From contig JACQXX010000109.1 of assembly GCA_016208495.1 (NCBI GenBank), positions 62,001-126,000 on the forward strand: DNA of 64,000 nucleotides, in the 5' to 3' direction. Position numbers and translations under genes: made by a program. Numbering within the stretch: position 1 is the stretch's first letter; each line of letters starts with the position of its first letter. The stretch is from Acidobacteriota bacterium. GTDB lineage: Bacteria; Acidobacteriota; Blastocatellia; Chloracidobacteriales; Chloracidobacteriaceae. The notes under the pieces are model-generated. The model saw nothing but the letters and a program-made list of their open reading frames with translations, was not told where the DNA came from and ran no database searches. Shown in pieces: positions 1-64,000 of the stretch.

Positions 1-708
1 AGGATTTACTGACGAAAGAAACGACTGCCACTTCACAGCTCCGGTTTGAGGATCAGTGGGCAAATCCTTGGGCCCGATCCCGGTCAAGGCACAAATCGCG
101 GTCATTCCCAGGCTGAACAAATCGCTGGCCAGTACCGGACGACCAGCAGCCTGTTCGAGCGGCATATACCCTGGCGTTCCAATCCGGGTGGTGGCTTCCT
201 CGTGGGCACCGATGACCCCACGCGCAATCCCAAAATCAATCAGAACCGGCAGGCGATCCCGCCGCCGAAAAATAATGTTGCTCGGCTTGATGTCACGATG
301 AATGATGTTTTTGGAATGCACATACTGAAGTACAGGCAGCAAGCCCACAAGCATGGCGACGACTTCCGATTCGCTCAGGCGACCAGTTTTGCGAATCCGC
401 TCAATCAGGGTCTGACCCTCAACCCATTCCTGAATCAGGTAGAAATTCCCACCTTCGGCAAAATAGGCAAACAGTTTGGGAATTTGGCCCAATGGCGACT
501 GCTCCCCGAGGCGTTCCAAAATGGCGGCTTCTTCCTTGAAACGTTCAATCAATTCCTGTTGCAGTGTCCGATCAGTGGCCGGTTTCAACTGTTTTAAGAC
601 ACATCGGCGATTGGACGGAAGATGGGTGTCTTCGACCAGAAACGTCTCGCCATAGGCACCCTGTCCAAGTTGTTGCAACACACGGTAGCGATTGCTGAGC
701 AGTGCCAT
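1..708 (-). CDS. Serine/threonine protein kinase, 3' end cut by window edge
   Basis: The minus strand from an ATG at 706-708 is open to the window edge (236 codons). The translation is a Hanks-type kinase domain. It has a glycine loop GQGAYG at residues 15-20, the ATP-anchoring Lys39 in CVLKQLKP, the catalytic loop HRDIKPSN at 137-144, DFG at 158-160 and a GTPGYMPLEQ activation segment at 178-186. The style, with FYLIQEW in the hinge, resembles the kinases common in cyanobacteria and acidobacteria. Such kinases usually carry extra C-terminal sensor modules, which would lie outside the window. No Shine-Dalgarno sequence is visible before the ATG, and a 15-copy GGGTTCA array begins only 8 bp upstream. 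Substrate unknown. Confidence 0.93.
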   Translation of the reverse strand, partial: MALLSNRYRVLQQLGQGAYGETFLVEDTHLPSNRRCVLKQLKPATDRTLQQELIERFKEEAAILERLGEQSPLGQIPKLFAYFAEGGNFYLIQEWVEGQTLIERIRKTGRLSESEVVAMLVGLLPVLQYVHSKNIIHRDIKPSNIIFRRRDRLPVLIDFGIARGVIGAHEEATTRIGTPGYMPLEQAAGRPVLASDLFSLGMTAICALTGIGPKDLPTDPQTGAVKWQSFLSSVNP

Positions 709-710
709 AG

Positions 711-900
711 AGTTAGGGTTCAGGGTTCAGGGTTCAGGGTTCAGGGTTCAGGGTTCAGGGTTCAGGGTTCAGGGTTCAGGGTTCAGGGTTCAGGGTTCAG
801 GGTTCAGGGTTCAGGGTTCAGGGTTTTCGAATTTATGTCCTTTTTGTCCGTTTCGTTCTTTTTGTCTTTTAAACCCTAAACCCTGAACCCTGAACCCTGA
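711..900. repeat. F1 tandem array with inverted tail
   Basis: Fifteen perfect GGGTTCA units run from 716 to 820. They are followed by the junction TTTTCGAA (824-831), a T-rich stretch of TTTTTGTCC-like units, then about three inverted TGAACCC units (872-900). The two arms are complementary and could fold back. The array occupies most of the 326-bp gap between the divergent genes at 708 and 1035. No protein-coding signal is seen; the open frames through it only encode the repeat. Confidence 0.9.
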
Positions 901-1034
901 GTGCATTCTACCTGCCCAACACCTCGCTTGCATACTATCAGCCGCAACAAAATCTGGAATGCTGATTGCTCCTTATCAAAGCAGGTTGGTTTTGAGGAAA
1001 TTGCCCCACATTCGGCGGAGGTGCGACAACCACT

Positions 1035-1487
1035 ATGAATTTACCTCAACTGCTTGAATTTAAACGCAACGACCTGATTACCGAAGCCCTCGGAATCCTG
1101 AATCAGGCCCGGCTCTCTCATTATGACGAAGCTGGATACACCCAACGGCGATTGTATCTGATCCGGCTCTATGACTTGATGACTCAATGTATTGAACAAA
1201 ATGACATGGTTCCAATGCTCAATTACATCAAGACATTGGCTGAGGAACGCTTTACCACTGGATTTGACCTTTCCGAAGTTCAAATGGCTTTCAATGTCAT
1301 GGAAGAGGTGATCTGGAAACACATTCTGACGGACCTTCCAGCGGAAAAATACCCAGAAGCCCTGGGCATGATCAGTACTGTGCTGGGAACCGGAAAAGAT
1401 TATCTGGCCAATATGTATGTTTCGATGGCCAGTCAGCACAAAGCCACCTCGATGGATCTGTCAGCTTTGTATCAGAAAGCCAGGTAA
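1035..1487 (+). CDS. Small all-helical protein, possibly RsbRD N-terminal-like sensor domain
   Basis: This is a 150-residue protein with no signal peptide or membrane segment. The ATG is preceded by GGAGGTG at 1017-1023. The sequence is rich in amphipathic helices. It begins LPQLLEFKRNDLITEAL and has a central TGFDLSEVQMAFNVMEEVIW segment, a pattern reminiscent of the globin-like N-terminal domains of RsbR/RsbRD stress-signalling proteins. That assignment rests only on residue pattern and is tentative. It is divergent from the Ser/Thr kinase at 1-708, with which it might share regulation. Its stop codon is followed after about two bases by an F3 repeat array. Confidence 0.6.
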   Translation: MNLPQLLEFKRNDLITEALGILNQARLSHYDEAGYTQRRLYLIRLYDLMTQCIEQNDMVPMLNYIKTLAEERFTTGFDLSEVQMAFNVMEEVIWKHILTDLPAEKYPEALGMISTVLGTGKDYLANMYVSMASQHKATSMDLSALYQKAR

Positions 1488-1488
1488 T

Positions 1489-1633
1489 GGGCTAAAGACT
1501 TCGGGCTCAGGGCTGGGGGCTGAAGACTTTGGGTTGAAGAATTGGTTTTATTTCATCCCTCATCCTTCATCCCTCATCCCTTCCTTTGCTCCGAGTCTTC
1601 GAGTCTTCAGCCCCAAGCCCTCAGCCCCAAGAT
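1489..1633. repeat. F3 (GGGCTGAAG) array, inverted pair
   Basis: GGGCTAAAGACTT, GGGCTCAGGGCT and GGGCTGAAGACTT units lie on the left. The inverted counterparts TCTTCAGCCCC and TCAGCCCC lie on the right (about 1593-1632). Between them is a CATCCCTCATCC-type microrepeat. The array fills the gap between two convergent genes and may act as their shared 3' structure. Confidence 0.75.
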
Positions 1634-1634
1634 T

Positions 1635-3320
1635 TCACGGTCGGACAAATACCTTGTAAGTGTACTGAATTGTCTTTTCCTCGCCAGGTTTGAGTGGAAT
1701 GTCCCACGTGATGCGTGAGGTTGGGTTGATGGCCTGAATCGCAACCGCCAGTTTTTCGGGTTTGCCCAATTCAGCCGCCGTGATGACTTCGCCGCGAACT
1801 GTTTTCTTGATTGAAAGTTTGATGTTTGTGGGTTTGAAGTTTTTCACTTTGAGCGTGCCGGTGACGGTCACGGCGTCATAGTCATACCCATAGCGTTTTT
1901 TCGCATTCTGCACCCGTTCGGTTTCCAACTCCTGGCGTTCAACCCGCACATCCGTCGCCACCGTCAATTTCAACAACGTGCTGGCGCTTTTCGGTGTGTA
2001 GTTGAGTATATCCTGAGCAATCGGTTTGTTTCCCGAGATGGTCATGGCTGGCGCTGTCGTCCAGGGAACGTTCGACACATTTTTTAACCGAAGCGAGTGC
2101 CACACTTGATCTTCAGCTTTTGGAGCGGCTGAACGGTTAATATTCCCATCATCATCAATTTGCAGAATATTGGATACATCCCACTGATAGACGTGCTCAT
2201 AGGGGACTTCGCTTGAAAAGACGTTATAAGTTCCCCGTTCGCCTTTTTTCAGGTTGACGTGCTGACGGTTGTAGAGAAAGAGATCTTCTTCCGAATTGCC
2301 CTCCAGTTCATTGACGGTCGTGCTGTAGTCAAGTTCCGTGTCGTCCGCATCATAGGCATTGGCCTGCTGAGCCATAATTCGATTGGTTCGCACATTGTCC
2401 AGCCGACCATAGGCATAGGACGAGGAACTGCCCCCGCTTTGCAGGCTCGACATAAATTCAGCCAGCGTTTGCTGCAGCGTCATCGGCGACGGAATATCCG
2501 AGACGGCAAAATTTGGGAAGCCGACGACGAAAAAGACATCCGTATCCAGCAAATCTTCCATGTCATTGATCAACACCGCCTGCATCGTGACCTGGGCGGT
2601 TTTGTCGTCTTTGAGTGAAACCAGATAGGATGGCGTCCAGCCCATGCCTTTTTGCAAATACCCCATTGTGACGGAGGCAGTACTGGTGGCGCCTTTGGCT
2701 CTGAACTTTAATAATTTTGTTTTTTCTTTGGTCTCCAGTTTGGTAACGGGAGCGCTGGCGAATGAAATGAACTGGACCTGCGAATGACGAAAGGCCGTTA
2801 CTTTTCCATCTATTTTCATGAGAAAAAGTTCTGAGGGAACCGGGGCCGGCAAGTAATTGTAGGAAGTTCCACCATCCCTGGTATTTCGGAGCGGAGTCGC
2901 CTCGGGCGCATCTTGAAATGAAAGGATTTCTCCAGAATACACTTTGTCATTGACGGTGATGCTGGCCATTTTCCCAGCATTTGCTTCGAGTAACTCAGCC
3001 AGCGATTGGACAGACTTTGGTTTTGTCACATCTCCTTGTGAAGCAATCACCTCTTCAAGGATGACTCCTGGATCACCAGGTGCCAGCCAGAGCGAACCAA
3101 ACGTGGCATTCGGCACGGTATGAATCGTGCCCCACCCATCTTCAACCAGATTGATTTTCCCCTGTCGAACCACAAATCCCAGGCCGTTTTTAAATACCGC
3201 CAACGACACCGGTTTCGTGTCAGGCGGTGGCGTGGCCGGTTTTTCCTGTCCTAAAATCGCTACTGATGAAAGACACACCAGAACCAACAACCCTGAAACC
3301 AGAGCTTGTTTGAAACGCAT
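1635..3320 (-). CDS. Secreted DUF4139-type protein
   Basis: This 561-residue protein has a signal peptide at residues 1-24 (MRFKQALVSGLLVLVCLSSV...AILGQ) and SD GGGGA six bases before the ATG. The middle and C-terminal halves match the pattern of the DUF4139 (mucoidy-inhibitor-A-like) family. They include GMGWTPSYLVSL, a long beta-rich region with a run of Ser/Gly, and a C-terminal beta-sandwich with WDIPLKPGEEKTIQYTYKV near the end. It is probably periplasmic or outer-membrane associated; the molecular function is unknown. It is divergent from the metalloprotease at 3667, so the two exported proteins may share an upstream control region. Confidence 0.8.
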   Translation of the reverse strand: MRFKQALVSGLLVLVCLSSVAILGQEKPATPPPDTKPVSLAVFKNGLGFVVRQGKINLVEDGWGTIHTVPNATFGSLWLAPGDPGVILEEVIASQGDVTKPKSVQSLAELLEANAGKMASITVNDKVYSGEILSFQDAPEATPLRNTRDGGTSYNYLPAPVPSELFLMKIDGKVTAFRHSQVQFISFASAPVTKLETKEKTKLLKFRAKGATSTASVTMGYLQKGMGWTPSYLVSLKDDKTAQVTMQAVLINDMEDLLDTDVFFVVGFPNFAVSDIPSPMTLQQTLAEFMSSLQSGGSSSSYAYGRLDNVRTNRIMAQQANAYDADDTELDYSTTVNELEGNSEEDLFLYNRQHVNLKKGERGTYNVFSSEVPYEHVYQWDVSNILQIDDDGNINRSAAPKAEDQVWHSLRLKNVSNVPWTTAPAMTISGNKPIAQDILNYTPKSASTLLKLTVATDVRVERQELETERVQNAKKRYGYDYDAVTVTGTLKVKNFKPTNIKLSIKKTVRGEVITAAELGKPEKLAVAIQAINPTSRITWDIPLKPGEEKTIQYTYKVFVRP

Positions 3321-3666
3321 AACTTTCCCCTTTTGTGGATAGTTTTTGAACTGCTTGAACTTGCTGAATTGATTCTAAGGCGTGGGACATCACATTGCTC
3401 GCTAAAAATGGAAATTCGTTCCAAGAAATCTGGATTTTTCCCAGACAAGCCTCGTGAACAGTTGGATTTTACAGCCACCTCTCTCCCGGTGTCAGGATTC
3501 GCGATTTCAGATTTTCATTTTGTTGGAAATTTCGGGCACACAACGCACTGCGTCAGGTTGACCAACAGGCACAACACCTTCATAATTTGGGGCTCAGTAC
3601 CAACACTGACTTTCTATCTATCCCATCCAGTTCAATTAATCATATTTCTCGCGAGGTATTCTGCAC
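3321..3666. other. Divergent intergenic region, no gene seen
   Basis: This 346-bp gap lies between the divergent start codons of the DUF4139 protein and the metalloprotease. It is AT-richer than the flanks and must hold both promoters. I could not identify a convincing -35/-10 pair. An SD-like GAGGT at 3653-3657 belongs to the gene at 3667. None of the tandem repeat families enters this gap, unlike most others in the window. Confidence 0.6.
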
Positions 3667-6141
3667 GTGCGCCGTTCTTTGTCTGTCTTCGGTTTGGCGC
3701 TGCTTCTGGTCAGCAGCAGTCTTTTTTCAAATTTCCCGCTCTCATCTTGCTTCACTCAAGCAAACTCGCAATCTTCCCAATTTTCCAACCCTTCAACTCA
3801 GCCTGCCGATTTAGGTGATCTTGCCGCAACCTCACTCATTGACCGTGGGTTTGTACTCTATGGCGACGGCAATGGCGTGACTGGCTGCCGCGAAACGTCA
3901 CCCTCTGAAACCATGCTGATGAAGCGTGGGCAGGAAGCGCAAAAACTCCACGTTTTGAACCGCCCCGAAGCCAACCGGCAACAAACCGGACTGAAAATCA
4001 TTTTGCGTGGCACCGATCAACTCGAAGAAAATCAGCAGGCCAAGCAGGCGTTTTTTAATGCCGCTGCCCGGTGGGAAGCCGTCATTCAGACCCCAATCAC
4101 AATGGTGCTGGACGTTGACTATGGCCCAACCCGGTTTGGCGTCCCGTTTGGTTCGGGAGTCATTGGGTCAACATTTACCTCTGACACAGCGGCTTCCTAT
4201 AGCGAACTGCGCAAACGGCTGATTGCCGGTGCCATTGGAACAACTGATGAAACAATCTACCGCGCCTTGCCGGAAGATGCCCTCCCGACCGAAATTGGTC
4301 CAGCAACCCGCATCGAACTCCCCGTAACGGTCGCTCGCGCCGTTGGGTTAGCCCCAATTGCCGCCAGCGAAACTGGCGGTGGGGCACCTTCGATTGGATT
4401 TAATTCTAATTTTAATTTTGATTTTTCACCTGAAAACGGAATCGGATCTGGCCAAACTGACTTTGATGCCGTCACCGTCCACGAAATCGGTCACGCGCTT
4501 GGGTTTACATCCAATGTGGGATTAACCGAATTAACGGGCGGCACAGTTCCAGTTCCAACCATTTGGGATCTGTATCGCTTTGGCAATGAAATCACTTTGA
4601 GCGAATTTACCTCAGCCGAACGACTTCAGTTGACGGGCGGAACACAGATTCTGTTCTCCGGAAACGACCTTAAAGGATTATCACTGTCAACCGGTGCTCC
4701 AAATGCCAGCGGAGGTGACCGCCGACAGGCAAGCCATTGGAAAGACGACAGCATCCTGGGCCGACGCATTGGGATTATGGATCCAACCCTGGGCAGTGGA
4801 GATCGCTCAATCATTACTGAAAACGATCTGCGTGCCCTCGATTTGATGGGATTTCGCATGGCTGGGCAAACTGGTGGTGACACCGCGCCACCCACCGTTT
4901 CCATTATTTCACCGAATGGCGGCGAAACCGTGTTTGTCGGTCAACAATCAACCATTACCTGGACCTCCAGCGACAACGGGTTGATTGTGTCTCAGGATAT
5001 TGCCCTTTCAACCGATGGGGGTGCCACCTTCCCCCGCTCGATTTCAACTGGACTGGCGGGTGAAGTGAATCAATTCACCTGGAATGTGCCAATTTTCCCA
5101 ACCACCCAGGCTCGAATTCAGATTACCGCAACGGACGGGGTACTCTTACAAACAACCGTTCAGAGTGCTCAGAACTTTACCCTGGCGATTCCGCCGCTCC
5201 AACCACCAGCCGATTTGGCCGCCACGGTCAACGGTCCGCAAGTTCGCTTGAGTTGGAAAGCCGCTACGAGCAGCTCAACGGCAAGCCTTCAAGGATACAC
5301 CATTTACCGGTCCAAGACTTCGCCGGTTGAAGCCGTGCCTCAAAACCGGTTGGGAAGCTTCACCCCGCAAATCACCTCATTTTCAGATCGTCCGTCTCCC
5401 GCTGATGGCAAAACCAGTTATTTTTATGTCGTGACGGCCACCTACAACACCGGTGAAAGCCGTCCTTCAAACGAAGTCACGGCTCTTCCAAATGCCAGTG
5501 AGGGTGATTTCACGGCACCAACCGTCCGTGTGGTGTCACCCAACGGCGGTGAAACCATCACCTCGGGTGATTCACTAACCATCACCTGGAGTTCGAGCGA
5601 CAACGGCGCCCTTGCCAGCCACACAGTTGAGCTTTCAACCAACAGTGGCGGCACATTTGGAACGTCAGTGGCGGCTGGACTTGCCGGCACAGCACAAAGC
5701 TTTGTGTTTGCGGTCCCGGCACAACTGGTGTCAACCACGGCACGAGTTCGAGTCTCTGCCCGTGATGCCGCCGGAAACATGGCCCAGGATGTTTCAGATG
5801 CTGACTTTACGCTTCGCTCAAACGACACGGTCAAACCAGTCGTCACGGTCACCTCGCCTAACGCTTCGACCAAAAAGGTCAATGGCGGCACCTCACTTTC
5901 GGTTTCCTGGACGTCAAGCGATAACGTAGGATTGGCAGGTCACGAAATTTCACTCTCCAAAGATGATGGCGCGACCTTTGCGACCTCACTGGCAACCAGC
6001 ATCAGTGGCTCAGCCACTTCATTTTCAGTGACGATTCCAAATGAAAAGATCAAAAAAGCACGCCTGAAAGTGACTGCCCGTGACGTTGCCGGTAATATTG
6101 GCGAAGGCATTTCGACCCCGTTCAAGGTCAAAGCGAAAAAC

Positions 6142-6144
<3 letters not shown>
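3667..6144 (+). CDS. Secreted zinc metalloprotease with Ig/Fn3-like C-terminal modules
   Basis: This 825-residue protein starts at GTG with SD GAGGT nine bases upstream. A signal peptide covers residues 1 to about 32. The catalytic domain carries the zincin motif HEIGHALGF (H272, E273, H276), followed by a methionine-containing GIMDPTL turn. It resembles the NF038122-type metalloproteases. The C-terminal half has three copies of a roughly 95-residue beta module (SPNGGETV...ITWTSSDN...ALSTDGGATF) from about residues 411, 615 and 715, with a fibronectin-III-like domain between the first and second. The module recurs in the secreted protein at 24164-27949. It probably acts outside the cell or at the cell surface. 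Its TGA stop is the first TGA of an F2 repeat array. Confidence 0.88.
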
Positions 6145-8453
<2,309 letters not shown>

Positions 8454-8456
<3 letters not shown>

Positions 8457-8508
8457 GGTTCGGGGTTCGGGGTTCGGGGTTCGGGGTTCGGGGTTCGGGG
8501 TTTTCGAA
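8454..8508. repeat. F1 (GGGTTCG) array at the ligA stop codon
   Basis: Six GGGTTCG-type units begin with the ligA stop codon (TAGGGTTCGGGG) and end at the recurring junction motif TTTTCGAA (8501-8508). Confidence 0.85.
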
Positions 8509-8544
8509 GAGGGCGCGGTTCAAAGCAACAGCGCCCTTCCTTTT
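8509..8544. terminator. Bidirectional terminator between ligA and selA
   Basis: Arms AGGGCGC (8510-8516) and GCGCCCT (8531-8537) pair across a 14-nt loop. The plus strand continues into CCTTTTC. It lies between convergent genes. A short F2 array (TGTCACCC/TGTCATCC, 8546-8581) follows, and its last TCA is the selA stop codon on the minus strand. Confidence 0.6.
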
Positions 8545-8578
8545 CGTCACCCTGTCACCCTGTCATCCTGTCATCCTG

Positions 8579-10018
8579 TCATTCAACTCCGATGGAAAGC
8601 AAGGCGGCTTCCAGGTGTTTTTCGTCTGCCAGTGAGACGGTTCGCAGATCCAAAAAAACAAAATCATGTTCCACCCGACTAATCACTGGCGTCGAAGCTG
8701 ATCGGAGCCGGGCTTCCAGTTCAACGGCTGAAAGTGTGGTTGATTGCAGCCCAATCAATGTGGTTGGAAGCTTGACCTGTGGCGCTGAACCGCCGCCAAC
8801 CAGAGAAAATCCCGGCTGGAGCGTGATTGAAATCGGAAGTTTTGACGCCTTCACCTTTCGTTTGACACGTTGAACCAGCCGCCGGGCTCGGTGGGCTAAT
8901 TGTTCTGGCGTGGCAGTTAAGGCGACCAGCGCCGGTATTTCTTCGGCGGCTAAACCGTCGAGATACAATCGGAGCGTTGCTTCAAGAGCGGCATACACCA
9001 TTTTATCAACCCGAAGGGCTCGCATCAGCGGGTTGTTTTTGATTTGGCTGACCAGGTCACGCCGACCAGCAATAATTCCAGCCTGGGGTCCGCCCAGGAG
9101 TTTGTCTCCACTGAAAGCGACCAGATCAACACCAGCGGCAATCGAGTTTTTGACCAGCGGTTCATCAATCCCAAAAGGTGTCAGATCAATCAGGGCCCCA
9201 CTGCCAAGATCCTCAAAACACAGCAGGTTATGTTGTTTTGCCAGGGTCGTCAGTTCAGCGAGTTCAGGTTTCTGGCTAAATCCAATCAATCGAAAATTGG
9301 ACGGATGGACGCGTAAAATCATTCGCGTTTGGGGTGAAATCGCCTGTTCATAATCAGAAAGGCGGGTTTTATTGGTCGTTCCGACTTCAACCAACCGGGC
9401 ACGGCTTTTTTTCATCACGTCCGGAATGCGAAACCCGCCGCCAATCTCAATGAGTTCTCCACGCGAGATTAAAACTTCTCCGTCTTGACAAAACGTGTCT
9501 AATGTGAGTAATACAGACGCCGCACAGTTATTCACCACAACGGCTGATTCACAGGCCAGAATCTTTTGCAGCACCGCCTCGCAATGCAAATGGCGTTGCC
9601 CTCGCTTTCCACTTCCCAGGTCATATTCCAGGTTTGAGTATCCACGTGACACATTGATGACGGCTGTCAACGCATTGACGGCCAATGGCGCCCGTCCCAG
9701 GTTGGTATGCAGCACAACCCCGGTGGCATTGATCACTGACCGGAGTTGGGGCATTTGGGACTGTTCCCATTGTGCCAACAGTCGTCTATCAATCAGATCC
9801 AAAAGAGCTTCAGCCGTGCCAGGAAGCGTAATCTGGTGGGAGCGAACTTCTTGACGGATATCATCCAAAAGCTGGCGCACAATATCCCGAATTTGCTCGC
9901 GCCGCCCGGCATCAATGAGCTTCCGGAATGTTGAATTGGATTCTAATCGGGAAAGAATTCGCTCAACGGAAGGTATCTGGCTCAGAATTTGCTGGATTTC
10001 TGAAGGCATAGGTGACAT
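8579..10018 (-). CDS. selA: L-seryl-tRNA(Sec) selenium transferase SelA
   Basis: This 479-residue PLP enzyme converts seryl-tRNA(Sec) to selenocysteinyl-tRNA(Sec) using selenophosphate. The N-terminal tRNA-binding helices (IPSVERIL...) precede the large domain, with INATGVVLHTNLGRAPL at 96-112 and the cofactor-binding Lys306 in SGDKLLGGPQAG. Length is typical of the family. Two in-frame ATG starts (10018 and 10009) are possible and neither has a strong SD. No selB, selD or tRNA(Sec) gene and no UGA-interrupted selenoprotein was recognised in the window, so the rest of the pathway must lie elsewhere. The stop codon coincides with an F2 unit. Confidence 0.97.
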   Translation of the reverse strand: MSPMPSEIQQILSQIPSVERILSRLESNSTFRKLIDAGRREQIRDIVRQLLDDIRQEVRSHQITLPGTAEALLDLIDRRLLAQWEQSQMPQLRSVINATGVVLHTNLGRAPLAVNALTAVINVSRGYSNLEYDLGSGKRGQRHLHCEAVLQKILACESAVVVNNCAASVLLTLDTFCQDGEVLISRGELIEIGGGFRIPDVMKKSRARLVEVGTTNKTRLSDYEQAISPQTRMILRVHPSNFRLIGFSQKPELAELTTLAKQHNLLCFEDLGSGALIDLTPFGIDEPLVKNSIAAGVDLVAFSGDKLLGGPQAGIIAGRRDLVSQIKNNPLMRALRVDKMVYAALEATLRLYLDGLAAEEIPALVALTATPEQLAHRARRLVQRVKRKVKASKLPISITLQPGFSLVGGGSAPQVKLPTTLIGLQSTTLSAVELEARLRSASTPVISRVEHDFVFLDLRTVSLADEKHLEAALLSIGVE

Positions 10019-10402
10019 GTCAGGTCTCTTACGGCAAAGACATTCCTAGTACAACAGCGCCGAGAACATTTCCTGCATTTGGGAAATGAGAACGCAGGTT
10101 TTCCGGAAACTTTACCAGTGGGTTTGGCGTCCAAAGGAGGTGGGAGAAACAATCAAACCTGACAACTTGAATCAAATGCACACCAGGAAACCAAAGAAAA
10201 TCAATCAATTTGAGGGAGATTCGGTTTTTTGGCTGTTTTTTCTAAAATAAACGCGTATACTAAAAGGCTGCCCAAGGCTTTGTCAATCTGTCGTTGTCTC
10301 TGTAGTACACCTTACTGCAGAGTTGGTTGTTGGTTGTTACCGAAAAACTGAAGACCTTCCCTTACCGGTTGGTCTTTTGGCTTTTGGGAAGGGATAAACA
10401 TC
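10019..10402. promoter_or_regulatory. rpoD upstream region with hairpin over the ribosome-binding site
   Basis: This is a 384-bp gap without a gene. A possible -10 TATACT lies at 10256-10261, but without a good -35. Near the rpoD start, CCTTCCC (10355-10361) can pair with GGGAAGG (10386-10392), which overlaps the presumed SD GGGAAGGGA. A competing hairpin pairs AAGACC (10351-10356) with GGTCTT (10371-10376). The two structures exclude each other, which could allow translational control of the sigma factor. This is an inference from base complementarity only. Confidence 0.35.
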
Positions 10403-12073
10403 GTGAGGTCAAACTTGAAAGACGATTATATGAATGGGGAAGGTGATCCAACCAGTGGGGACAATATGGTCTCCAGTTTGGATCTCGAAAAATTTTTAGC
10501 AGAAATAGATTCAACCACTGCGGATGATGACGATTTCGTTTGGGAAAGTGACACTGAAGAAGTTGAAGAAATTGAAGATGCCGAAGATGTAACCGAGGCC
10601 CTCGCGGCCCCACAACCTGATCTTTCAGCCTCCGAAGCAGACCGGTCACTTGATGCGATGACACTCTATCTGCGTGAGATGAGCAATGTTTCATTGCTGA
10701 CTCGCGAAGATGAGGTCGCCATTGCCAAACGAATCGAGCGGGGTCGCCGGCGACTCCAAAAAGCGCATGCCCGATCCCTGATCGTGGCCGAAGCACTCGA
10801 AGAACTCGCTGAAAAACTTGTCCACGAACAATTGAGCATCCGCGCGGTCATTGACACGTCAGACTCAGTGGCGGAAGACATCACACTCGAAAACGAACAA
10901 AAATATCTCGAAGAAACGGTTGAAAAGTTTCAACAGGTCACCAAACTGGTGGTCCAAATCCGCAAAGAAACCGTCAAGATCCAGGAAGAGCAAAAGAATT
11001 CCAAAAAAATGAGCCGGTTGCTGCGGAAATTGTCCCGCCGCCGAATCGAACTGTCACGAGTCATCCGGACGATTCTGTTTTCAAATCAGATGCGTCGGGA
11101 GTTTACCAATCGCATTCAAGGCGTGGTCCGTCAGATTCTGGAACTCGAAGATCAGGTCACCCGCGCTGAAAAAGCGCTCGCTTCAAAGAAACGAGTGGAT
11201 GAAAACGAGATGAAGAAGAAAATCCGGCTGGCGAAAAAACGCCTTTCGGAAATTGAGCAACGCTATGTTTCAACCACGGTTGAGATCAAACGCTCGCTCA
11301 AACAAATCATCTCCGCCGAAGCCGAAGCTGAAAAGGCACGCCGTGAAATGATCGAAGCCAACCTTCGTCTGGTCGTGTCAATTGCCAAAAATTACATCAA
11401 CCGGTCACGCGGGCTGCAATTTGCCGATTTGATTCAGGAAGGCAATATCGGCCTGATGCGGGCGGTTGAAAAATTTGACTATCGCCGTGGATATAAATTT
11501 TCTACCTATGCCACCTGGTGGATCCGGCAGGCCGTTACCCGAGCCATTGCCGATCAAGGGCGGACGATCCGGGTGCCAGTGCATATGGTTGAAACCATTA
11601 ACAAAATCGTGCGCACCGCGCGGTTGATGGTTCAGGAACTTGGCCGCGAACCAACGCACGAGGAACTTGCCCAGCGAACCGATCTGCCGGTGGTTAAAGT
11701 TCGCCAGGCGCTCAAAATCGCCCAGGAGCCGATCAGCCTTGAAACGCCGATTGGGGATGACGGCGAATCAAACCTGGGAAGCTTTATCGAGGACCGCAAC
11801 AGCCTTAACCCGGCGGAAATGATCGTCGGCAAGGGGCTCCGGGAAGCCACCCTTGAAGTTCTCAACACCCTCACCCCACGCGAGGCCCAAATCCTCAAAA
11901 TGCGGTTTGGTCTTGATAATGACGGACAGGAACGAACCCTCGAAGAAGTCGGTCGCCACTTTGCCGTCACCCGCGAACGCATCCGGCAAATCGAAGCCAA
12001 GGCGTTACGCAAACTTCGCCATCCATCACGGAGCCGAAAGTTAAAAACCTTCTTTGACGACGATTGGCGATAA
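10403..12073 (+). CDS. rpoD: Primary sigma factor RpoD (sigma-70)
   Basis: This 556-residue housekeeping sigma factor directs RNA polymerase to -10/-35 promoters. A short, very acidic N-terminus (residues 1-70, many Asp/Glu) stands where region 1.1 would be. Region 1.2 ([11 protein letters not shown]...[17 protein letters not shown]) and a long non-conserved helical insert rich in Lys/Glu follow. Region 2 ([17 protein letters not shown] and [17 protein letters not shown], about 315-385), region 3 and region 4 with the helix-turn-helix ([19 protein letters not shown]) complete it. GTG 10403 has a GGGAAGGGA SD. ATG 10430 is an alternative start. A strong terminator follows the gene. Confidence 0.97.
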
Positions 12074-12084
12074 CCTGAACCGTT

Positions 12085-12120
12085 CAGGCCAGACTTCACA
12101 GTCTGGCCTGATTTTTGTTT
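12085..12120 (+). terminator. Intrinsic terminator of rpoD
   Basis: A perfect 10-bp stem is formed by CAGGCCAGAC (12085-12094) and GTCTGGCCTG (12101-12110) with a 6-nt loop. It is followed by ATTTTTGTTT and lies 12 bp after the rpoD stop codon. Confidence 0.93.
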
Positions 12121-12182
12121 GTCGCATTGTCTGAAAATACCAACCACCACCAGCCTCCCCCTCCTCTCCTTTTGAACACCCC

Positions 12183-13415
12183 ATGTTTTCCGCTGCGCTT
12201 TGGGAATCTGTCCAACAAGCTTTTGTGAGCCTTTCCGCCAATAAACTCCGCACTATCCTCACCTTGATTGGAATTGTGGTTGGGGTGACGGCTGTCATTG
12301 CCGTGGTCACCGTGATCGAAGGACTCAATCAAAAAGTGGCCCAAACCTTTGCCAGCCAGGGCTCAAATGTTTTTTCGGTTCGAAAACTTCCGCAAATCAT
12401 TCTCAGCCGGGATGATTTGTTACGGTTCCAAAAACGCAAAGATATCACTGAAGATGATGCCCGATTTGTCACTGACCGCTGTCGCGAGTGTGATCAGGTC
12501 GGATGGGATTTCACCACCATTGGCACGGTCAAGTTTGAACACGAAAAATCAGAGAATGTCATCATTCGAGGCATTTCGGGAAACGTGCCAACCATTGAGT
12601 CACTCACCCTTGACGCAGGCCGCATTTTTACCGACCAGGAAGCCCAGGGCTCCCGCAATGTGTGCATTATTGGGTGGGACGTGGTTGACAATCTCTTCCC
12701 TTCAAAAGATCCGCTCGGCAAAGAAATAAAAATTGCTGGTCGGCCCTATACCGTCATCGGGATTTCAACCCGGTATGGATCACTCTTTGGGTTCTCGCGT
12801 GACAATTTCGTCATGATTCCCTTTTCGACCTTTTGCCGTGTGTATGGAACAGGCGGGTCAATTAATATCATTATTGCCGCGATCAGTACCGAGCGCATTG
12901 ACCAGGCCGAACAGGAAGTCCGCACGCTGATGCGCATTCGGCGGCAGAAATCGTTTCGGGACGAAGATGACGGGTTTGCCATTGAAAGCTCACAGGTTTT
13001 TCTCGATCTCTATGCCGATGCAACCCGCAATATCTACCTGGTTTCCTTTGTCGTTTCGGGAATCTCGCTCATTGTCGGCGGCATTGTGATTATGAACATT
13101 ATGCTGGTCTCAGTCACCGAACGCACTCGCGAAATTGGCATCCGCAAGGCCATGGGTGCCCGCCGGGTTGATGTCTTATGGCAATTTCTGACCGAAGCCG
13201 TGGTCATTTCGGCGATTGGAGGCTTAATCGGCATCTTTTGCGGTTTCGGATTGGCCTATCTGATTTCGATCTACACGGCCTTTCCAATTGCCGTCAAAGC
13301 CTGGTCAGCGATTCTTGGTGTTACGGTTTCGTCGCTGGTCGGTATTGTGTTTGGTGTCTACCCAGCCAACCGGGCCGCCCAACTCGACCCGATTGAAGCC
13401 CTCCGGGCCGAATAA
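12183..13415 (+). CDS. MacB/FtsX-family ABC transporter permease
   Basis: This 410-residue protein has the MacB-like layout. One N-terminal transmembrane helix (about 20-45, LRTILTLIGIVVGVTAVIAVVTV) is followed by a periplasmic MacB core domain (about 50-270). Three more helices make up an FtsX domain, including the signature VSVTERTREIGIRKAMGARR before helix 3 and a C-terminal YPANRAAQLDPIEALRAE. It would couple ATP hydrolysis in a separate ATPase to efflux or mechanotransmission in the envelope. No ATP-binding subunit or membrane-fusion protein is adjacent, so its partners are unknown. No clear SD precedes the ATG. The stop is followed within five bases by F1 repeats. Confidence 0.93.
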   Translation: MFSAALWESVQQAFVSLSANKLRTILTLIGIVVGVTAVIAVVTVIEGLNQKVAQTFASQGSNVFSVRKLPQIILSRDDLLRFQKRKDITEDDARFVTDRCRECDQVGWDFTTIGTVKFEHEKSENVIIRGISGNVPTIESLTLDAGRIFTDQEAQGSRNVCIIGWDVVDNLFPSKDPLGKEIKIAGRPYTVIGISTRYGSLFGFSRDNFVMIPFSTFCRVYGTGGSINIIIAAISTERIDQAEQEVRTLMRIRRQKSFRDEDDGFAIESSQVFLDLYADATRNIYLVSFVVSGISLIVGGIVIMNIMLVSVTERTREIGIRKAMGARRVDVLWQFLTEAVVISAIGGLIGIFCGFGLAYLISIYTAFPIAVKAWSAILGVTVSSLVGIVFGVYPANRAAQLDPIEALRAE

Positions 13416-14005
13416 ATACCAGGGTTCAGGGTTCGGGGTTCAGGGTTCTGAAAACCTGAACTCTGACAGAATGACAAGGGGACAGGATACAAAGTGATTT
13501 TTGTCATCCTTCTTCAGTTATCCCTCATTCCTTCAGAACCCCAGAACCTACAGTCACAATTTGAGTCATCCGACACAAAACAGACCATACCTCAGAGACA
13601 TACCTCTCCCTCCTTCTGATTCCCCAAACTGCCCAATAGAGTCCAATCCACACATAAAGCTCTTCTTTCCAATAAGATACCCCCGACTACAAAGCAATGA
13701 ATGGGTTTGGCACGCAAATTGACAAGGTCAGTTGTGTGACGTGCGCTTTTGAACCGCCAACATACTTATACCAGTTTGCAATGGAATCTTCGCATTAGAA
13801 AACAGTCAAGTGATTCAACCAAATAAACTTAGTGAACTACGGACTACTGACTACAAACTGTATTATTCACTTTTGACCGTGGCTTTTTGAATTGTGCATT
13901 CTGACTAGAAACTCACCGACTTCCTGCTCACAAAGTGGCAGAGTCGCTCTGGGCCAGATACACCGAAAATCACAGCTTTGTATTTACCCTCTTAGAGGAG
14001 GTTTT
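13416..14005. other. Repeat-bearing intergenic region upstream of the propeller cytochrome
   Basis: This 590-bp gap begins with mixed F1/F2 units (13420-13500), a T/C-rich stretch, and an F4 element at 13798-13870. A sequence TTGGCACGCAAATTGAC at 13707-13723 resembles a sigma-54 site but lacks the -12 GC. An in-frame upstream extension of the next gene (13892-14005) is not considered coding, because a strong SD precedes ATG 14006. Confidence 0.6.
13798..13870 (+). repeat. F4 repeat copy (TTAGTGAACTAC + TGACTAC units)
   Basis: The copy comprises GAAAACAGTCAAGTGATTCA, a short spacer, TTAGTGAACTAC, TGACTAC-like units and AAACTG..TATTAT. The same order of blocks is found at 34897-34975 and, inverted, at 28076-28152. 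Confidence 0.75.
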
Positions 14006-16360
14006 ATGACGTCTCCCAAAAACACGCGGTACCTTCGGCTATTCGCTGTTTTGGCTGTCCTGTTGACGGCAGGCTCAGTTTTTCTGATTCGCCAGTGGTC
14101 TGAGACCTCAGCCCATACAGCGGTCTCACCCAATACACAGGAAGTACAGGATCAAATTTTTGTGCCGGATATGCAGACCGAAGCCCGGCTGTCACCCGGT
14201 CCAACCCAATCAAGTCCAATTATTATCAACAATAGCGATAGTTTTGTCTGGGTCGTCAACCCTGACAACAACTCCGTTTCGATTCTTGAAGTACGCGCCG
14301 ACGCCAACCGGAAAGTTCGCGAAGTGCCAGTCGGAAAAGAACCCCAAAGCCTGGCGTTTAACTCTGACAATTCCAAAGTCTATGTCGCCAATGCCCTGGA
14401 TGGCACCGTGTCGGTCATCAGCACGGCCACCTTCACGGTTGTGAAAACAATTCCCGTCGGGACCGAGCCCTGGGCGCTGGCATTTACCCCCAACGGCACC
14501 AAGCTCTATGTGGTGAATTCGTACTCCAAAAACGTGTCGGTGATTAACCCACAAACTGACACCGTGGTGAAAACGATTGAAATTCCGAATTCGCCATTGG
14601 GCGAGCGGGCCATTCCTCGTGCGATCACCATTAGCAACAATGGCGATTTTGATGACACCGATGAAAAAGTCTATGTGTGTAATTTCCTGAGTGAAGACCT
14701 GCCCAACCGGGTCATCGGGTCTGACAATTACAAACAGGGCCGAATCAACATTATTTCGGCTGGCACTGACCAGTTAATTGGATCAATCACCCTGGCCCCA
14801 CTGGCGGTAACCGGGTTTAAATCGGATGGCGCGGCCATTGCCAAGATTCCACCGAAAGGCGGCGGCGTGTTTGAAGTTGACACTGGGGCATTTCCAAATC
14901 AGCTCACGGCGTTCACGATCAAAAATGACAAAGCCTATGTTTCCAGCCAGGGTGCTTCACCCGAAGGCCCGGTTCGCTTTAACGTCATTTTGCAGCCGTT
15001 GATCAGCACGATTGATTTGGGGGCTGAACGTGAGATTGGTGAGCCACTCAATGCCAATCGAGGATTTCAGTTTGAACCTCCCAAAGAAGTCACCGTCAAT
15101 GGGCAACAAATTCAATTCCACCGCTTTAATACCATCCCAATGGCGCTGGTTTTCAAGCGAACGGAAAATGTCGGCTATCTGGTGCTTGGCGGCAGTGACT
15201 GCTTGCTGCGGGTCGAACTCGACAGCGCTGGTCGCCCAACCGTTTTGGCCCCAGCGGCGGCGGGAGATGCCGGCAATTTTGAACGGATTCTGGTCGGTAA
15301 AAACCCACGCGGCATGGTCATCAACAGCACCGACACCCGTGGCTATGTGTGGAATTACATTTCACGTGACGTGACAGCGATTGACCTGACCAAAGATGCC
15401 CGTCAGGTCAACAATGTGATCGGTTCGATTCAGGCGGCTGACCTGCCAGCAGCCGGTTCACGCGAAGCAACAGTTCTGCTTGGAAAAGAACTCTTCAACA
15501 CCACCATTGGCCCAATGCAACCTCGGGCCGCCAAAAATGGAGTGCTTGAAGGCGCCATGGCTGACTTTGGCTGGTGTGGATGTTATGCCTGTCACCCGGA
15601 AGGTCTGACTGATGGTGTGGTCTGGATGTTCCCCGATGGACCGCGCCGGTCAATTCCACTCAATCAGACGTTTAACCCGCGCGATCCGAGCGATCAGCGA
15701 ATCTTGAACTGGTCGGCGGTTCGTGACGAAGTTCAGGATTTTGAACTCAACACTCGTGGGGTGGCTGGCGGCCAGGGTCTGATTCTGCTCGCGAATGGAA
15801 ACCAGGATCCAGAAGTGTTTAATCTTCTGCCCCGAGCGAGCAGTGGCCGTGATCCACGTCAGGATTCAATCAATGAATATGTGAAAACCATCCGCAGCCC
15901 ACTCTCCTTTGTGCCCACCACCGACAAGGACGCGGCGAAAGGTCGGAAACTGTTCCAGAAAGCTGGCTGCATTGACTGCCACGCCGGTGGCAAATGGACG
16001 AGCAGCAAACTTGATTTCACCCCAGCGCCTCCGGCTGACCGGGTAGTTGACGGTGAAATCGCCAGCGTGCTGAGGAAAGTTGGTACGCTTGATGTCAATA
16101 ATCCGAACGAAGTGATTGGGACTGGTGCCAATATCAGCAAACCAGCCAAGGGAGCGACCGGCTTTAATCCGGCCAGCCTCCTGGGTGCATTTGCTCTTGG
16201 GCCATATCTGCACAATGGTGAAGCTCAGTCACTCAATGAAGTGCTCAATAATGCCACTCACATGGGACCAAAAGCCGCCAAGACGCTAGGCAATGCCAAG
16301 AAGCGGGCGCAGTTGCTTCGATTTCTCGAATCAATTGATGACCGAACAACTCCATTTTAG
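14006..16360 (+). CDS. YVTN/YncE-type beta-propeller protein with c-type haem sites
   Basis: This 784-residue exported protein has SD GAGGAGG five bases before ATG 14006. A signal/anchor helix lies at about 10-30. Residues about 70-480 form propeller repeats of the YVTN type (NNSVSILEV, KVYVANALDGTVSVI, KLYVVNSYSKNVSVINPQTDTV). The C-terminal third has two CXXCH haem-attachment sites, CYACH at 526-530 and CIDCH at 655-659, as in di-haem peroxidase-like or cytochrome c domains. It is probably a periplasmic electron-transfer or dehydrogenase-like protein; the substrate is unknown. No cytochrome-maturation genes are adjacent. An F3-type array starts just after the stop. Confidence 0.88.
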   Translation: MTSPKNTRYLRLFAVLAVLLTAGSVFLIRQWSETSAHTAVSPNTQEVQDQIFVPDMQTEARLSPGPTQSSPIIINNSDSFVWVVNPDNNSVSILEVRADANRKVREVPVGKEPQSLAFNSDNSKVYVANALDGTVSVISTATFTVVKTIPVGTEPWALAFTPNGTKLYVVNSYSKNVSVINPQTDTVVKTIEIPNSPLGERAIPRAITISNNGDFDDTDEKVYVCNFLSEDLPNRVIGSDNYKQGRINIISAGTDQLIGSITLAPLAVTGFKSDGAAIAKIPPKGGGVFEVDTGAFPNQLTAFTIKNDKAYVSSQGASPEGPVRFNVILQPLISTIDLGAEREIGEPLNANRGFQFEPPKEVTVNGQQIQFHRFNTIPMALVFKRTENVGYLVLGGSDCLLRVELDSAGRPTVLAPAAAGDAGNFERILVGKNPRGMVINSTDTRGYVWNYISRDVTAIDLTKDARQVNNVIGSIQAADLPAAGSREATVLLGKELFNTTIGPMQPRAAKNGVLEGAMADFGWCGCYACHPEGLTDGVVWMFPDGPRRSIPLNQTFNPRDPSDQRILNWSAVRDEVQDFELNTRGVAGGQGLILLANGNQDPEVFNLLPRASSGRDPRQDSINEYVKTIRSPLSFVPTTDKDAAKGRKLFQKAGCIDCHAGGKWTSSKLDFTPAPPADRVVDGEIASVLRKVGTLDVNNPNEVIGTGANISKPAKGATGFNPASLLGAFALGPYLHNGEAQSLNEVLNNATHMGPKAAKTLGNAKKRAQLLRFLESIDDRTTPF

Positions 16361-16510
16361 AGAGGGCTAAAAACCAGGGCTCAGGGCTGAAGAAAACGGG
16401 TTGAATACCCTGAACCCGATGTCTTCAGCCCGAAACAAGTTCTGAGTCGAGGGTTCTGGGTTTTACCCTGGAACTCAACCCAGAATCCCCGACTCGGTGA
16501 TGTAATTCAA
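16361..16510. repeat. Mixed F3/F1 inverted array
   Basis: GGGCTCAGGGCTGAAG units follow the stop codon. Inverted TCTTCAGCCC and a pair of complementary blocks built on GGGTTCTGGGTT and AACCCAGAATCCC come next. No coding potential is seen. The remaining bases up to the methyltransferase start are AT-rich and carry GTGAGGTAG as a weak SD. Confidence 0.7.
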
Positions 16511-16585
16511 ATTCTGGATTCAACAATTTGAATTCAGATGTTTTTCTTAAGTACAAAATCAATGAAGTGAGGTAGTTGACCGAAA

Positions 16586-17665
16586 ATGAGTACGCTTTTA
16601 ACAGAAATCAATCAAGATCAGTCTCAGCTTTTTGCTGAAAAATTAATCAATATTATGAATGGCGGCGCCCTCGCGCTGATGATCTCAATTGGACATCGCA
16701 CCCGATTATTTGACGTAATGGCTGAATTGCCACCGTCAACCAGCAAGCAAATCGCCACAGCGGCAAAACTTAACGAACGCTATGTCCGCGAATGGCTGGG
16801 TGCGGTTGTCACTGGCGGCATTGTTGAATATGACCCGGCAGATCAGACCTTCACCCTGCCCATCGAACATGCTGCCTTTTTGACGCGTGCGGCGTCGCCC
16901 AACAACCTTGCGGTTGGAACTCAGTTCCTGCCGTTGCTAGGGTCGGTCGAAGACAAAATTGTTGAGTGTTTTCACAAAGGTGGCGGGGTTCCCTATTCGG
17001 AATTTGGCCGCTTTCACGAAATCATGGCTGAAGAAAGCAGCCAGACCGTGGTTGCCTGCCTGCTTGACTCAATTCTGCCTCTGGTCTCAGGGTTGACAGA
17101 AGCACTTGAACTGGGAATTGAGGTGGTGGATGTTGGTTGTGGCAGCGGACGGGCGCTGATTCTGATGGCTCAAACCTTCCCCCGAAGCCGGTTTACGGGA
17201 CTGGATCTGTCACCTGAGGCTGTTTCCCGGGCCCGTGAGGAAGCCGCTCACTATGGGCTAACCAACATCACGTTTGAAACCCGAGATGTGACCCACCTTG
17301 AACTGCATCATCAATTTGACCTGGTGACCGCATTTGATGCCATTCACGATCAGGCCAAACCAGCGCTGGTGCTCGAAGGAATTTTCAAAGCCCTCCGACC
17401 CGGAGGTGTGTTCCTGATGCAGGATATTTCGGGCTCAAGTCATGTCCACGAAGATACCAATCACCCGCTGGGGACCTACCTGTACACAATTTCCTGTATG
17501 CACTGCATGACGGTCTCGCTGGCTCAAAACGGCGATGGCCTCGGAGCAATGTGGGGGAAAGAAACCGCCGTTCGGATGCTCCGTGAAGCCGGGTTTGCCC
17601 AGGTTGATGTGGAATCGCTGCCGCACGATCCGATCAACTTTTTCTATGTCTCGCGGAAAAACTAA
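16586..17665 (+). CDS. Class I SAM-dependent methyltransferase with winged-helix N-terminus
   Basis: This 359-residue soluble protein resembles Rv2258c-type methyltransferases. The N-terminal helical/winged-helix part (residues 15-100, including NERYVREWLGAVVTGGIVEYD) is followed by a Rossmann fold. Motif I is VVDVGCGSGRALILMA (about 188-203), then GLDLSPEAVSRAR and a post-motif LRPGGVFLMQDI. The C-terminus FYVSRKN is typical of the strand order. The methyl acceptor is unknown. The gene stands alone, flanked by repeat arrays on both sides. Confidence 0.9.
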   Translation: MSTLLTEINQDQSQLFAEKLINIMNGGALALMISIGHRTRLFDVMAELPPSTSKQIATAAKLNERYVREWLGAVVTGGIVEYDPADQTFTLPIEHAAFLTRAASPNNLAVGTQFLPLLGSVEDKIVECFHKGGGVPYSEFGRFHEIMAEESSQTVVACLLDSILPLVSGLTEALELGIEVVDVGCGSGRALILMAQTFPRSRFTGLDLSPEAVSRAREEAAHYGLTNITFETRDVTHLELHHQFDLVTAFDAIHDQAKPALVLEGIFKALRPGGVFLMQDISGSSHVHEDTNHPLGTYLYTISCMHCMTVSLAQNGDGLGAMWGKETAVRMLREAGFAQVDVESLPHDPINFFYVSRKN

Positions 17666-17711
17666 TGTTTGAGAGGCTTTAAAACAGGGGTCAGGGGTCA
17701 GGGGCCGGGGG

Positions 17712-17880
17712 CATAAGCGCCAGGATAAGGAAACAAAGCCCGATCTGGACAAGGGGACAAGGGGGCAAGGAGAAAAAATATTCTCCCGCTCCCACCGTCG
17801 GAAGGATGATCTCCTTGTCTCCTTGTCTCCCCAGCTCCTTGTCTCAAACAGGCTCACATTTCCTTATCCTGGCGCTTATG
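17712..17880 (+). mobile_element. 170-bp inverted-repeat element (copy A)
   Basis: This is a 169-bp element with perfect 22-bp terminal inverted repeats beginning CATAAGCGCCAGGATAAGG (17712-17733 and 17859-17880). The interior has GGACAAGGGG and CTCCTTGTCT microrepeats around a central GGAGAAAAAATATTCTCC palindrome. Copy B at 35572-35741 has the same ends, with the interior reverse-complemented. There is no ORF, so it is non-autonomous. Both copies are embedded in GGGGTCAGG repeats. Confidence 0.85.
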
Positions 17881-18003
17881 GGGGTCAGAGGTCAGGGTTT
17901 AAAAGACATAAAAGACATAAGGGACATAAATTCGAAAATCCCGAATCCCGAATCCCGAACCCCGAACCCCGAACCCCGAACCCCGAACCCTGTCCCCTGT
18001 CCC
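17881..18003. repeat. Compound F1 array after the hybrid kinase gene (minus strand)
   Basis: GGGTCAGAGGTCAGGG is followed by AAAGACATA units, the junction TTCGAAAA (17931-17938) and an array of TCCCGAA/CCCCGAA units up to the stop codon of the minus-strand gene. That stop, TAG, merges into GGGGACAGGGG. The short gap 17666-17711 carries GGGGTCAGG repeats. Confidence 0.8.
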
Positions 18004-21000
18004 CTATTTCTCCCCCTTTTCCAGCCAATCCAAAATTTCATCAAAGCGATAGCTCCGAACCAGACCTGCCAGTTCATCGGCCAGTGACGTGTCCTGCTGG
18101 CGTACCTTTTCAATCAGGCTCATCGCCAGTTCCGTATCTCCGGCCAGCAGTGCAGTGGTTAATGATTGAACCGCATCCGGAGAGAAAATTTGCAACCGGT
18201 CAGGAGTGAGTACTGAATCAGCCGAAACTGACACTGGCAACTCACTTTCTTCATAGACATATTTCACGCCCAAATACCTGGCCATCTTCTCAAAAATAAC
18301 CGGAACCTCAAACGGTTTGGGGACATAGTCATCACATCCTTCACGTAAAAACCGTTCCTGTTCATGGTCAAAGGCTGATGCGGTGAGAGCAATAATCACT
18401 GGCTTCCACGAGTGATTTTCGCCTGGATTCTGAGCGCGGATGTGCTGGGTCGCTTCCAACCCATCCATCACCGGCATTCGCATATCCATCCAAATCAAAT
18501 CAGGTTTCCACGAGGCAGCCAGCGCCACGGCTTCGGCGCCGTCCGAAGACTCCCGAACCTGAAAGCCAACTGATTGGAGCAACCGCGTGAGGAGTAACCG
18601 GTTCTCTTCCGTATCGTCCGCCACCAGGATTCGCCACGCGGATTGATTCGGTACCAGTCCAATGACTTCCCGATGCACTTCTTTTGCTTCGGCCTGGGTG
18701 GCGACCTGAAGCCTCACGTCAAATTGGAAGGTGGTCCCCTGGCCGAGGGTACTTGAAACCCGAATGTCACCACCCATCAGGCGCACAAAATCACGGCTGA
18801 TGACCAGCCCCAATCCAGTTCCCTCCTGCATTTTGCGACCACTCTCGGTTTGGACAAACGCTTCAAACAGCCGGACACAATCTGACTCTGAAATGCCACA
18901 GCCGGTATCACGAATTTCAAAGTGGAGTTGCCCCGACTGGTCGCCATAACTTTTCCAGGTGGCAGTCAGCGTGATCGAACCCTGACTGGTAAATTTCACC
19001 GCGTTGCCAAGCAGGTTGACCAATACTTGTCGGAGTTTTCCTTCATCTCCAGAAACAATCGTCGGAAGGTTGGGGGCAAGCACAAAGTTCAAGGTCAGTT
19101 CTTTGGCTTCAGCCCGAATTTGGATCATGTCGCGGACTGACCGCAAAAGTTGGGACAGGTCAAATGTTGTTTCAACCAGGGTGATTTTCCCGGCTTCAAT
19201 CTTGGCAATCGAGAGCACATCATTGATGAGACCCAGCAAGTGTTGACCACTCCGGGAGATAATCCCGAGTGATTCCCGATGAATGGCCGGCAAACTTGTG
19301 TCACGATCCATCAACTGAACAAATCCAAGAATCGCATTGAGCGGGGTGCGCAATTCGTGGCTCATATTGGCCAGAAAAACGCTTTTGGCACGATTGGCTT
19401 CAAGGGCACGGTGCTCAGAATCGCGCAACTCCTCGACCGTTTGCGCAAGCTGGCTGGTTCGTTCGGCAATCTTGGCTTGAAGGAGTTCATTGCGACGCCG
19501 GAGCGTTCGCAACCGATACCGGAATATCCCATAGCCCCCGAAAATCAGGGTCAGGGTATACCCAAGAAACGCCCACCACGTAAGCCACGGCGCCCGACGG
19601 ATGGTAAACGACATCCCCACTGGGCCAGAGACATTGCCAAATACATCACGCCCCCAAACTTTGAACCGGTAACTGCCTGGCGGGAGGCTGATGTAGTCAC
19701 GACTAAATTCCCTGGTCCAGGCCGAAGGATTTGGATCAAGTTCTTCAATCTGGGTGCGATATCGGATTTCGTCTTCCCGAAAAAAGCTCAGGAGGGCGAA
19801 CTCAAACTGAATATGGTTCTCGTCATAAGCCAGCACCTCACCTTCCGTGAGCGCCCGCCCCTGATCAGGCAACATTGCCCGCTGGATCAACAAGGGTTTT
19901 TGGATCTGATTGGTCACTTCTCTGGCCGGGTCTAAAACCGCCACCCCAGCAATTGTCCCAACCCAAATCCTGCCGCGATGGTCAACGGTTGACGCCCCGG
20001 TGTTGCATTCATTGCTGGGAAGACCGTCATCGGTGGTGTAGGTATAGATGTGAAATTCAGACTCGTCGTCAGCAGTCGGCGTACGTGGGGTTAATCGTGC
20101 AACCCCTTTGTTGGTACATAAATACAGCCGATGTTGTGCATCTTCCTCAATCCGGTAAATGGTGTTATTGGGCAGTGCCGGAGTGGATGTGGTGGAAAGA
20201 TATGACCATTTCGGGGTTGGTGAATCAAGCGACAACCGGGCCACGCCCAGATTGGTGCCAACCCAGAGACTGCGCTCACCGGTCAGGGTCCGGTACTCGT
20301 GCAATGAAAGCACCTGGTTCCCCGGCAATCCGGACCGGGCATCAAAAATATCGGTAATCTGCCCCTGGGCAATCCGGACGAGTCCTTGTCTGGTCCCTGC
20401 CCACAGAACCGTTCCGTGCGGAGAAGCAGTCTCCAAAATGGCATGGATGTTCTTGTCGGGCAGCTTCCAGGCTGGTTTGGTCGGAACAATCACCCCGTTT
20501 TGCAAGCCAAAAAGACCTTCCTCAGTTCCCAACCACAAGGCCGGCGTGCCATCCGGCGCCCGGGTCGAGTTGATGCACCAGATTGACACCGACTGACTCT
20601 CTCCCAGCACGGGAAATACCGTCCATTGCCCATCCTTAAACCGGCAGAGCTTTAAATGGTCCGTTCCAACCCAAAGTACGGACCGGCCATCCGGGTCCCG
20701 AGTTTCGCAAAACGAGCGAATCCCGGCATCCAGCGCCCAATTGGTTTCATTGAAATAGGTCCAGGTGCCATCGGGGTTCAGACGGGAAAAGCCTTTTGTG
20801 TTGGACCCCAGCCAAACCATATCCGCCCCTGTTTTCTGTTGGGTAACCAGCAGACTGTAGGTCGAATTTTCCGGCAGTCCACTGGCTTTATCGAACCGCA
20901 TCCAGGTGCCGAGTTGCCATTGAAGAATCCCCAGACCCGCAGTCCCTGCCCAAACCGAAACCGTTCCATTCGGTCCCGGCATCTGGGCCAGACACCAGAT

Positions 21001-21984
21001 GAGGAGATCTGGAACCCCCTGCCGCTCCCCCCAGTGAAGCCAACGTTTCTCCACCAGACACTTCAATCCCCCGGCGTTCCCCACCCAGAGGACCGGTTCT
21101 CCTGCCGGGGATTGGGTTTCGAGGAGGCAATGGGCTCCGCCACCGATGCTCAGTGGCGTTCCAGCCAGCGACTTCCAGTTGCTTTCGTTAAAGACCAGCA
21201 GGTCACTCGTAAAGGTCCCGGCAACCAGTCGGGGCTGACCGTCGAGGGCGGTGGTTTCAAGCAGACAGGTCACCCCTTCGGAAGGAAGCCCATGGTGCTG
21301 GTCATAAACGGTCCAGACACCATCCCGCCACCGGGCAATGCCAGCCCTGGGGCAACCAACCCAAATTTCCCGGTGGCCATCCGGCGCCGTTCGTTCCAGC
21401 AGGCTGGAAATTTCAGCCCTGGGATTGGCGGAAAAAGGAATTTCGGCTTGCCACCGCTGGCCAGTCCACCGGGCCAGCCCACGCCAGGTCCCCACCCACA
21501 GATCCCACCTACCCTGCCCGTTACTGATTTCTTTTACACAGCGAATCTCGTTGTCCGGCAAACCATCAGTTTTGGTAAAGCACCGCCACTGTCCCCGATC
21601 AAGGTGTGCCAGTCCTTCATGGGTGCCGACCCAGAGACTGCCGTCCGATGCCGCCATCAGACAATGAATCCAGTTGGTTTTTAATTCTTTCGGGAGATTG
21701 ACCACCATCCATGACCGACCATCATAGCGGGCCACCCCGTCCTTGGTACCAGCCCACAAATACCCTTCGCGGTCAAAAACAAGGGAGGTGATGGCATTTT
21801 GCGGCAAACCCTCTTTATCGGTGAAGATACGGATATTTGGCCGCCCATAATCCATTGGGTCACTGGTCACAGACGCGCTTGAAGCCGCATGAAGAAGCGG
21901 CGTCGGGGACTGGGAAACAGCGGCAAGAGGTAGGGAGAAAAAAAGGAAAAGAAGAACTGTTGAAATCCACCTGACAGGCAACAT
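18004..21984 (-). CDS. Hybrid histidine kinase with two-component regulator propellers
   Basis: This 1326-residue one-protein signalling system has a signal peptide at 1-26, then about 14 Reg_prop beta-propeller blades (LWVGTHEGLAHLD, LWAGTRQGLVRI and similar) forming a periplasmic double propeller. A Y_Y_Y domain (SLPPGSYRFKVWGRDVFGN), one transmembrane helix (WWAFLGYTLTLIFGGYGIF), a coiled coil, HisKA with MSHELRTPLNAIL, HATPase (N-box LLGNAVKFT, DTGCGIS, GTGLGLVIS) and a receiver with MDMRMPVMDG follow. A short helical tail ends the protein. The architecture matches HTCS-like sensors for extracellular polymers; the ligand is unknown. ATG 21984 is preferred over an in-frame GTG three codons upstream. 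Confidence 0.95.
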   Translation of the reverse strand: MLPVRWISTVLLFLFFSLPLAAVSQSPTPLLHAASSASVTSDPMDYGRPNIRIFTDKEGLPQNAITSLVFDREGYLWAGTKDGVARYDGRSWMVVNLPKELKTNWIHCLMAASDGSLWVGTHEGLAHLDRGQWRCFTKTDGLPDNEIRCVKEISNGQGRWDLWVGTWRGLARWTGQRWQAEIPFSANPRAEISSLLERTAPDGHREIWVGCPRAGIARWRDGVWTVYDQHHGLPSEGVTCLLETTALDGQPRLVAGTFTSDLLVFNESNWKSLAGTPLSIGGGAHCLLETQSPAGEPVLWVGNAGGLKCLVEKRWLHWGERQGVPDLLIWCLAQMPGPNGTVSVWAGTAGLGILQWQLGTWMRFDKASGLPENSTYSLLVTQQKTGADMVWLGSNTKGFSRLNPDGTWTYFNETNWALDAGIRSFCETRDPDGRSVLWVGTDHLKLCRFKDGQWTVFPVLGESQSVSIWCINSTRAPDGTPALWLGTEEGLFGLQNGVIVPTKPAWKLPDKNIHAILETASPHGTVLWAGTRQGLVRIAQGQITDIFDARSGLPGNQVLSLHEYRTLTGERSLWVGTNLGVARLSLDSPTPKWSYLSTTSTPALPNNTIYRIEEDAQHRLYLCTNKGVARLTPRTPTADDESEFHIYTYTTDDGLPSNECNTGASTVDHRGRIWVGTIAGVAVLDPAREVTNQIQKPLLIQRAMLPDQGRALTEGEVLAYDENHIQFEFALLSFFREDEIRYRTQIEELDPNPSAWTREFSRDYISLPPGSYRFKVWGRDVFGNVSGPVGMSFTIRRAPWLTWWAFLGYTLTLIFGGYGIFRYRLRTLRRRNELLQAKIAERTSQLAQTVEELRDSEHRALEANRAKSVFLANMSHELRTPLNAILGFVQLMDRDTSLPAIHRESLGIISRSGQHLLGLINDVLSIAKIEAGKITLVETTFDLSQLLRSVRDMIQIRAEAKELTLNFVLAPNLPTIVSGDEGKLRQVLVNLLGNAVKFTSQGSITLTATWKSYGDQSGQLHFEIRDTGCGISESDCVRLFEAFVQTESGRKMQEGTGLGLVISRDFVRLMGGDIRVSSTLGQGTTFQFDVRLQVATQAEAKEVHREVIGLVPNQSAWRILVADDTEENRLLLTRLLQSVGFQVRESSDGAEAVALAASWKPDLIWMDMRMPVMDGLEATQHIRAQNPGENHSWKPVIIALTASAFDHEQERFLREGCDDYVPKPFEVPVIFEKMARYLGVKYVYEESELPVSVSADSVLTPDRLQIFSPDAVQSLTTALLAGDTELAMSLIEKVRQQDTSLADELAGLVRSYRFDEILDWLEKGEK

Positions 21985-22120
21985 ACAGCACACAATGTAA
22001 CTGTAGGACCGTCAATGAGTAAAGAGTTTCGAAAAGCGTTCCATTTTCGACCGACAGGGTGGTTGAGGATGAGCAGGATTGAATTCAGTGAGCGGAAGAG
22101 CACTACAATTCCTTTGAACC

Positions 22121-22166
22121 CAAAAACCAAACCGGCTGGCGGATTTAAGATTCGCCAGCCGGTTTG
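22121..22166 (-). terminator. Strong terminator of the protease/DUF5678 operon
   Basis: A perfect 14-bp stem is formed by CAAACCGGCTGGCG (22128-22141) and CGCCAGCCGGTTTG (22153-22166) with an 11-nt loop. Read on the minus strand it is followed by GTTTTTGGG. It lies just after the stop at 22172. The rest of 21985-22127 shows no gene. Confidence 0.88.
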
Positions 22167-22171
22167 AACTT

Positions 22172-22588
22172 TCATTCTGGATCCTCATTGTAATCAGACA
22201 GGTAAAGCAACCCGTCATATTCAATAAGGCCGATCCGGAATTTCTCTAAAAACCCTTGTCGTCCAAGTAAGGATCGTGGAAATCCAGGATGTTTGACAAA
22301 ATACACTGTTGTCTCAAAATTCAAATCAAACATCGAAACTTGGATCCAATGACCGTAGGCTTCAGAGATTGAATGAGCACTTCCAAAAGTCCTTAATTCT
22401 CCACTTTCGATATCAATCTCCAAATCCTCACCAACTTCTCTTGGGAAAATACAACTGGAAGCACCTGTATCTAATTTCCCATCAACTTCAACCTGTTTTG
22501 ATCCAAATGTAAGTTTCAAAGGAATTGTGATTTCCCGATTCCCATTGCCATACTCATAGCGAATTGAGAAAGAAAGCTGGTAACCCAT
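22172..22588 (-). CDS. Retropepsin-like aspartic protease
   Basis: This 138-residue protein has a single-domain clan AA fold. It contains GKLDTGASSCIFPREV with the catalytic Asp40 in DTGA, and a later hydrophobic-Leu-Gly element, SLLGRQGFLEKFRIGLIEY, typical of the flap/psi loop. Like retroviral protease it would have to dimerise. No signal peptide is present, so it is cytosolic. The ATG lies one base after the stop of the upstream gene (TGAAATG), implying an operon with translational coupling. Such small proteases often sit beside DUF5678 proteins in bacterial genomes; their targets are unknown. A strong terminator follows. Confidence 0.85.
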   Translation of the reverse strand: MGYQLSFSIRYEYGNGNREITIPLKLTFGSKQVEVDGKLDTGASSCIFPREVGEDLEIDIESGELRTFGSAHSISEAYGHWIQVSMFDLNFETTVYFVKHPGFPRSLLGRQGFLEKFRIGLIEYDGLLYLSDYNEDPE

Positions 22589-22589
22589 T

Positions 22590-24107
22590 TCAAACTACTT
22601 TTACCTCACTTTTTTCCGCAACTGGCTCAATGTAGAAAATTTGTGGAAGCCGTTGACCTTTTGCTCTCGCAATTTGCAAAACTTCACGAAGGTCACGCCC
22701 ATGGCTGACCAGTATTCCTTCTGAAAGTGAGACCCACTCTCCAAGGTAGCGGGCTCGATTTCTTTTTAACCAGGTTCGATTACAGGCCCAGCGAAAAGCC
22801 GAAGCAAACCGTTGCTCTTCCTGGGAAAGCCAATTATCTGGATTGTCTGTATTTTCAGATACAATTTCACCAGTTTTTTGGTCAATAAAAATGAAAATCC
22901 AACCAGCTTTGCCTCTAAAATCAACGTCGGGAAGCTCAATGCGAACTTTCCAAACCGATTTTTCAGGAACTTTCTGGACTGCTTGCATCAGAACTGAGGT
23001 CTTGCCTGCATACCGTCGGTGGACTGAGTTTAATGCAAGTTCCATGGCTTCAAAGCGGGAGACCATTCCCCAGATCGGTTCAGTAACCCATTGCACAATC
23101 TCTTCAGGTTCTTTGGCGGTCAATTCTTGATGGAATTCTTGAAATTCACTCTCTCGATCAACCTCATTTTTAACAATGAAATTCACTCTTGCGTTGTGAC
23201 ACTTGATTTTCACGGTTACTGGACCCGGTTGTTGCTGAGCCACTCTGACTTCTTCACGGTTAATGATTTCCCCCAGTGGGATAAAGATTAAAACCTGCAT
23301 CGTTGAGAGCTTTTGTCCAAAAAGCCAAATCCCATCCGTCACAATACTGATCGCTCCCTCTTTGGATCCAGAGATTGCTTCAACATCAATAAAAACTGGC
23401 GTTTTAGAGGTAGCACTTACGGTATCAACCTCATCTATGACAACGTTCCTCAGCAAACCACGAAACACTCGATCCAACTCATCAAGCATTTCAGATGTAA
23501 CTGAGTATGGAATTGAGATGGTGACATCCAGGGTTTTCTCAACGAATTGCACCTTGCGATAAAACCGACCAAGTATTTGGATTGAACTTCGCCATTCTTC
23601 CGATGAAGCAGGTGTTTGACATTCAATCAGCGTCTGCTGGTGTTCTGTGTTCAAATGAAATCGGTTTGCCTTCATCAATAGCCAGGCCAGCCGGGTAAAA
23701 TGAATTCCGGCTTGAGTCGAACCGCCTTTCATTGAAAAACGAACTTGATTTGAACTGGCCATTTGAATATTGGGAGTTATTGAACCACGCCATTCAATGT
23801 TGGGCCATTCATCTTCTAACTCAATCAGGAACTGAACTTCTTGATTGACCGCTCGACTTGAGATTTTTTGAATTCGAAGCTGAATCGGAGTTTCAGGAAT
23901 TACAAACCATCCGTTTTGCAAAAGCTGCGTAACACCTTGAACTTTCAAATCAATTGTTTGGGGAAAGAGAAAAATGCTTTCACCAAATTCGATTTCTGAA
24001 TCTATCGGCACTGTCTTCACGTGGCTTTCGCCAAAATCCAATTCCACACCAGGAAAAATGATTGCAATGGGAGGAACAAGATCAGGGCTAATTTCAGTCA
24101 TTTGCAT
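22590..24107 (-). CDS. Unknown protein with C-terminal DUF5678-like domain
   Basis: This 505-residue protein is preceded by SD GAGGT. I do not recognise residues 1-310, a mostly beta-rich region with an internal helical stretch (HFTRLAWLLMKANRFHLNTE). About 330-425 is a helix-strand region ending FRGKAGWIFIFIDQKTGEIV, which resembles PepSY-like folds. The last 55 residues (RYLGEWVSLSEGILVSHGRD ... ARAKGQRLPQIFYI) match the DUF5678 pattern. No signal peptide or membrane helix is present. The gene is tightly coupled to the retropepsin-like protease gene, suggesting the two products act together, possibly as protease and substrate. The role is unknown. Confidence 0.75.
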   Translation of the reverse strand: MQMTEISPDLVPPIAIIFPGVELDFGESHVKTVPIDSEIEFGESIFLFPQTIDLKVQGVTQLLQNGWFVIPETPIQLRIQKISSRAVNQEVQFLIELEDEWPNIEWRGSITPNIQMASSNQVRFSMKGGSTQAGIHFTRLAWLLMKANRFHLNTEHQQTLIECQTPASSEEWRSSIQILGRFYRKVQFVEKTLDVTISIPYSVTSEMLDELDRVFRGLLRNVVIDEVDTVSATSKTPVFIDVEAISGSKEGAISIVTDGIWLFGQKLSTMQVLIFIPLGEIINREEVRVAQQQPGPVTVKIKCHNARVNFIVKNEVDRESEFQEFHQELTAKEPEEIVQWVTEPIWGMVSRFEAMELALNSVHRRYAGKTSVLMQAVQKVPEKSVWKVRIELPDVDFRGKAGWIFIFIDQKTGEIVSENTDNPDNWLSQEEQRFASAFRWACNRTWLKRNRARYLGEWVSLSEGILVSHGRDLREVLQIARAKGQRLPQIFYIEPVAEKSEVKVV

Positions 24108-24163
24108 ACTTTAACCTCATTAACCAATGCTACCCCATTTGACGGTTCATCACCTACTTATCT

Positions 24164-27100
24164 TTACTTCCCAATCATCACGGTTACCTCAGCCGTTTCA
24201 ATATTTCCAGCATCGTCGCGCCCGGTAAAAACAAAGGTATAGGTCCCTTCCGGTGCCGTTGACTTAACCGAGTAGCCAAACCCAACCGCCGAACCCGTGG
24301 TAGTTAACTGGGTTGGAGTAAATTTCAGCCCGGTTTTCTTCAGCAGGGATTTATCCGGTGCCGAAACCAGAATATTGCCCTGAAAGCCTCCAATCCGATT
24401 GATTGTCACTGCTAAAACGCCTTTATCCTTTCGCTTCAAGTTCAATTCAGGTGGGTCAATGCTGAGCGTAAACCCAGGGCGAATCACTTCAATCGGCACC
24501 TCCACCGTCTGTACCAGATCTGCAAACGTGCCGGTGATGGTGACGGTAATCGTTGAGGGTTCAGCATTCGAAGGCGCACTGATGGTCAGGGTCGTCACAC
24601 CACCTGGTGCCACCTGGTGCGTTCCAAGCTGCGCGCTGACGAACTCATCAGACGACTCAACGCTCAGGTTCACTGGCTGCTGGAAACCGCCAATCCCCTG
24701 AACTCCAACTTGCAAGGTGGTTGATTGCCCAATCACGACTGATCCTTCACCTGGATTGACCACCAGGGCAAACTCACCCGCCACCGTAATTTCAACCGAA
24801 ACAATCAAGGTATGCGCGATGTCTTCATAGGTGCCCGTCACCACCAGATCATAAGTTCCCGGCGGAGTATTCAGACTGGTATTGACCAGCAGCGAAGCCG
24901 ACTGCCCCGGCAGAGCAAATCCAGTTGGAAAAGCCACCGCAACCTGGGTGGTCGGCGATTCAACACTGAGCGTCACCGGGCGGTCAAATCCATTGAATCC
25001 CTCGACTTGAATTGAAAAATTCCCGGCACCACCTTGAGGAATCATCAGTACTTCCGGATCCGCCACAAGCCCAAAATCCGGCGGTTCAGGCGGCGCCGTG
25101 ATGGAAAAGTTCGCCGGGCTGGTGCCGCTTCCGGCATTGAGTTCGACATCAAATGCCGTCACCCGAATCCGCCCCTGAGTTGTTTCCGCCGCCGGGACCG
25201 TCCAGGCAAAACTTTGAGCCGACCCAAATACCCCGGCGGCCACGGCAATGTCATAACTTTTCCCGCCGTTGGTTGAAAGGGCAATATCGTGCTTGATGAC
25301 CTCGGTGTCATCAGTGGATGTCCAGGTAATTTCAAAAAACGAGCCTGGAACAACTTGTTCGCCACCTTTGGGAGCAGTGACGGTGACGGTTGGGGGTTTT
25401 CCATCCGGCACCCGATCTGCCAGTACCGTGTAGGTCTGGCGTCCAGTACACCCAATCGTATCCTGCACCCGCAGTGTAAAAGTGAAACTCCCTCGGGTTG
25501 TTGGACGCCCTGAAAATTCACCGGCCTGGGAAAAACTGACGCCGGTGGGAAGGGTTCCCTCCACCAGTTCAAACCGGTAGGGCGCGGTGCCGCCAGTCCC
25601 GGTCAATTTGACCTGATATGGTCTTCCAAGCGCGGCAGTGGGGAGCGACCCAGGGCTGATGCCCAATTTTGGGCAGCCTGGAATCCCAACGGTGATCGAA
25701 TATGTTTGACGCGTCCGGCAGCCCAGGTCATCAATCACCTGGATGGTAAATGTGGAAATGCCGTCCACGACGGGTACGCCAGAAATTGTCCCGCTTTGTG
25801 ACAGCGTCAACCCAGACGGCAAACGTCCCTCAATAATCGAGAAGGTATAGGGCGCCGAGCCGCCGACCACGCCGAAGACTTGCTGGTATGGATCGCCTGC
25901 CGTTCCATTCTGCAAAGTTGCCGGGTTGAGTGAAAACGGCTGGCAGCCACCTGGAATGACCGTCACCGTCAAGGTTTGATTCAAAGTACAATTGCTGGCG
26001 TCAGTCACCAGAATCGTGAAGGTAAAATCCCCGGCCAATGTCGCGGTACCAAATAAAACCCCATCTGTCGTCAGGGTAACGCCTTCTGGCAAAACACCAT
26101 CCGTCACCTGGAAGAAGTATGGCGCGGTGCCTCCACTGGCCGTCAGGGTTTGATTGTACACCTGGAATTCCTGGCCTAATGGCAACAGCGTTGGGCTGAG
26201 TTTAATGGTCGAACATCCTCCGCCGGGTTCATCAATCACAATCGTGTAACTGAGGCTACCAGAACAACTGTTTGAATCAGTTGCGGCCAAAACAAATGAA
26301 TAACTTCCTGCTGTTGTTGGAGTTCCGGAGAAGGTTCCAGTTGGTGAGAGCACAATTCCCGGCGGAATTTCTCCGCTAATCACACCAAACGCATAGGAAC
26401 CATTGCCACCTGAAGCGACCACCGTCTGGTTATATGCCGTTCCAACCACCCCGTTCGGTAAGACTGATGGATTGAGGCTGATTGTACCGCATCCCCCCGA
26501 ACCAGTAATCGCCACCGTGTAGGTTCGCTGCCCGGTGCAGCCATTCGTGTCAGTTGCACCAACCGTACAGGTAAAGCTCCCAGCAGTTGACGGTGTGCCG
26601 GAAAGAGTGCCGCTTGAATTCAGGGTCAATCCCGGCGGAAGACTGCCTGATAAAACCGCAAACGTATAAGGAGCACTTCCCCCTGTGGCACTGATCGTCT
26701 GGTTGTAAGCCGTTCCAATCGTCCCCCCCGGTAACGAAGTGGGATTGACAGTGATCGTCGGGCATTCAAGTCCATCAACCTTGAGCGCATAACTCGGCGT
26801 CACGACACACCCATTGCCGTCAATCACGCGAATGGTGAAATTTGCGGTTCCCGATACCGTTGGAACTCCGGAAATCGTGCCGCTGCTTGATAACGTGACG
26901 CCGGTCGGGAGTGAACCTGACAACAGTGAAAAGGCGTACGGCGACTGCCCGCCGCTGGCAGTGAGAACCTGGTTGTAATTTGTTCCAACCATTGCATTTG
27001 GTAGGGTTGACGGCGTAACGGTGATCGTTGGACAAGGGACGGCATCAATCGTCAGCGTATACGTCCGACTGCTGCTGCATTCGTTGGCATCAGTCGCTCG

Positions 27101-27949
27101 CACAGTGAAACTAAATGAATTGGGCACGGTCGGTGTTCCGGTAATCGCCCCCGCACTTGAAAGCGATAACCCGGTTGGCAAACTGCCCGAGGTCACCGAA
27201 AAGGCGTATGGCGACTGTCCCCCAGTAGCACTGATCGTCTGACTATACGTCGTTCCCACCGTACCATTTGGCAGCGTTGTTGGACTGATCGAAATTGCGG
27301 GGCAGCCGCCGCCATCTGAAATGGTCAATGTGCCAGGAGTAGTGGTAAACGGGATTTCATTTCCACCATCATTCAGAGCCTGGGTAAACCGAGTCGCAAA
27401 TGGGTTATCAGCTGAGGCATCCAGCGGATAAGAACCAGTCGGCGCAGTTGGTCGAATGGGCACGGTGACGGTGCAAAAAATACCCGTCCCGCTGTTGATC
27501 CGGGCATTATTATTGGGTGGAACCAACTCGATTCGAATCGCACTGGCATCGCCAAGTTGAAGCGGAAAGGCAAATAAATCAGTGGATTGATAGGTATTTG
27601 GAATCAATGGTCCAGCCGTACGAGTATATTCGGTCACATCCACATCAACCACGGCTGGGTCCACCGGGATTTCAATTTCCACGGTTCCGGGTCTGGCGTT
27701 ATTGCTTGAACCGACGGTCAAACTGACTTCGATTTGGACTGATGTCGTTCCAGGCGTGATCGTAGGCGAATTGAAACTCACATTGACTGGCGTTTGCCGA
27801 AACATCCCGCCGCCCCGCCCCGCCGCCTTGACCTCAGTCACTGGCCGGGCTGACCACACCGAAAGCAGCGTTGCCACAATCAGGCACAAACTCACCCCAA
27901 GCCGAATCGCCACTAATCGGCGACCATAGACAAATCCCGTGTACCCCAT
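24164..27949 (-). CDS. Secreted multi-domain protein with seven putative-Ig repeats
   Basis: This 1261-residue protein has an N-terminal signal/anchor (about 12-32) and SD AAGGG. After an N-terminal cohesin-like beta region come seven tandem repeats of about 90 residues of the He_PIG type (LPNGTVG..Y.Q...ATGG..PY.F). Each begins with a Cys and has a second Cys near TDANEC-type turns, a likely disulfide per repeat. Next is one module shared with the metalloprotease at 3667 (EITWTSTDD...ALSTNGGKSY). Three Ig-like repeats of the VNPGEGSVVIGQS type and a final domain end the protein. It is probably a cell-surface or released adhesin/structural protein. No sorting signal is recognised. Confidence 0.88.
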   Translation of the reverse strand: MGYTGFVYGRRLVAIRLGVSLCLIVATLLSVWSARPVTEVKAAGRGGGMFRQTPVNVSFNSPTITPGTTSVQIEVSLTVGSSNNARPGTVEIEIPVDPAVVDVDVTEYTRTAGPLIPNTYQSTDLFAFPLQLGDASAIRIELVPPNNNARINSGTGIFCTVTVPIRPTAPTGSYPLDASADNPFATRFTQALNDGGNEIPFTTTPGTLTISDGGGCPAISISPTTLPNGTVGTTYSQTISATGGQSPYAFSVTSGSLPTGLSLSSAGAITGTPTVPNSFSFTVRATDANECSSSRTYTLTIDAVPCPTITVTPSTLPNAMVGTNYNQVLTASGGQSPYAFSLLSGSLPTGVTLSSSGTISGVPTVSGTANFTIRVIDGNGCVVTPSYALKVDGLECPTITVNPTSLPGGTIGTAYNQTISATGGSAPYTFAVLSGSLPPGLTLNSSGTLSGTPSTAGSFTCTVGATDTNGCTGQRTYTVAITGSGGCGTISLNPSVLPNGVVGTAYNQTVVASGGNGSYAFGVISGEIPPGIVLSPTGTFSGTPTTAGSYSFVLAATDSNSCSGSLSYTIVIDEPGGGCSTIKLSPTLLPLGQEFQVYNQTLTASGGTAPYFFQVTDGVLPEGVTLTTDGVLFGTATLAGDFTFTILVTDASNCTLNQTLTVTVIPGGCQPFSLNPATLQNGTAGDPYQQVFGVVGGSAPYTFSIIEGRLPSGLTLSQSGTISGVPVVDGISTFTIQVIDDLGCRTRQTYSITVGIPGCPKLGISPGSLPTAALGRPYQVKLTGTGGTAPYRFELVEGTLPTGVSFSQAGEFSGRPTTRGSFTFTLRVQDTIGCTGRQTYTVLADRVPDGKPPTVTVTAPKGGEQVVPGSFFEITWTSTDDTEVIKHDIALSTNGGKSYDIAVAAGVFGSAQSFAWTVPAAETTQGRIRVTAFDVELNAGSGTSPANFSITAPPEPPDFGLVADPEVLMIPQGGAGNFSIQVEGFNGFDRPVTLSVESPTTQVAVAFPTGFALPGQSASLLVNTSLNTPPGTYDLVVTGTYEDIAHTLIVSVEITVAGEFALVVNPGEGSVVIGQSTTLQVGVQGIGGFQQPVNLSVESSDEFVSAQLGTHQVAPGGVTTLTISAPSNAEPSTITVTITGTFADLVQTVEVPIEVIRPGFTLSIDPPELNLKRKDKGVLAVTINRIGGFQGNILVSAPDKSLLKKTGLKFTPTQLTTTGSAVGFGYSVKSTAPEGTYTFVFTGRDDAGNIETAEVTVMIGK

Positions 27950-28075
27950 AGAAACCCTTTATGTTGGAAGATATAAGTGCGTTCGCGAACCGACATCAGA
28001 AACTGAAATGGAGGAAGGAAGAATATTCAATCTTGAGACACAAAGCAAAGTCGGGCGAACAATTACGATGACAAA

Positions 28076-28152
28076 ATAATACCAGTTTGTAGTCAGTAGT
28101 CAGTAGTCAGTAGTTCACTAAGTTCATTTCATTAAATGATTTAATTGTTTTT
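28076..28152 (-). repeat. F4 repeat copy, inverted
   Basis: Read on the minus strand it gives AACTTAGTGAACTAC, three TGACTAC units and AAACTGGTATTAT, matching 13798-13870. The rest of the 27950-28242 gap is AT-rich with no gene. A short F2 array (TGTCACCC, 28207-28245) contains the stop codon of the GT39 gene. Confidence 0.75.
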
Positions 28153-28242
28153 AATACGAACACTTTGATGCAAAACACAATAACACACAGCATACACCAA
28201 TTCTGAACTCTCACCCTGTCACTCTCTCACCCTGTCACCTTG

Positions 28243-29883
28243 TCACTCGTTCAAAACCTGCTGTGATTGGACCGCCGCCGCCGAAGCAACCGGAATGACC
28301 TTGAGCAATCGGGCGCGTGGGTACTGTCCACCAAATGACTGCTCGCTCACAACTGAAAAATTGGTATCAAACCCTTTGGAAGCAAACCATTGTGAATGAT
28401 AATCCAGGATGACCCACCACTGGCGCACCTCTGGATGTTCTCGCATCTTCAAAATCTGTCCCTGACTTCTTGGGCGATATTCTGCTTTGATCAAAGCATC
28501 TTGTAGGCCATACTGCGGAGCATAAAACATCAAGACAATATCGTCATAATCTGGATCAATGACAATTTTATCTCCAGGTTGAGCCTGGGCCTGGATCGCG
28601 GCAAAGACTGGTCGCAGGTCGGTATCGCGTTCCGGCATCCGGTAGTAACGCACCAGCCCCAGCGTGAGAACCAGACAGACAATGCTCCCTGCCCCCCATA
28701 CCATCCAGCGGCGCGGAAGCCGATCCAGTGCCATGGCAACCAGCAAAAACAAATAAGGCGTGATAATGATCAAATATCGTGACAGGTGGATGCTCTGACG
28801 GAGCGAAACCCAAAAGGCAACAGCCAGCGGCACAAGAAATACAATGGCGGCAAAATATTGTTTTTCTTCGGCTTTCACAAAGCTCCGGGCACTCAACCCC
28901 AGTGCGATCAGAAGCGCGACCAAAATCAAGGTGCCACCAGCGGCATAATACACAAGCACATATCCATACAGACCGAAATGACCTACGCCATGAATGAAAA
29001 CCTGTCCTAAATCAATCAGTTCCGAGGCACACCCAATGACGGCTTCCTTGATGAAAACCAACACGTTAAAGGCAGCTTCCAGCGGCGGAGTTGGTGAGCG
29101 CCAGGGTTGGCCCCGTCTGGCTTGAAAGAGGAAAATCGGCACCCAGGGGGCAAAAAGTAACCCAATGGCCACCTGCGCCCGAACCCAGGTCATCAACCGG
29201 GGCTTCCAGAGCTCAAGATTGCGTGAGCGTTGCCAGCTCTGAAATACGGCCAGCGCAAAATGCACATTGAGGGCTGCCACAATGAGCATGCCAAAGTAGT
29301 GGGTATACATCCCCCCAACACCACACAGAATATAGACGAGAATCGCCGGGAGATGTCCCTGTTCGCTTTCAAACCAGTACCGATAAGCCAGTGCCGCCGC
29401 CAGCGAAAAGACCGTCACCAGCGTATACATCCGCACTTCCTGGGCAAAGTACACCTGGTGCGCTGACAAAACTAAAAAGCCAGTCATCAGGAGTGCCGCA
29501 CGCTCACTGGCAATCCGACGGGCAATCAGGTAACTCAGCATCAAAATTCCGAGACTCAGTCCGACGGTCAATACTCGTAAACCGGCCACTGATTGGCCAG
29601 CCACGGCGGCCCAGACTTTCAAAACCAGATAAAACAATGGCGGATGCATATCACCAGCCGCCAGCCGGATGTTCTCTACCCAGGATTGATTTGAGACATT
29701 GAGCGAATAAACCTCGTCATACCAGAAATTTTGCCCGGTCAGGTAATACAATCGGGTCAGCAGAGCGAGCCCCAGGAGCAGGCAAAATCCTTTATGCGTG
29801 GCAAGCCAGGAGGACAGGTGGGGGGCTGGGGGCTGGGGGCTGGGGGCTGGGGGCCGGGGTTGAGATATGGGAGTTGTATTCAT
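28243..29883 (-). CDS. GT39-type membrane glycosyltransferase
   Basis: This 546-residue integral membrane protein has about 11 hydrophobic segments. The first loop carries FWYDEVYSL (acidic catalytic pair) and the second DMHPPLFYLVLK, the hallmark of PMT/ArnT-like transferases that use polyprenyl-phosphate sugars. The C-terminal 150 residues are a soluble periplasmic domain. Residues 8-22 (RPPAPSPQPPAPHLS) are encoded by a GGGGGCT tandem repeat at 29820-29865, so the true N-terminus is uncertain. The gene follows the DPPR-synthase gene by 50 bp on the same strand. This is consistent with a shared role in polyprenyl-phosphate-linked sugar chemistry. Confidence 0.88.
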   Translation of the reverse strand: MNTTPISQPRPPAPSPQPPAPHLSSWLATHKGFCLLLGLALLTRLYYLTGQNFWYDEVYSLNVSNQSWVENIRLAAGDMHPPLFYLVLKVWAAVAGQSVAGLRVLTVGLSLGILMLSYLIARRIASERAALLMTGFLVLSAHQVYFAQEVRMYTLVTVFSLAAALAYRYWFESEQGHLPAILVYILCGVGGMYTHYFGMLIVAALNVHFALAVFQSWQRSRNLELWKPRLMTWVRAQVAIGLLFAPWVPIFLFQARRGQPWRSPTPPLEAAFNVLVFIKEAVIGCASELIDLGQVFIHGVGHFGLYGYVLVYYAAGGTLILVALLIALGLSARSFVKAEEKQYFAAIVFLVPLAVAFWVSLRQSIHLSRYLIIITPYLFLLVAMALDRLPRRWMVWGAGSIVCLVLTLGLVRYYRMPERDTDLRPVFAAIQAQAQPGDKIVIDPDYDDIVLMFYAPQYGLQDALIKAEYRPRSQGQILKMREHPEVRQWWVILDYHSQWFASKGFDTNFSVVSEQSFGGQYPRARLLKVIPVASAAAVQSQQVLNE

Positions 29884-29933
29884 TACGTGGTTGATGATGG
29901 GGGAACAAGGCAGATTTGGGGAACGCTGCCTGG

Positions 29934-30833
29934 TTAATTCAGATACAAAATGATGCCCGACACGGCACCGTACAGAATCAGATTTACCAGCGAGGATGGA
30001 TCGTTGAGCAAGGCTTTATCAGGACTCCCGCCCTGATTCTTGTGATGAATCAGATACAGATAGCGAAAGATGCCATAGAGCACAAAAGGAATCGTGTATT
30101 TCAAGTTGGGATGTTTGGTGCCTGTTTCAGAAGAAATCGTGTACATGGCATAACACACCAGAGTCGAAGCCGTCACAATTGAAATCATTTGCTCAAGCAG
30201 GTCAACACTGTATTCACCCAGAATTTTGCGATGAGTTGCCGCATCTTCTTCGAGTAACAGCAGTTCATGGCGACGTTTCCCAAGGGCCAAAAACAGTGAC
30301 AGCAACATGGCACAAATCAAAAGCCAAGGCGAAATAAAGACTTGCAGGACTTCGGCCCCAGCAATCGCCCGGAGGACAAAGCCCGCCGCCACGCAAAATA
30401 CATCCAGAATCACCAGGTGTTTGAGCCGAATCGAATACGCGACCTGCAAAAAGAAATACACCAGCGCCACATAGAAGAATGGCCTGGAGAGCAGCCAGCC
30501 AGCCAGGAGCGACGACACGGCCAGGACCACAAACGCGGCAATTCCGACCGGAACCGGCAATTGCCCCGAAGCCAGCGGGCGATGGCACTTCACCGGATGA
30601 ACCCGGTCATTTTCCAGGTCCATCAGATCATTGAGCAGATAAATACTGCTGCTCAAAAAGCAAAAGACCGCACAGGCAGCGAGAACCTTGGCCGATTCCG
30701 ACCAAACCATCAGGCGTTCGGAAAAAATCAAGGCTGGAAAAATCAAGACATTTTTGGTCCACTGCTGTGGACGCATGGCAAGAATGAGGGCTTTGGTGTA
30801 ATCCACACCCTGGCTCAATGAAAGTGCTGTCAT
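29934..30833 (-). CDS. Decaprenyl-phosphate phosphoribosyltransferase (UbiA family)
   Basis: This 299-residue protein has 8-9 membrane helices. The Asp-rich motif NDLMDLENDRVHPVKCHRPLASG (split here around NDLMDLENDR) and AYSIRLKHLVILDV are typical of DPPR synthases, which transfer phosphoribose from PRPP to polyprenyl phosphate. The second acidic motif common in UbiA prenyltransferases is replaced, as in this subfamily. An in-frame GTG 21 codons upstream would read through a perfect palindrome at 30858-30884, so ATG 30833 is preferred. No SD is evident. The product would supply a lipid-linked pentose, possibly for the neighbouring GT39 enzyme. Confidence 0.9.
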   Translation of the reverse strand: MTALSLSQGVDYTKALILAMRPQQWTKNVLIFPALIFSERLMVWSESAKVLAACAVFCFLSSSIYLLNDLMDLENDRVHPVKCHRPLASGQLPVPVGIAAFVVLAVSSLLAGWLLSRPFFYVALVYFFLQVAYSIRLKHLVILDVFCVAAGFVLRAIAGAEVLQVFISPWLLICAMLLSLFLALGKRRHELLLLEEDAATHRKILGEYSVDLLEQMISIVTASTLVCYAMYTISSETGTKHPNLKYTIPFVLYGIFRYLYLIHHKNQGGSPDKALLNDPSSLVNLILYGAVSGIILYLN

Positions 30834-30857
30834 AAGGATGAAAGGGAGACGAGATTT

Positions 30858-30884
30858 GAAAACCGGGTATCCTACCCGGTTTTC
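30858..30884. terminator. Perfect 12-bp hairpin
   Basis: GAAAACCGGGTA (30858-30869) and TACCCGGTTTTC (30873-30884) pair across a 3-nt loop, just upstream of the DPPR-synthase start. The symmetric A/T-rich ends would permit termination in either direction, but it could equally be a repeat remnant or protein-binding site. Confidence 0.4.
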
Positions 30885-30962
30885 ATCACTTTGCACAAGC
30901 AGGCCCGGTTATTGACTCCGTTGCGGAAAGGTCATTTCAAATTGGCAATCCCGCCCGGAGAG

Positions 30963-31188
30963 CGCCGGAGAGTAGCCGGTGGGCAGCCTGCTTTGAGGCG
31001 CACCCACCGGAAGGCAGGCCGCGAATGGTTTGCGCCCGGATGGGCGCTGGATCAAAACTTCAAGGACCTCGGGAATTTTCGCCGAGACCTTTCCGGTGAA
31101 CGCTTCCAGCGCCCATCCGGGCGCGAGCGAAATGGGCATGGATCCGGTGGTATGCCCAAAGCGGCAAACCACCGGCTACTTTCCGGCG
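30963..31188. mobile_element. 226-bp palindromic element
   Basis: The outer 20-bp inverted repeats (30963-30982 and 31169-31188, one mismatch, core AGTAGCCGGTGG) enclose an inner 19-bp inverted repeat, GCGCCCGGATGGGCGCTGG (31032-31050), with its complement at 31106-31124. The whole 30834-31433 gap is GC-rich compared with other gaps and has no credible gene. The element is probably a non-autonomous or REP-cluster-like unit. No second copy was found in the window. Confidence 0.65.
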
Positions 31189-31433
31189 CCCATCTGGGCG
31201 AAAGCCGACCTTTCCACAACGGAGGGTTACTGAAGGAGTCTGGCTTCGAGTTCGAACCCGTCCTTGCATTCAATGAGTGAAAACGGCTTGGTCTGGATAG
31301 GTGGAAAATGGTATAGGTAGGTCTCCTTTTGTTCCTGGCTCCTGGTTTTGGTTCTTGTTTCCATGGATTTCCAGGTTGCGTACCAATACCGGCCCATTGC
31401 TCAAGAAATCCCAAGCAATTTCCCTGCAAGTCT

Positions 31434-33758
31434 ATGAATTCAACGGCTGTACCTCTTTCCGCACACATCAAATCGCGTCTGTTTTTCTACCTTGTGATCG
31501 GTTTTCTTTCCGGCTGTATGCTCTGGCTGATAGAAGGCATCGAACGCACGTTTTCCCTTAAACACAACTTTGTTCAATCTGGCGAAGGCACAATCTTCTG
31601 GCTTTATTTTGTGGTTACCGCACTTGGCGGCCCGTTGTGGGGACTGTTTCTTGGTTTCACGTCCAGTCTCCGGCTGATTGGATTTCAAGCAATTTCAGGT
31701 GAAACACCTAACCGGGTCGGAAAATTTGAAATCCCCGGCCACTGGCGGCAACGAGTCTCGGGTATGACCGCCGTTTTTGTGTTCTTTGGCCTGCTGACCG
31801 TTCTCTTCCCGGTGTATTTCAGCGATCCACTCTATGGAATGTTTGCCGGAGCGACCGAAAAAATGTGGGCCTTTCGGCTGGTATTTGGCCATCGCAAGAT
31901 TTCGACCGCACTGATCCTGGTGGGATTGACCTTCCTGTTTTGTGTGCTGGATGAACTGGCAACCACCAGCCTGCTGCCACATTCCCAGGAAACTTCGCGG
32001 CTAAAGCTGTCGCCTCGGTTTGCCAAATTGCTCAATCCACAGCTTGTATATCCGGTTTTATCCCTCGCCGGGCTGTGGCTGCTGGTGGTGAGTTATTTTG
32101 CCGACGCCAACATTATGGTCACTCGCCGCGATTTGAGCTTTCACGTGCCGATGTATCTCACGGCGTTCACATCCTCCCTGATTCTGTCGGCTCTTTTGTA
32201 CCGGCTCGTCATCGTCACGCGATTTGGCGGCGCGGTGATTGGAGTTTTGGTGCTGGCCGTGGCCGGTGCTTCATTTTTTGCCTCGCGGCAGTATGAAGCC
32301 AATCAGAACCTGAAATCGCTCTTCTGGCGGCGCGGCGTGGTGGCGAAACGCTATGTGAATTTTGCCCGGTCCCTGACCAATGGCGAGCAAAAAGACTTTA
32401 CCGCGGTTATTGCCCAGAATTCCCCAGCGTCAACCAGACCGGACCAGCACGATTTGATCCCGGTACCTCCGGTTTCCGCTGCCGAGAACCCAAATCAATC
32501 CGGGCCTGACGCTGCCTCACCGACCATCAAACAAACCCTGACGTCAGCACTCACAACCGTGGCAACGGCGCTGGGCGGATCAGTTCCGACCCAACTTTCA
32601 ACTGCTGTTTCAGGCCCGCGAAATGTGATTTTTCTCTCGATTGACACGCTTCGAGCCGACCATATGAGCATTTATGGCTATAAGCGCCATACCACGCCCA
32701 ACCTGGATCGGTTTGCGAAACAAAGCATTTTCTTCGAACACGGCTACAGTAGCGGCACCAACACCGGCCATTCGTTTTCTTCAATTATGCGTTCGGCCCA
32801 GGGTGACGGTATTTTTGACAACAGCGTGCCGACGGTTGCCAAAATGTTTGTAGACAAGGGATATCAAACCGCCTTCATCACCAGTCCGAAGACCAAAACC
32901 TGGCTCTATAAAGGTCGCTGGTTTGAATACAAGCAAATCATGATGGAGAGCTATCAGGAAATTACCCACGAAGAAGCCCGCTTCTGGAAAGCCGACGAGA
33001 TGACCAACCGGTCAATTGATTTGCTCAAACGGATGAAAGACAAAGGGCCGTTTTTTGCCTGGATTCACTACACGGATCCACACGCGCCCTACGAAGCCCA
33101 TGCCGAATGCGGCTATGGCGAGACTGACCCGGATATTTACGACAGTGAAATTACCTTCACCGACCTGCACATTGGACGGTTGCTCGCCTATATGCAGGAA
33201 TCCGGGCTGTTAAACAACACGCTGATTGCTTTTACTTCTGATCACGGCGAAGGCTTTAACGAACATGGCGCCCTCGAACACGGCTGCCTTCCCTACATTG
33301 AACAGGTGTTTGTGCCCTTCTGGGTCTATGTCCCCGGCGCCGAACCAAAGCGGTTGGCCATGCCGGTTTCTCACGTGGACATTGCTCCGACCATGCTGGC
33401 CTATGCTGGAATCACCCCTCCCGACCAGTATGAAGGCATTGATCTGGCCAAACTTGCCCGAGGTGAAGTGGCACCACACCCACACGTCATTTGCGAAACA
33501 CCACGCAATATTCCCGAAGGGACCTTCTTTGCCTGGTCGTTGATTGAAGGTGATTGGAAAATCATTTACGACCGGGTTGGAAGCAACTGGCAACTCTATC
33601 ATTTAAAAGAGGATCCGCTGGAACAACGGAATCTGGCGGACCTGGAAACCCAAAAATTCTCTAACTTAAAACAGAAACTTGGTCAATATCTGGCTCAACA
33701 GGCCAGGCGCAAAGACTATTCTAACTGGCGGCGGTTTGAATTTCGGTTTGGAAGCTGA
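31434..33758 (+). CDS. Membrane-anchored alkaline-phosphatase-superfamily (sulfatase-like) enzyme
   Basis: This 774-residue protein has an N-terminal membrane domain of about 8 helices (residues 10-300), then a soluble periplasmic catalytic domain from about 395. Metal ligands are visible: SIDTLRADH (Asp404), FTSDHGEGFNEHG and HTDPHAPYEAH-like segments. The position where sulfatases carry the formylglycine Cys in CXPXR reads GTNTGHS, so the likely nucleophile is Thr444. That is as in phosphoglycerol or phosphoethanolamine transferases and unlike true sulfatases. The upstream in-frame extension to 31329 is Cys/Pro-rich and judged non-coding. The stop is followed by an F3 array. Confidence 0.85.
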   Translation: MNSTAVPLSAHIKSRLFFYLVIGFLSGCMLWLIEGIERTFSLKHNFVQSGEGTIFWLYFVVTALGGPLWGLFLGFTSSLRLIGFQAISGETPNRVGKFEIPGHWRQRVSGMTAVFVFFGLLTVLFPVYFSDPLYGMFAGATEKMWAFRLVFGHRKISTALILVGLTFLFCVLDELATTSLLPHSQETSRLKLSPRFAKLLNPQLVYPVLSLAGLWLLVVSYFADANIMVTRRDLSFHVPMYLTAFTSSLILSALLYRLVIVTRFGGAVIGVLVLAVAGASFFASRQYEANQNLKSLFWRRGVVAKRYVNFARSLTNGEQKDFTAVIAQNSPASTRPDQHDLIPVPPVSAAENPNQSGPDAASPTIKQTLTSALTTVATALGGSVPTQLSTAVSGPRNVIFLSIDTLRADHMSIYGYKRHTTPNLDRFAKQSIFFEHGYSSGTNTGHSFSSIMRSAQGDGIFDNSVPTVAKMFVDKGYQTAFITSPKTKTWLYKGRWFEYKQIMMESYQEITHEEARFWKADEMTNRSIDLLKRMKDKGPFFAWIHYTDPHAPYEAHAECGYGETDPDIYDSEITFTDLHIGRLLAYMQESGLLNNTLIAFTSDHGEGFNEHGALEHGCLPYIEQVFVPFWVYVPGAEPKRLAMPVSHVDIAPTMLAYAGITPPDQYEGIDLAKLARGEVAPHPHVICETPRNIPEGTFFAWSLIEGDWKIIYDRVGSNWQLYHLKEDPLEQRNLADLETQKFSNLKQKLGQYLAQQARRKDYSNWRRFEFRFGS

Positions 33759-33760
33759 GA

Positions 33761-33840
33761 AAACCAGGGCTGAGGGCTGAAGGCTCAGGATATTGAGCCC
33801 GATTTCTTCAGCCCGACGTCTTCAGCCCTTAGCCCCTCAA
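33761..33840. repeat. F3 array between the sulfatase-like gene and rapZ
   Basis: GGGCTGAGGGCTGAAGG units lie on the left. Inverted TTCTTCAGCCC and GTCTTCAGCCC units lie on the right and end just before the rapZ ATG. Confidence 0.8.
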
Positions 33841-33846
33841 TTTCTT

Positions 33847-34719
33847 ATGCAACATTTTGTCATCATCACGGGACTCAGCGGATCGGGAAAACATTCGGCG
33901 GTGAAAACCTTCGAAGACCTTGGCTATTTCTGCGTTGATAACCTGCCAATCAAGCTTTTGCCGACATTTGCCGAGCTGTGCCAACGGTCAGGGGAAAATC
34001 TGGAACGGGCCGTGGCGGTGCTGGATATGCGGGAACCCCATTTTCTGGATGAATTTGCCGAAATTTACTGCTCGCTTCGCAACCGCCAGCCGCATCCACA
34101 ACTGTTTTTCATTGAAGCCTCTGACGAAGTGTTGCTCCGACGTTTTAGCGAGACCCGGCGTCCGCATCCGATGAGCAACCGGGACCGAAAGCGCCGCAGC
34201 CTTCCCGAAGCGATTGCCGCCGAACGCGAACTGCTCAAACCAATTCGGTCGCTGGCTGAAAATGTGATTGATACCTCGGAACACACCGTTCATTCGCTCA
34301 AAAAAGCATTGCTGGAGGTGCTCCATCCGGAAGAAACTCAAACCCGGATGCAAATCACCGTGATGAGCTTTGGCTTTAAACACGGATTGCCGATTGAATC
34401 AGATGTGGTGCTCGACGTGCGGTTTTTGCCCAATCCGTACTTTGTGCCAGAACTCCGCGACCAGACCGGCAAGCAAAAAGGGGTGATTGATTTCCTGAAA
34501 AAAAATCAGGAAGTGGTTGAAACCCAGAAACGATTTGCTGACTTGCTGGAATTTATCGTTCCCCGGTATGCCCGCGAAGGCCGCAGTTATTTGACCATTG
34601 CCATTGGTTGCACGGGCGGTCGCCATCGTTCAGTGATGACCGCCGAGGTCCTGGGCCGCAACCTGAAAAAACTGGGGTACAGCGTTCGGGTGCTGCATCG
34701 GGATATTGAGAAGAAGTAG
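33847..34719 (+). CDS. rapZ: RapZ/YvcJ-family RNase adapter protein
   Basis: This 290-residue protein has an N-terminal nucleotide-binding P-loop domain and a C-terminal domain that in E. coli binds the GlmY/GlmZ sRNAs and glucosamine-6-phosphate. Family signatures are FEDLGYFCVDNLPIKLLP (18-35), DVRFLPNPYFVPELRDQTG and IAIGCTGGRHRSV. The Walker A loop reads GLSGSGKH, with His16 where a Ser or Thr is expected. ATG 33847 gives the canonical start; the 18 upstream codons are repeat-derived. In many bacteria rapZ sits near hprK or PTS genes, but none is here. A strong hairpin follows. Confidence 0.93.
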   Translation: MQHFVIITGLSGSGKHSAVKTFEDLGYFCVDNLPIKLLPTFAELCQRSGENLERAVAVLDMREPHFLDEFAEIYCSLRNRQPHPQLFFIEASDEVLLRRFSETRRPHPMSNRDRKRRSLPEAIAAERELLKPIRSLAENVIDTSEHTVHSLKKALLEVLHPEETQTRMQITVMSFGFKHGLPIESDVVLDVRFLPNPYFVPELRDQTGKQKGVIDFLKKNQEVVETQKRFADLLEFIVPRYAREGRSYLTIAIGCTGGRHRSVMTAEVLGRNLKKLGYSVRVLHRDIEKK

Positions 34720-34727
34720 TGCAACTT

Positions 34728-34755
34728 GTCAGTACCACCTGCGTGAGCGGGTGGG
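34728..34755 (+). repeat. REP-like 28-bp palindrome, single copy
   Basis: The sequence GTCAGTACCACC..GTGAGC..GGGTGGG can fold on itself (CCACC/GGGTGG). The same sequence forms the ends of the element at 36519-36681 and recurs, degenerate, at 58152-58179. Confidence 0.7.
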
Positions 34756-34785
34756 CCCAGAAACCAGGCTACTCGTGGAAAATGA

Positions 34786-34818
34786 AAACGGGGGACGTGA
34801 TGGGAACGTCCCCCGTTT
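34786..34818. terminator. Strong hairpin downstream of rapZ
   Basis: A 13-bp perfect stem is formed by AAACGGGGGACGT (34786-34798) and ACGTCCCCCGTTT (34806-34818) with a 7-nt loop. The plus side continues GTGTTGT, a weak T-tract. It is a likely terminator for rapZ and possibly for the convergent gene. Confidence 0.7.
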
Positions 34819-34896
34819 GTGTTGTACATTCAAAGTGGCGTCAAGCCACCGCACTCCAGATTTGTTAGACCATTTTGTAATGAACCACTCATAACA

Positions 34897-34975
34897 GAAA
34901 ACAGTCAAGTAATTCAATCAAAGAAGGTTAGTGAACTACTGACGACTGACGACTGGCTACTGACTGGCATTATTT
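34897..34975 (+). repeat. F4 repeat copy at the TonB-protein stop codon
   Basis: The block order is GAAAACAGTCAAGTAATTCA, TTAGTGAACTAC, then TGACGAC and TGGCTAC units, as in the other F4 copies. It runs to within a few bases of the minus-strand TAA stop at 34970-34972. Confidence 0.75.
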
Positions 34976-35326
34976 GATCACAAACCGAAATTCAACCAGC
35001 GTTGAAACAGTTTTGCCTTGTGGTTCATATCGCCACGAACGAACGGCATCAAGGGCAGCTTCCCGCAAGCGATAATCACCTTTTAACACCCACGCCTGGG
35101 CCACATCTCCATTTGGACCAACGATAACCCGGATTACCACAGGTCCCTGAACATGCTGGGCTTTCGCCACGACAGGATATTCGGGCAGATTTCGCTCAAT
35201 CACCGGCAATGAAGTCACTGATGGTCCAACCACAACCTGGGTTGAATTCTGTGCCTGTGCCGTGACGGTCACAGTCAAACAGAGGACACATGAAAGAAAA
35301 AACGACGTTACGATGGTGTGCAACAT
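34970..35326 (-). CDS. Small exported TonB C-terminal-domain protein
   Basis: This 118-residue protein has a signal peptide (about 1-26, MLHTIVTSFFLSCVLCL...TAQAQ). A TonB-like C-terminal domain covers residues 38-118 (PEYPVVAKAQHVQGPVVIRVIVGPNG..., ALDAVRSWRYEP). It lacks the proline-rich spacer of full TonB, so it may be a stand-alone periplasmic binding domain rather than an energy transducer. SD AAGGAG supports the start at 35326; an in-frame ATG at 35356 is possible. No exbB/exbD or receptor gene is adjacent. The region 35327-35560 upstream shows no gene. Confidence 0.78.
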   Translation of the reverse strand: MLHTIVTSFFLSCVLCLTVTVTAQAQNSTQVVVGPSVTSLPVIERNLPEYPVVAKAQHVQGPVVIRVIVGPNGDVAQAWVLKGDYRLREAALDAVRSWRYEPQGKTVSTLVEFRFVIK

Positions 35327-35571
35327 ATGAAAAACGAACTCCTTTTCTTTAGTCATCCAACCAGAGCCAGCATCGGTTTGTGCCCGACGTGACATCCCAT
35401 TGTGATTGGATGAAAATACAGTCTCAGTGTTTAAGAAAGCGGTTTCGTTCCGATTGGATCGGGTGAAATCAACTTTCCTTCGACGCCGAGGAGTATGCAA
35501 GGAGTAAGTTTCGATCACATCGCCAACCTGTAACATCTCTTTGACGGAAGTGTAACGATTGGGGTCAGGGG

Positions 35572-35741
35572 CATAAGGCGCCAGGATAAGGAAATGTGGG
35601 CCTGTTTGAGACAAGGAGACAAGGAGACAAGGAGATCCTCCTCCCGACGTTGGGAGCGGGAGAATATTTTTTCTCCTTGTCCCCTTGTCCCCTTGTCCCC
35701 TTGTCCAGATCGGGCTTTGTTTCCTTATCCTGGCGCTTATG
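35572..35741 (-). mobile_element. 170-bp inverted-repeat element (copy B, opposite orientation)
   Basis: It has the same 22-bp ends as copy A, with one extra G in the left end. The interior is close to the reverse complement of copy A (17712-17880), with GGGAGAATATTTTTTCTCC at the centre and CCTTGTCC/GACAAGGAG microrepeats. Small differences in microrepeat number distinguish the copies. Confidence 0.85.
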
Positions 35742-35881
35742 GGGGTCAGGGTCAGGGTCTTCGAAGAAGTTGTTTTTATGTCCTTTTCGTCCTTTTTGTC
35801 CTTTTTGTCTTTTTCTCGAAAACCCGGAACCCGGAACCCGGAACCCGGAACCCGGAACCCGGAACCCGGAACCCGAAGACT
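35742..35881. repeat. Compound F1 array after the zinc-ribbon gene (minus strand)
   Basis: GGGTCAGGG units, TCTTCGAAG, then ATGTCC and CTTTTTGTC units, TCTCGAAAA, and seven ACCCGGA units form the array. It has the same layout as 716-900 and 17881-18003. The stop of the minus-strand gene lies eight bases beyond. Confidence 0.8.
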
Positions 35882-36499
35882 TCACTCTTCCCGCTTCGGG
35901 ACCTCAACCTGATACCGGCTGAATTCATACAAGATTGGTTTGAGAAACGGGTATTTCTTTGAATGCAGGATGGTCACAAGCTGGCCTTGCCGGGCGTTGT
36001 ACCATTCGGGTTCGGTGACTTCACAGACCCCGCTGATTGGTTCACCAACTGGATCATCTGAAATAAAATGGATTTCATACTTGTTATGCAAGCGCTGGCG
36101 AAACTCAGTGATATGTCCGACGTAGGTATCACCATTGGCTGTCAGCCAGCGATGAGTCAATGTTCGCCACAGTTCCTGGATAAACCAAAAACCAAAAAGA
36201 CCAACCAAAATCACCCAGAACGTGCTTTTGGACGACAACACCAGGACAAGCCCGGCCAGCAAAGCCAGTCCCTGAAACAGATGATTGCCAATTTGTCCCA
36301 GACTATTTCGCACTCGAACTGGTCGTGGCGTTTCAAGTCGAAGTTCTTCCAGAGCCACTGGTTGAGGATTGCGTTCCAATGCGATTGGCTGACACCGCTC
36401 GCAGAGGTTCCGCACCGGGTCAAATTTGTCGGCTTGATGGCAAATTTCACAACGGGTTGGAAGAAATTCTTTTTTGACCAGGAGTTTTTCTGAGCCCAT
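35882..36499 (-). CDS. Zinc-ribbon membrane protein, DUF3592-like tail
   Basis: In this 205-residue protein, an N-terminal CEICH...CERC zinc ribbon (about 17-36) is followed by a linker. Two adjacent membrane helices (about 80-115, LFQGLALLAGLVLVL and FWVILVGLFGFWFIQEL) and a C-terminal beta domain similar to DUF3592 (DTYVGHITEFRQRL...YEIHFIS) follow. The C-terminal domain recurs in the 440-residue protein at 47803-49125. ATG 36499 starts just before a REP-like element. Function unknown. Confidence 0.75.
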   Translation of the reverse strand: MGSEKLLVKKEFLPTRCEICHQADKFDPVRNLCERCQPIALERNPQPVALEELRLETPRPVRVRNSLGQIGNHLFQGLALLAGLVLVLSSKSTFWVILVGLFGFWFIQELWRTLTHRWLTANGDTYVGHITEFRQRLHNKYEIHFISDDPVGEPISGVCEVTEPEWYNARQGQLVTILHSKKYPFLKPILYEFSRYQVEVPKREE

Positions 36500-36518
36500 A
36501 AACACCACCACGAATGAA

Positions 36519-36681
36519 GTCAGTACCACCGGCGTCAGCGGGTGGGGATTGAAGGCAAATCATACCAGCTTGAAGCCAGAAGTCCATCAAATCCATTTTT
36601 TTCAGTTATTTGACTATCTAGTCATTCTCTTAGGAGAATTTCAAAGGATCACACCCACCCGCTGACGCAGGTGGTATTGAC
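36519..36681. mobile_element. 163-bp element bounded by REP-like 28-bp inverted repeats
   Basis: The left end at 36519-36546 and the right end at 36654-36681 are inverted copies (two mismatches in 28) of the REP-like sequence at 34728. The interior (36547-36653) is AT-rich with no ORF. The arrangement resembles a BIME or RAYT-mobilised doublet. No transposase is in the window. Confidence 0.75.
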
Positions 36682-36853
36682 CTCATCCTTACAAAAGGTA
36701 CTTGTCACAAGCAAACATTCTCAGGCAGAATGGGGTTGTCATTCTCTCCCCCTTACAATTCAGGATTTCAGGTATCAGCGCTTGAACGCACTTTTTTGCC
36801 TCACGCAATTGAATTCGTTTGCTTACCGCGTTGCCGCCCCGGCGACTCAGCCG

Positions 36854-36952
36854 ATGTGTGCCCCGTCCGCGGTTGGTCGTGAGGCTGTATCCATTTCTAT
36901 TATTCGAATTTCAATTATTGCCATTCGCACTCAAGGCGTGAGGGCTACCTGA
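36854..36952 (+). CDS. Isoleucine-rich leader peptide of an attenuator
   Basis: This 32-codon ORF has ATG 36854 and TGA 36950-36952. Residues 14-24 read ISIIRISIIAI, seven Ile in eleven, all ATT codons. It ends 30 bp before an intrinsic terminator and 89 bp before the threonine-dehydratase start. This is the classical layout of biosynthetic attenuators such as that of ilvGMEDA. Shortage of charged tRNA(Ile) would stall the ribosome in this run. No good SD precedes the ATG, and the frame is open further upstream, so the exact start is uncertain. It was identified by composition and position only. Confidence 0.75.
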   Translation: MCAPSAVGREAVSISIIRISIIAIRTQGVRAT

Positions 36953-37019
36953 CACCCAACTGCACAAGTTGAAAGTGACACCAAAGCCACCACGCCAGAC
37001 CCGGCGGGTGGCTTTTTTG
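36935..37019 (+). promoter_or_regulatory. Attenuator with alternative antiterminator pairing
   Basis: The terminator arm AGCCACCACGCC (36985-36996) pairs with GGCGGGTGGCT (37003-37013), giving 11 bp with one bulge, followed by TTTTTT. The upstream segment GGCGTGAGGGCT (36935-36946) lies right after the Ile codons within the leader ORF. It can instead pair with the first terminator arm (10 of 12 positions). A ribosome reaching the leader stop would mask this segment and allow termination. A ribosome stalled at Ile codons would leave it free to block termination. The gap 36682-36853 shows no other gene. Confidence 0.75.
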
Positions 37020-37041
37020 ATTTTTGAGGAGAAACACACCA

Positions 37042-38070
37042 ATGTCCGTCGCCACCGTTCCATCAACCGAATCTGAGGTACCCAGTCACACACACACCGC
37101 CTGGCCGATCTCCTTTCAGGATGTTGTCACCGCATCGCGTCAACTCCGGCAATACCTGCCAGTGACGCCGCTCCGGAATTATCAGGCTCTGGATCAGGCT
37201 GTGGGCCATAACATTCAAGTCCATGTGAAGCACGAAAACCACTTGCCGACCAATTCTTTCAAGGTCCGCAATGGGTTAAGTGTGCTGGCTTCGCTGACAC
37301 CCGAACAACGCAAGCACGGTGTGGTCGCCGCGACGCGTGGAAATCATGGTCAGGGCGTCGCATGGGCTGGCGCACTCCTGGGTATCCCAGTTATTATCTG
37401 CGTCCCCCTCTCAAACAATCCTGAAAAAAACGCAGCCATGCGCGGCTTTGGAGCAACCGTGATCGAAGATGGTCACGATTATGACGAAGCCATTCGTGTC
37501 GCTCAGGAGCTGGTTCATTCGCGTGGAATGACCCTGGTCCACGCCACCAACAACCGACGAGTGCTGGCTGGTGCCGCAACCATGTCGCTTGAAATGGTGG
37601 TGGATCAGGCGGCTGAACTCGATGCCGTGGTCATGGCCATTGGCGGCGGTTCAATGGCCGTCGGAGCGTTGACGGTGCTCCGCAAACTGCGTCCGGAAAT
37701 CGAAGTCTACGGTGTCCAGGCAGAAGGCGCATCGGCCATGCACGAATCGTGGCACGCCGGGCAACCAGTGGTGAAACATACCGCCCAGACGATTGCCGAT
37801 GGACTGGCTACCCGTGGCGTCTATGAAATGACGTTTAGTACCCTCCGCGAAGGACTCACCGATTTCATCACGGTCAGCGATGAACTCATCGCCGAAGCCG
37901 TCCGCATGCTGCTCAAAACAACCCACAATCTCGCTGAAGGCGCGGGCGCCGCCGGGCTGGCTGGATTGCTGTCGCTCCGTGAACGGCTGGCCGGCAAACG
38001 GGTCGGGATTGTTCTCTCGGGATCAAATATTGATGAAACCACCCTTCGCTGGGTGATGAAAGCCGCTTGA
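37042..38070 (+). CDS. ilvA: Threonine dehydratase (threonine ammonia-lyase), short form
   Basis: This 342-residue PLP enzyme deaminates threonine to 2-oxobutanoate. SD GAGGAG lies ten bases before ATG 37042. Visible features are TNSFKVRN with the PLP Lys, [13 protein letters not shown], the glycine loop [12 protein letters not shown] and a C-terminal SGSNID. There is no C-terminal ACT-like regulatory domain, so the length matches catabolic TdcB-type forms. However, the Ile leader directly upstream argues for a biosynthetic role in isoleucine synthesis. Without that domain, feedback control by Ile may rest on transcription attenuation. No other ilv gene is adjacent. The symbol is therefore provisional. 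Confidence 0.88.
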
Positions 38071-38071
38071 A

Positions 38072-38172
38072 GCCGGGGCTGAGAAAACCAGGGCTTGGGG
38101 CTGAGGGCTGAAGATATTGGGCTGAAGACTTCGAAAACCCGGAACCCGGAACCCGGAACCCCGACCCCTGAA
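38072..38172. repeat. F3 plus F1 array between ilvA and gltB
   Basis: GGGGCTGAGAAAACCAGGGCT, split into GGGCTGAGGGCTGAAG units, leads to the junction TTCGAAAA (38130-38137) and three ACCCGGA units. It ends just ahead of the gltB SD AAAGGA. Confidence 0.75.
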
Positions 38173-38182
38173 AGGAATCACT

Positions 38183-41100
38183 ATGTGGAATCAAGAAAAA
38201 TCAAGTTGTGGCGTTGGTTTTGTGGCCAGTCTCCATCAGGTCAGCAACCACGAAAATCTACAACAGGCACTCCATGCACTCCGGTGTGTTGAACATCGCG
38301 GTGCCTGCGGCGCTGATCTTGAAACCAGTGACGGAGCCGGGGTAATGACCGATATTCCCTTTGAATTGCTGGGGTTTGAGAAACATTCCGTTGGCGTGGC
38401 GCAATTGTTTTTGCCGCAGGACGAACCGTATCGAAAAGAAATTCTAGCGATTTTTGAAGACACCTTTGCTTTTCTCGATGTTGAATTGATTGGCTATCGT
38501 GAGGTACCGATCAACGCCGAAGTGCTTGGACCGCAGGCACGACAGACGATGCCGGTGCTCGTTCAGGCATTTTTGCGCCGTCCAGTTCATTGCACCACGG
38601 TGGATTCATTCAACAAGCTGCTCTATATCGGAAAACAACACGCCCGCACCAGGGTAATTCGCCGGTTTTCGAATTACGAGGTGTTTTTCTCGTCAATTTC
38701 TGCGGAAACAATTGTGTATAAAGCACTTGTGCGATCAGAAAAGCTTGATCAATTTTATCTGGATTTGCAATCTCCCCAGTATCGCACCCGGTTTGCACTC
38801 TTTCATCGCCGATTCAGCACCAACACCAGCACGGCCTGGGATAAGGCCCAACCGTTTCGCCTGATTGCGCACAATGGCGAAATCAATACGATTGCCGGCA
38901 ACCGGTCGTGGGCCTACTCGCGGGAAAAAACACTCGGCTTGCAGGCCAACGAACTGATTACCCATCACGGCATCAGCGACAGCGGCAGCCTCAATGAAAT
39001 GGTCGAAGCCCTCCGATATCGCAGCCACCTGGCCAATATCAATGACATTTTGGCGATCATGATGCCGCCGGCGGATCGGCAAAATGACTACTACACGTTT
39101 TGGGCGCGCACGATGGAACCGTGGGACGGGCCGGCGATTATTCTATTTTCAGACGGCAACCTGGTCGGCGCCAGACTTGACCGCAATGGATTCCGGCCTG
39201 GCCGCTGGATGCTCACCGAAGGCCATTTCTATGTGTGTTCTGAAGCTGGCGCCTTTGCGCTCAACGAAAGCGATATCCGGTTTAAAGGAGCACTTCATGC
39301 TGGAAATGCGGTGACGGTCAATTTACGAACTGGACTGGTGAGCTTTGAAGACCCAAGCACCATTGCCGCTTATCAAGGTGTGCGGTTTGATCCACGCCTG
39401 GTGTCATTACCGGCCACAACGCAGTTGCAAGCAGCCGGCATGGCCGACAAAACGGTGTTTGGGTACACCGAGGAAGATTCAAACCGCATCCTGCTGCCGA
39501 TGATGGCCACCGGCAAGGAGCCAATTGGTTCAATGGGTGACACCGCCCGGCTGGCAGTGCTTTCCGATGAACCACGTTCGTTTTTTGATTTCTTCTATCA
39601 GGATTTCGCCCAGGTGACCAATCCGCCAGTTGATTACCTGCGCGAAACGATAGCCACCGATTTGACGGTGTTTCTGGGGTCGAAACCCAATATTTTCATT
39701 CCAACCGAATTGATCCCACCGCGCCCGGCGATCCGACTTGAGCATCCAGTTCTGAGCCTCCAGCAAATTTCAGAATTAAAAGCCCTGACCACCGATCATT
39801 CGCAGGAAGTCGGCATTCGGGCCGTGGTGCTTGATACCACATTTGATGCAACCGAGGGCGTGGCCGGATTTGATTTGGCGATTGACGAACTCACCCGTAA
39901 AGGATTGACCGCCGTTGAACATGGCACGGCGGTGGTGATCCTGAGTGATCGCCAGGCTGGGCATCATCGCCTGCCGATCCCTTCCCTGCTGGCCCTACGG
40001 GCGCTGGTCAATGCGCTCAACGAATCTGGATTGAAGCTCAAAGCGTCACTGGTGGTTGAGTCGGGTGAGATTCGCAGTTCGCACCACGTCGCGGCGCTGA
40101 TCGGATTTGGTGCCACCGCCGTGTGTCCCTATCTGGCGCTCGAAATTGCCCGGTTTGAACCCAATGCCAAACTTGAAGGCATCGCCCCAGAACAGCGCGA
40201 AGCCAATCTGATTGCGGCGCTCCGGTCGGGACTCCTGAAAATCATGGCCAAGATGGGGATTTCCGTGCTGCGGAGTTATCAAAATGCCCGGCTGTTTACC
40301 ATTCTTGGACTTGGCCGGAATCTGGTGAATTTCTATTTTCCAGGGATGGAAAGCGTTGTCGGCGGGTTTGAACTGGAGCACATCGTGGATCTGGTTCGAC
40401 TCAACGCCACCCGGTCAGAAGCGGCCATGGCGGTCGGAAGCGGGAAACTGCTCCACACGTATCAGTTCCGCGAACACACTCAGGGCACGGCAGGTGAAAA
40501 ACACGCCATGACCACGACTCGGGCGCGAATGATCCACAAACTGGTTCGTGAAACCGGGCATTCGCTGAGTTCGCCGGAACTCTATGATCACTATTTGAAA
40601 CAGGGAGAAGACAGCGCCCCGGTGACCTTTCGTCACCTGTTCCGCTTAAAAACCGAATTGCCCGCGCTTGGGCTCAATCAGGTCGAACCGATGTCAGACA
40701 TTTTATGGCGGTTTGGAACTGGCGGAATGTCGTTTGGCGCCATCAGCGCCGAATCACAGCGCGATTTGATCACCGCCATGCGCGAGGTCCGCGCCCGCAG
40801 CAACAGCGGCGAAGGCGGCGAAAATCCCTTTTATTTCGCTGAAGGCATCACCGCCACCACCAAACAGGTGGCCTCCGGGCGATTTGGCGTGACGGCTGAA
40901 TATTTGATTTCAGCCCAGGAAATCCAGATTAAAATTGCCCAGGGGGCCAAACCCGGCGAAGGTGGCCAGTTGATGGCAGTGAAAGTCACCCCTGAAATTG
41001 CCAGGGCACGCCATTCGCCAGTCAATATTGATCTGATTTCTCCGCCGCCGATGCACGATATTTACAGCATCGAAGACCTGAAAGAGCTTATTTACGAACT

Positions 41101-42556
41101 CAAACAGCTTCATCCGTCAGCCAAAGTCAGCGTCAAACTGGTTTCCGGGGTCAATATTGACACGATTGCCGTCGGTGTGGCGAAAGCCGGGGCTGACATC
41201 ATCCACATCTCTGGCGGAGACGGCGGCACCGGTGCCGCCGGGCTCGGTTCGATGAAACACGCCGGGCTGCCCTGGGAACTGGGTCTGGTCGCCGTGCATC
41301 GGGCACTGGTCGCCAATCATCTGCGCCAATCCATTACACTTCGAGTAGACGGCGGTTTGCACACGGGCAAGGATCTCGTACTGGCAGCGGCGCTTGGCGC
41401 GGAGGAATTTGACTTTGGCAAGCTCCTGCTCGTCGCCGAAGGGTGCATTATGGCGCGGATTTGCGAAACCAATCGCTGTCCGGCAGGCATTGCCACCCAC
41501 GATCCGAAATTCAAAGCCAAATACCAGGGAACACCAACTCACGTGGTGCGGATGCTCGAATACCTTGCCGAAGACGTCCGCCGTCACCTGGCACGGCTGG
41601 GCTTTACCACGCTCACTGATCTGGTGGGCCGGATTGATCTGGTCGAGACCGATCCACGCTTTACCCAACTCGTCGCCGAACGCAATCTGGATCTGAGCTT
41701 TTTCTTTCAAACCGTGCTGTCTGGTTCGAAAGCCGCGTTTGACCTGACCACCAGTCTGGCCTATGTACCAGTCAGCCCGTTGAATGAATTTCTGGTCAAC
41801 CGGGCCAAACCAGCGCTTGATCATCAGACGCCGTTTCGAATCGAATGCGGCATCCGCAGTACCGACCGGGCCGCACTCGCGACCTTGTCCGGGGTAATCG
41901 CCGAAACCATGTATCATCAACGCGGTCACTCAGAACCAGGAACTCAACCGCCAGCGACCAACCGGATTCAGGTGGATTTTGTCGGGAGTGCGGGTCAAGG
42001 ATTTGGGGTATTTCTGGTGGATGGCATCGAGACCCGGCTCTTTGGCGAGGCCAACGACTCGGTCTGCAAAGGGATGTCTGGCGGAAAAGTGGTGATTCGC
42101 CCCCATCCGCATTCAAAATTAGAACCCGAGAAAAACACAATCATCGGCAACTGTGCGCTCTATGGCGCCACAGGGGGCAAACTGTTTATCAATGGGCTGG
42201 CCGGTGACCGGTTTGCGGTTCGCAATAGCGGAGCACTCGCCGTGGTCGAAGGCGTCGGCCTTCACGCCTGTGAATATATGACCAACGGTATTGTGGTAAT
42301 CCTCGGCAAAATCGGGTTGAACCTTGGTGCCGGAATGACTGGCGGGAAAATCTACCTTCACAGTCAACCGGATCTTTCCAGAATCAATCAAAACTACGTT
42401 CAACTTCAACAGTTAACGAATCAAGATGCTGATGAACTGGTGCACCTCCTCGGCGAATATGCAGCGGAAACTGACAGCCTCCGGGCTCAAGCCATGGTGC
42501 GATCATTTGCGACTCTCCGTGCGGAGTTTTGGAAGATCATTCCTGGAAAAGCATAG
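38183..42556 (+). CDS. gltB: Glutamate synthase large subunit
   Basis: This 1457-residue enzyme transfers the amide of glutamine to 2-oxoglutarate, giving two glutamates. The class II amidotransferase nucleophile is Cys9 in SSCGVGF; short N-terminal processing to expose it is expected. A central domain, an FMN-binding synthase domain (GGEGGENPFYF, SGGDGGTGAAGLG) and a 3Fe-4S cluster motif CX5CX4C in GCIMARICETNRCPAG follow. A C-terminal GXGXG beta-helix domain (GMSGGKVVIRPH, GMTGGKIYLH) completes it. No gltD-like small subunit is adjacent, so the electron donor (NADPH via GltD elsewhere, or ferredoxin) is open. SD AAAGGA precedes the ATG. Confidence 0.97.
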   Translation: MWNQEKSSCGVGFVASLHQVSNHENLQQALHALRCVEHRGACGADLETSDGAGVMTDIPFELLGFEKHSVGVAQLFLPQDEPYRKEILAIFEDTFAFLDVELIGYREVPINAEVLGPQARQTMPVLVQAFLRRPVHCTTVDSFNKLLYIGKQHARTRVIRRFSNYEVFFSSISAETIVYKALVRSEKLDQFYLDLQSPQYRTRFALFHRRFSTNTSTAWDKAQPFRLIAHNGEINTIAGNRSWAYSREKTLGLQANELITHHGISDSGSLNEMVEALRYRSHLANINDILAIMMPPADRQNDYYTFWARTMEPWDGPAIILFSDGNLVGARLDRNGFRPGRWMLTEGHFYVCSEAGAFALNESDIRFKGALHAGNAVTVNLRTGLVSFEDPSTIAAYQGVRFDPRLVSLPATTQLQAAGMADKTVFGYTEEDSNRILLPMMATGKEPIGSMGDTARLAVLSDEPRSFFDFFYQDFAQVTNPPVDYLRETIATDLTVFLGSKPNIFIPTELIPPRPAIRLEHPVLSLQQISELKALTTDHSQEVGIRAVVLDTTFDATEGVAGFDLAIDELTRKGLTAVEHGTAVVILSDRQAGHHRLPIPSLLALRALVNALNESGLKLKASLVVESGEIRSSHHVAALIGFGATAVCPYLALEIARFEPNAKLEGIAPEQREANLIAALRSGLLKIMAKMGISVLRSYQNARLFTILGLGRNLVNFYFPGMESVVGGFELEHIVDLVRLNATRSEAAMAVGSGKLLHTYQFREHTQGTAGEKHAMTTTRARMIHKLVRETGHSLSSPELYDHYLKQGEDSAPVTFRHLFRLKTELPALGLNQVEPMSDILWRFGTGGMSFGAISAESQRDLITAMREVRARSNSGEGGENPFYFAEGITATTKQVASGRFGVTAEYLISAQEIQIKIAQGAKPGEGGQLMAVKVTPEIARARHSPVNIDLISPPPMHDIYSIEDLKELIYELKQLHPSAKVSVKLVSGVNIDTIAVGVAKAGADIIHISGGDGGTGAAGLGSMKHAGLPWELGLVAVHRALVANHLRQSITLRVDGGLHTGKDLVLAAALGAEEFDFGKLLLVAEGCIMARICETNRCPAGIATHDPKFKAKYQGTPTHVVRMLEYLAEDVRRHLARLGFTTLTDLVGRIDLVETDPRFTQLVAERNLDLSFFFQTVLSGSKAAFDLTTSLAYVPVSPLNEFLVNRAKPALDHQTPFRIECGIRSTDRAALATLSGVIAETMYHQRGHSEPGTQPPATNRIQVDFVGSAGQGFGVFLVDGIETRLFGEANDSVCKGMSGGKVVIRPHPHSKLEPEKNTIIGNCALYGATGGKLFINGLAGDRFAVRNSGALAVVEGVGLHACEYMTNGIVVILGKIGLNLGAGMTGGKIYLHSQPDLSRINQNYVQLQQLTNQDADELVHLLGEYAAETDSLRAQAMVRSFATLRAEFWKIIPGKA

Positions 42557-42643
42557 GGTTCGGGGTTCAGGGTTCAGGGCTCAGGGTTCAGGGTTCAGGG
42601 TTCAGGGTTCAGGGTTCAGGGTTCAGGGTTCAGGGTTTTCGAA
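42554..42643. repeat. F1 array starting at the gltB stop codon
   Basis: The stop TAG opens the array (TAGGGTTCGGGGTTCAGGG). About eleven heptamers follow, ending at TTTTCGAA (42636-42643). Confidence 0.88.
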
Positions 42644-42647
42644 GAAA

Positions 42648-42823
42648 TGTCACCCTGTCACCCTGTCACCTTGTCACCTTGTCACCTTGTCACCTTGTCA
42701 CCCTGTCACCCTGTCACCTTGTCACCCTGTCACCCTGTCACCTTGTCACCTTGTCACCTTGTCACCCTGTCACCTTGTCACCCTGTCACCTTGTCACCCT
42801 GTCACCTTGTCACCTTGTCACCT
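42648..42823. repeat. F2 array, about 22 copies of TGTCACCY
   Basis: About 22 perfect 8-bp units TGTCACCC or TGTCACCT are mixed in irregular order, the only variable base being the last. It is the longest F2 array in the window. A T/C-rich stretch without gene signals (42824-43012) leads to the hybrid kinase. Confidence 0.9.
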
Positions 42824-43012
42824 TGTCCCTTTGTCATTCCCTCCCACTTTATCCCCTGTTTGGCTTATATTCTCAGTGTTTGGCTTAAAAATTGCTCCTC
42901 TCAAACCCAAATTGGCTTGAAAGCAGGAATGCCAGCTTTTTCTGCCTCATCACTGAAGTCAATTTTATGATTTTTCTGCCTAACCTGGCCCATTTTCCTC
43001 AATACCCGTACT

Positions 43013-46000
43013 ATGGCACTCAATACCCAAAAGAAGAATGACCTGCAACTTCCCAGGCTGGCAGGCATCCTGGTGACGGGTATCGGTTTCTTGACGCTTT
43101 TGAGTTGGAAACTTGGCATTGAGGCCCCGCTCTCGGTCATTGAAGGCTTTCCAAAAATGTCGCCAACCACCGCACTGGCATTTGTTTGTGCTGGATTGGT
43201 GCTGATTCTCCGTCCAACCAGGCCGACTCAGGTCAGTCGCCGGATTGGATCACAAGTCCTGGCCAGCATTGTTCTAGGAATTGGGCTGATCAGCCTCAGT
43301 GGTCATCTGGGCGGACTTGGAATGGAGGGCGAACAGTTGCCGCGGATGTGGGATCACCCATCCCTGCGTTCGCTTATTGGGTTACCCGCGCCGGCAACAG
43401 CCTTGTGTTTTTCATTCCTTGGAATCAGTTTGTTGATGGTGGCGACAAATTATCAGCGATGGATCCTCGGTCAGCAGATATTTGCCTTCCTGACAGCAAT
43501 TATCCTATTAACTGTTTTTTTATCATATATTTATAGTGCTTCACCAATTCACCAAACATCACCTATCGGTGGGACTGCTCTTCCAACGCTCTGTGTGATG
43601 GCAGTTTTGAGCCTGGGGATTTTGGGGGTCAATGCCCAAAGTAGCCTTATGGTGTTGATCACCAATCGTCACCCTGGCGGGGTTATTGCCCGATGGTCAA
43701 CTCTCTTATTTACAACGATTTTGCTGGTGTTGGGTGAATTTCGGCTGCATGGGCAATTATCTGGATTGTTTTCTCTTGAAATTGGTCTTTCGATGATGAT
43801 AGCCCTCACCATTGTCCTGGTGGCCGGCCTGATGATGTGGGCGTCAAATTTGCAATTGAAACACCAGGTTCAAATGCAGCAAGTCAACGAAAAGCTCCGC
43901 TCACGCGAACAACATTTCCGGACCCTGACCACGCTCGCACCGGTTGGAATTTTTCTCAATAACGCTGAAGGTGAGTGCATTTTTGTGAACGAAGCCTGGT
44001 CTGAAATCACCGGGTTGCCGGCTGAAGAAGGGTATGGCCAAAAATGGCTTCAAACTATTCATCCTGATGATCTGGAGCACATCCAACTTCAGTGGCAGCG
44101 ATGCACAATCCTGGGTGAAGAAGTTTCGTTTGAGGTTCGGGTTCTGCGTCTGGATAGCACCACTGCCTGGGTCTCAGGTCGAATACGCCCGGTCAAAAAC
44201 CGACCCGGAGAGGTTATCGGCTATGTGGGAACCGTGATGGACATCACAGAATCACGTCAGCTTGAGGAAATGCTCCACGAACGAGAAGCAACCCTGCGGG
44301 CATTAGGGGATAACCTGCCGAACGGTGCCATTTTCCAGGTTAAACATGACCGGGATGGCAAACCACATTTCAATTATTTTAGTGCGGGTATCGAACGCAT
44401 TATCGGGATCCCTCGGGAAGCCATTTTTGCTGACCCTTCAGTGCTGATGCAGCAACTGAGCGAAGCCGATCAGGTGAGGTTCAACCAGGCCGTTGAGCGA
44501 GCCCAGCAAACGCAAAGCCTGGTTGATGAACAGGTACTCAAGCAAACTCCCCATCGAGGACCGGTGTGGACGCATATTCGAACCTCTCCCCGAAAACTCG
44601 CCGATGGAAGCATCGTCTGGGACGGCATCGAATTTGATATTACCGAAAGCAAACAGATGGAGGCCGAACTCCGCCGAAGCAAGGAGCTGTTCCAGGCAAT
44701 CTTTGAAGAATCCGCCGACGCCCTGTTTCTGGTTGATGCCGAGACAACTCTGATTACCGATTGCAACCAGCGGGTCGTGGAAATGTTTGAAGGCGAATCC
44801 AAAGCTGATTTCATCGGCACCTATGGCGAACACCTCCAAAAATACCGTTTTACCCCCGACGAACTGGTATCACTCAGGGAACAGGCCCGCTCGGGAAATT
44901 TTGTTAGCCTTGAACGCGAATATGTCACCAAAAAAGGAAATGAATTTTGGGGAAATCTGGCCTTTAAACTGATTGATGTTGGTGGAACCCGATTGCAACT
45001 GGTCCGGGTCACCGATATTACGATCCGAAAACAGGCTGAGACAGCCTTGCGCAACAGCGAGCAACGGTTTCGGACGATGTTTGATACTGCCTTTCAAATG
45101 TCCGGGTTGCTGACACCCGAAGGTCTTGTCCTGCAGGCCAATCAAGCCGCCCTGGATTTTGCGGCACTCACGATTGACGACGTCATCAACCAACCCGTGT
45201 GGGAAACTTCCTGGTTTTCCCATTCGATTCAGGTTCAGGAAGACCTCAAACAGGCGATCCAGCAAGCTCGTCAAGGAGAGTTTATTCGCTATGAGGTTGA
45301 GGTGATGGCCGCCGGCGGACACATCCGCACCCTTGATTTCTCAATCAAACCCGTCTTTGATGATCAGGGAAAAGTGTCCTGGCTCTTGCCTGAAGGACGT
45401 GACATCACCGACTGGCTTCAAGCTCAGACGGACCTGATCAAAGCCCGGGAACAAGCCGAACAGGCGTCGAAAGCCAAATCAGAATTTCTCGCAACCATGA
45501 GCCACGAAATCCGCACCCCGATGAATGGCGTGATTGGAATGTGCAACCTGTTGCTTGAAACCGAGTTAACCCCACTCCAAAAGGAATATTCCGAAACCAT
45601 TTATCGGTCAGGCGAAGCACTGCTCCTGATCATCAACGACATTCTGGATTTCTCAAAAATTGAGGCTGGAAAACTTGAGGTCGAACATGTTCCATTTGAA
45701 TTGCAGCCAGTCCTGGAGGGCGTTATGGACTTGCTCGCCGAATCCGCCCAGCGGAAACAGGTGGAATTTACCTGTGTCGTCTCACCCAACGTTCCACAAA
45801 CACTATCTGGAGATCCAGCCCGGCTTCGTCAGGTTCTCACCAACCTGCTCAGTAATGGCATTAAATTTACGGATCAAGGCGAGGTGACGCTTCGGGTATC
45901 ACTCGTCAGTCAGGGTATCGGGCAAGTTCGCCTCCGATTTGAAATCAAGGACACTGGAATCGGTATTTCACCAAAGCGGCAGCCGCTGTTGTTTCAGCCA

Positions 46001-47428
46001 TTTAGTCAGGTAGATTCCAGCAACACCCGACGCTTTGGAGGCACTGGCCTTGGACTGGTCATTTCCAAAAAACTGATTGAAGCCATGCAGGGGGAAGTTC
46101 AGTTTGAAAGTCAGATGAACCAGGGAACCAGGTTCTGGTTTGAAATTGAGTTCCCAATTCAAGCCCAGATACCACCGATGTGGGATCTCCCCCAATCGGT
46201 TTCCACCCGACGAATACTGGTGGTGGAAGATCACCCGCCCTGTCTTGAACTGATTATCCAAATGCTGGCAACCTGGCACCTCCCCTTTGACCAGGCGACC
46301 ACGGCGGAATCGGTACTGGACAAAATCCAGGGAGCAGAGTTGACCACCCCCCCGTTTGATACCATCATTCTTGATATCACTCAGCCTGGACTGGATCTTT
46401 CCATCCTGATCGAAACCTTGCCGCACCATCTGATCTCAGAGAAAAACCTGATTTTGCTTGTTCCCTGGGGTCAAAGCCAGTTTGTCCAGCTTCCCAATCA
46501 ATTCAAAACAGTCCGGTATCTTCAAAAACCGATTCGCCTGCAACAGCTTTTTGAGAGCCTGTTTCCGGAAGATCAACCGGCGGGTGCTGGTGCTGGCGCC
46601 TCTTGCTCAGTTGAATCGGCTGATTCAACTTCACAATTTGCCGGGTGCCGGGTGCTGATGGTTGAAGACAATGTTATCAACCAGCGGGTCACGCTGTACC
46701 AGCTCAAGAGGCTTGGGGTTGAAGTTCATATCGCCAACAACGGACGAGAGGCCCTGGTCGCCTTGCAAAAATCCAGGTACGATCTGGCTCTCATGGACTG
46801 CCAGATGCCGGAAATGGATGGATATGAAGCAACCCGTCAGTATCGTCAATGCGAAGCAACCGGAACGCATTTGCCGATCATTGCCCTGTCAGCCAATGCC
46901 TACTCTGAAAACAAACACCGGTGCCTTGAGGTTGGAATGGATGATTTTATTTCTAAACCGGTCAAACTTTCAGACTTAGAGCGTGTTATAAAACAATGGA
47001 TTGTCAAAGCCCAACCCGCCCTGCCTCTGCCTGCTATGCCTGTCAGTCAACCGCCGATTCTTGATCCAGCCGCACTGACCAGACTCCGAGCCATGGTCGG
47101 AGAAACAAATCACGAGTTATTTCTTGAAATGATTGATTTGTTTTTGACTGAAAATGCGCTTTCGCTCTCTAAACTGGCACAGGCCGTCCAGGAACAGGAC
47201 GCGACTGGGGTGCTCAAGCTCGCTCACCGACTCCGGGGTTCCAGCCTGCAATTTGGGGCTGGGCGTATGGTTCAACTCTGTCAGGAAATTGAACAAAGAG
47301 GTCGTGACAAAAAGCTTGAAGGTGTTGAAACATTACTGACTCAACTCCAACATGAATTTGAGCAAACTCAGGTAGCCTTCCAGGTTGAGAAGGGACAACC
47401 ACCTGAAGATCCTCATCGCCGAAGATGA
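43013..47428 (+). CDS. Hybrid histidine kinase with membrane sensor, PAS domains, two receivers and Hpt
   Basis: This 1471-residue protein has about eight N-terminal membrane helices (15-275) of MASE type, then roughly four PAS domains (from about 300). HisKA has MSHEIRTPMNGVIG (phospho-accepting His831). HATPase (LLSNGIKFTDQG, DTGIGIS, GTGLGLVIS), a first divergent receiver (VVEDHPPCLELI, LDITQPG), a canonical second receiver (MDCQMPEMDG) and a C-terminal Hpt domain (LAHRLRGSSLQFG) follow. This is a full internal phosphorelay. Its end overlaps the start of a response-regulator gene, now broken at 47385, which was presumably its partner. Ligand unknown. Confidence 0.95.
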   Translation: MALNTQKKNDLQLPRLAGILVTGIGFLTLLSWKLGIEAPLSVIEGFPKMSPTTALAFVCAGLVLILRPTRPTQVSRRIGSQVLASIVLGIGLISLSGHLGGLGMEGEQLPRMWDHPSLRSLIGLPAPATALCFSFLGISLLMVATNYQRWILGQQIFAFLTAIILLTVFLSYIYSASPIHQTSPIGGTALPTLCVMAVLSLGILGVNAQSSLMVLITNRHPGGVIARWSTLLFTTILLVLGEFRLHGQLSGLFSLEIGLSMMIALTIVLVAGLMMWASNLQLKHQVQMQQVNEKLRSREQHFRTLTTLAPVGIFLNNAEGECIFVNEAWSEITGLPAEEGYGQKWLQTIHPDDLEHIQLQWQRCTILGEEVSFEVRVLRLDSTTAWVSGRIRPVKNRPGEVIGYVGTVMDITESRQLEEMLHEREATLRALGDNLPNGAIFQVKHDRDGKPHFNYFSAGIERIIGIPREAIFADPSVLMQQLSEADQVRFNQAVERAQQTQSLVDEQVLKQTPHRGPVWTHIRTSPRKLADGSIVWDGIEFDITESKQMEAELRRSKELFQAIFEESADALFLVDAETTLITDCNQRVVEMFEGESKADFIGTYGEHLQKYRFTPDELVSLREQARSGNFVSLEREYVTKKGNEFWGNLAFKLIDVGGTRLQLVRVTDITIRKQAETALRNSEQRFRTMFDTAFQMSGLLTPEGLVLQANQAALDFAALTIDDVINQPVWETSWFSHSIQVQEDLKQAIQQARQGEFIRYEVEVMAAGGHIRTLDFSIKPVFDDQGKVSWLLPEGRDITDWLQAQTDLIKAREQAEQASKAKSEFLATMSHEIRTPMNGVIGMCNLLLETELTPLQKEYSETIYRSGEALLLIINDILDFSKIEAGKLEVEHVPFELQPVLEGVMDLLAESAQRKQVEFTCVVSPNVPQTLSGDPARLRQVLTNLLSNGIKFTDQGEVTLRVSLVSQGIGQVRLRFEIKDTGIGISPKRQPLLFQPFSQVDSSNTRRFGGTGLGLVISKKLIEAMQGEVQFESQMNQGTRFWFEIEFPIQAQIPPMWDLPQSVSTRRILVVEDHPPCLELIIQMLATWHLPFDQATTAESVLDKIQGAELTTPPFDTIILDITQPGLDLSILIETLPHHLISEKNLILLVPWGQSQFVQLPNQFKTVRYLQKPIRLQQLFESLFPEDQPAGAGAGASCSVESADSTSQFAGCRVLMVEDNVINQRVTLYQLKRLGVEVHIANNGREALVALQKSRYDLALMDCQMPEMDGYEATRQYRQCEATGTHLPIIALSANAYSENKHRCLEVGMDDFISKPVKLSDLERVIKQWIVKAQPALPLPAMPVSQPPILDPAALTRLRAMVGETNHELFLEMIDLFLTENALSLSKLAQAVQEQDATGVLKLAHRLRGSSLQFGAGRMVQLCQEIEQRGRDKKLEGVETLLTQLQHEFEQTQVAFQVEKGQPPEDPHRRR

Positions 47429-47633
47429 GCCTCTTACCCGGTTGGTTCTGCAAAAAGCACTGGAAGGAGCTGGACACGAAGTCATTACCGCAGATGATGG
47501 GCTTGAAGCGTTTGAAAAGTACTGTGTCAGCCGTGCCCGTGTGGTCGTGAGCGACTGGGAAATGCCCGAAATGAGTGGTCTCGAATTATGTCAGATTATT
47601 CGTGAACGGCCATCCGTCGAATACACCTATTTT
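47385..47633 (+). pseudogene. Response regulator truncated by a MITE
   Basis: The frame starts at TTG 47385, inside the end of the hybrid kinase gene. It encodes the first 83 residues of a receiver domain: IAEDE acidic pair, phosphorylatable Asp57 in SDWEMPEMSG, ending VEYTYF where strand beta-4 begins. At 47635 a 116-bp inverted-repeat element interrupts the frame. No sequence for the remaining receiver (the Thr/Ser and Lys positions) or an output domain is found beyond it. The read-through frame to 47822 encodes only element and terminator sequence. The original gene was probably translationally coupled to the kinase. Confidence 0.8.
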
Positions 47634-47634
47634 T

Positions 47635-47750
47635 TAAGTACCTTACCGAAAATTTCCAGACATTTTAACCACGGAAAACACGGAAAACACGGAAAAAAAT
47701 CAAGCACTTACCAAATCCAATATCTCAGGAAACTTATGACAAGGTACTTA
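47635..47750 (+). mobile_element. 115-bp MITE-like element, copy 1 (TA-flanked)
   Basis: The ends TAAGTACCTT and AAGGTACTTA are perfect 10-bp inverted repeats, and TA may be the target duplication, as in Tc1/mariner-IS630 derived MITEs. The interior includes AACCACGGAAAACACGGAAA and AATATCTCAGGAA. Copy 2 at 63073-63187 is nearly identical. There is no ORF of its own. Confidence 0.85.
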
Positions 47751-47766
47751 GGTGACCGGCAGAAAA

Positions 47767-47786
47767 CCCCGGAATTTATTCCGGGG
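47767..47786 (-). terminator. Terminator of the 47803-49125 gene
   Basis: CCCCGGAA and TTCCGGGG pair with a 4-nt loop. On the minus strand the stem is followed by TTTTC. It lies 16 bp after the minus-strand stop codon. Confidence 0.75.
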
Positions 47787-47802
47787 ATGAATGCCGTCCG
47801 AC

Positions 47803-49125
47803 TCAATAGGGATTGGTCATGACTTCATAATCAGCAACTTCGTAAACAACACTCCAGCGTGGATTGGTTGAAGAATACAAAACCGACACCATATCTCCAT
47901 TGTTCACCAGCGCATAAGCATCGGCGGAAACTTCCATTTTCCCTTGCTGTGTTCCCTCTTTCGGCACGTCAAACTGATATTCAACATAATAGGAAGTTGA
48001 TTTCCCGCTGCTGACGGACTTGCCGGTAATGCGGCCAGGGGCCGGCCAGCCGTTTCGGACCAGCCACCGGTTGATCAGTGGCCGAATATAGAATGCCCAC
48101 AGAAAAACTGACACAATCCCATTCCAAAACAAGGCCATGCCAGTTGAAACCATCACTTTCACAATGTGCGCATCCATTGCCCCTGGATATTTCAACTGGG
48201 TGAATTTTGTTCCAGGGAGCGGAAAAACTTTGACTTCCACCACGTCATTTTGATGGAAGGTGTCAAAAACGGCTTTGGGAACGGTTGTCTGGTCGCGATG
48301 GTCGCTTCCAAAATGCTGGTAGCGGAAATGGACCTCATAGGCGGTTGTGTTTTTTGACCCACGGGTTGTCTTCAACTCGGTCACTTGTGCCGGCACAGTG
48401 GTTCCAAAAACCAGAAACAACCAGCTCCCGATCATAAACATAATCAACCCAATCCCAACCAGCGTGTGCGGTAAAATGAAAATCTGTTGAAATCCAATCA
48501 ACCATCCACGGCCAGAACGCCGACGAATCGGACGCGGCGGAAGCAGCGTCAATTCTTTTTTGACATTAAGTGAAATCGGTGGCGGACCCGGAACTGGGAC
48601 GTGGGCCTGTCCCCGATGTGATTCAGGTCTGGTCTCGCTTTGAACGGGTGAAGCTCCAAAAACCGGAGGCAGAGGCAGCGTTTCAAAGACATCGTCTTGT
48701 AATTTCCAGCGCGCCTGAGGCCACTGGCTCAGCCAGATTTGGTAGGTCTGGGCAATACGCGGATCTTTGGCCTCAACGCGCAAGGTTTTGAGCGGTTTTT
48801 CGAGTATATGGATGACCAGGGAGGACACCGCCATAACGACTGTGAAAATGATCAGGTGCCGACTATCGCTTGAGGGCAACATTTTGGCTGCCAGTAACCC
48901 CAGCAGTAACACCAAATACCCACCTCCTCCAAGAATCAAGAGAAAGGCCAGCTTCATGTTCTGATTGATAGCGGCTTTGACCAGTTCCAGATCCTTGCGA
49001 GTCCGAATCACGTCTCCAAGTTGAGTCCGAACGTCAGAGATTCGCTTCATTGAGATAACAGCCAGCAACAGATACCCGGCCAACGGAAGCAAGCTCAAAT
49101 ACCAGTGTTCAAAAAAAGAGTTCAT
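47803..49125 (-). CDS. Membrane protein with two DUF3592-like domains
   Basis: This 440-residue protein has SD GGAGGT before ATG 49125. One N-terminal helix is followed by two closely spaced membrane segments (about 60-105) and a proline-rich cytoplasmic or linker segment. A fourth helix (about 230-255, LVGIGLIMFMIGSWLFLVF), a DUF3592-type beta domain (VPAQVTELKTTRG...YEVHFRYQ), a fifth helix and a second similar domain (GRITGKSVSSGKSTSYYVEY) follow. The duplicated domain also occurs in the protein at 35882-36499. Function unknown. The 49126-49394 gap carries TTTTCGAA at 49153-49160 and GTGGTTAGTGG microrepeats, no gene. Confidence 0.78.
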   Translation of the reverse strand: MNSFFEHWYLSLLPLAGYLLLAVISMKRISDVRTQLGDVIRTRKDLELVKAAINQNMKLAFLLILGGGGYLVLLLGLLAAKMLPSSDSRHLIIFTVVMAVSSLVIHILEKPLKTLRVEAKDPRIAQTYQIWLSQWPQARWKLQDDVFETLPLPPVFGASPVQSETRPESHRGQAHVPVPGPPPISLNVKKELTLLPPRPIRRRSGRGWLIGFQQIFILPHTLVGIGLIMFMIGSWLFLVFGTTVPAQVTELKTTRGSKNTTAYEVHFRYQHFGSDHRDQTTVPKAVFDTFHQNDVVEVKVFPLPGTKFTQLKYPGAMDAHIVKVMVSTGMALFWNGIVSVFLWAFYIRPLINRWLVRNGWPAPGRITGKSVSSGKSTSYYVEYQFDVPKEGTQQGKMEVSADAYALVNNGDMVSVLYSSTNPRWSVVYEVADYEVMTNPY

Positions 49126-49394
49126 CGCGGTACCTCCATTGCGGGTCAGGGGTTTTCGAAACCAGGCTCCAAGTATCAAGCACCAAAGAGTGGTTAGTGG
49201 TCAGTGGTTAGAAAGCAATACTTTCGAAGAAGCACCAGTCACCAGGTTTTTCTGAAATCATACCCCCAAACTTTTTCCCAGTGTGAAATAAATCAAATCC
49301 TCGCTGGATTTCGCCGGCATAACCCAAAAATAAATCCCCTCGACAATTTTTAGGATGATTCACAATGCCGCTCGAAATCCCAGAGGAGAACAGC

Positions 49395-49958
49395 ATGAGT
49401 AGCGAACATTCTGCTTCCCAGGCGCTCACTGATCAGACACAGCTTGCCAACTTTGAAAGCCACGTTTTTCCACACACCGCCGTGCTGCTTCGGAGTGCAA
49501 TCCGCATGTGGGGCAATCCCACCGAGGCGGAGGATATTGTGCAAGACACGCTGCTTCGCGCCTGGAAATATTGGGATCGGTTCGAACCAGGCACCAACTG
49601 TCGGGCCTGGCTCTTTCGAATCATGATCAATGTCATCAACCGTCGCCGTGAAGGACTCGAAGCCGGGTCCGCCCACGTCGCCGCCCATGAACCGGAAATC
49701 ACCAACGTCTTGCGGTTTGAACCGCGCATTGAGCTTGACGAACACGGTACGCTCCATGCCCTGGAAAAACTGCCGGCAGATTATCGGGATGTGTTGATGC
49801 TGGTCCTGGTCGAAGAGCTTTCTTACAAGGAAGCCGCCTTGATGCTCAATATCCCAATGGGGACGGTCATGTCACGCCTGCACCGTGCCCGCCAAATGAT
49901 GAAAAAACTCCTTCGCCCAGGAAGTAGTACCAGCAATGAAGCAGCCACTTCTCATTGA
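49395..49958 (+). CDS. ECF-family RNA polymerase sigma factor
   Basis: In this 187-residue protein, SD GAGGAG lies six bases before ATG 49395. Region 2 contains NPTEAEDIVQDTLLRAWKYWDRF and CRAWLFRIMINVINRRR. Region 4 contains LPADYRDVLMLVLVEELSYKEAALMLNIPMGTVMSRLHRAR (key parts LSYKEAA and GTVMSRLHRAR). There is no extra domain. The next gene, 39 bp downstream, encodes a zinc-finger anti-sigma factor, so the pair forms a typical envelope-stress module. No recognisable ECF autoregulatory promoter was found upstream. Confidence 0.95.
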   Translation: MSSEHSASQALTDQTQLANFESHVFPHTAVLLRSAIRMWGNPTEAEDIVQDTLLRAWKYWDRFEPGTNCRAWLFRIMINVINRRREGLEAGSAHVAAHEPEITNVLRFEPRIELDEHGTLHALEKLPADYRDVLMLVLVEELSYKEAALMLNIPMGTVMSRLHRARQMMKKLLRPGSSTSNEAATSH

Positions 49959-49997
49959 GTTCACAAAGAGCTGTCGGGAGAGGAAAAAGAGGTCAGT

Positions 49998-50915
49998 ATG
50001 AATCAGATGCAGTGTGAACAGGTAAATGATCTTTTGTCAGCTTATGTTGACAATGAAGTTGATACCGTGACGGCCATGAAAATTGCGCAGCACCTTGAAC
50101 GGTGTCAGGCATGTCGCCACGAGTTCCAACTGACCAAACAGGTCTCGGATGTGCTCAAAACGGCGGTCAAAGGGGCCCCAGACCTGGAGCCGGCACTCGA
50201 AGTGCGTGCGTTTCAACTCAACAATCGAGTACACGGCCTGTTGACAGCCCAACTCGGAAAACCAAAACCGCCCATTTCAGGCGAAATTCCTCGACTTGAA
50301 GCGGAAGCCGTGCCACCGCCAGACGAACTGCCGGCCATTGTTGTGGCACTCAAACCCAAATGGACGGTGGGCCGGGTCGCGAGAACCATCCTGGCGATTG
50401 CTGCCTCACTGGTGGTGATGGTCGGACTCGGCTACGGAAGTTTTCTCTACTGGCTTGAGCACAGCGGGTCATTTTCGGTGGCCATTGCCCGTGACTATCG
50501 GGTCTGCAACGGCAATCCAGCATTGGTCGCCTGGTACCGGGACGGACATCCAGCGCCGGATCCGGCGCCGATTGATGCGGTTGGAAGAAAACTCAAACAG
50601 ATGGGCTATGCTCCCGATGGACTGGCATTGTGCAAAATCGGGGGCGTGCCGTTTGTCCACACGTTTTACATGCGCGACAATCAGCCATTGTCAGTTTACT
50701 TTGGTCCCAAACAGGCAGTGGCGTTTCTCAAATCTGAACAGGGAGATGCCAAACCCGGCCAGGTGTACGAAGCTCAAAAAGACACAATCGCCATGTCAGC
50801 CTTCGTTTCCGCAAATGAAGAGCACGTCTGGGTGGTTGCCGGCGAGCTTCCACGAACTCAGATCAATGACATCACCCACAACCTGATGTCGGAAACACTC
50901 GCCAAGAAGGAATGA
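49998..50915 (+). CDS. Transmembrane anti-sigma factor (zinc-finger type)
   Basis: This 305-residue protein has an N-terminal anti-sigma zinc-binding motif HX3CX2C (His32, Cys36, Cys39) in a helical ZAS domain. A linker and one membrane helix (about 125-150, TILAIAASLVVMVGLGYGSF) follow. The periplasmic domain (150-305) has two Cys (in RVCNGN and ALCKIGG) that could sense redox or form a disulfide. It would bind the sigma factor encoded immediately upstream. An inverted repeat element begins ten bases after the stop. Confidence 0.92.
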   Translation: MNQMQCEQVNDLLSAYVDNEVDTVTAMKIAQHLERCQACRHEFQLTKQVSDVLKTAVKGAPDLEPALEVRAFQLNNRVHGLLTAQLGKPKPPISGEIPRLEAEAVPPPDELPAIVVALKPKWTVGRVARTILAIAASLVVMVGLGYGSFLYWLEHSGSFSVAIARDYRVCNGNPALVAWYRDGHPAPDPAPIDAVGRKLKQMGYAPDGLALCKIGGVPFVHTFYMRDNQPLSVYFGPKQAVAFLKSEQGDAKPGQVYEAQKDTIAMSAFVSANEEHVWVVAGELPRTQINDITHNLMSETLAKKE

Positions 50916-50924
50916 AGAAACCAT

Positions 50925-51032
50925 ATAGTGGTTCGTGGTTCGTGGTTAATGGCTAGTGGTTAGTGATTAGTTCTTGGTACTTGGTATTTCTTTGAAAGTA
51001 TTGATTTCTAGCCACGAACCACGAACCACTAT
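50925..51032. repeat. 21-bp perfect inverted repeat pair (GTGGTTCGTGG type)
   Basis: Arms at 50925-50945 and 51012-51032 are exact complements (core GTGGTTCGTGGTTCGTGG). They are separated by 66 bp containing further GTGGTTAGTG units. It is another stop-codon-proximal inverted array. The remainder of the 50916-51352 gap shows no gene. Confidence 0.85.
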
Positions 51033-51264
51033 GTATTTTCTTCATTCTTCATTCTTCATCAGAGTTGCTTTTCGTCAGGAAAACTGGAAATATTTCCGGC
51101 ACTGCTATACAAATTCAAATCCTTTATTCATTTCGGGATCCCTATCCCACACGTTGAAGTTTTCGGGAGGCGAGATGGTTGACAATGACTGATGCATCCA
51201 GCATTGCGTTCAGTGCTGATGCAAAGCCAACGCCCACTTCCCGCAAAACATCAGTTGAACCGAC

Positions 51265-51312
51265 TGAGTGAGATTGACACACGCGTGCTAAGTCTCACTC
51301 ATTATTGTTTTT
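51265..51312 (+). promoter_or_regulatory. Inverted repeat upstream of the Clp-like ATPase
   Basis: TGAGTGAGA (51265-51273) and TCTCACTCA (51293-51301) flank TTGACACACGCG and are followed by TTATTGTTTTT. The structure could be a terminator or an operator over a TTGACA -35 box. No good -10 is seen at the right spacing. Confidence 0.35.
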
Positions 51313-51352
51313 AGGCATTTGAATTTCGAGACATCAGGGAGCGCGAAATCTC

Positions 51353-52555
51353 ATGACAAATCCAGTTTCTGTTGACGAACCTTCTACACCGAAGCGGATA
51401 CCACTCAATCCGGACCTTAAAAGTCCGCGGGCTCAAGAATTTGAAGACAAGCTGCTGGCCCGGATCGTGGGTCAGGAACGAGCTGTCCGACGACTTGTCA
51501 ACCTGTATCAGATTTATCTGGCAGGGCTTTCGAATCCTGGGCGTCCCATCGGGACAATGCTATTCCTTGGGCCCACTGGCTCGGGAAAAACCCGCGTGGT
51601 CGAAGCCGCCGCTGAAGTTTTATTCGCTGATTCCAACGCCGTTATCAAAATTGACTGTGCCGAATTTCAGCACAGCCACGAAGTCGCCAAATTGATTGGT
51701 TCTCCACCAGGATATCTGGGTCATCGTGAAACAGCCCCGATGTTGACCCAGGAGAACCTGGACCGCTATCACAGCGAACGGGATCAATTGACCTTTGTCT
51801 TATTTGATGAAATTGAAAAAGCTTCAGACGCGCTCTGGCAGTTGTTGCTGGGGATTTTGGACAAGGCGACGCTGACGCTGGGCGATAATCGCCGGGTTGA
51901 CTTCTCGCGCACGATGATTATTTTGACCAGTAACCTGGGTGCCCGCGAGATGTCGGAATTGATCACCGGCAGCATTGGATTTGCCCCACCCCGAATGGGA
52001 CGCGATCAGGAAGCCAATGACGAAATTGATCAAAAGATTTATCGCACTGCCCTGGAAGCCGCAAAACGAAAGTTCTCTCCGGAATTTATGAACCGGATTG
52101 ATAAGGTAGTAGTCTTCCGCTCACTCAAAGAACATCATTTGCAGATGATTCTGGACCTCGAATTGAAAGCGGTTCAGGATCGCATTATGAAGAGTGCGTC
52201 AGAGAAATTTGTCTTTAAGTGTTCAGATGGCGCCAAACGCTTTTTGCTCGATGAAGGCATTGATTTCAAATATGGCGCCCGCCACCTCAAACGCGCCATC
52301 GAACGATTTTTGGTGTACCCGATTTCCAATCTGGTCGCGACCGAACAGGTTCACACCGGCGACCTGGTTTTGATTGATCTGGCTGATGATCGAAGCAAAT
52401 TGACCTTTATCAAAGAAGAAGGCGGCGCACTCATCCTGGCACCGGGTACCGAATACGCCAAAATTTTCGGTCTGGAAGACACTGATTCAGGTGAACGCTT
52501 TATCCCGGCCCGGGTGGCATCGGCTTCAATTCACCCACGCGATTCAAACTCATAA
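51353..52555 (+). CDS. Single-domain ClpB/ClpA-D2-like AAA+ ATPase
   Basis: This 400-residue protein has SD AGGGAG before the ATG. Walker A is GPTGSGKT (73-80), the pore-loop region reads GSPPGYLGHRETAP, Walker B is VLFDEIEKA (DE 152-153), sensor 1 is TSNLGAREM, and the arginine-finger region is FSPEFMNRIDKVVVF. Sensor 2 is YGARHLKRAIERFL. These match the second AAA module of Clp/Hsp100 unfoldases. The N-domain, D1 and middle domain are absent, so this is a stand-alone D2-like unfoldase or remodeller. No ClpP gene is near. The last 30 residues are acidic and unassigned. Confidence 0.88.
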   Translation: MTNPVSVDEPSTPKRIPLNPDLKSPRAQEFEDKLLARIVGQERAVRRLVNLYQIYLAGLSNPGRPIGTMLFLGPTGSGKTRVVEAAAEVLFADSNAVIKIDCAEFQHSHEVAKLIGSPPGYLGHRETAPMLTQENLDRYHSERDQLTFVLFDEIEKASDALWQLLLGILDKATLTLGDNRRVDFSRTMIILTSNLGAREMSELITGSIGFAPPRMGRDQEANDEIDQKIYRTALEAAKRKFSPEFMNRIDKVVVFRSLKEHHLQMILDLELKAVQDRIMKSASEKFVFKCSDGAKRFLLDEGIDFKYGARHLKRAIERFLVYPISNLVATEQVHTGDLVLIDLADDRSKLTFIKEEGGALILAPGTEYAKIFGLEDTDSGERFIPARVASASIHPRDSNS

Positions 52556-52738
52556 GTGACAAGGTGACAAGTGACAAGGTGACAAGGTGACCTTTTGACA
52601 GGGTGACAAATGACAGGGTGACAAGGTGACGGAATGAAACGTTCCAAGATGTATGCACCGTGGTCACTCTGTCACCTTGTCACCCACTCACCCACTCACC
52701 CTGTCACCTTGTCAAAAGGTCACCCTGTCACGTTGTCA
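52553..52738. repeat. F2 inverted array between convergent genes
   Basis: TGACAAGG units follow the Clp-like stop. A central non-repetitive 40 bp (about 52630-52665) separates them from CACCTTGTCACC units that run into the stop codon of the minus-strand kinase gene (TCA 52736-52738). Confidence 0.88.
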
Positions 52739-55318
52739 TTTGGCACCGAACGCTGGCAGGCGGATCGTAAAACAACTCCCCACACCAGGCTGGCTCTGAA
52801 CGGCGATGTTTCCACCGTGAGCCGCCACAATCCGTTTCACAATTGCCAGTCCAAGCCCAACCCCAAGCTGCGCTTTTCGAGAAGATACCTGCCGATAGGG
52901 GTCAAACAAATAGGGTATTTCCTCGGCTGGAATCCCTTCCCCGGTGTCAGAAACGGCAACTTCCACAAACAGCATTCCTTCCTCAACCCCACTGCCGACC
53001 ACGCTTTTTGCGGCCAGTCGAACCGTTCCCTGGCGAGGTGTAAATTTGACGGCATTTGATAACAGGTTGCTGAGAACCCGTCCAAGTTTGCTGGCATCGG
53101 CTTTCACGGGTGGAAGCTGGGCGGCAATATCGGTTTCGACCTGGATTTGATTTACCTGACCAGCCACACGAACTTCTTCAAGGCATTCCTGAAGGAAGGC
53201 CCTGGTTTCCAAAGGTTCACAGTGGAGTTTCATGTCCTGTGATTCTGACCGAAATACCTCCAACACTTCTGAAATCAGTGACAACACCTTTTCAACACTC
53301 CGGTGAGAGGCATTGACCAGTGGGAGCATACTGGTGTTTTGAACTTCTTTGTCAGTTTCAAAGATTTCAAGCGACGCCTTGACGACACTCAGTGGTGATT
53401 TCAAGTCATGCACCAGCATGGCGGTAAAATTGGCTTTGAGTTGATCCAGTTCCCTCAGTTTCAGATTGGCATCAAGGAGTGCCTGCCGCTGGGCATCAAG
53501 TTCCTGATTGGCCTGTTCAAGCGCCGCCGCCTGCTCTTCAACCACCGTTTTCTGATTGGTGATTTCCGCATTTTTGAGTTGAAGTTTGTGCTCAGACCGT
53601 TTTTTCACAAAATATAAATTGGAGAGCGCCACGATTAACAAAACGGCTGAACCAAATGCCCCTGCCAGCGAAGTTCGGATGGTTGAATTCAACTCAGCTT
53701 CCTTGCGCAGAAAGTGGTTCTCTTGCGCCTGTTGTTTTGCCAGGTGCTGGGTGTTGGCCAGGTTCAATGCCTGAATCTGGCGGTCTCGTTCCAGAACCGC
53801 CACTTCCCGTTCTTTGGAAGCAATTGAAATTTCCTTCAGTTCCTGTTCCCGCTGCAGATCCTCGATATGATCAGACTGGCGGGCAATTTCGAGTTCCTGG
53901 ATTTCCTGGCTCCGGTGCAACAATTCGATTTCTTTTTCCTTCTTTTCGGATTCGAATCGCGCCTGGAGCACCTCAATGCGTTTGCTTGATTCTTCGCTGG
54001 CAATCGTTTCCTGAACGCCAATCATTTTGCGCACATATTCAAGCGCCTTATCATAGTTTTTCCGAGTTTCATAAAACTCGGAAAGGTCACGCAAAATATT
54101 GCGAACCCGTGGCCGTTCCCCGGTGGACTCAGCCAGCGAAAGAGCCTGTTGAAAGTAGGCTTCGGCTTTTGGTTCCTGATGGGTCTGTCCAAAGATCACC
54201 GCCATGTTTTCCATCACGGCGGCCATCAATTGCATATCGTTAATGGTTTGGGCCGTTTCCAGTGCCTGTTGAAAATAACTCAGCGCCTTTTCTTTTTGAT
54301 TGAGACGAAGGTAAATCAGGCCCATGTTGTTTAACCCACGGGCAATTTTAGGTTTACGCCCCATTTCCTGATAAATCCGTATTGCTTGATTCAAACTGTT
54401 GAGCGCTTTTTCATACTCACTGGTGCCAAAATAAATCAGCCCCAGATTGTTTTGGGTGTCGGCTAAGCCACCCACATCATTGAGTTGTTCGAAAATCGTG
54501 AGTGCCCGCCCCAAATAATCAAGTGCTTTCTTCCCTTCATCAAGCTCACCATACACGATCCCGATGGCCTGGAGCGAAGCGGCAATTCGTGGTTGATCTC
54601 CCGACGCTTCGTTGAGTTTGAGTGCCTTGAGGTGATATTCCAGCGACTGGGCAAAGTCGCCAGTCATCGAATAGGTCGTTCCAAGATTATGCAGGGTGGT
54701 GCTAATTCCAATTTGATCATTGAGTTCCTCCCGAATCCGGAGGGATTGTCGGTGACAGTCAATCGCTTTTTGGGGTTGGCCGCTGTTTTTGTAGAGTATT
54801 CCAAGACCATTGAGTGAAAATGCCGTCGCCCCCGGCTCACCCATCTCTTCGCTCAACTGAATTGCCTTTTGAAAACAGTCAATTGCCCGATCAAGATTGC
54901 CATGAAAGCGATTGACCCGGGCAGCTTGCTGGTATGCTCGCAACTGGAGGCGCTTGTGGTTTGTCTTGAGCGCCAGCGTCAGTGCTTTTTCAATCGGCAC
55001 CAGTGCTTTATCAGGAAACCGTCCATCCAGATAGAGTGTGCTCAAGGTAATCAAGGCCCTGACTTCTTCAATGATATTGCTGGTTGCCTGGGCTTGTTCA
55101 AGCGCTGCCTGAGCCAATTCGATGGCTTTGAACGCATTGGTTTTGAGCTGTTGATCAGCTTGATTGTTCAGAAGGCGTGATTGATTCCTGATTTTTGGGG
55201 GACGACCATTTGGGTCAAACCGCCTGGGGGGAGATTGGGCCGTTACGGTTCCCGCGATAATCAAACTACTAATCAACCACAAACAATAGCAGAAGATGCG
55301 TCTGAATGTGTCTTGCAT
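52736..55318 (-). CDS. TPR-containing sensor histidine kinase
   Basis: This 860-residue protein has a signal/anchor segment (about 8-28), then about ten tetratricopeptide repeats (residues 50-420; for example LNGLGILYKNSGQPQKAIDC and LGLIYFGTSEYEKALNSLNQ). A coiled coil, one membrane helix (TSLAGAFGSAVLLIVALSNLYFV, split) and a second coiled coil follow. HisKA has MLVHDLKSPLSVVKA, and HATPase has LLSNAVKFTP, DTGEGIPA and GVGLGLAI. Unlike its neighbours it is not hybrid; its response regulator is not obvious. ATG 55318 is preferred over TTG 55336. Upstream, 55337-55484 has GGAGCGAAGG-type and CACTACTTC-type microrepeats only. Confidence 0.93.
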   Translation of the reverse strand: MQDTFRRIFCYCLWLISSLIIAGTVTAQSPPRRFDPNGRPPKIRNQSRLLNNQADQQLKTNAFKAIELAQAALEQAQATSNIIEEVRALITLSTLYLDGRFPDKALVPIEKALTLALKTNHKRLQLRAYQQAARVNRFHGNLDRAIDCFQKAIQLSEEMGEPGATAFSLNGLGILYKNSGQPQKAIDCHRQSLRIREELNDQIGISTTLHNLGTTYSMTGDFAQSLEYHLKALKLNEASGDQPRIAASLQAIGIVYGELDEGKKALDYLGRALTIFEQLNDVGGLADTQNNLGLIYFGTSEYEKALNSLNQAIRIYQEMGRKPKIARGLNNMGLIYLRLNQKEKALSYFQQALETAQTINDMQLMAAVMENMAVIFGQTHQEPKAEAYFQQALSLAESTGERPRVRNILRDLSEFYETRKNYDKALEYVRKMIGVQETIASEESSKRIEVLQARFESEKKEKEIELLHRSQEIQELEIARQSDHIEDLQREQELKEISIASKEREVAVLERDRQIQALNLANTQHLAKQQAQENHFLRKEAELNSTIRTSLAGAFGSAVLLIVALSNLYFVKKRSEHKLQLKNAEITNQKTVVEEQAAALEQANQELDAQRQALLDANLKLRELDQLKANFTAMLVHDLKSPLSVVKASLEIFETDKEVQNTSMLPLVNASHRSVEKVLSLISEVLEVFRSESQDMKLHCEPLETRAFLQECLEEVRVAGQVNQIQVETDIAAQLPPVKADASKLGRVLSNLLSNAVKFTPRQGTVRLAAKSVVGSGVEEGMLFVEVAVSDTGEGIPAEEIPYLFDPYRQVSSRKAQLGVGLGLAIVKRIVAAHGGNIAVQSQPGVGSCFTIRLPAFGAK

Positions 55319-55484
55319 AGGGCAGTGCTCCAACACGTTCGTCCACGGGTTTGCAAATTAGCCAGGGAGCAAAGGAGCGAAGGAGCGAGGTCCTTCAGCG
55401 TCAACTCTCAGAGTGATTATGTCAGCATCTAAACTCTTTGTCTTTCACTACTTCGCTCTTTCACTATTTCACTACTTCACTTTT

Positions 55485-56405
55485 TCAAGAGGTTTGAAGC
55501 CAATTATATGCCGCTTTGGCGGCGGTGGCACCCTGGCCAAAAGCCGTTGACAGGCTTGGGAGCAATGGATGGCAGGTATCTCCGACCGCCCATACTCCAG
55601 GAACGGAGGTGGCACCCCAGCGGTCAGTGACGATAAATCCTTCTGAATCAAGATCAAGTTGCCCAACTACCAGGCGGGTGGCCGGCTCGGTTCCGAGCGT
55701 GAGAAAGACGCCGTTAACCGGCAGATATTCGATCATCACTGGCTCATCGGGTCGGGCTACTTCCAGTTCCAAACCTGTCACCCGATCATCTCCGAGGATG
55801 CGGGTCAAACGAGTAAAGGGTTTCATCGTGATGCGAGGGTCAGTCAAGACCGGTTTCAAGTACATTGCGCGAGCGCGGAACTGGTCTGAGCGATGAATCA
55901 ATGTCACCTGACAGCCTTCATTGGCCAGCATCAGGGCTTCTTCAAAGGCGCCATCCCCTCCACCAACGATGGCAACGGGTTGGCCCGTATACAGAGCAGC
56001 ATCCCGTGTGGCGGAAGTACTCACCCCACGACCAGCAAATTCACGCTCTCCGGGAATCCCGAGCCGACGTTTGACCACGCCAAGTGCCAAAATCAGGGCT
56101 CGTGCCTGAAATTGTTCTTCGGCAGTCCAAACAGAGTGGGTTGAGGCATTGATTCGGGTAACGGGAGTGTTGACACGCCAGGGAACATCCAGGCTTCGGA
56201 CGTGCTCTTCCAATCGCTCCGCAATTTCAATTCCGGTCAGTCCCCAAAATCCTGGACAATCAATCAGCCGGTTATAGGTTCTCAGGAGCTGGCCGCCAAG
56301 TTGGGCGTTGGCTTCGAGTAACAGTGGGGTGCAGCCAAGTCGTTTGGCCCAGAGCGCGGCGCTGATACCGCCTGGCCCACCGCCAATGATGAGCAAATCG
56401 TGCAT
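55485..56405 (-). CDS. Thioredoxin-reductase-like flavoprotein lacking the redox CXXC
   Basis: This 306-residue protein has two Rossmann domains. The FAD motif is GGGPGG (8-13), the NAD(P) motif AIVGGGDGAFEEAL (145-158) and the second FAD motif VWAVGDTCHPLLPSLSTAFG. The segment aligned with the thioredoxin-reductase active site CATC reads SATR (131-134), so it cannot be a classical thioredoxin reductase. It may be a ferredoxin/flavodoxin-NADP reductase of the TrxR-like type or another NAD(P)H oxidoreductase. ATG 56405 is chosen; the 40 codons upstream are repeat-derived. It stands alone between repeat arrays. Confidence 0.85.
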   Translation of the reverse strand: MHDLLIIGGGPGGISAALWAKRLGCTPLLLEANAQLGGQLLRTYNRLIDCPGFWGLTGIEIAERLEEHVRSLDVPWRVNTPVTRINASTHSVWTAEEQFQARALILALGVVKRRLGIPGEREFAGRGVSTSATRDAALYTGQPVAIVGGGDGAFEEALMLANEGCQVTLIHRSDQFRARAMYLKPVLTDPRITMKPFTRLTRILGDDRVTGLELEVARPDEPVMIEYLPVNGVFLTLGTEPATRLVVGQLDLDSEGFIVTDRWGATSVPGVWAVGDTCHPLLPSLSTAFGQGATAAKAAYNWLQTS

Positions 56406-56721
56406 AGTTTGGTTCCGGGTTCTGGGTTCCGGGTTCCGGGACCTGAAAACCAGAGAACATTCACTGTGTTTGTTAAACCAATTGGGAATTCCCAGTCTGG
56501 GCGAACTGATAGTTAAATAATTCAATTAAAAGTATTTATTAAGATATTAACGACTACTTTGTATTACAATTTTGAATTTGAATACCAGAAATCTGCCACT
56601 GAACAAGTCTACACTGAAAACAGCATTCTTTCGAAAACCCCGAACCCCGAACCCCGAACCCCGAACCCCGAACCCCGAACCCCGAACCCCGAACCCCGAA
56701 CCCCGAACCCCGAGCCCCCAA
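56406..56721. repeat. F1 arrays flanking an AT-rich spacer
   Basis: GGGTTCCGGG units (56410-56450) and about ten CCCCGAA units (56637-56715) preceded by TTCGAAAA (56630-56637) lie on either side of an AT-rich stretch. That stretch probably contains the promoter of the flavoprotein gene. The CCCCGAA array runs almost to the stop codon of the minus-strand REC-kinase gene. Confidence 0.82.
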
Positions 56722-58134
56722 TCAATAATACAAATCATCCCCGATATCAGTGCTATCAAAGCGGGCTCGTTCAAGCGCTGCCTGTAAATCAAGGGCGAGT
56801 TGGCGCGGGGTGGGGCGAACTCCGGGTGTTTTGGAAAGCATTTGGAGAATGATGGTTTCAATGGCCTGAGGAATTTCCGGATTTCGTTGACGTGGGGGCT
56901 GAGGCGATTTTGTCAGGTGCATTAAAGCCAGGGCCACTGGATCCGCCGCATCAAAGGGAAGCGATCCAGTCAGCATTCGATAAAACAAAACACCCAAACT
57001 ATAGATATCCGCCTGCCCATCATAGTCTTTCCGGTTAAATCGTTCCGGCGACATATAGGCTGGTGTTCCCACCACACCATTGAGGGTGAGCGAGGGTAAA
57101 TTTGGGTTCACTGGATCACCAATGAGCTTGGCAATTCCAAAATCAACCACTTTGACCACTTCCCCATCAGGTGACTGGTGAAGAAAAATGTTTTCGGGCT
57201 TGATATCACGGTGCACAATCCCGGCCATTTGGGCGGCATCCAGCACATCACAAATTGGAAAAATGATTTCGGCGCATCGTTCCAGCGGCAATCTGACTTT
57301 TTGTTTCAGTTCCTGAAAGAGCGTGTGTCCAGAGAGCAATTCCATCACCAGATAAGCAATGCCTTCCGGTGACACCCCCGAATCAAGCACCGTAATTGCG
57401 TTTGGATGGTTGACCCGGCAGGCGGAAATTCCTTCCAGGCGAAACCGTTCAAGTTCTTCAAAGCGGTTTTCATCGGTTGGAGGCTGAAAAACTTTGACGG
57501 CGACCTCCCGATTGAGATTCAGGTGGGTTGCCCGGAACACTGCCCCAAATCCACCGGAACCGATTTTGGTTTCGAGGCGATATTTGTTGTCCAGAACCGT
57601 CCCTGGAAGGACTTCGGCCAGGGTCGAGAAGAGGGTTCTGACCCGCTGGTACGCCATGAGCAGTTCCTGGTTTTTCTGCATCAATTCGGCGTTCTTTCGC
57701 TCCATTTCCCGCTGCAACTGCGCCAGCTTCATCTGGGTTTCAATGCGAGCGATGACTTCTTCACACTGAAAGGGCTTGGTCACATAGTCAATGCCTCCGA
57801 CCTCAAACGCCTTCACCTTATCCCAGACCTCATTGAGGGCACTGATGAAAATCACTGGAATCCGACTGGTTGATTCATCTTCCTTGAGTCGGCGGCAGAC
57901 CTCATAGCCATCCATTCCCGGCATGTTGATGTCGAGCATAATCAAATCCGGGTGCGATAAGTTGACCTGCGCCAGCGCCCGGCGACCATTAATGGCCGCT
58001 TTTACTTCATACTGGCGTTCCATCAACAAATTTGAGAGCAACTCCAGATTGGTGGGGTTGTCGTCAACGATCAAGATGCTCCCTTTGGAGATCTGAGTGA
58101 TTACGGTTTTGTCATCCGGAGAATGTGTGCTCAT
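56722..58134 (-). CDS. Response-regulator / Ser-Thr kinase fusion
   Basis: This 470-residue protein has an N-terminal receiver (acidic pair Asp24-Asp25, phospho-acceptor Asp68 in MLDINMPGMDG, Lys120 in YVTKPF), then a coiled coil (135-170). A complete Hanks-type kinase follows, with IGSGGFG at 191-197, Lys214, HRDIKPEN at 308-315, DFGIAK and GTPAYMSPERF. A short tail ends the protein. It would convert His-Asp phosphorelay input into Ser/Thr phosphorylation. The neighbouring hybrid kinase at 58266 is a plausible upstream partner (same strand, 131 bp apart). Confidence 0.95.
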   Translation of the reverse strand: MSTHSPDDKTVITQISKGSILIVDDNPTNLELLSNLLMERQYEVKAAINGRRALAQVNLSHPDLIMLDINMPGMDGYEVCRRLKEDESTSRIPVIFISALNEVWDKVKAFEVGGIDYVTKPFQCEEVIARIETQMKLAQLQREMERKNAELMQKNQELLMAYQRVRTLFSTLAEVLPGTVLDNKYRLETKIGSGGFGAVFRATHLNLNREVAVKVFQPPTDENRFEELERFRLEGISACRVNHPNAITVLDSGVSPEGIAYLVMELLSGHTLFQELKQKVRLPLERCAEIIFPICDVLDAAQMAGIVHRDIKPENIFLHQSPDGEVVKVVDFGIAKLIGDPVNPNLPSLTLNGVVGTPAYMSPERFNRKDYDGQADIYSLGVLFYRMLTGSLPFDAADPVALALMHLTKSPQPPRQRNPEIPQAIETIILQMLSKTPGVRPTPRQLALDLQAALERARFDSTDIGDDLYY

Positions 58135-58151
58135 GAAAACCTGCGCTCAAA

Positions 58152-58262
58152 GTCAGTCTCACCTGCGTGAGCAGGTAGGTTCAATCTAAATCCTCTGTAC
58201 TGAAAAGAAGTCCTACTTCAGCCCGTCTTCTTCAGCCCCAAGCCCAATGTCTTCAGCCCGAT
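58152..58262. repeat. Degenerate REP-like copy plus F3 array
   Basis: AGTCAGTCTCACCTGCGTGAG (58151-58171), written here as AGTCAGTCTCACC plus TGCGTGAG, matches the REP-like family. TCTTCAGCCCC and TCTTCAGCCCG units follow up to seven bases before the minus-strand stop at 58266. Confidence 0.65.
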
Positions 58263-58265
58263 AAC

Positions 58266-61118
<2,853 letters not shown>

Positions 61119-61321
61119 AGGAACAAAGTGACTGGGTGACCAGGTGACCAGATGACTGGGTGACAGAATGACACAGTGACAAGGTGACAAGATGACACGG
61201 TGACTGAGTGACAATTGACAAGGGGACAAGGGGACAAGGGACACAATGACTGGGTGACCAAATAACAGAGCATATTTTGTCATCTTGTCAATTGTCACCT
61301 TGTCACTGTGTCATTCTGTCA
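61119..61321. repeat. F2 inverted array between the AAA gene and the hybrid kinase
   Basis: GTGACTGGGTGACC-type and TGACAAGG units flip to TTGTCACC and TTGTCATC units near 61275. The last TCA (61319-61321) is the stop codon of the minus-strand AAA gene. Confidence 0.87.
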
Positions 61322-63031
61322 CCGTGTCATCATCCGCAGTTCTTCGATCCGCTGGCTGATTTCGGCGGGCGACAGGTGGCGATAGGCTTCTGGAAGCATA
61401 TCGCGGGAGGTCGCTTCGCGCACCGCCACCAGGGTTTGATATTCGACCGCCATTTCATCGCGGGCCGGGGTGAATTCGAGCGCCACCTTTTCAACATCTT
61501 CCGGAAACACTTCTTTCCGCCCGGCCTGACGGGCCACCCGTCGGCATCGAATCAGCATACCTTCGATATCAGCTCCGGAAAGTTTGAGCTGGCTTTTCAG
61601 AATTGGCGACCAGTCTTCGATTTTGTGGCTGATTTTGTTCTTTCGAACCATCGCCTCAATGATGGCCTGACGATCTTCTTCCGATTCCGGGTAAAACAGC
61701 GAAATGTGTTCTTCGCACCGGCCCTGGCGCTTGAGGTCAATCGGGAGCAAATCCGGGCGACAGGTCATCAAAATCCACAGAATTTTGCCCCGGTTTTCGG
61801 TATTGCCCATCGCATTGGCAACTTTTGAGAAAATGCGCTGATCAACACCGCTGTCTCCGCCGCCGGAATCACGATTGCCCAGCGTGGCGTCGGCTTCGTC
61901 AATCAGGACCACAATCGGAGCCAGGTTTTGGATCAGGTTCAGAATTTTTTCAAGATTTGACTCGGTTGACCCAACCCATTTATCGCGGAAGTTTTTGAAT
62001 TCCACCACGTTCAGGCCGCAATCCTTGGCAAAGGCTTCGGCCAGAAAGGTCTTCCCTGTGCCAACCGGACCGGAAATCAAAATTCCCATGGGAGCTTCTT
62101 CGGTTTCACCCGAACGAATGGTCTCGGCAATATTGGAGAGAAACTCTTTGGCCTTTTTCATGCCGCCGACGTTTTCCAGCCCATATCGCGGCGTCACAAA
62201 CTCGACCAGTCCGACACATTCCGATTCGATGATTTCTTTTTTCTTGTTGCGGATGACTTCATAGGTCAGCCCATCCTGATTGATCGAAGCACTTTTGAGC
62301 ATCGAGGAAATATGTACCCGATTCAGTCCCGAGGTCATATGTGACAACTGCTCTTCGGTCACTTCCATCTTCAGGTCCGGATTCATGATGTTGAAAAAGC
62401 GAATGAAATGCAGTCGCTCGTCGTGCTCCGGATAGGTAATTTTGATATTGACCAGGCGCGAGTTTTCACGAATGCGCTGGTGGACGTCCGACACGTTTTC
62501 CGTGATGAAAATGACGATATTGTCGGATCCAAGCAGCCGCGAACTGGTAATCCAGCGCTGAAACATCACCAGCAGGTTGCGTTCTTCAGAACTCATGTAA
62601 CTGACTTCGCTGGCCGGGATCAGGGTTTCCATAAAGTTGATGATCACGGCAACCTGTTCGCCATAATACAGATAGCGTTCAATCGCCTGCAGAGCCTGCA
62701 TCGGCTCGCGCATTCCGCGCATGGCCTGGGCCTGAACCAGCGGATTGGCCACTCGCTGCTGAGCCTCAAATTGCCGTTCGGCATCCAGCGAACCAAAGGT
62801 GATTCCTTCGCTGCGGTTATACAGGATGATGTTTTTATTTCCCAACATCTCCTGCTGCAGGAAATTGAGCAAGCCGACATACTGCCCCTTGGCTCGCACC
62901 AGATCATAAATGTTGTGATGAAGCAGGAAATGCGATGCTTCCCCAGCATAATACTTGCGGGCCATGGTGGCTGCCCAACTGGGTAAATTTTTCAACTCAT
63001 CAAGCGACAGTTTGAGGCGCGGACTCGACAT
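61319..63031 (-). CDS. AAA+ ATPase with degenerate N-terminal ATPase-like half
   Basis: The N-terminal half of this 570-residue protein (about 20-260) resembles an AAA fold without a P-loop (HFLLHHNIYDLV, VIINFMETLIPA, VIFITENVSDV), as in Ycf46-like ATPases. The C-terminal half is active. Walker A is GPVGTGKT (321-328), the pore loop KWVGSTESN, Walker B VVLIDEADA (DE 378-379), and an arginine-finger region is RQGRCEEHI. The sensor-2/lid region is LKLSGADIEGML. ATG 63031 is chosen over an in-frame TTG. A MITE lies 42 bp upstream, so it forms the promoter region. Its role next to signalling genes is unknown. Confidence 0.87.
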   Translation of the reverse strand: MSSPRLKLSLDELKNLPSWAATMARKYYAGEASHFLLHHNIYDLVRAKGQYVGLLNFLQQEMLGNKNIILYNRSEGITFGSLDAERQFEAQQRVANPLVQAQAMRGMREPMQALQAIERYLYYGEQVAVIINFMETLIPASEVSYMSSEERNLLVMFQRWITSSRLLGSDNIVIFITENVSDVHQRIRENSRLVNIKITYPEHDERLHFIRFFNIMNPDLKMEVTEEQLSHMTSGLNRVHISSMLKSASINQDGLTYEVIRNKKKEIIESECVGLVEFVTPRYGLENVGGMKKAKEFLSNIAETIRSGETEEAPMGILISGPVGTGKTFLAEAFAKDCGLNVVEFKNFRDKWVGSTESNLEKILNLIQNLAPIVVLIDEADATLGNRDSGGGDSGVDQRIFSKVANAMGNTENRGKILWILMTCRPDLLPIDLKRQGRCEEHISLFYPESEEDRQAIIEAMVRKNKISHKIEDWSPILKSQLKLSGADIEGMLIRCRRVARQAGRKEVFPEDVEKVALEFTPARDEMAVEYQTLVAVREATSRDMLPEAYRHLSPAEISQRIEELRMMTR

Positions 63032-63072
63032 GGTGGGAAGGATCTCCTTTGGAATGAGCAAAATAGTGAACC

Positions 63073-63187
63073 TAAGTACCTTACCGAAAATTTCCAGACA
63101 TTTTAACCACGAAAAACACGAAAAACACGAAAAAGATCAAACACTTACCAAACCCAATATCTCAGGAACCTTATGACAAGGTACTTA
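63073..63187 (+). mobile_element. 115-bp MITE-like element, copy 2
   Basis: The ends are TAAGTACCTT and AAGGTACTTA, the interior AACCACGAAAAACACGAAAA. It is nearly identical to 47635-47750. It sits between the cytochrome c stop (63200) and the AAA start (63031). Confidence 0.87.
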
Positions 63188-63199
63188 TTTCACTCAGGA

Positions 63200-63583
63200 T
63201 CAGAGCGTTTTCAAATAAGCAATCAGGTCGGCCAGTTGCGCGGCATTAAATTTGCCTTTGTAGGCTGGCATGGCGTTGCGGCCTTTTTGAATTAAATTTT
63301 TGACATTGTCATCCGTCACGGCTTTTCCGCTGAGCATTTTCTTGCGGTCTTTATAAAGCCCTTTCAACCCAGGACCAACCAGGGTGTCAGAACTCTCGGT
63401 GTGATGACAGATTTTACAAGTTTCGGCAAAGAGTTTGGCGCCGTTTTTGGCATCTTCAGCACTCATACCAGGAGTTGCGGGTGAGACTTTAACGGGTGAC
63501 AAGGCCAGTGAATTCAACTGGTTTGCAACAATAAAGGCAACTGAAATAAACAACACGACCAGTAATTTGGCAGATCGATTCAT
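63200..63583 (-). CDS. Small soluble cytochrome c
   Basis: This 127-residue exported class I cytochrome c has SD GGAG six bases before ATG 63583. It has a signal peptide (1 to about 28), the haem site CKICH (56-60), and a Met ligand in NAMPAYKGKFNAAQLADLIAYLKTL (key MPAYKGKF). It probably shuttles electrons in the periplasm. It is divergent from the partial gene at 63654, sharing a 70-bp control region. Confidence 0.94.
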   Translation of the reverse strand: MNRSAKLLVVLFISVAFIVANQLNSLALSPVKVSPATPGMSAEDAKNGAKLFAETCKICHHTESSDTLVGPGLKGLYKDRKKMLSGKAVTDDNVKNLIQKGRNAMPAYKGKFNAAQLADLIAYLKTL

Positions 63584-63653
63584 ACAATTCTCCAATGTGA
63601 ACAAAAAGAATAAGGTGGGTGCGATAGGTCAGATTAAACGAAGGGATAAAAGG

Positions 63654-64000
63654 ATGGAAAAAAATACCTTGCAGCGGTGGAAGTGGCAAGCCCTTCCTGA
63701 TTTGTTCCAACGTTCGGCTCACACCAGTTATCAACTGGCGGATCGTGCACTCGACTGGGGGTTGAATCTGGCCGCACCACAGGTATGCAAAATCTGCGGA
63801 AAACTGGTTTTGTCACGCCACGACGGGGTTACCTGCCAGGCGTGTTGGATAAACTATGGATATACAGGCGCAGGCTATCAGGTAAGTTGTCTTCGATGTG
63901 GTCGGTGGCGTGCAAGACCAACCGGGCCGCAGCAAATAACTGCACTCCAGCCTGAGTGCGACCACTGCCAGGAAATGGCGTTTACCCAGGCGCGGTCGTG
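63654..64000 (+). CDS. Zinc-ribbon-rich protein, 3' end cut by window edge
   Basis: SD AAGGGA seven bases upstream and ATG 63654 open a frame that runs to the window end (115 codons visible). It shows three cysteine pairs: CKICG (about 44-48) with CQAC, CLRCG, and CDHC near the edge. These suggest two to three small zinc ribbons. The first part (1-40) is helical with several Trp. The family is not recognised; the rest of the protein lies outside the window. Confidence 0.75.
   Translation, partial: MEKNTLQRWKWQALPDLFQRSAHTSYQLADRALDWGLNLAAPQVCKICGKLVLSRHDGVTCQACWINYGYTGAGYQVSCLRCGRWRARPTGPQQITALQPECDHCQEMAFTQARS

Follow-up and report, generated by a model that had tools for sequence, protein, structure and literature searches.

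The ilvA gene and its leader region

The window, meaning the whole stretch of 64,000 nucleotides that was analysed, encodes a short threonine dehydratase preceded by a small isoleucine-rich reading frame and an intrinsic terminator. The features of this locus and of the related elements are collected in Table 1. The initial annotation had described an SD-preceded ATG and an enzyme lacking an ACT-like feedback domain, and both descriptions are borne out: GAGGAG lies ahead of ATG 37042, the protein contains PF00291 (PALP) alone, and the PF00585 regulatory domain was detected neither in it nor anywhere in the genome of the window (G000) or that of its relative Blastocatellia bacterium SSF51 (G001, contig JAIBAN010000064.1). 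The best NCBIfam model for the protein is the threonine dehydratase PRK06110, with a score of 292.9 bits that is slightly under the cut-off of 317. Two more dehydratase-like PALP genes are present in the G000 genome, one closest to threo-3-hydroxyaspartate ammonia-lyase (L002) and the other to serine/threonine dehydratase (L003). The window's enzyme is assigned to isoleucine synthesis because its orthologue in G001 (64% identical protein) stands at the end of a leu-ilv cluster, directly after ilvD, in the order leuA-leuC-leuD-leuB-ilvB...ilvE-cupin-ilvC-ilvD-element-ilvA. In G000, the leuC-to-ilvD cluster is found on another contig (L047). At the threshold used, each genome yielded only one HMGL-type enzyme (LeuA/CimA family).

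Several further observations were made around these genes. The gene after ilvA (38183-42556) encodes a 1457-aa protein which, from our own reading of its sequence, is presumably the large subunit of glutamate synthase. In L047, an Acido-Lenti-1 RNA of Rfam lies between leuC and leuD (15018-15064, minus strand, 41.5 bits against a cut-off of 37), and between ilvC and ilvD there are three copies of a ~35-bp sequence, AAAATGTTCGAGGTCGAACAATTCTTGTAATCTAT (about 6990-7930, minus strand). Several intergenic stretches of the window (35600-35960, 38120-38170 and 42500-42900) are made up of simple repeats, CCCGGAA and GTCACCCT among them, and similar ones are found between the ilv genes of both genomes. 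A tRNA called by ARAGORN at 35823-35918 looks spurious.

Table 1. Features of the ilvA locus in the window and attenuators found before ilvB.
Feature	Position	Strand	Remarks
Possible sigma-70-like promoter of the leader transcript, TTGTCA-18-CAGAAT	36702..36731	+	weak, consensus match 9/12; function not implied
Leader peptide ORF	36854..36952	+	start ATG uncertain; stop TGA 36950-36952; frame end kept in G001 (SIIIRHSNQGVGD, then stop)
Control region, 7 ATT (Ile) codons in 11	36893..36925	+	unique in window; 0/5000 shuffles reach 6
Antiterminator strand (segment 2), GGCGTGAGGGCT	36935..36946	+	encodes last leader codons; duplex with terminator arm
Intrinsic terminator (segments 3:4 and U-run)	36983..37018	+	-23.5 kcal/mol, z -5.1
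Shine-Dalgarno sequence of ilvA, GAGGAG	37026..37031	+	anti-SD duplex -9.3 kcal/mol
ilvA, short threonine dehydratase, 342 aa	37042..38070	+	PALP domain only
ilvB attenuator, Ile/Val/Leu leader	L047 (G000:C11) about 12700-13143	minus	leader and terminator
ilvB attenuator, Ile/Val/Leu leader	L046 (G001:C24) 9135-9800		leader and terminator
Further ilvB attenuators	L052, L062, L073, L075, L080, L094, L097, L098, L101, L105, L107, L108, L109, L110		

Translated from ATG 36854, the leader ORF reads MCAPSAVGREAVSISIIRISIIAIRTQGVRAT. The initial annotation had proposed a 32-codon ORF with seven ATT codons in eleven. The frame and the isoleucine run are firm; the length is uncertain, since the anti-SD duplex at this ATG is weak (-2.1 compared with -9.3 kcal/mol for ilvA). 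The ATT codons start at 36893, 36899, 36902, 36908, 36914, 36917 and 36923. Among the 90,032 open stretches of 11 codons in the window, both strands included, there is no second case of at least seven isoleucines, and the maximum reached in 5000 dinucleotide shuffles of 36800-36983 was five, which rules out chance as the origin of the run. Since ATT is also the commonest isoleucine codon of the window (629 ATT, 393 ATC and 29 ATA in its 26 long ORFs), the run does not consist of rare codons. Just 5' of the leader there is a perfect 15-bp inverted repeat, GCGTCAGCGGGTGGG, at 36532-36546 and 36654-36668 (107 bp apart), with a third copy bearing one mismatch at 34741-34755.

The terminator consists of a stem-loop, AAAGCCACCACGCC-AGACCC-GGCGGGTGGCTTT, at 36983-37015 and a U-run at 37013-37018, and the ilvA ATG begins 23 nt past its end. 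None of 200 shuffles folded as well. A segment complementary to its first arm had also been claimed, and this too is confirmed: segment 2 pairs with the 5' arm, AGCCACCACGCC, at -21.1 kcal/mol (z -4.8), a value matched by none of 500 shuffles and by 23 of 3000 random 36-mers from the window. The antiterminator and the terminator are both strong, and they are mutually exclusive. With distances counted from where the leader stop codon ends, the last isoleucine codon starts at -30, segment 2 extends from -18 to -7 and the terminator arm begins at +30. Given a footprint that reaches about 12-13 nt beyond the A-site codon on the leading side and 15-20 nt on the trailing side, a ribosome stalled at the isoleucine run would leave segment 2 free and one at the stop codon would cover it. 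A 1:2 (protector/pause) hairpin forms in both G000 and G001 but differs between the two.

Conservation in SSF51 and attenuators before ilvB

The initial annotation had suggested that the upstream regions of relatives be compared. G001 is the only other member of the lineage that was found, which gives only two independent examples of the ilvA element, and the isoleucine run (SIIIR..QGV.., then stop), the antiterminator and the terminator are all kept. The element lies between ilvD and ilvA. Its leader ends in SILNSQFSIIIRHSNQGVGD and that of the window in ISIIRISIIAIRTQGVRAT, and both stop codons are followed by a terminator with the stem GCCACC..GGTGGC. The likeness of the two elements amounts to a z of ~11, or ~6 if the terminator is left out. 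The last isoleucine codon is found at -33 and the terminator arm at +24. The antiterminator duplex of G001 is only modestly better than those of shuffled sequences (-15.9 kcal/mol, z -1.4, equalled by 44 of 500 shuffles). The leader would need a TTG start, which has the better SD, and its control region contains isoleucine codons plus leucine codons that come from a repeat. Heptamer repeats are present in this part of the genome (L007), with (TTGAGAA)n at 1133-1190 after ilvD and (ATTCTCA)n at 1293-1340 inside the ilvA leader, whose peptide is partly made from it. These are mutually inverted copies that could form a very strong hairpin, and the 220-nt stretch with both repeats folds at -93 kcal/mol.

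Elements of the same kind precede ilvB. The leader peptides are MNRNQNTVQTTSLKTRFGFLSATLGVVNTIVSTLATASVVILVIVGIISVIMTAAVAS in G000 and MDANRFNRTASLLKREYDARLSGFGLHLGFGLISSVVAVRILSVILSIIGIISIVREVGTVAT in G001, each ending at a stop codon and each with a terminator. In these two leaders, the final isoleucine codons lie at -27 and -33 and the terminator arms at +27 and +23. The antiterminator:arm duplex in G000 reaches -31.8 kcal/mol, a value matched by none of 500 shuffles. A branched-chain leader and a terminator before ilvB, with the arm 23-34 nt past the stop, were found in at least 14 more genomes of Blastocatellia. The G000 ilvA element resembles the ilvB attenuators in its codon run, in a stop near segment 2 that is followed by the arm, and in its spacing. 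It differs in two respects: segment 2 lies wholly before the stop, whereas it overlaps the stop in most of the 14 ilvB elements outside the family, and its control region specifies isoleucine only, in contrast to the mixed Ile/Val/Leu codons of the ilvB leaders. Codon content thus tracks the pathway.

The ilvB elements were chosen by a leader and a terminator in the ilvB upstream regions of the class, and pairing was not a criterion. The 18 elements in the permutation test comprised the ilvA and ilvB elements of G000 and G001 plus the 14 others. The energies of each antiterminator with its own arm sum to -351.7 kcal/mol, which none of 100,000 partner permutations equalled (mean -227.0, minimum -294.9 kcal/mol). 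Across the class, changes in segment 2 are therefore matched by changes in the terminator arm. For the G000 ilvA antiterminator, the best partner among the 18 arms is its own.

Outside the family, an isoleucine leader with terminator was found in none of 27 homologues from the class (two of them, L021 and L025, have too little upstream DNA). The nearest relatives of the enzyme belong to Gemmatimonadota, Acidobacteria gp7/gp22, Elusimicrobia and others (51-64% identity), and a leader with terminator was not found in these either, one contig (L120) beginning 14 bases before the match. Two short frames with four isoleucines in 12 codons and no terminator (L123, L124) are probably due to chance. 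The initial annotation had also suggested that attenuation may replace allostery. The comparison does not support this idea, since short IlvA without an attenuator is common in the class: 25 of the 28 other class genomes scanned also lack PF00585, a search that would miss some possible kinds of allosteric control. The family also includes genomes of ~3.7 Mb in two contigs (G003-G005), which are taken here to be Chloracidobacterium, and the branched-chain genes are absent from the members scanned. This absence fits the branched-chain auxotrophy of Chloracidobacterium, which cannot make these amino acids (PMC4376005).

Probable attenuation and alternative explanations

The leader region combines an ORF rich in codons for the pathway product, a terminator before the gene, a mutually exclusive antiterminator and a spacing that fits. 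From the codon run, the two exclusive structures and their spacing, together with their preservation in G001 and the related attenuators before ilvB, the element is very likely a ribosome-mediated transcription attenuator that senses charged Ile-tRNA and controls ilvA. When Ile-tRNA is scarce, a ribosome translating the leader would stall on the ATT run with its leading edge before segment 2, which would then be free to pair with the 5' arm of the terminator, and transcription would continue into ilvA. With Ile-tRNA in good supply, the ribosome would reach the stop codon and cover segment 2, the terminator would form and transcription would stop near 37018. IlvA catalyses the first step committed to isoleucine, and ilvA would very probably answer mainly to this amino acid, being on only when isoleucine is short. 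The stalling model put forward in the initial annotation for this threonine dehydratase is thus well supported by the conservation in G001, by the ilvB attenuators and by the position of the G001 gene beside ilvD.

The terminator could instead simply mark the 3' end of a gene further upstream, with the isoleucine-rich frame incidental. The arrangement in G001 lends itself to this, as ilvD lies ahead of the element in the same orientation and could be the gene that the terminator ends. In the window, however, the leader is the only plus-strand gene for ~2.1 kb upstream and the neighbours (34970-35614 and 35882-36529) are encoded on the minus strand; for this reason the terminator is assigned to the 5' leader of ilvA. 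G001 also keeps the antiterminator and the isoleucine run, a run with no second example in the window, and a simple 3' terminator is extremely improbable. The element could also be the relic of an attenuator that used to work, or a copy of the ilvB attenuator that has no function, which would account for the weak start signals of the leader and for a G001 leader that is partly a simple heptamer repeat. This would be at odds with a frame, terminator, antiterminator and spacing that are intact in both ilvA copies despite a protein identity of 64%, and this explanation is considered highly improbable.

A leader that senses a signal other than charged Ile-tRNA, be it a T-box, another riboswitch or the general translation rate, is also very improbable. 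Riboswitches (ppGpp class) are present in some ilv leaders elsewhere, as cited in PMC10272879, and leader codon changes were without effect in Streptomyces coelicolor ilvB (PMC1262725). Against this, no Rfam family reached its gathering score in a scan of the window that included the amino acid leaders (Phe, Thr, Leu, His, Trp), and the highest-scoring match below threshold at this very position was itself a peptide leader (Phe_leader, 25.2 bits versus 55, E 0.055). No covariance-model match to a T-box was obtained in the window or at the element, and the codons follow the pathway, with isoleucine for ilvA and Ile/Val/Leu for ilvB. Attenuation by a ribosome stalled at isoleucine codons is therefore the preferred reading.

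Known systems, origin and biological meaning

The ilvGMEDA and ilvBN operons of enterobacteria are governed by leader-peptide attenuators, which share with the window's element a leader of product codons, an antiterminator opposed to an intrinsic terminator, and the control of branched-chain genes. Enterobacterial ilvA lies inside an operon under one Ile/Val/Leu leader, whereas the ilvA of the window has a leader of its own with a control region for isoleucine alone. The threonine operon leader thrL (Rfam RF00506) also joins a leader peptide with isoleucine codons to a terminator; unlike the window's element, it has mixed threonine and isoleucine codons and controls thrABC. Similarity to the thrL model was weak and sub-threshold, and was seen only for the ilvB element L062. 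The ilvB-II motif and the ilvBNC leader of Corynebacterium are alike in having a uORF of branched-chain codons with a terminator and antiterminator, and differ in gene, phylum and their multivalent codons (PMC10272879, PMC11857589). Leader-peptide attenuation of ilv genes is known in enterobacteria, Actinobacteria and Firmicutes (PMC10272879, PMC1262725, PMC5794164), and PMC10272879 cites uORF control in E. coli. In a 2010 survey, almost all of the attenuators predicted in Acidobacteria were without an assigned function (PMC2965389). The initial annotation knew of no description of such a leader for this type of organism; none was found for Acidobacteriota in the open-access literature, which is no proof of absence. 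The mechanism is already known, and its occurrence before ilvA in this phylum is new as far as that literature shows.

With respect to origin, it is possible, though doubtful, that an old ilvB attenuator of the class was copied before ilvA in one lineage and that its mixed codons then became isoleucine codons only, in part through heptamer repeats. In favour of this is the shared terminator stem, AAGCCACC..GGTGGCTTT, which the 8.4-Mb genome contains three times, including both ilv attenuators. The other two matches to the terminator pattern in the whole genomes (G000 C107 and G001 C199) do not precede any recognisable amino acid gene. Since the similarity drops to a z of ~2-3 without the terminator, an ilvB origin is only suggestive. 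If true, the branch enzyme IlvA would have come to respond solely to its own end product.

The general picture of attenuation is unchanged by these elements. A set of branched-chain attenuators now appears to be spread through the class Blastocatellia, and with isoleucine codons for ilvA and Ile/Val/Leu codons for ilvB, it provides one case of leader codon content following a pathway branch. Codon choice versus pathway position is therefore directly testable, and annotators could recognise such leaders.
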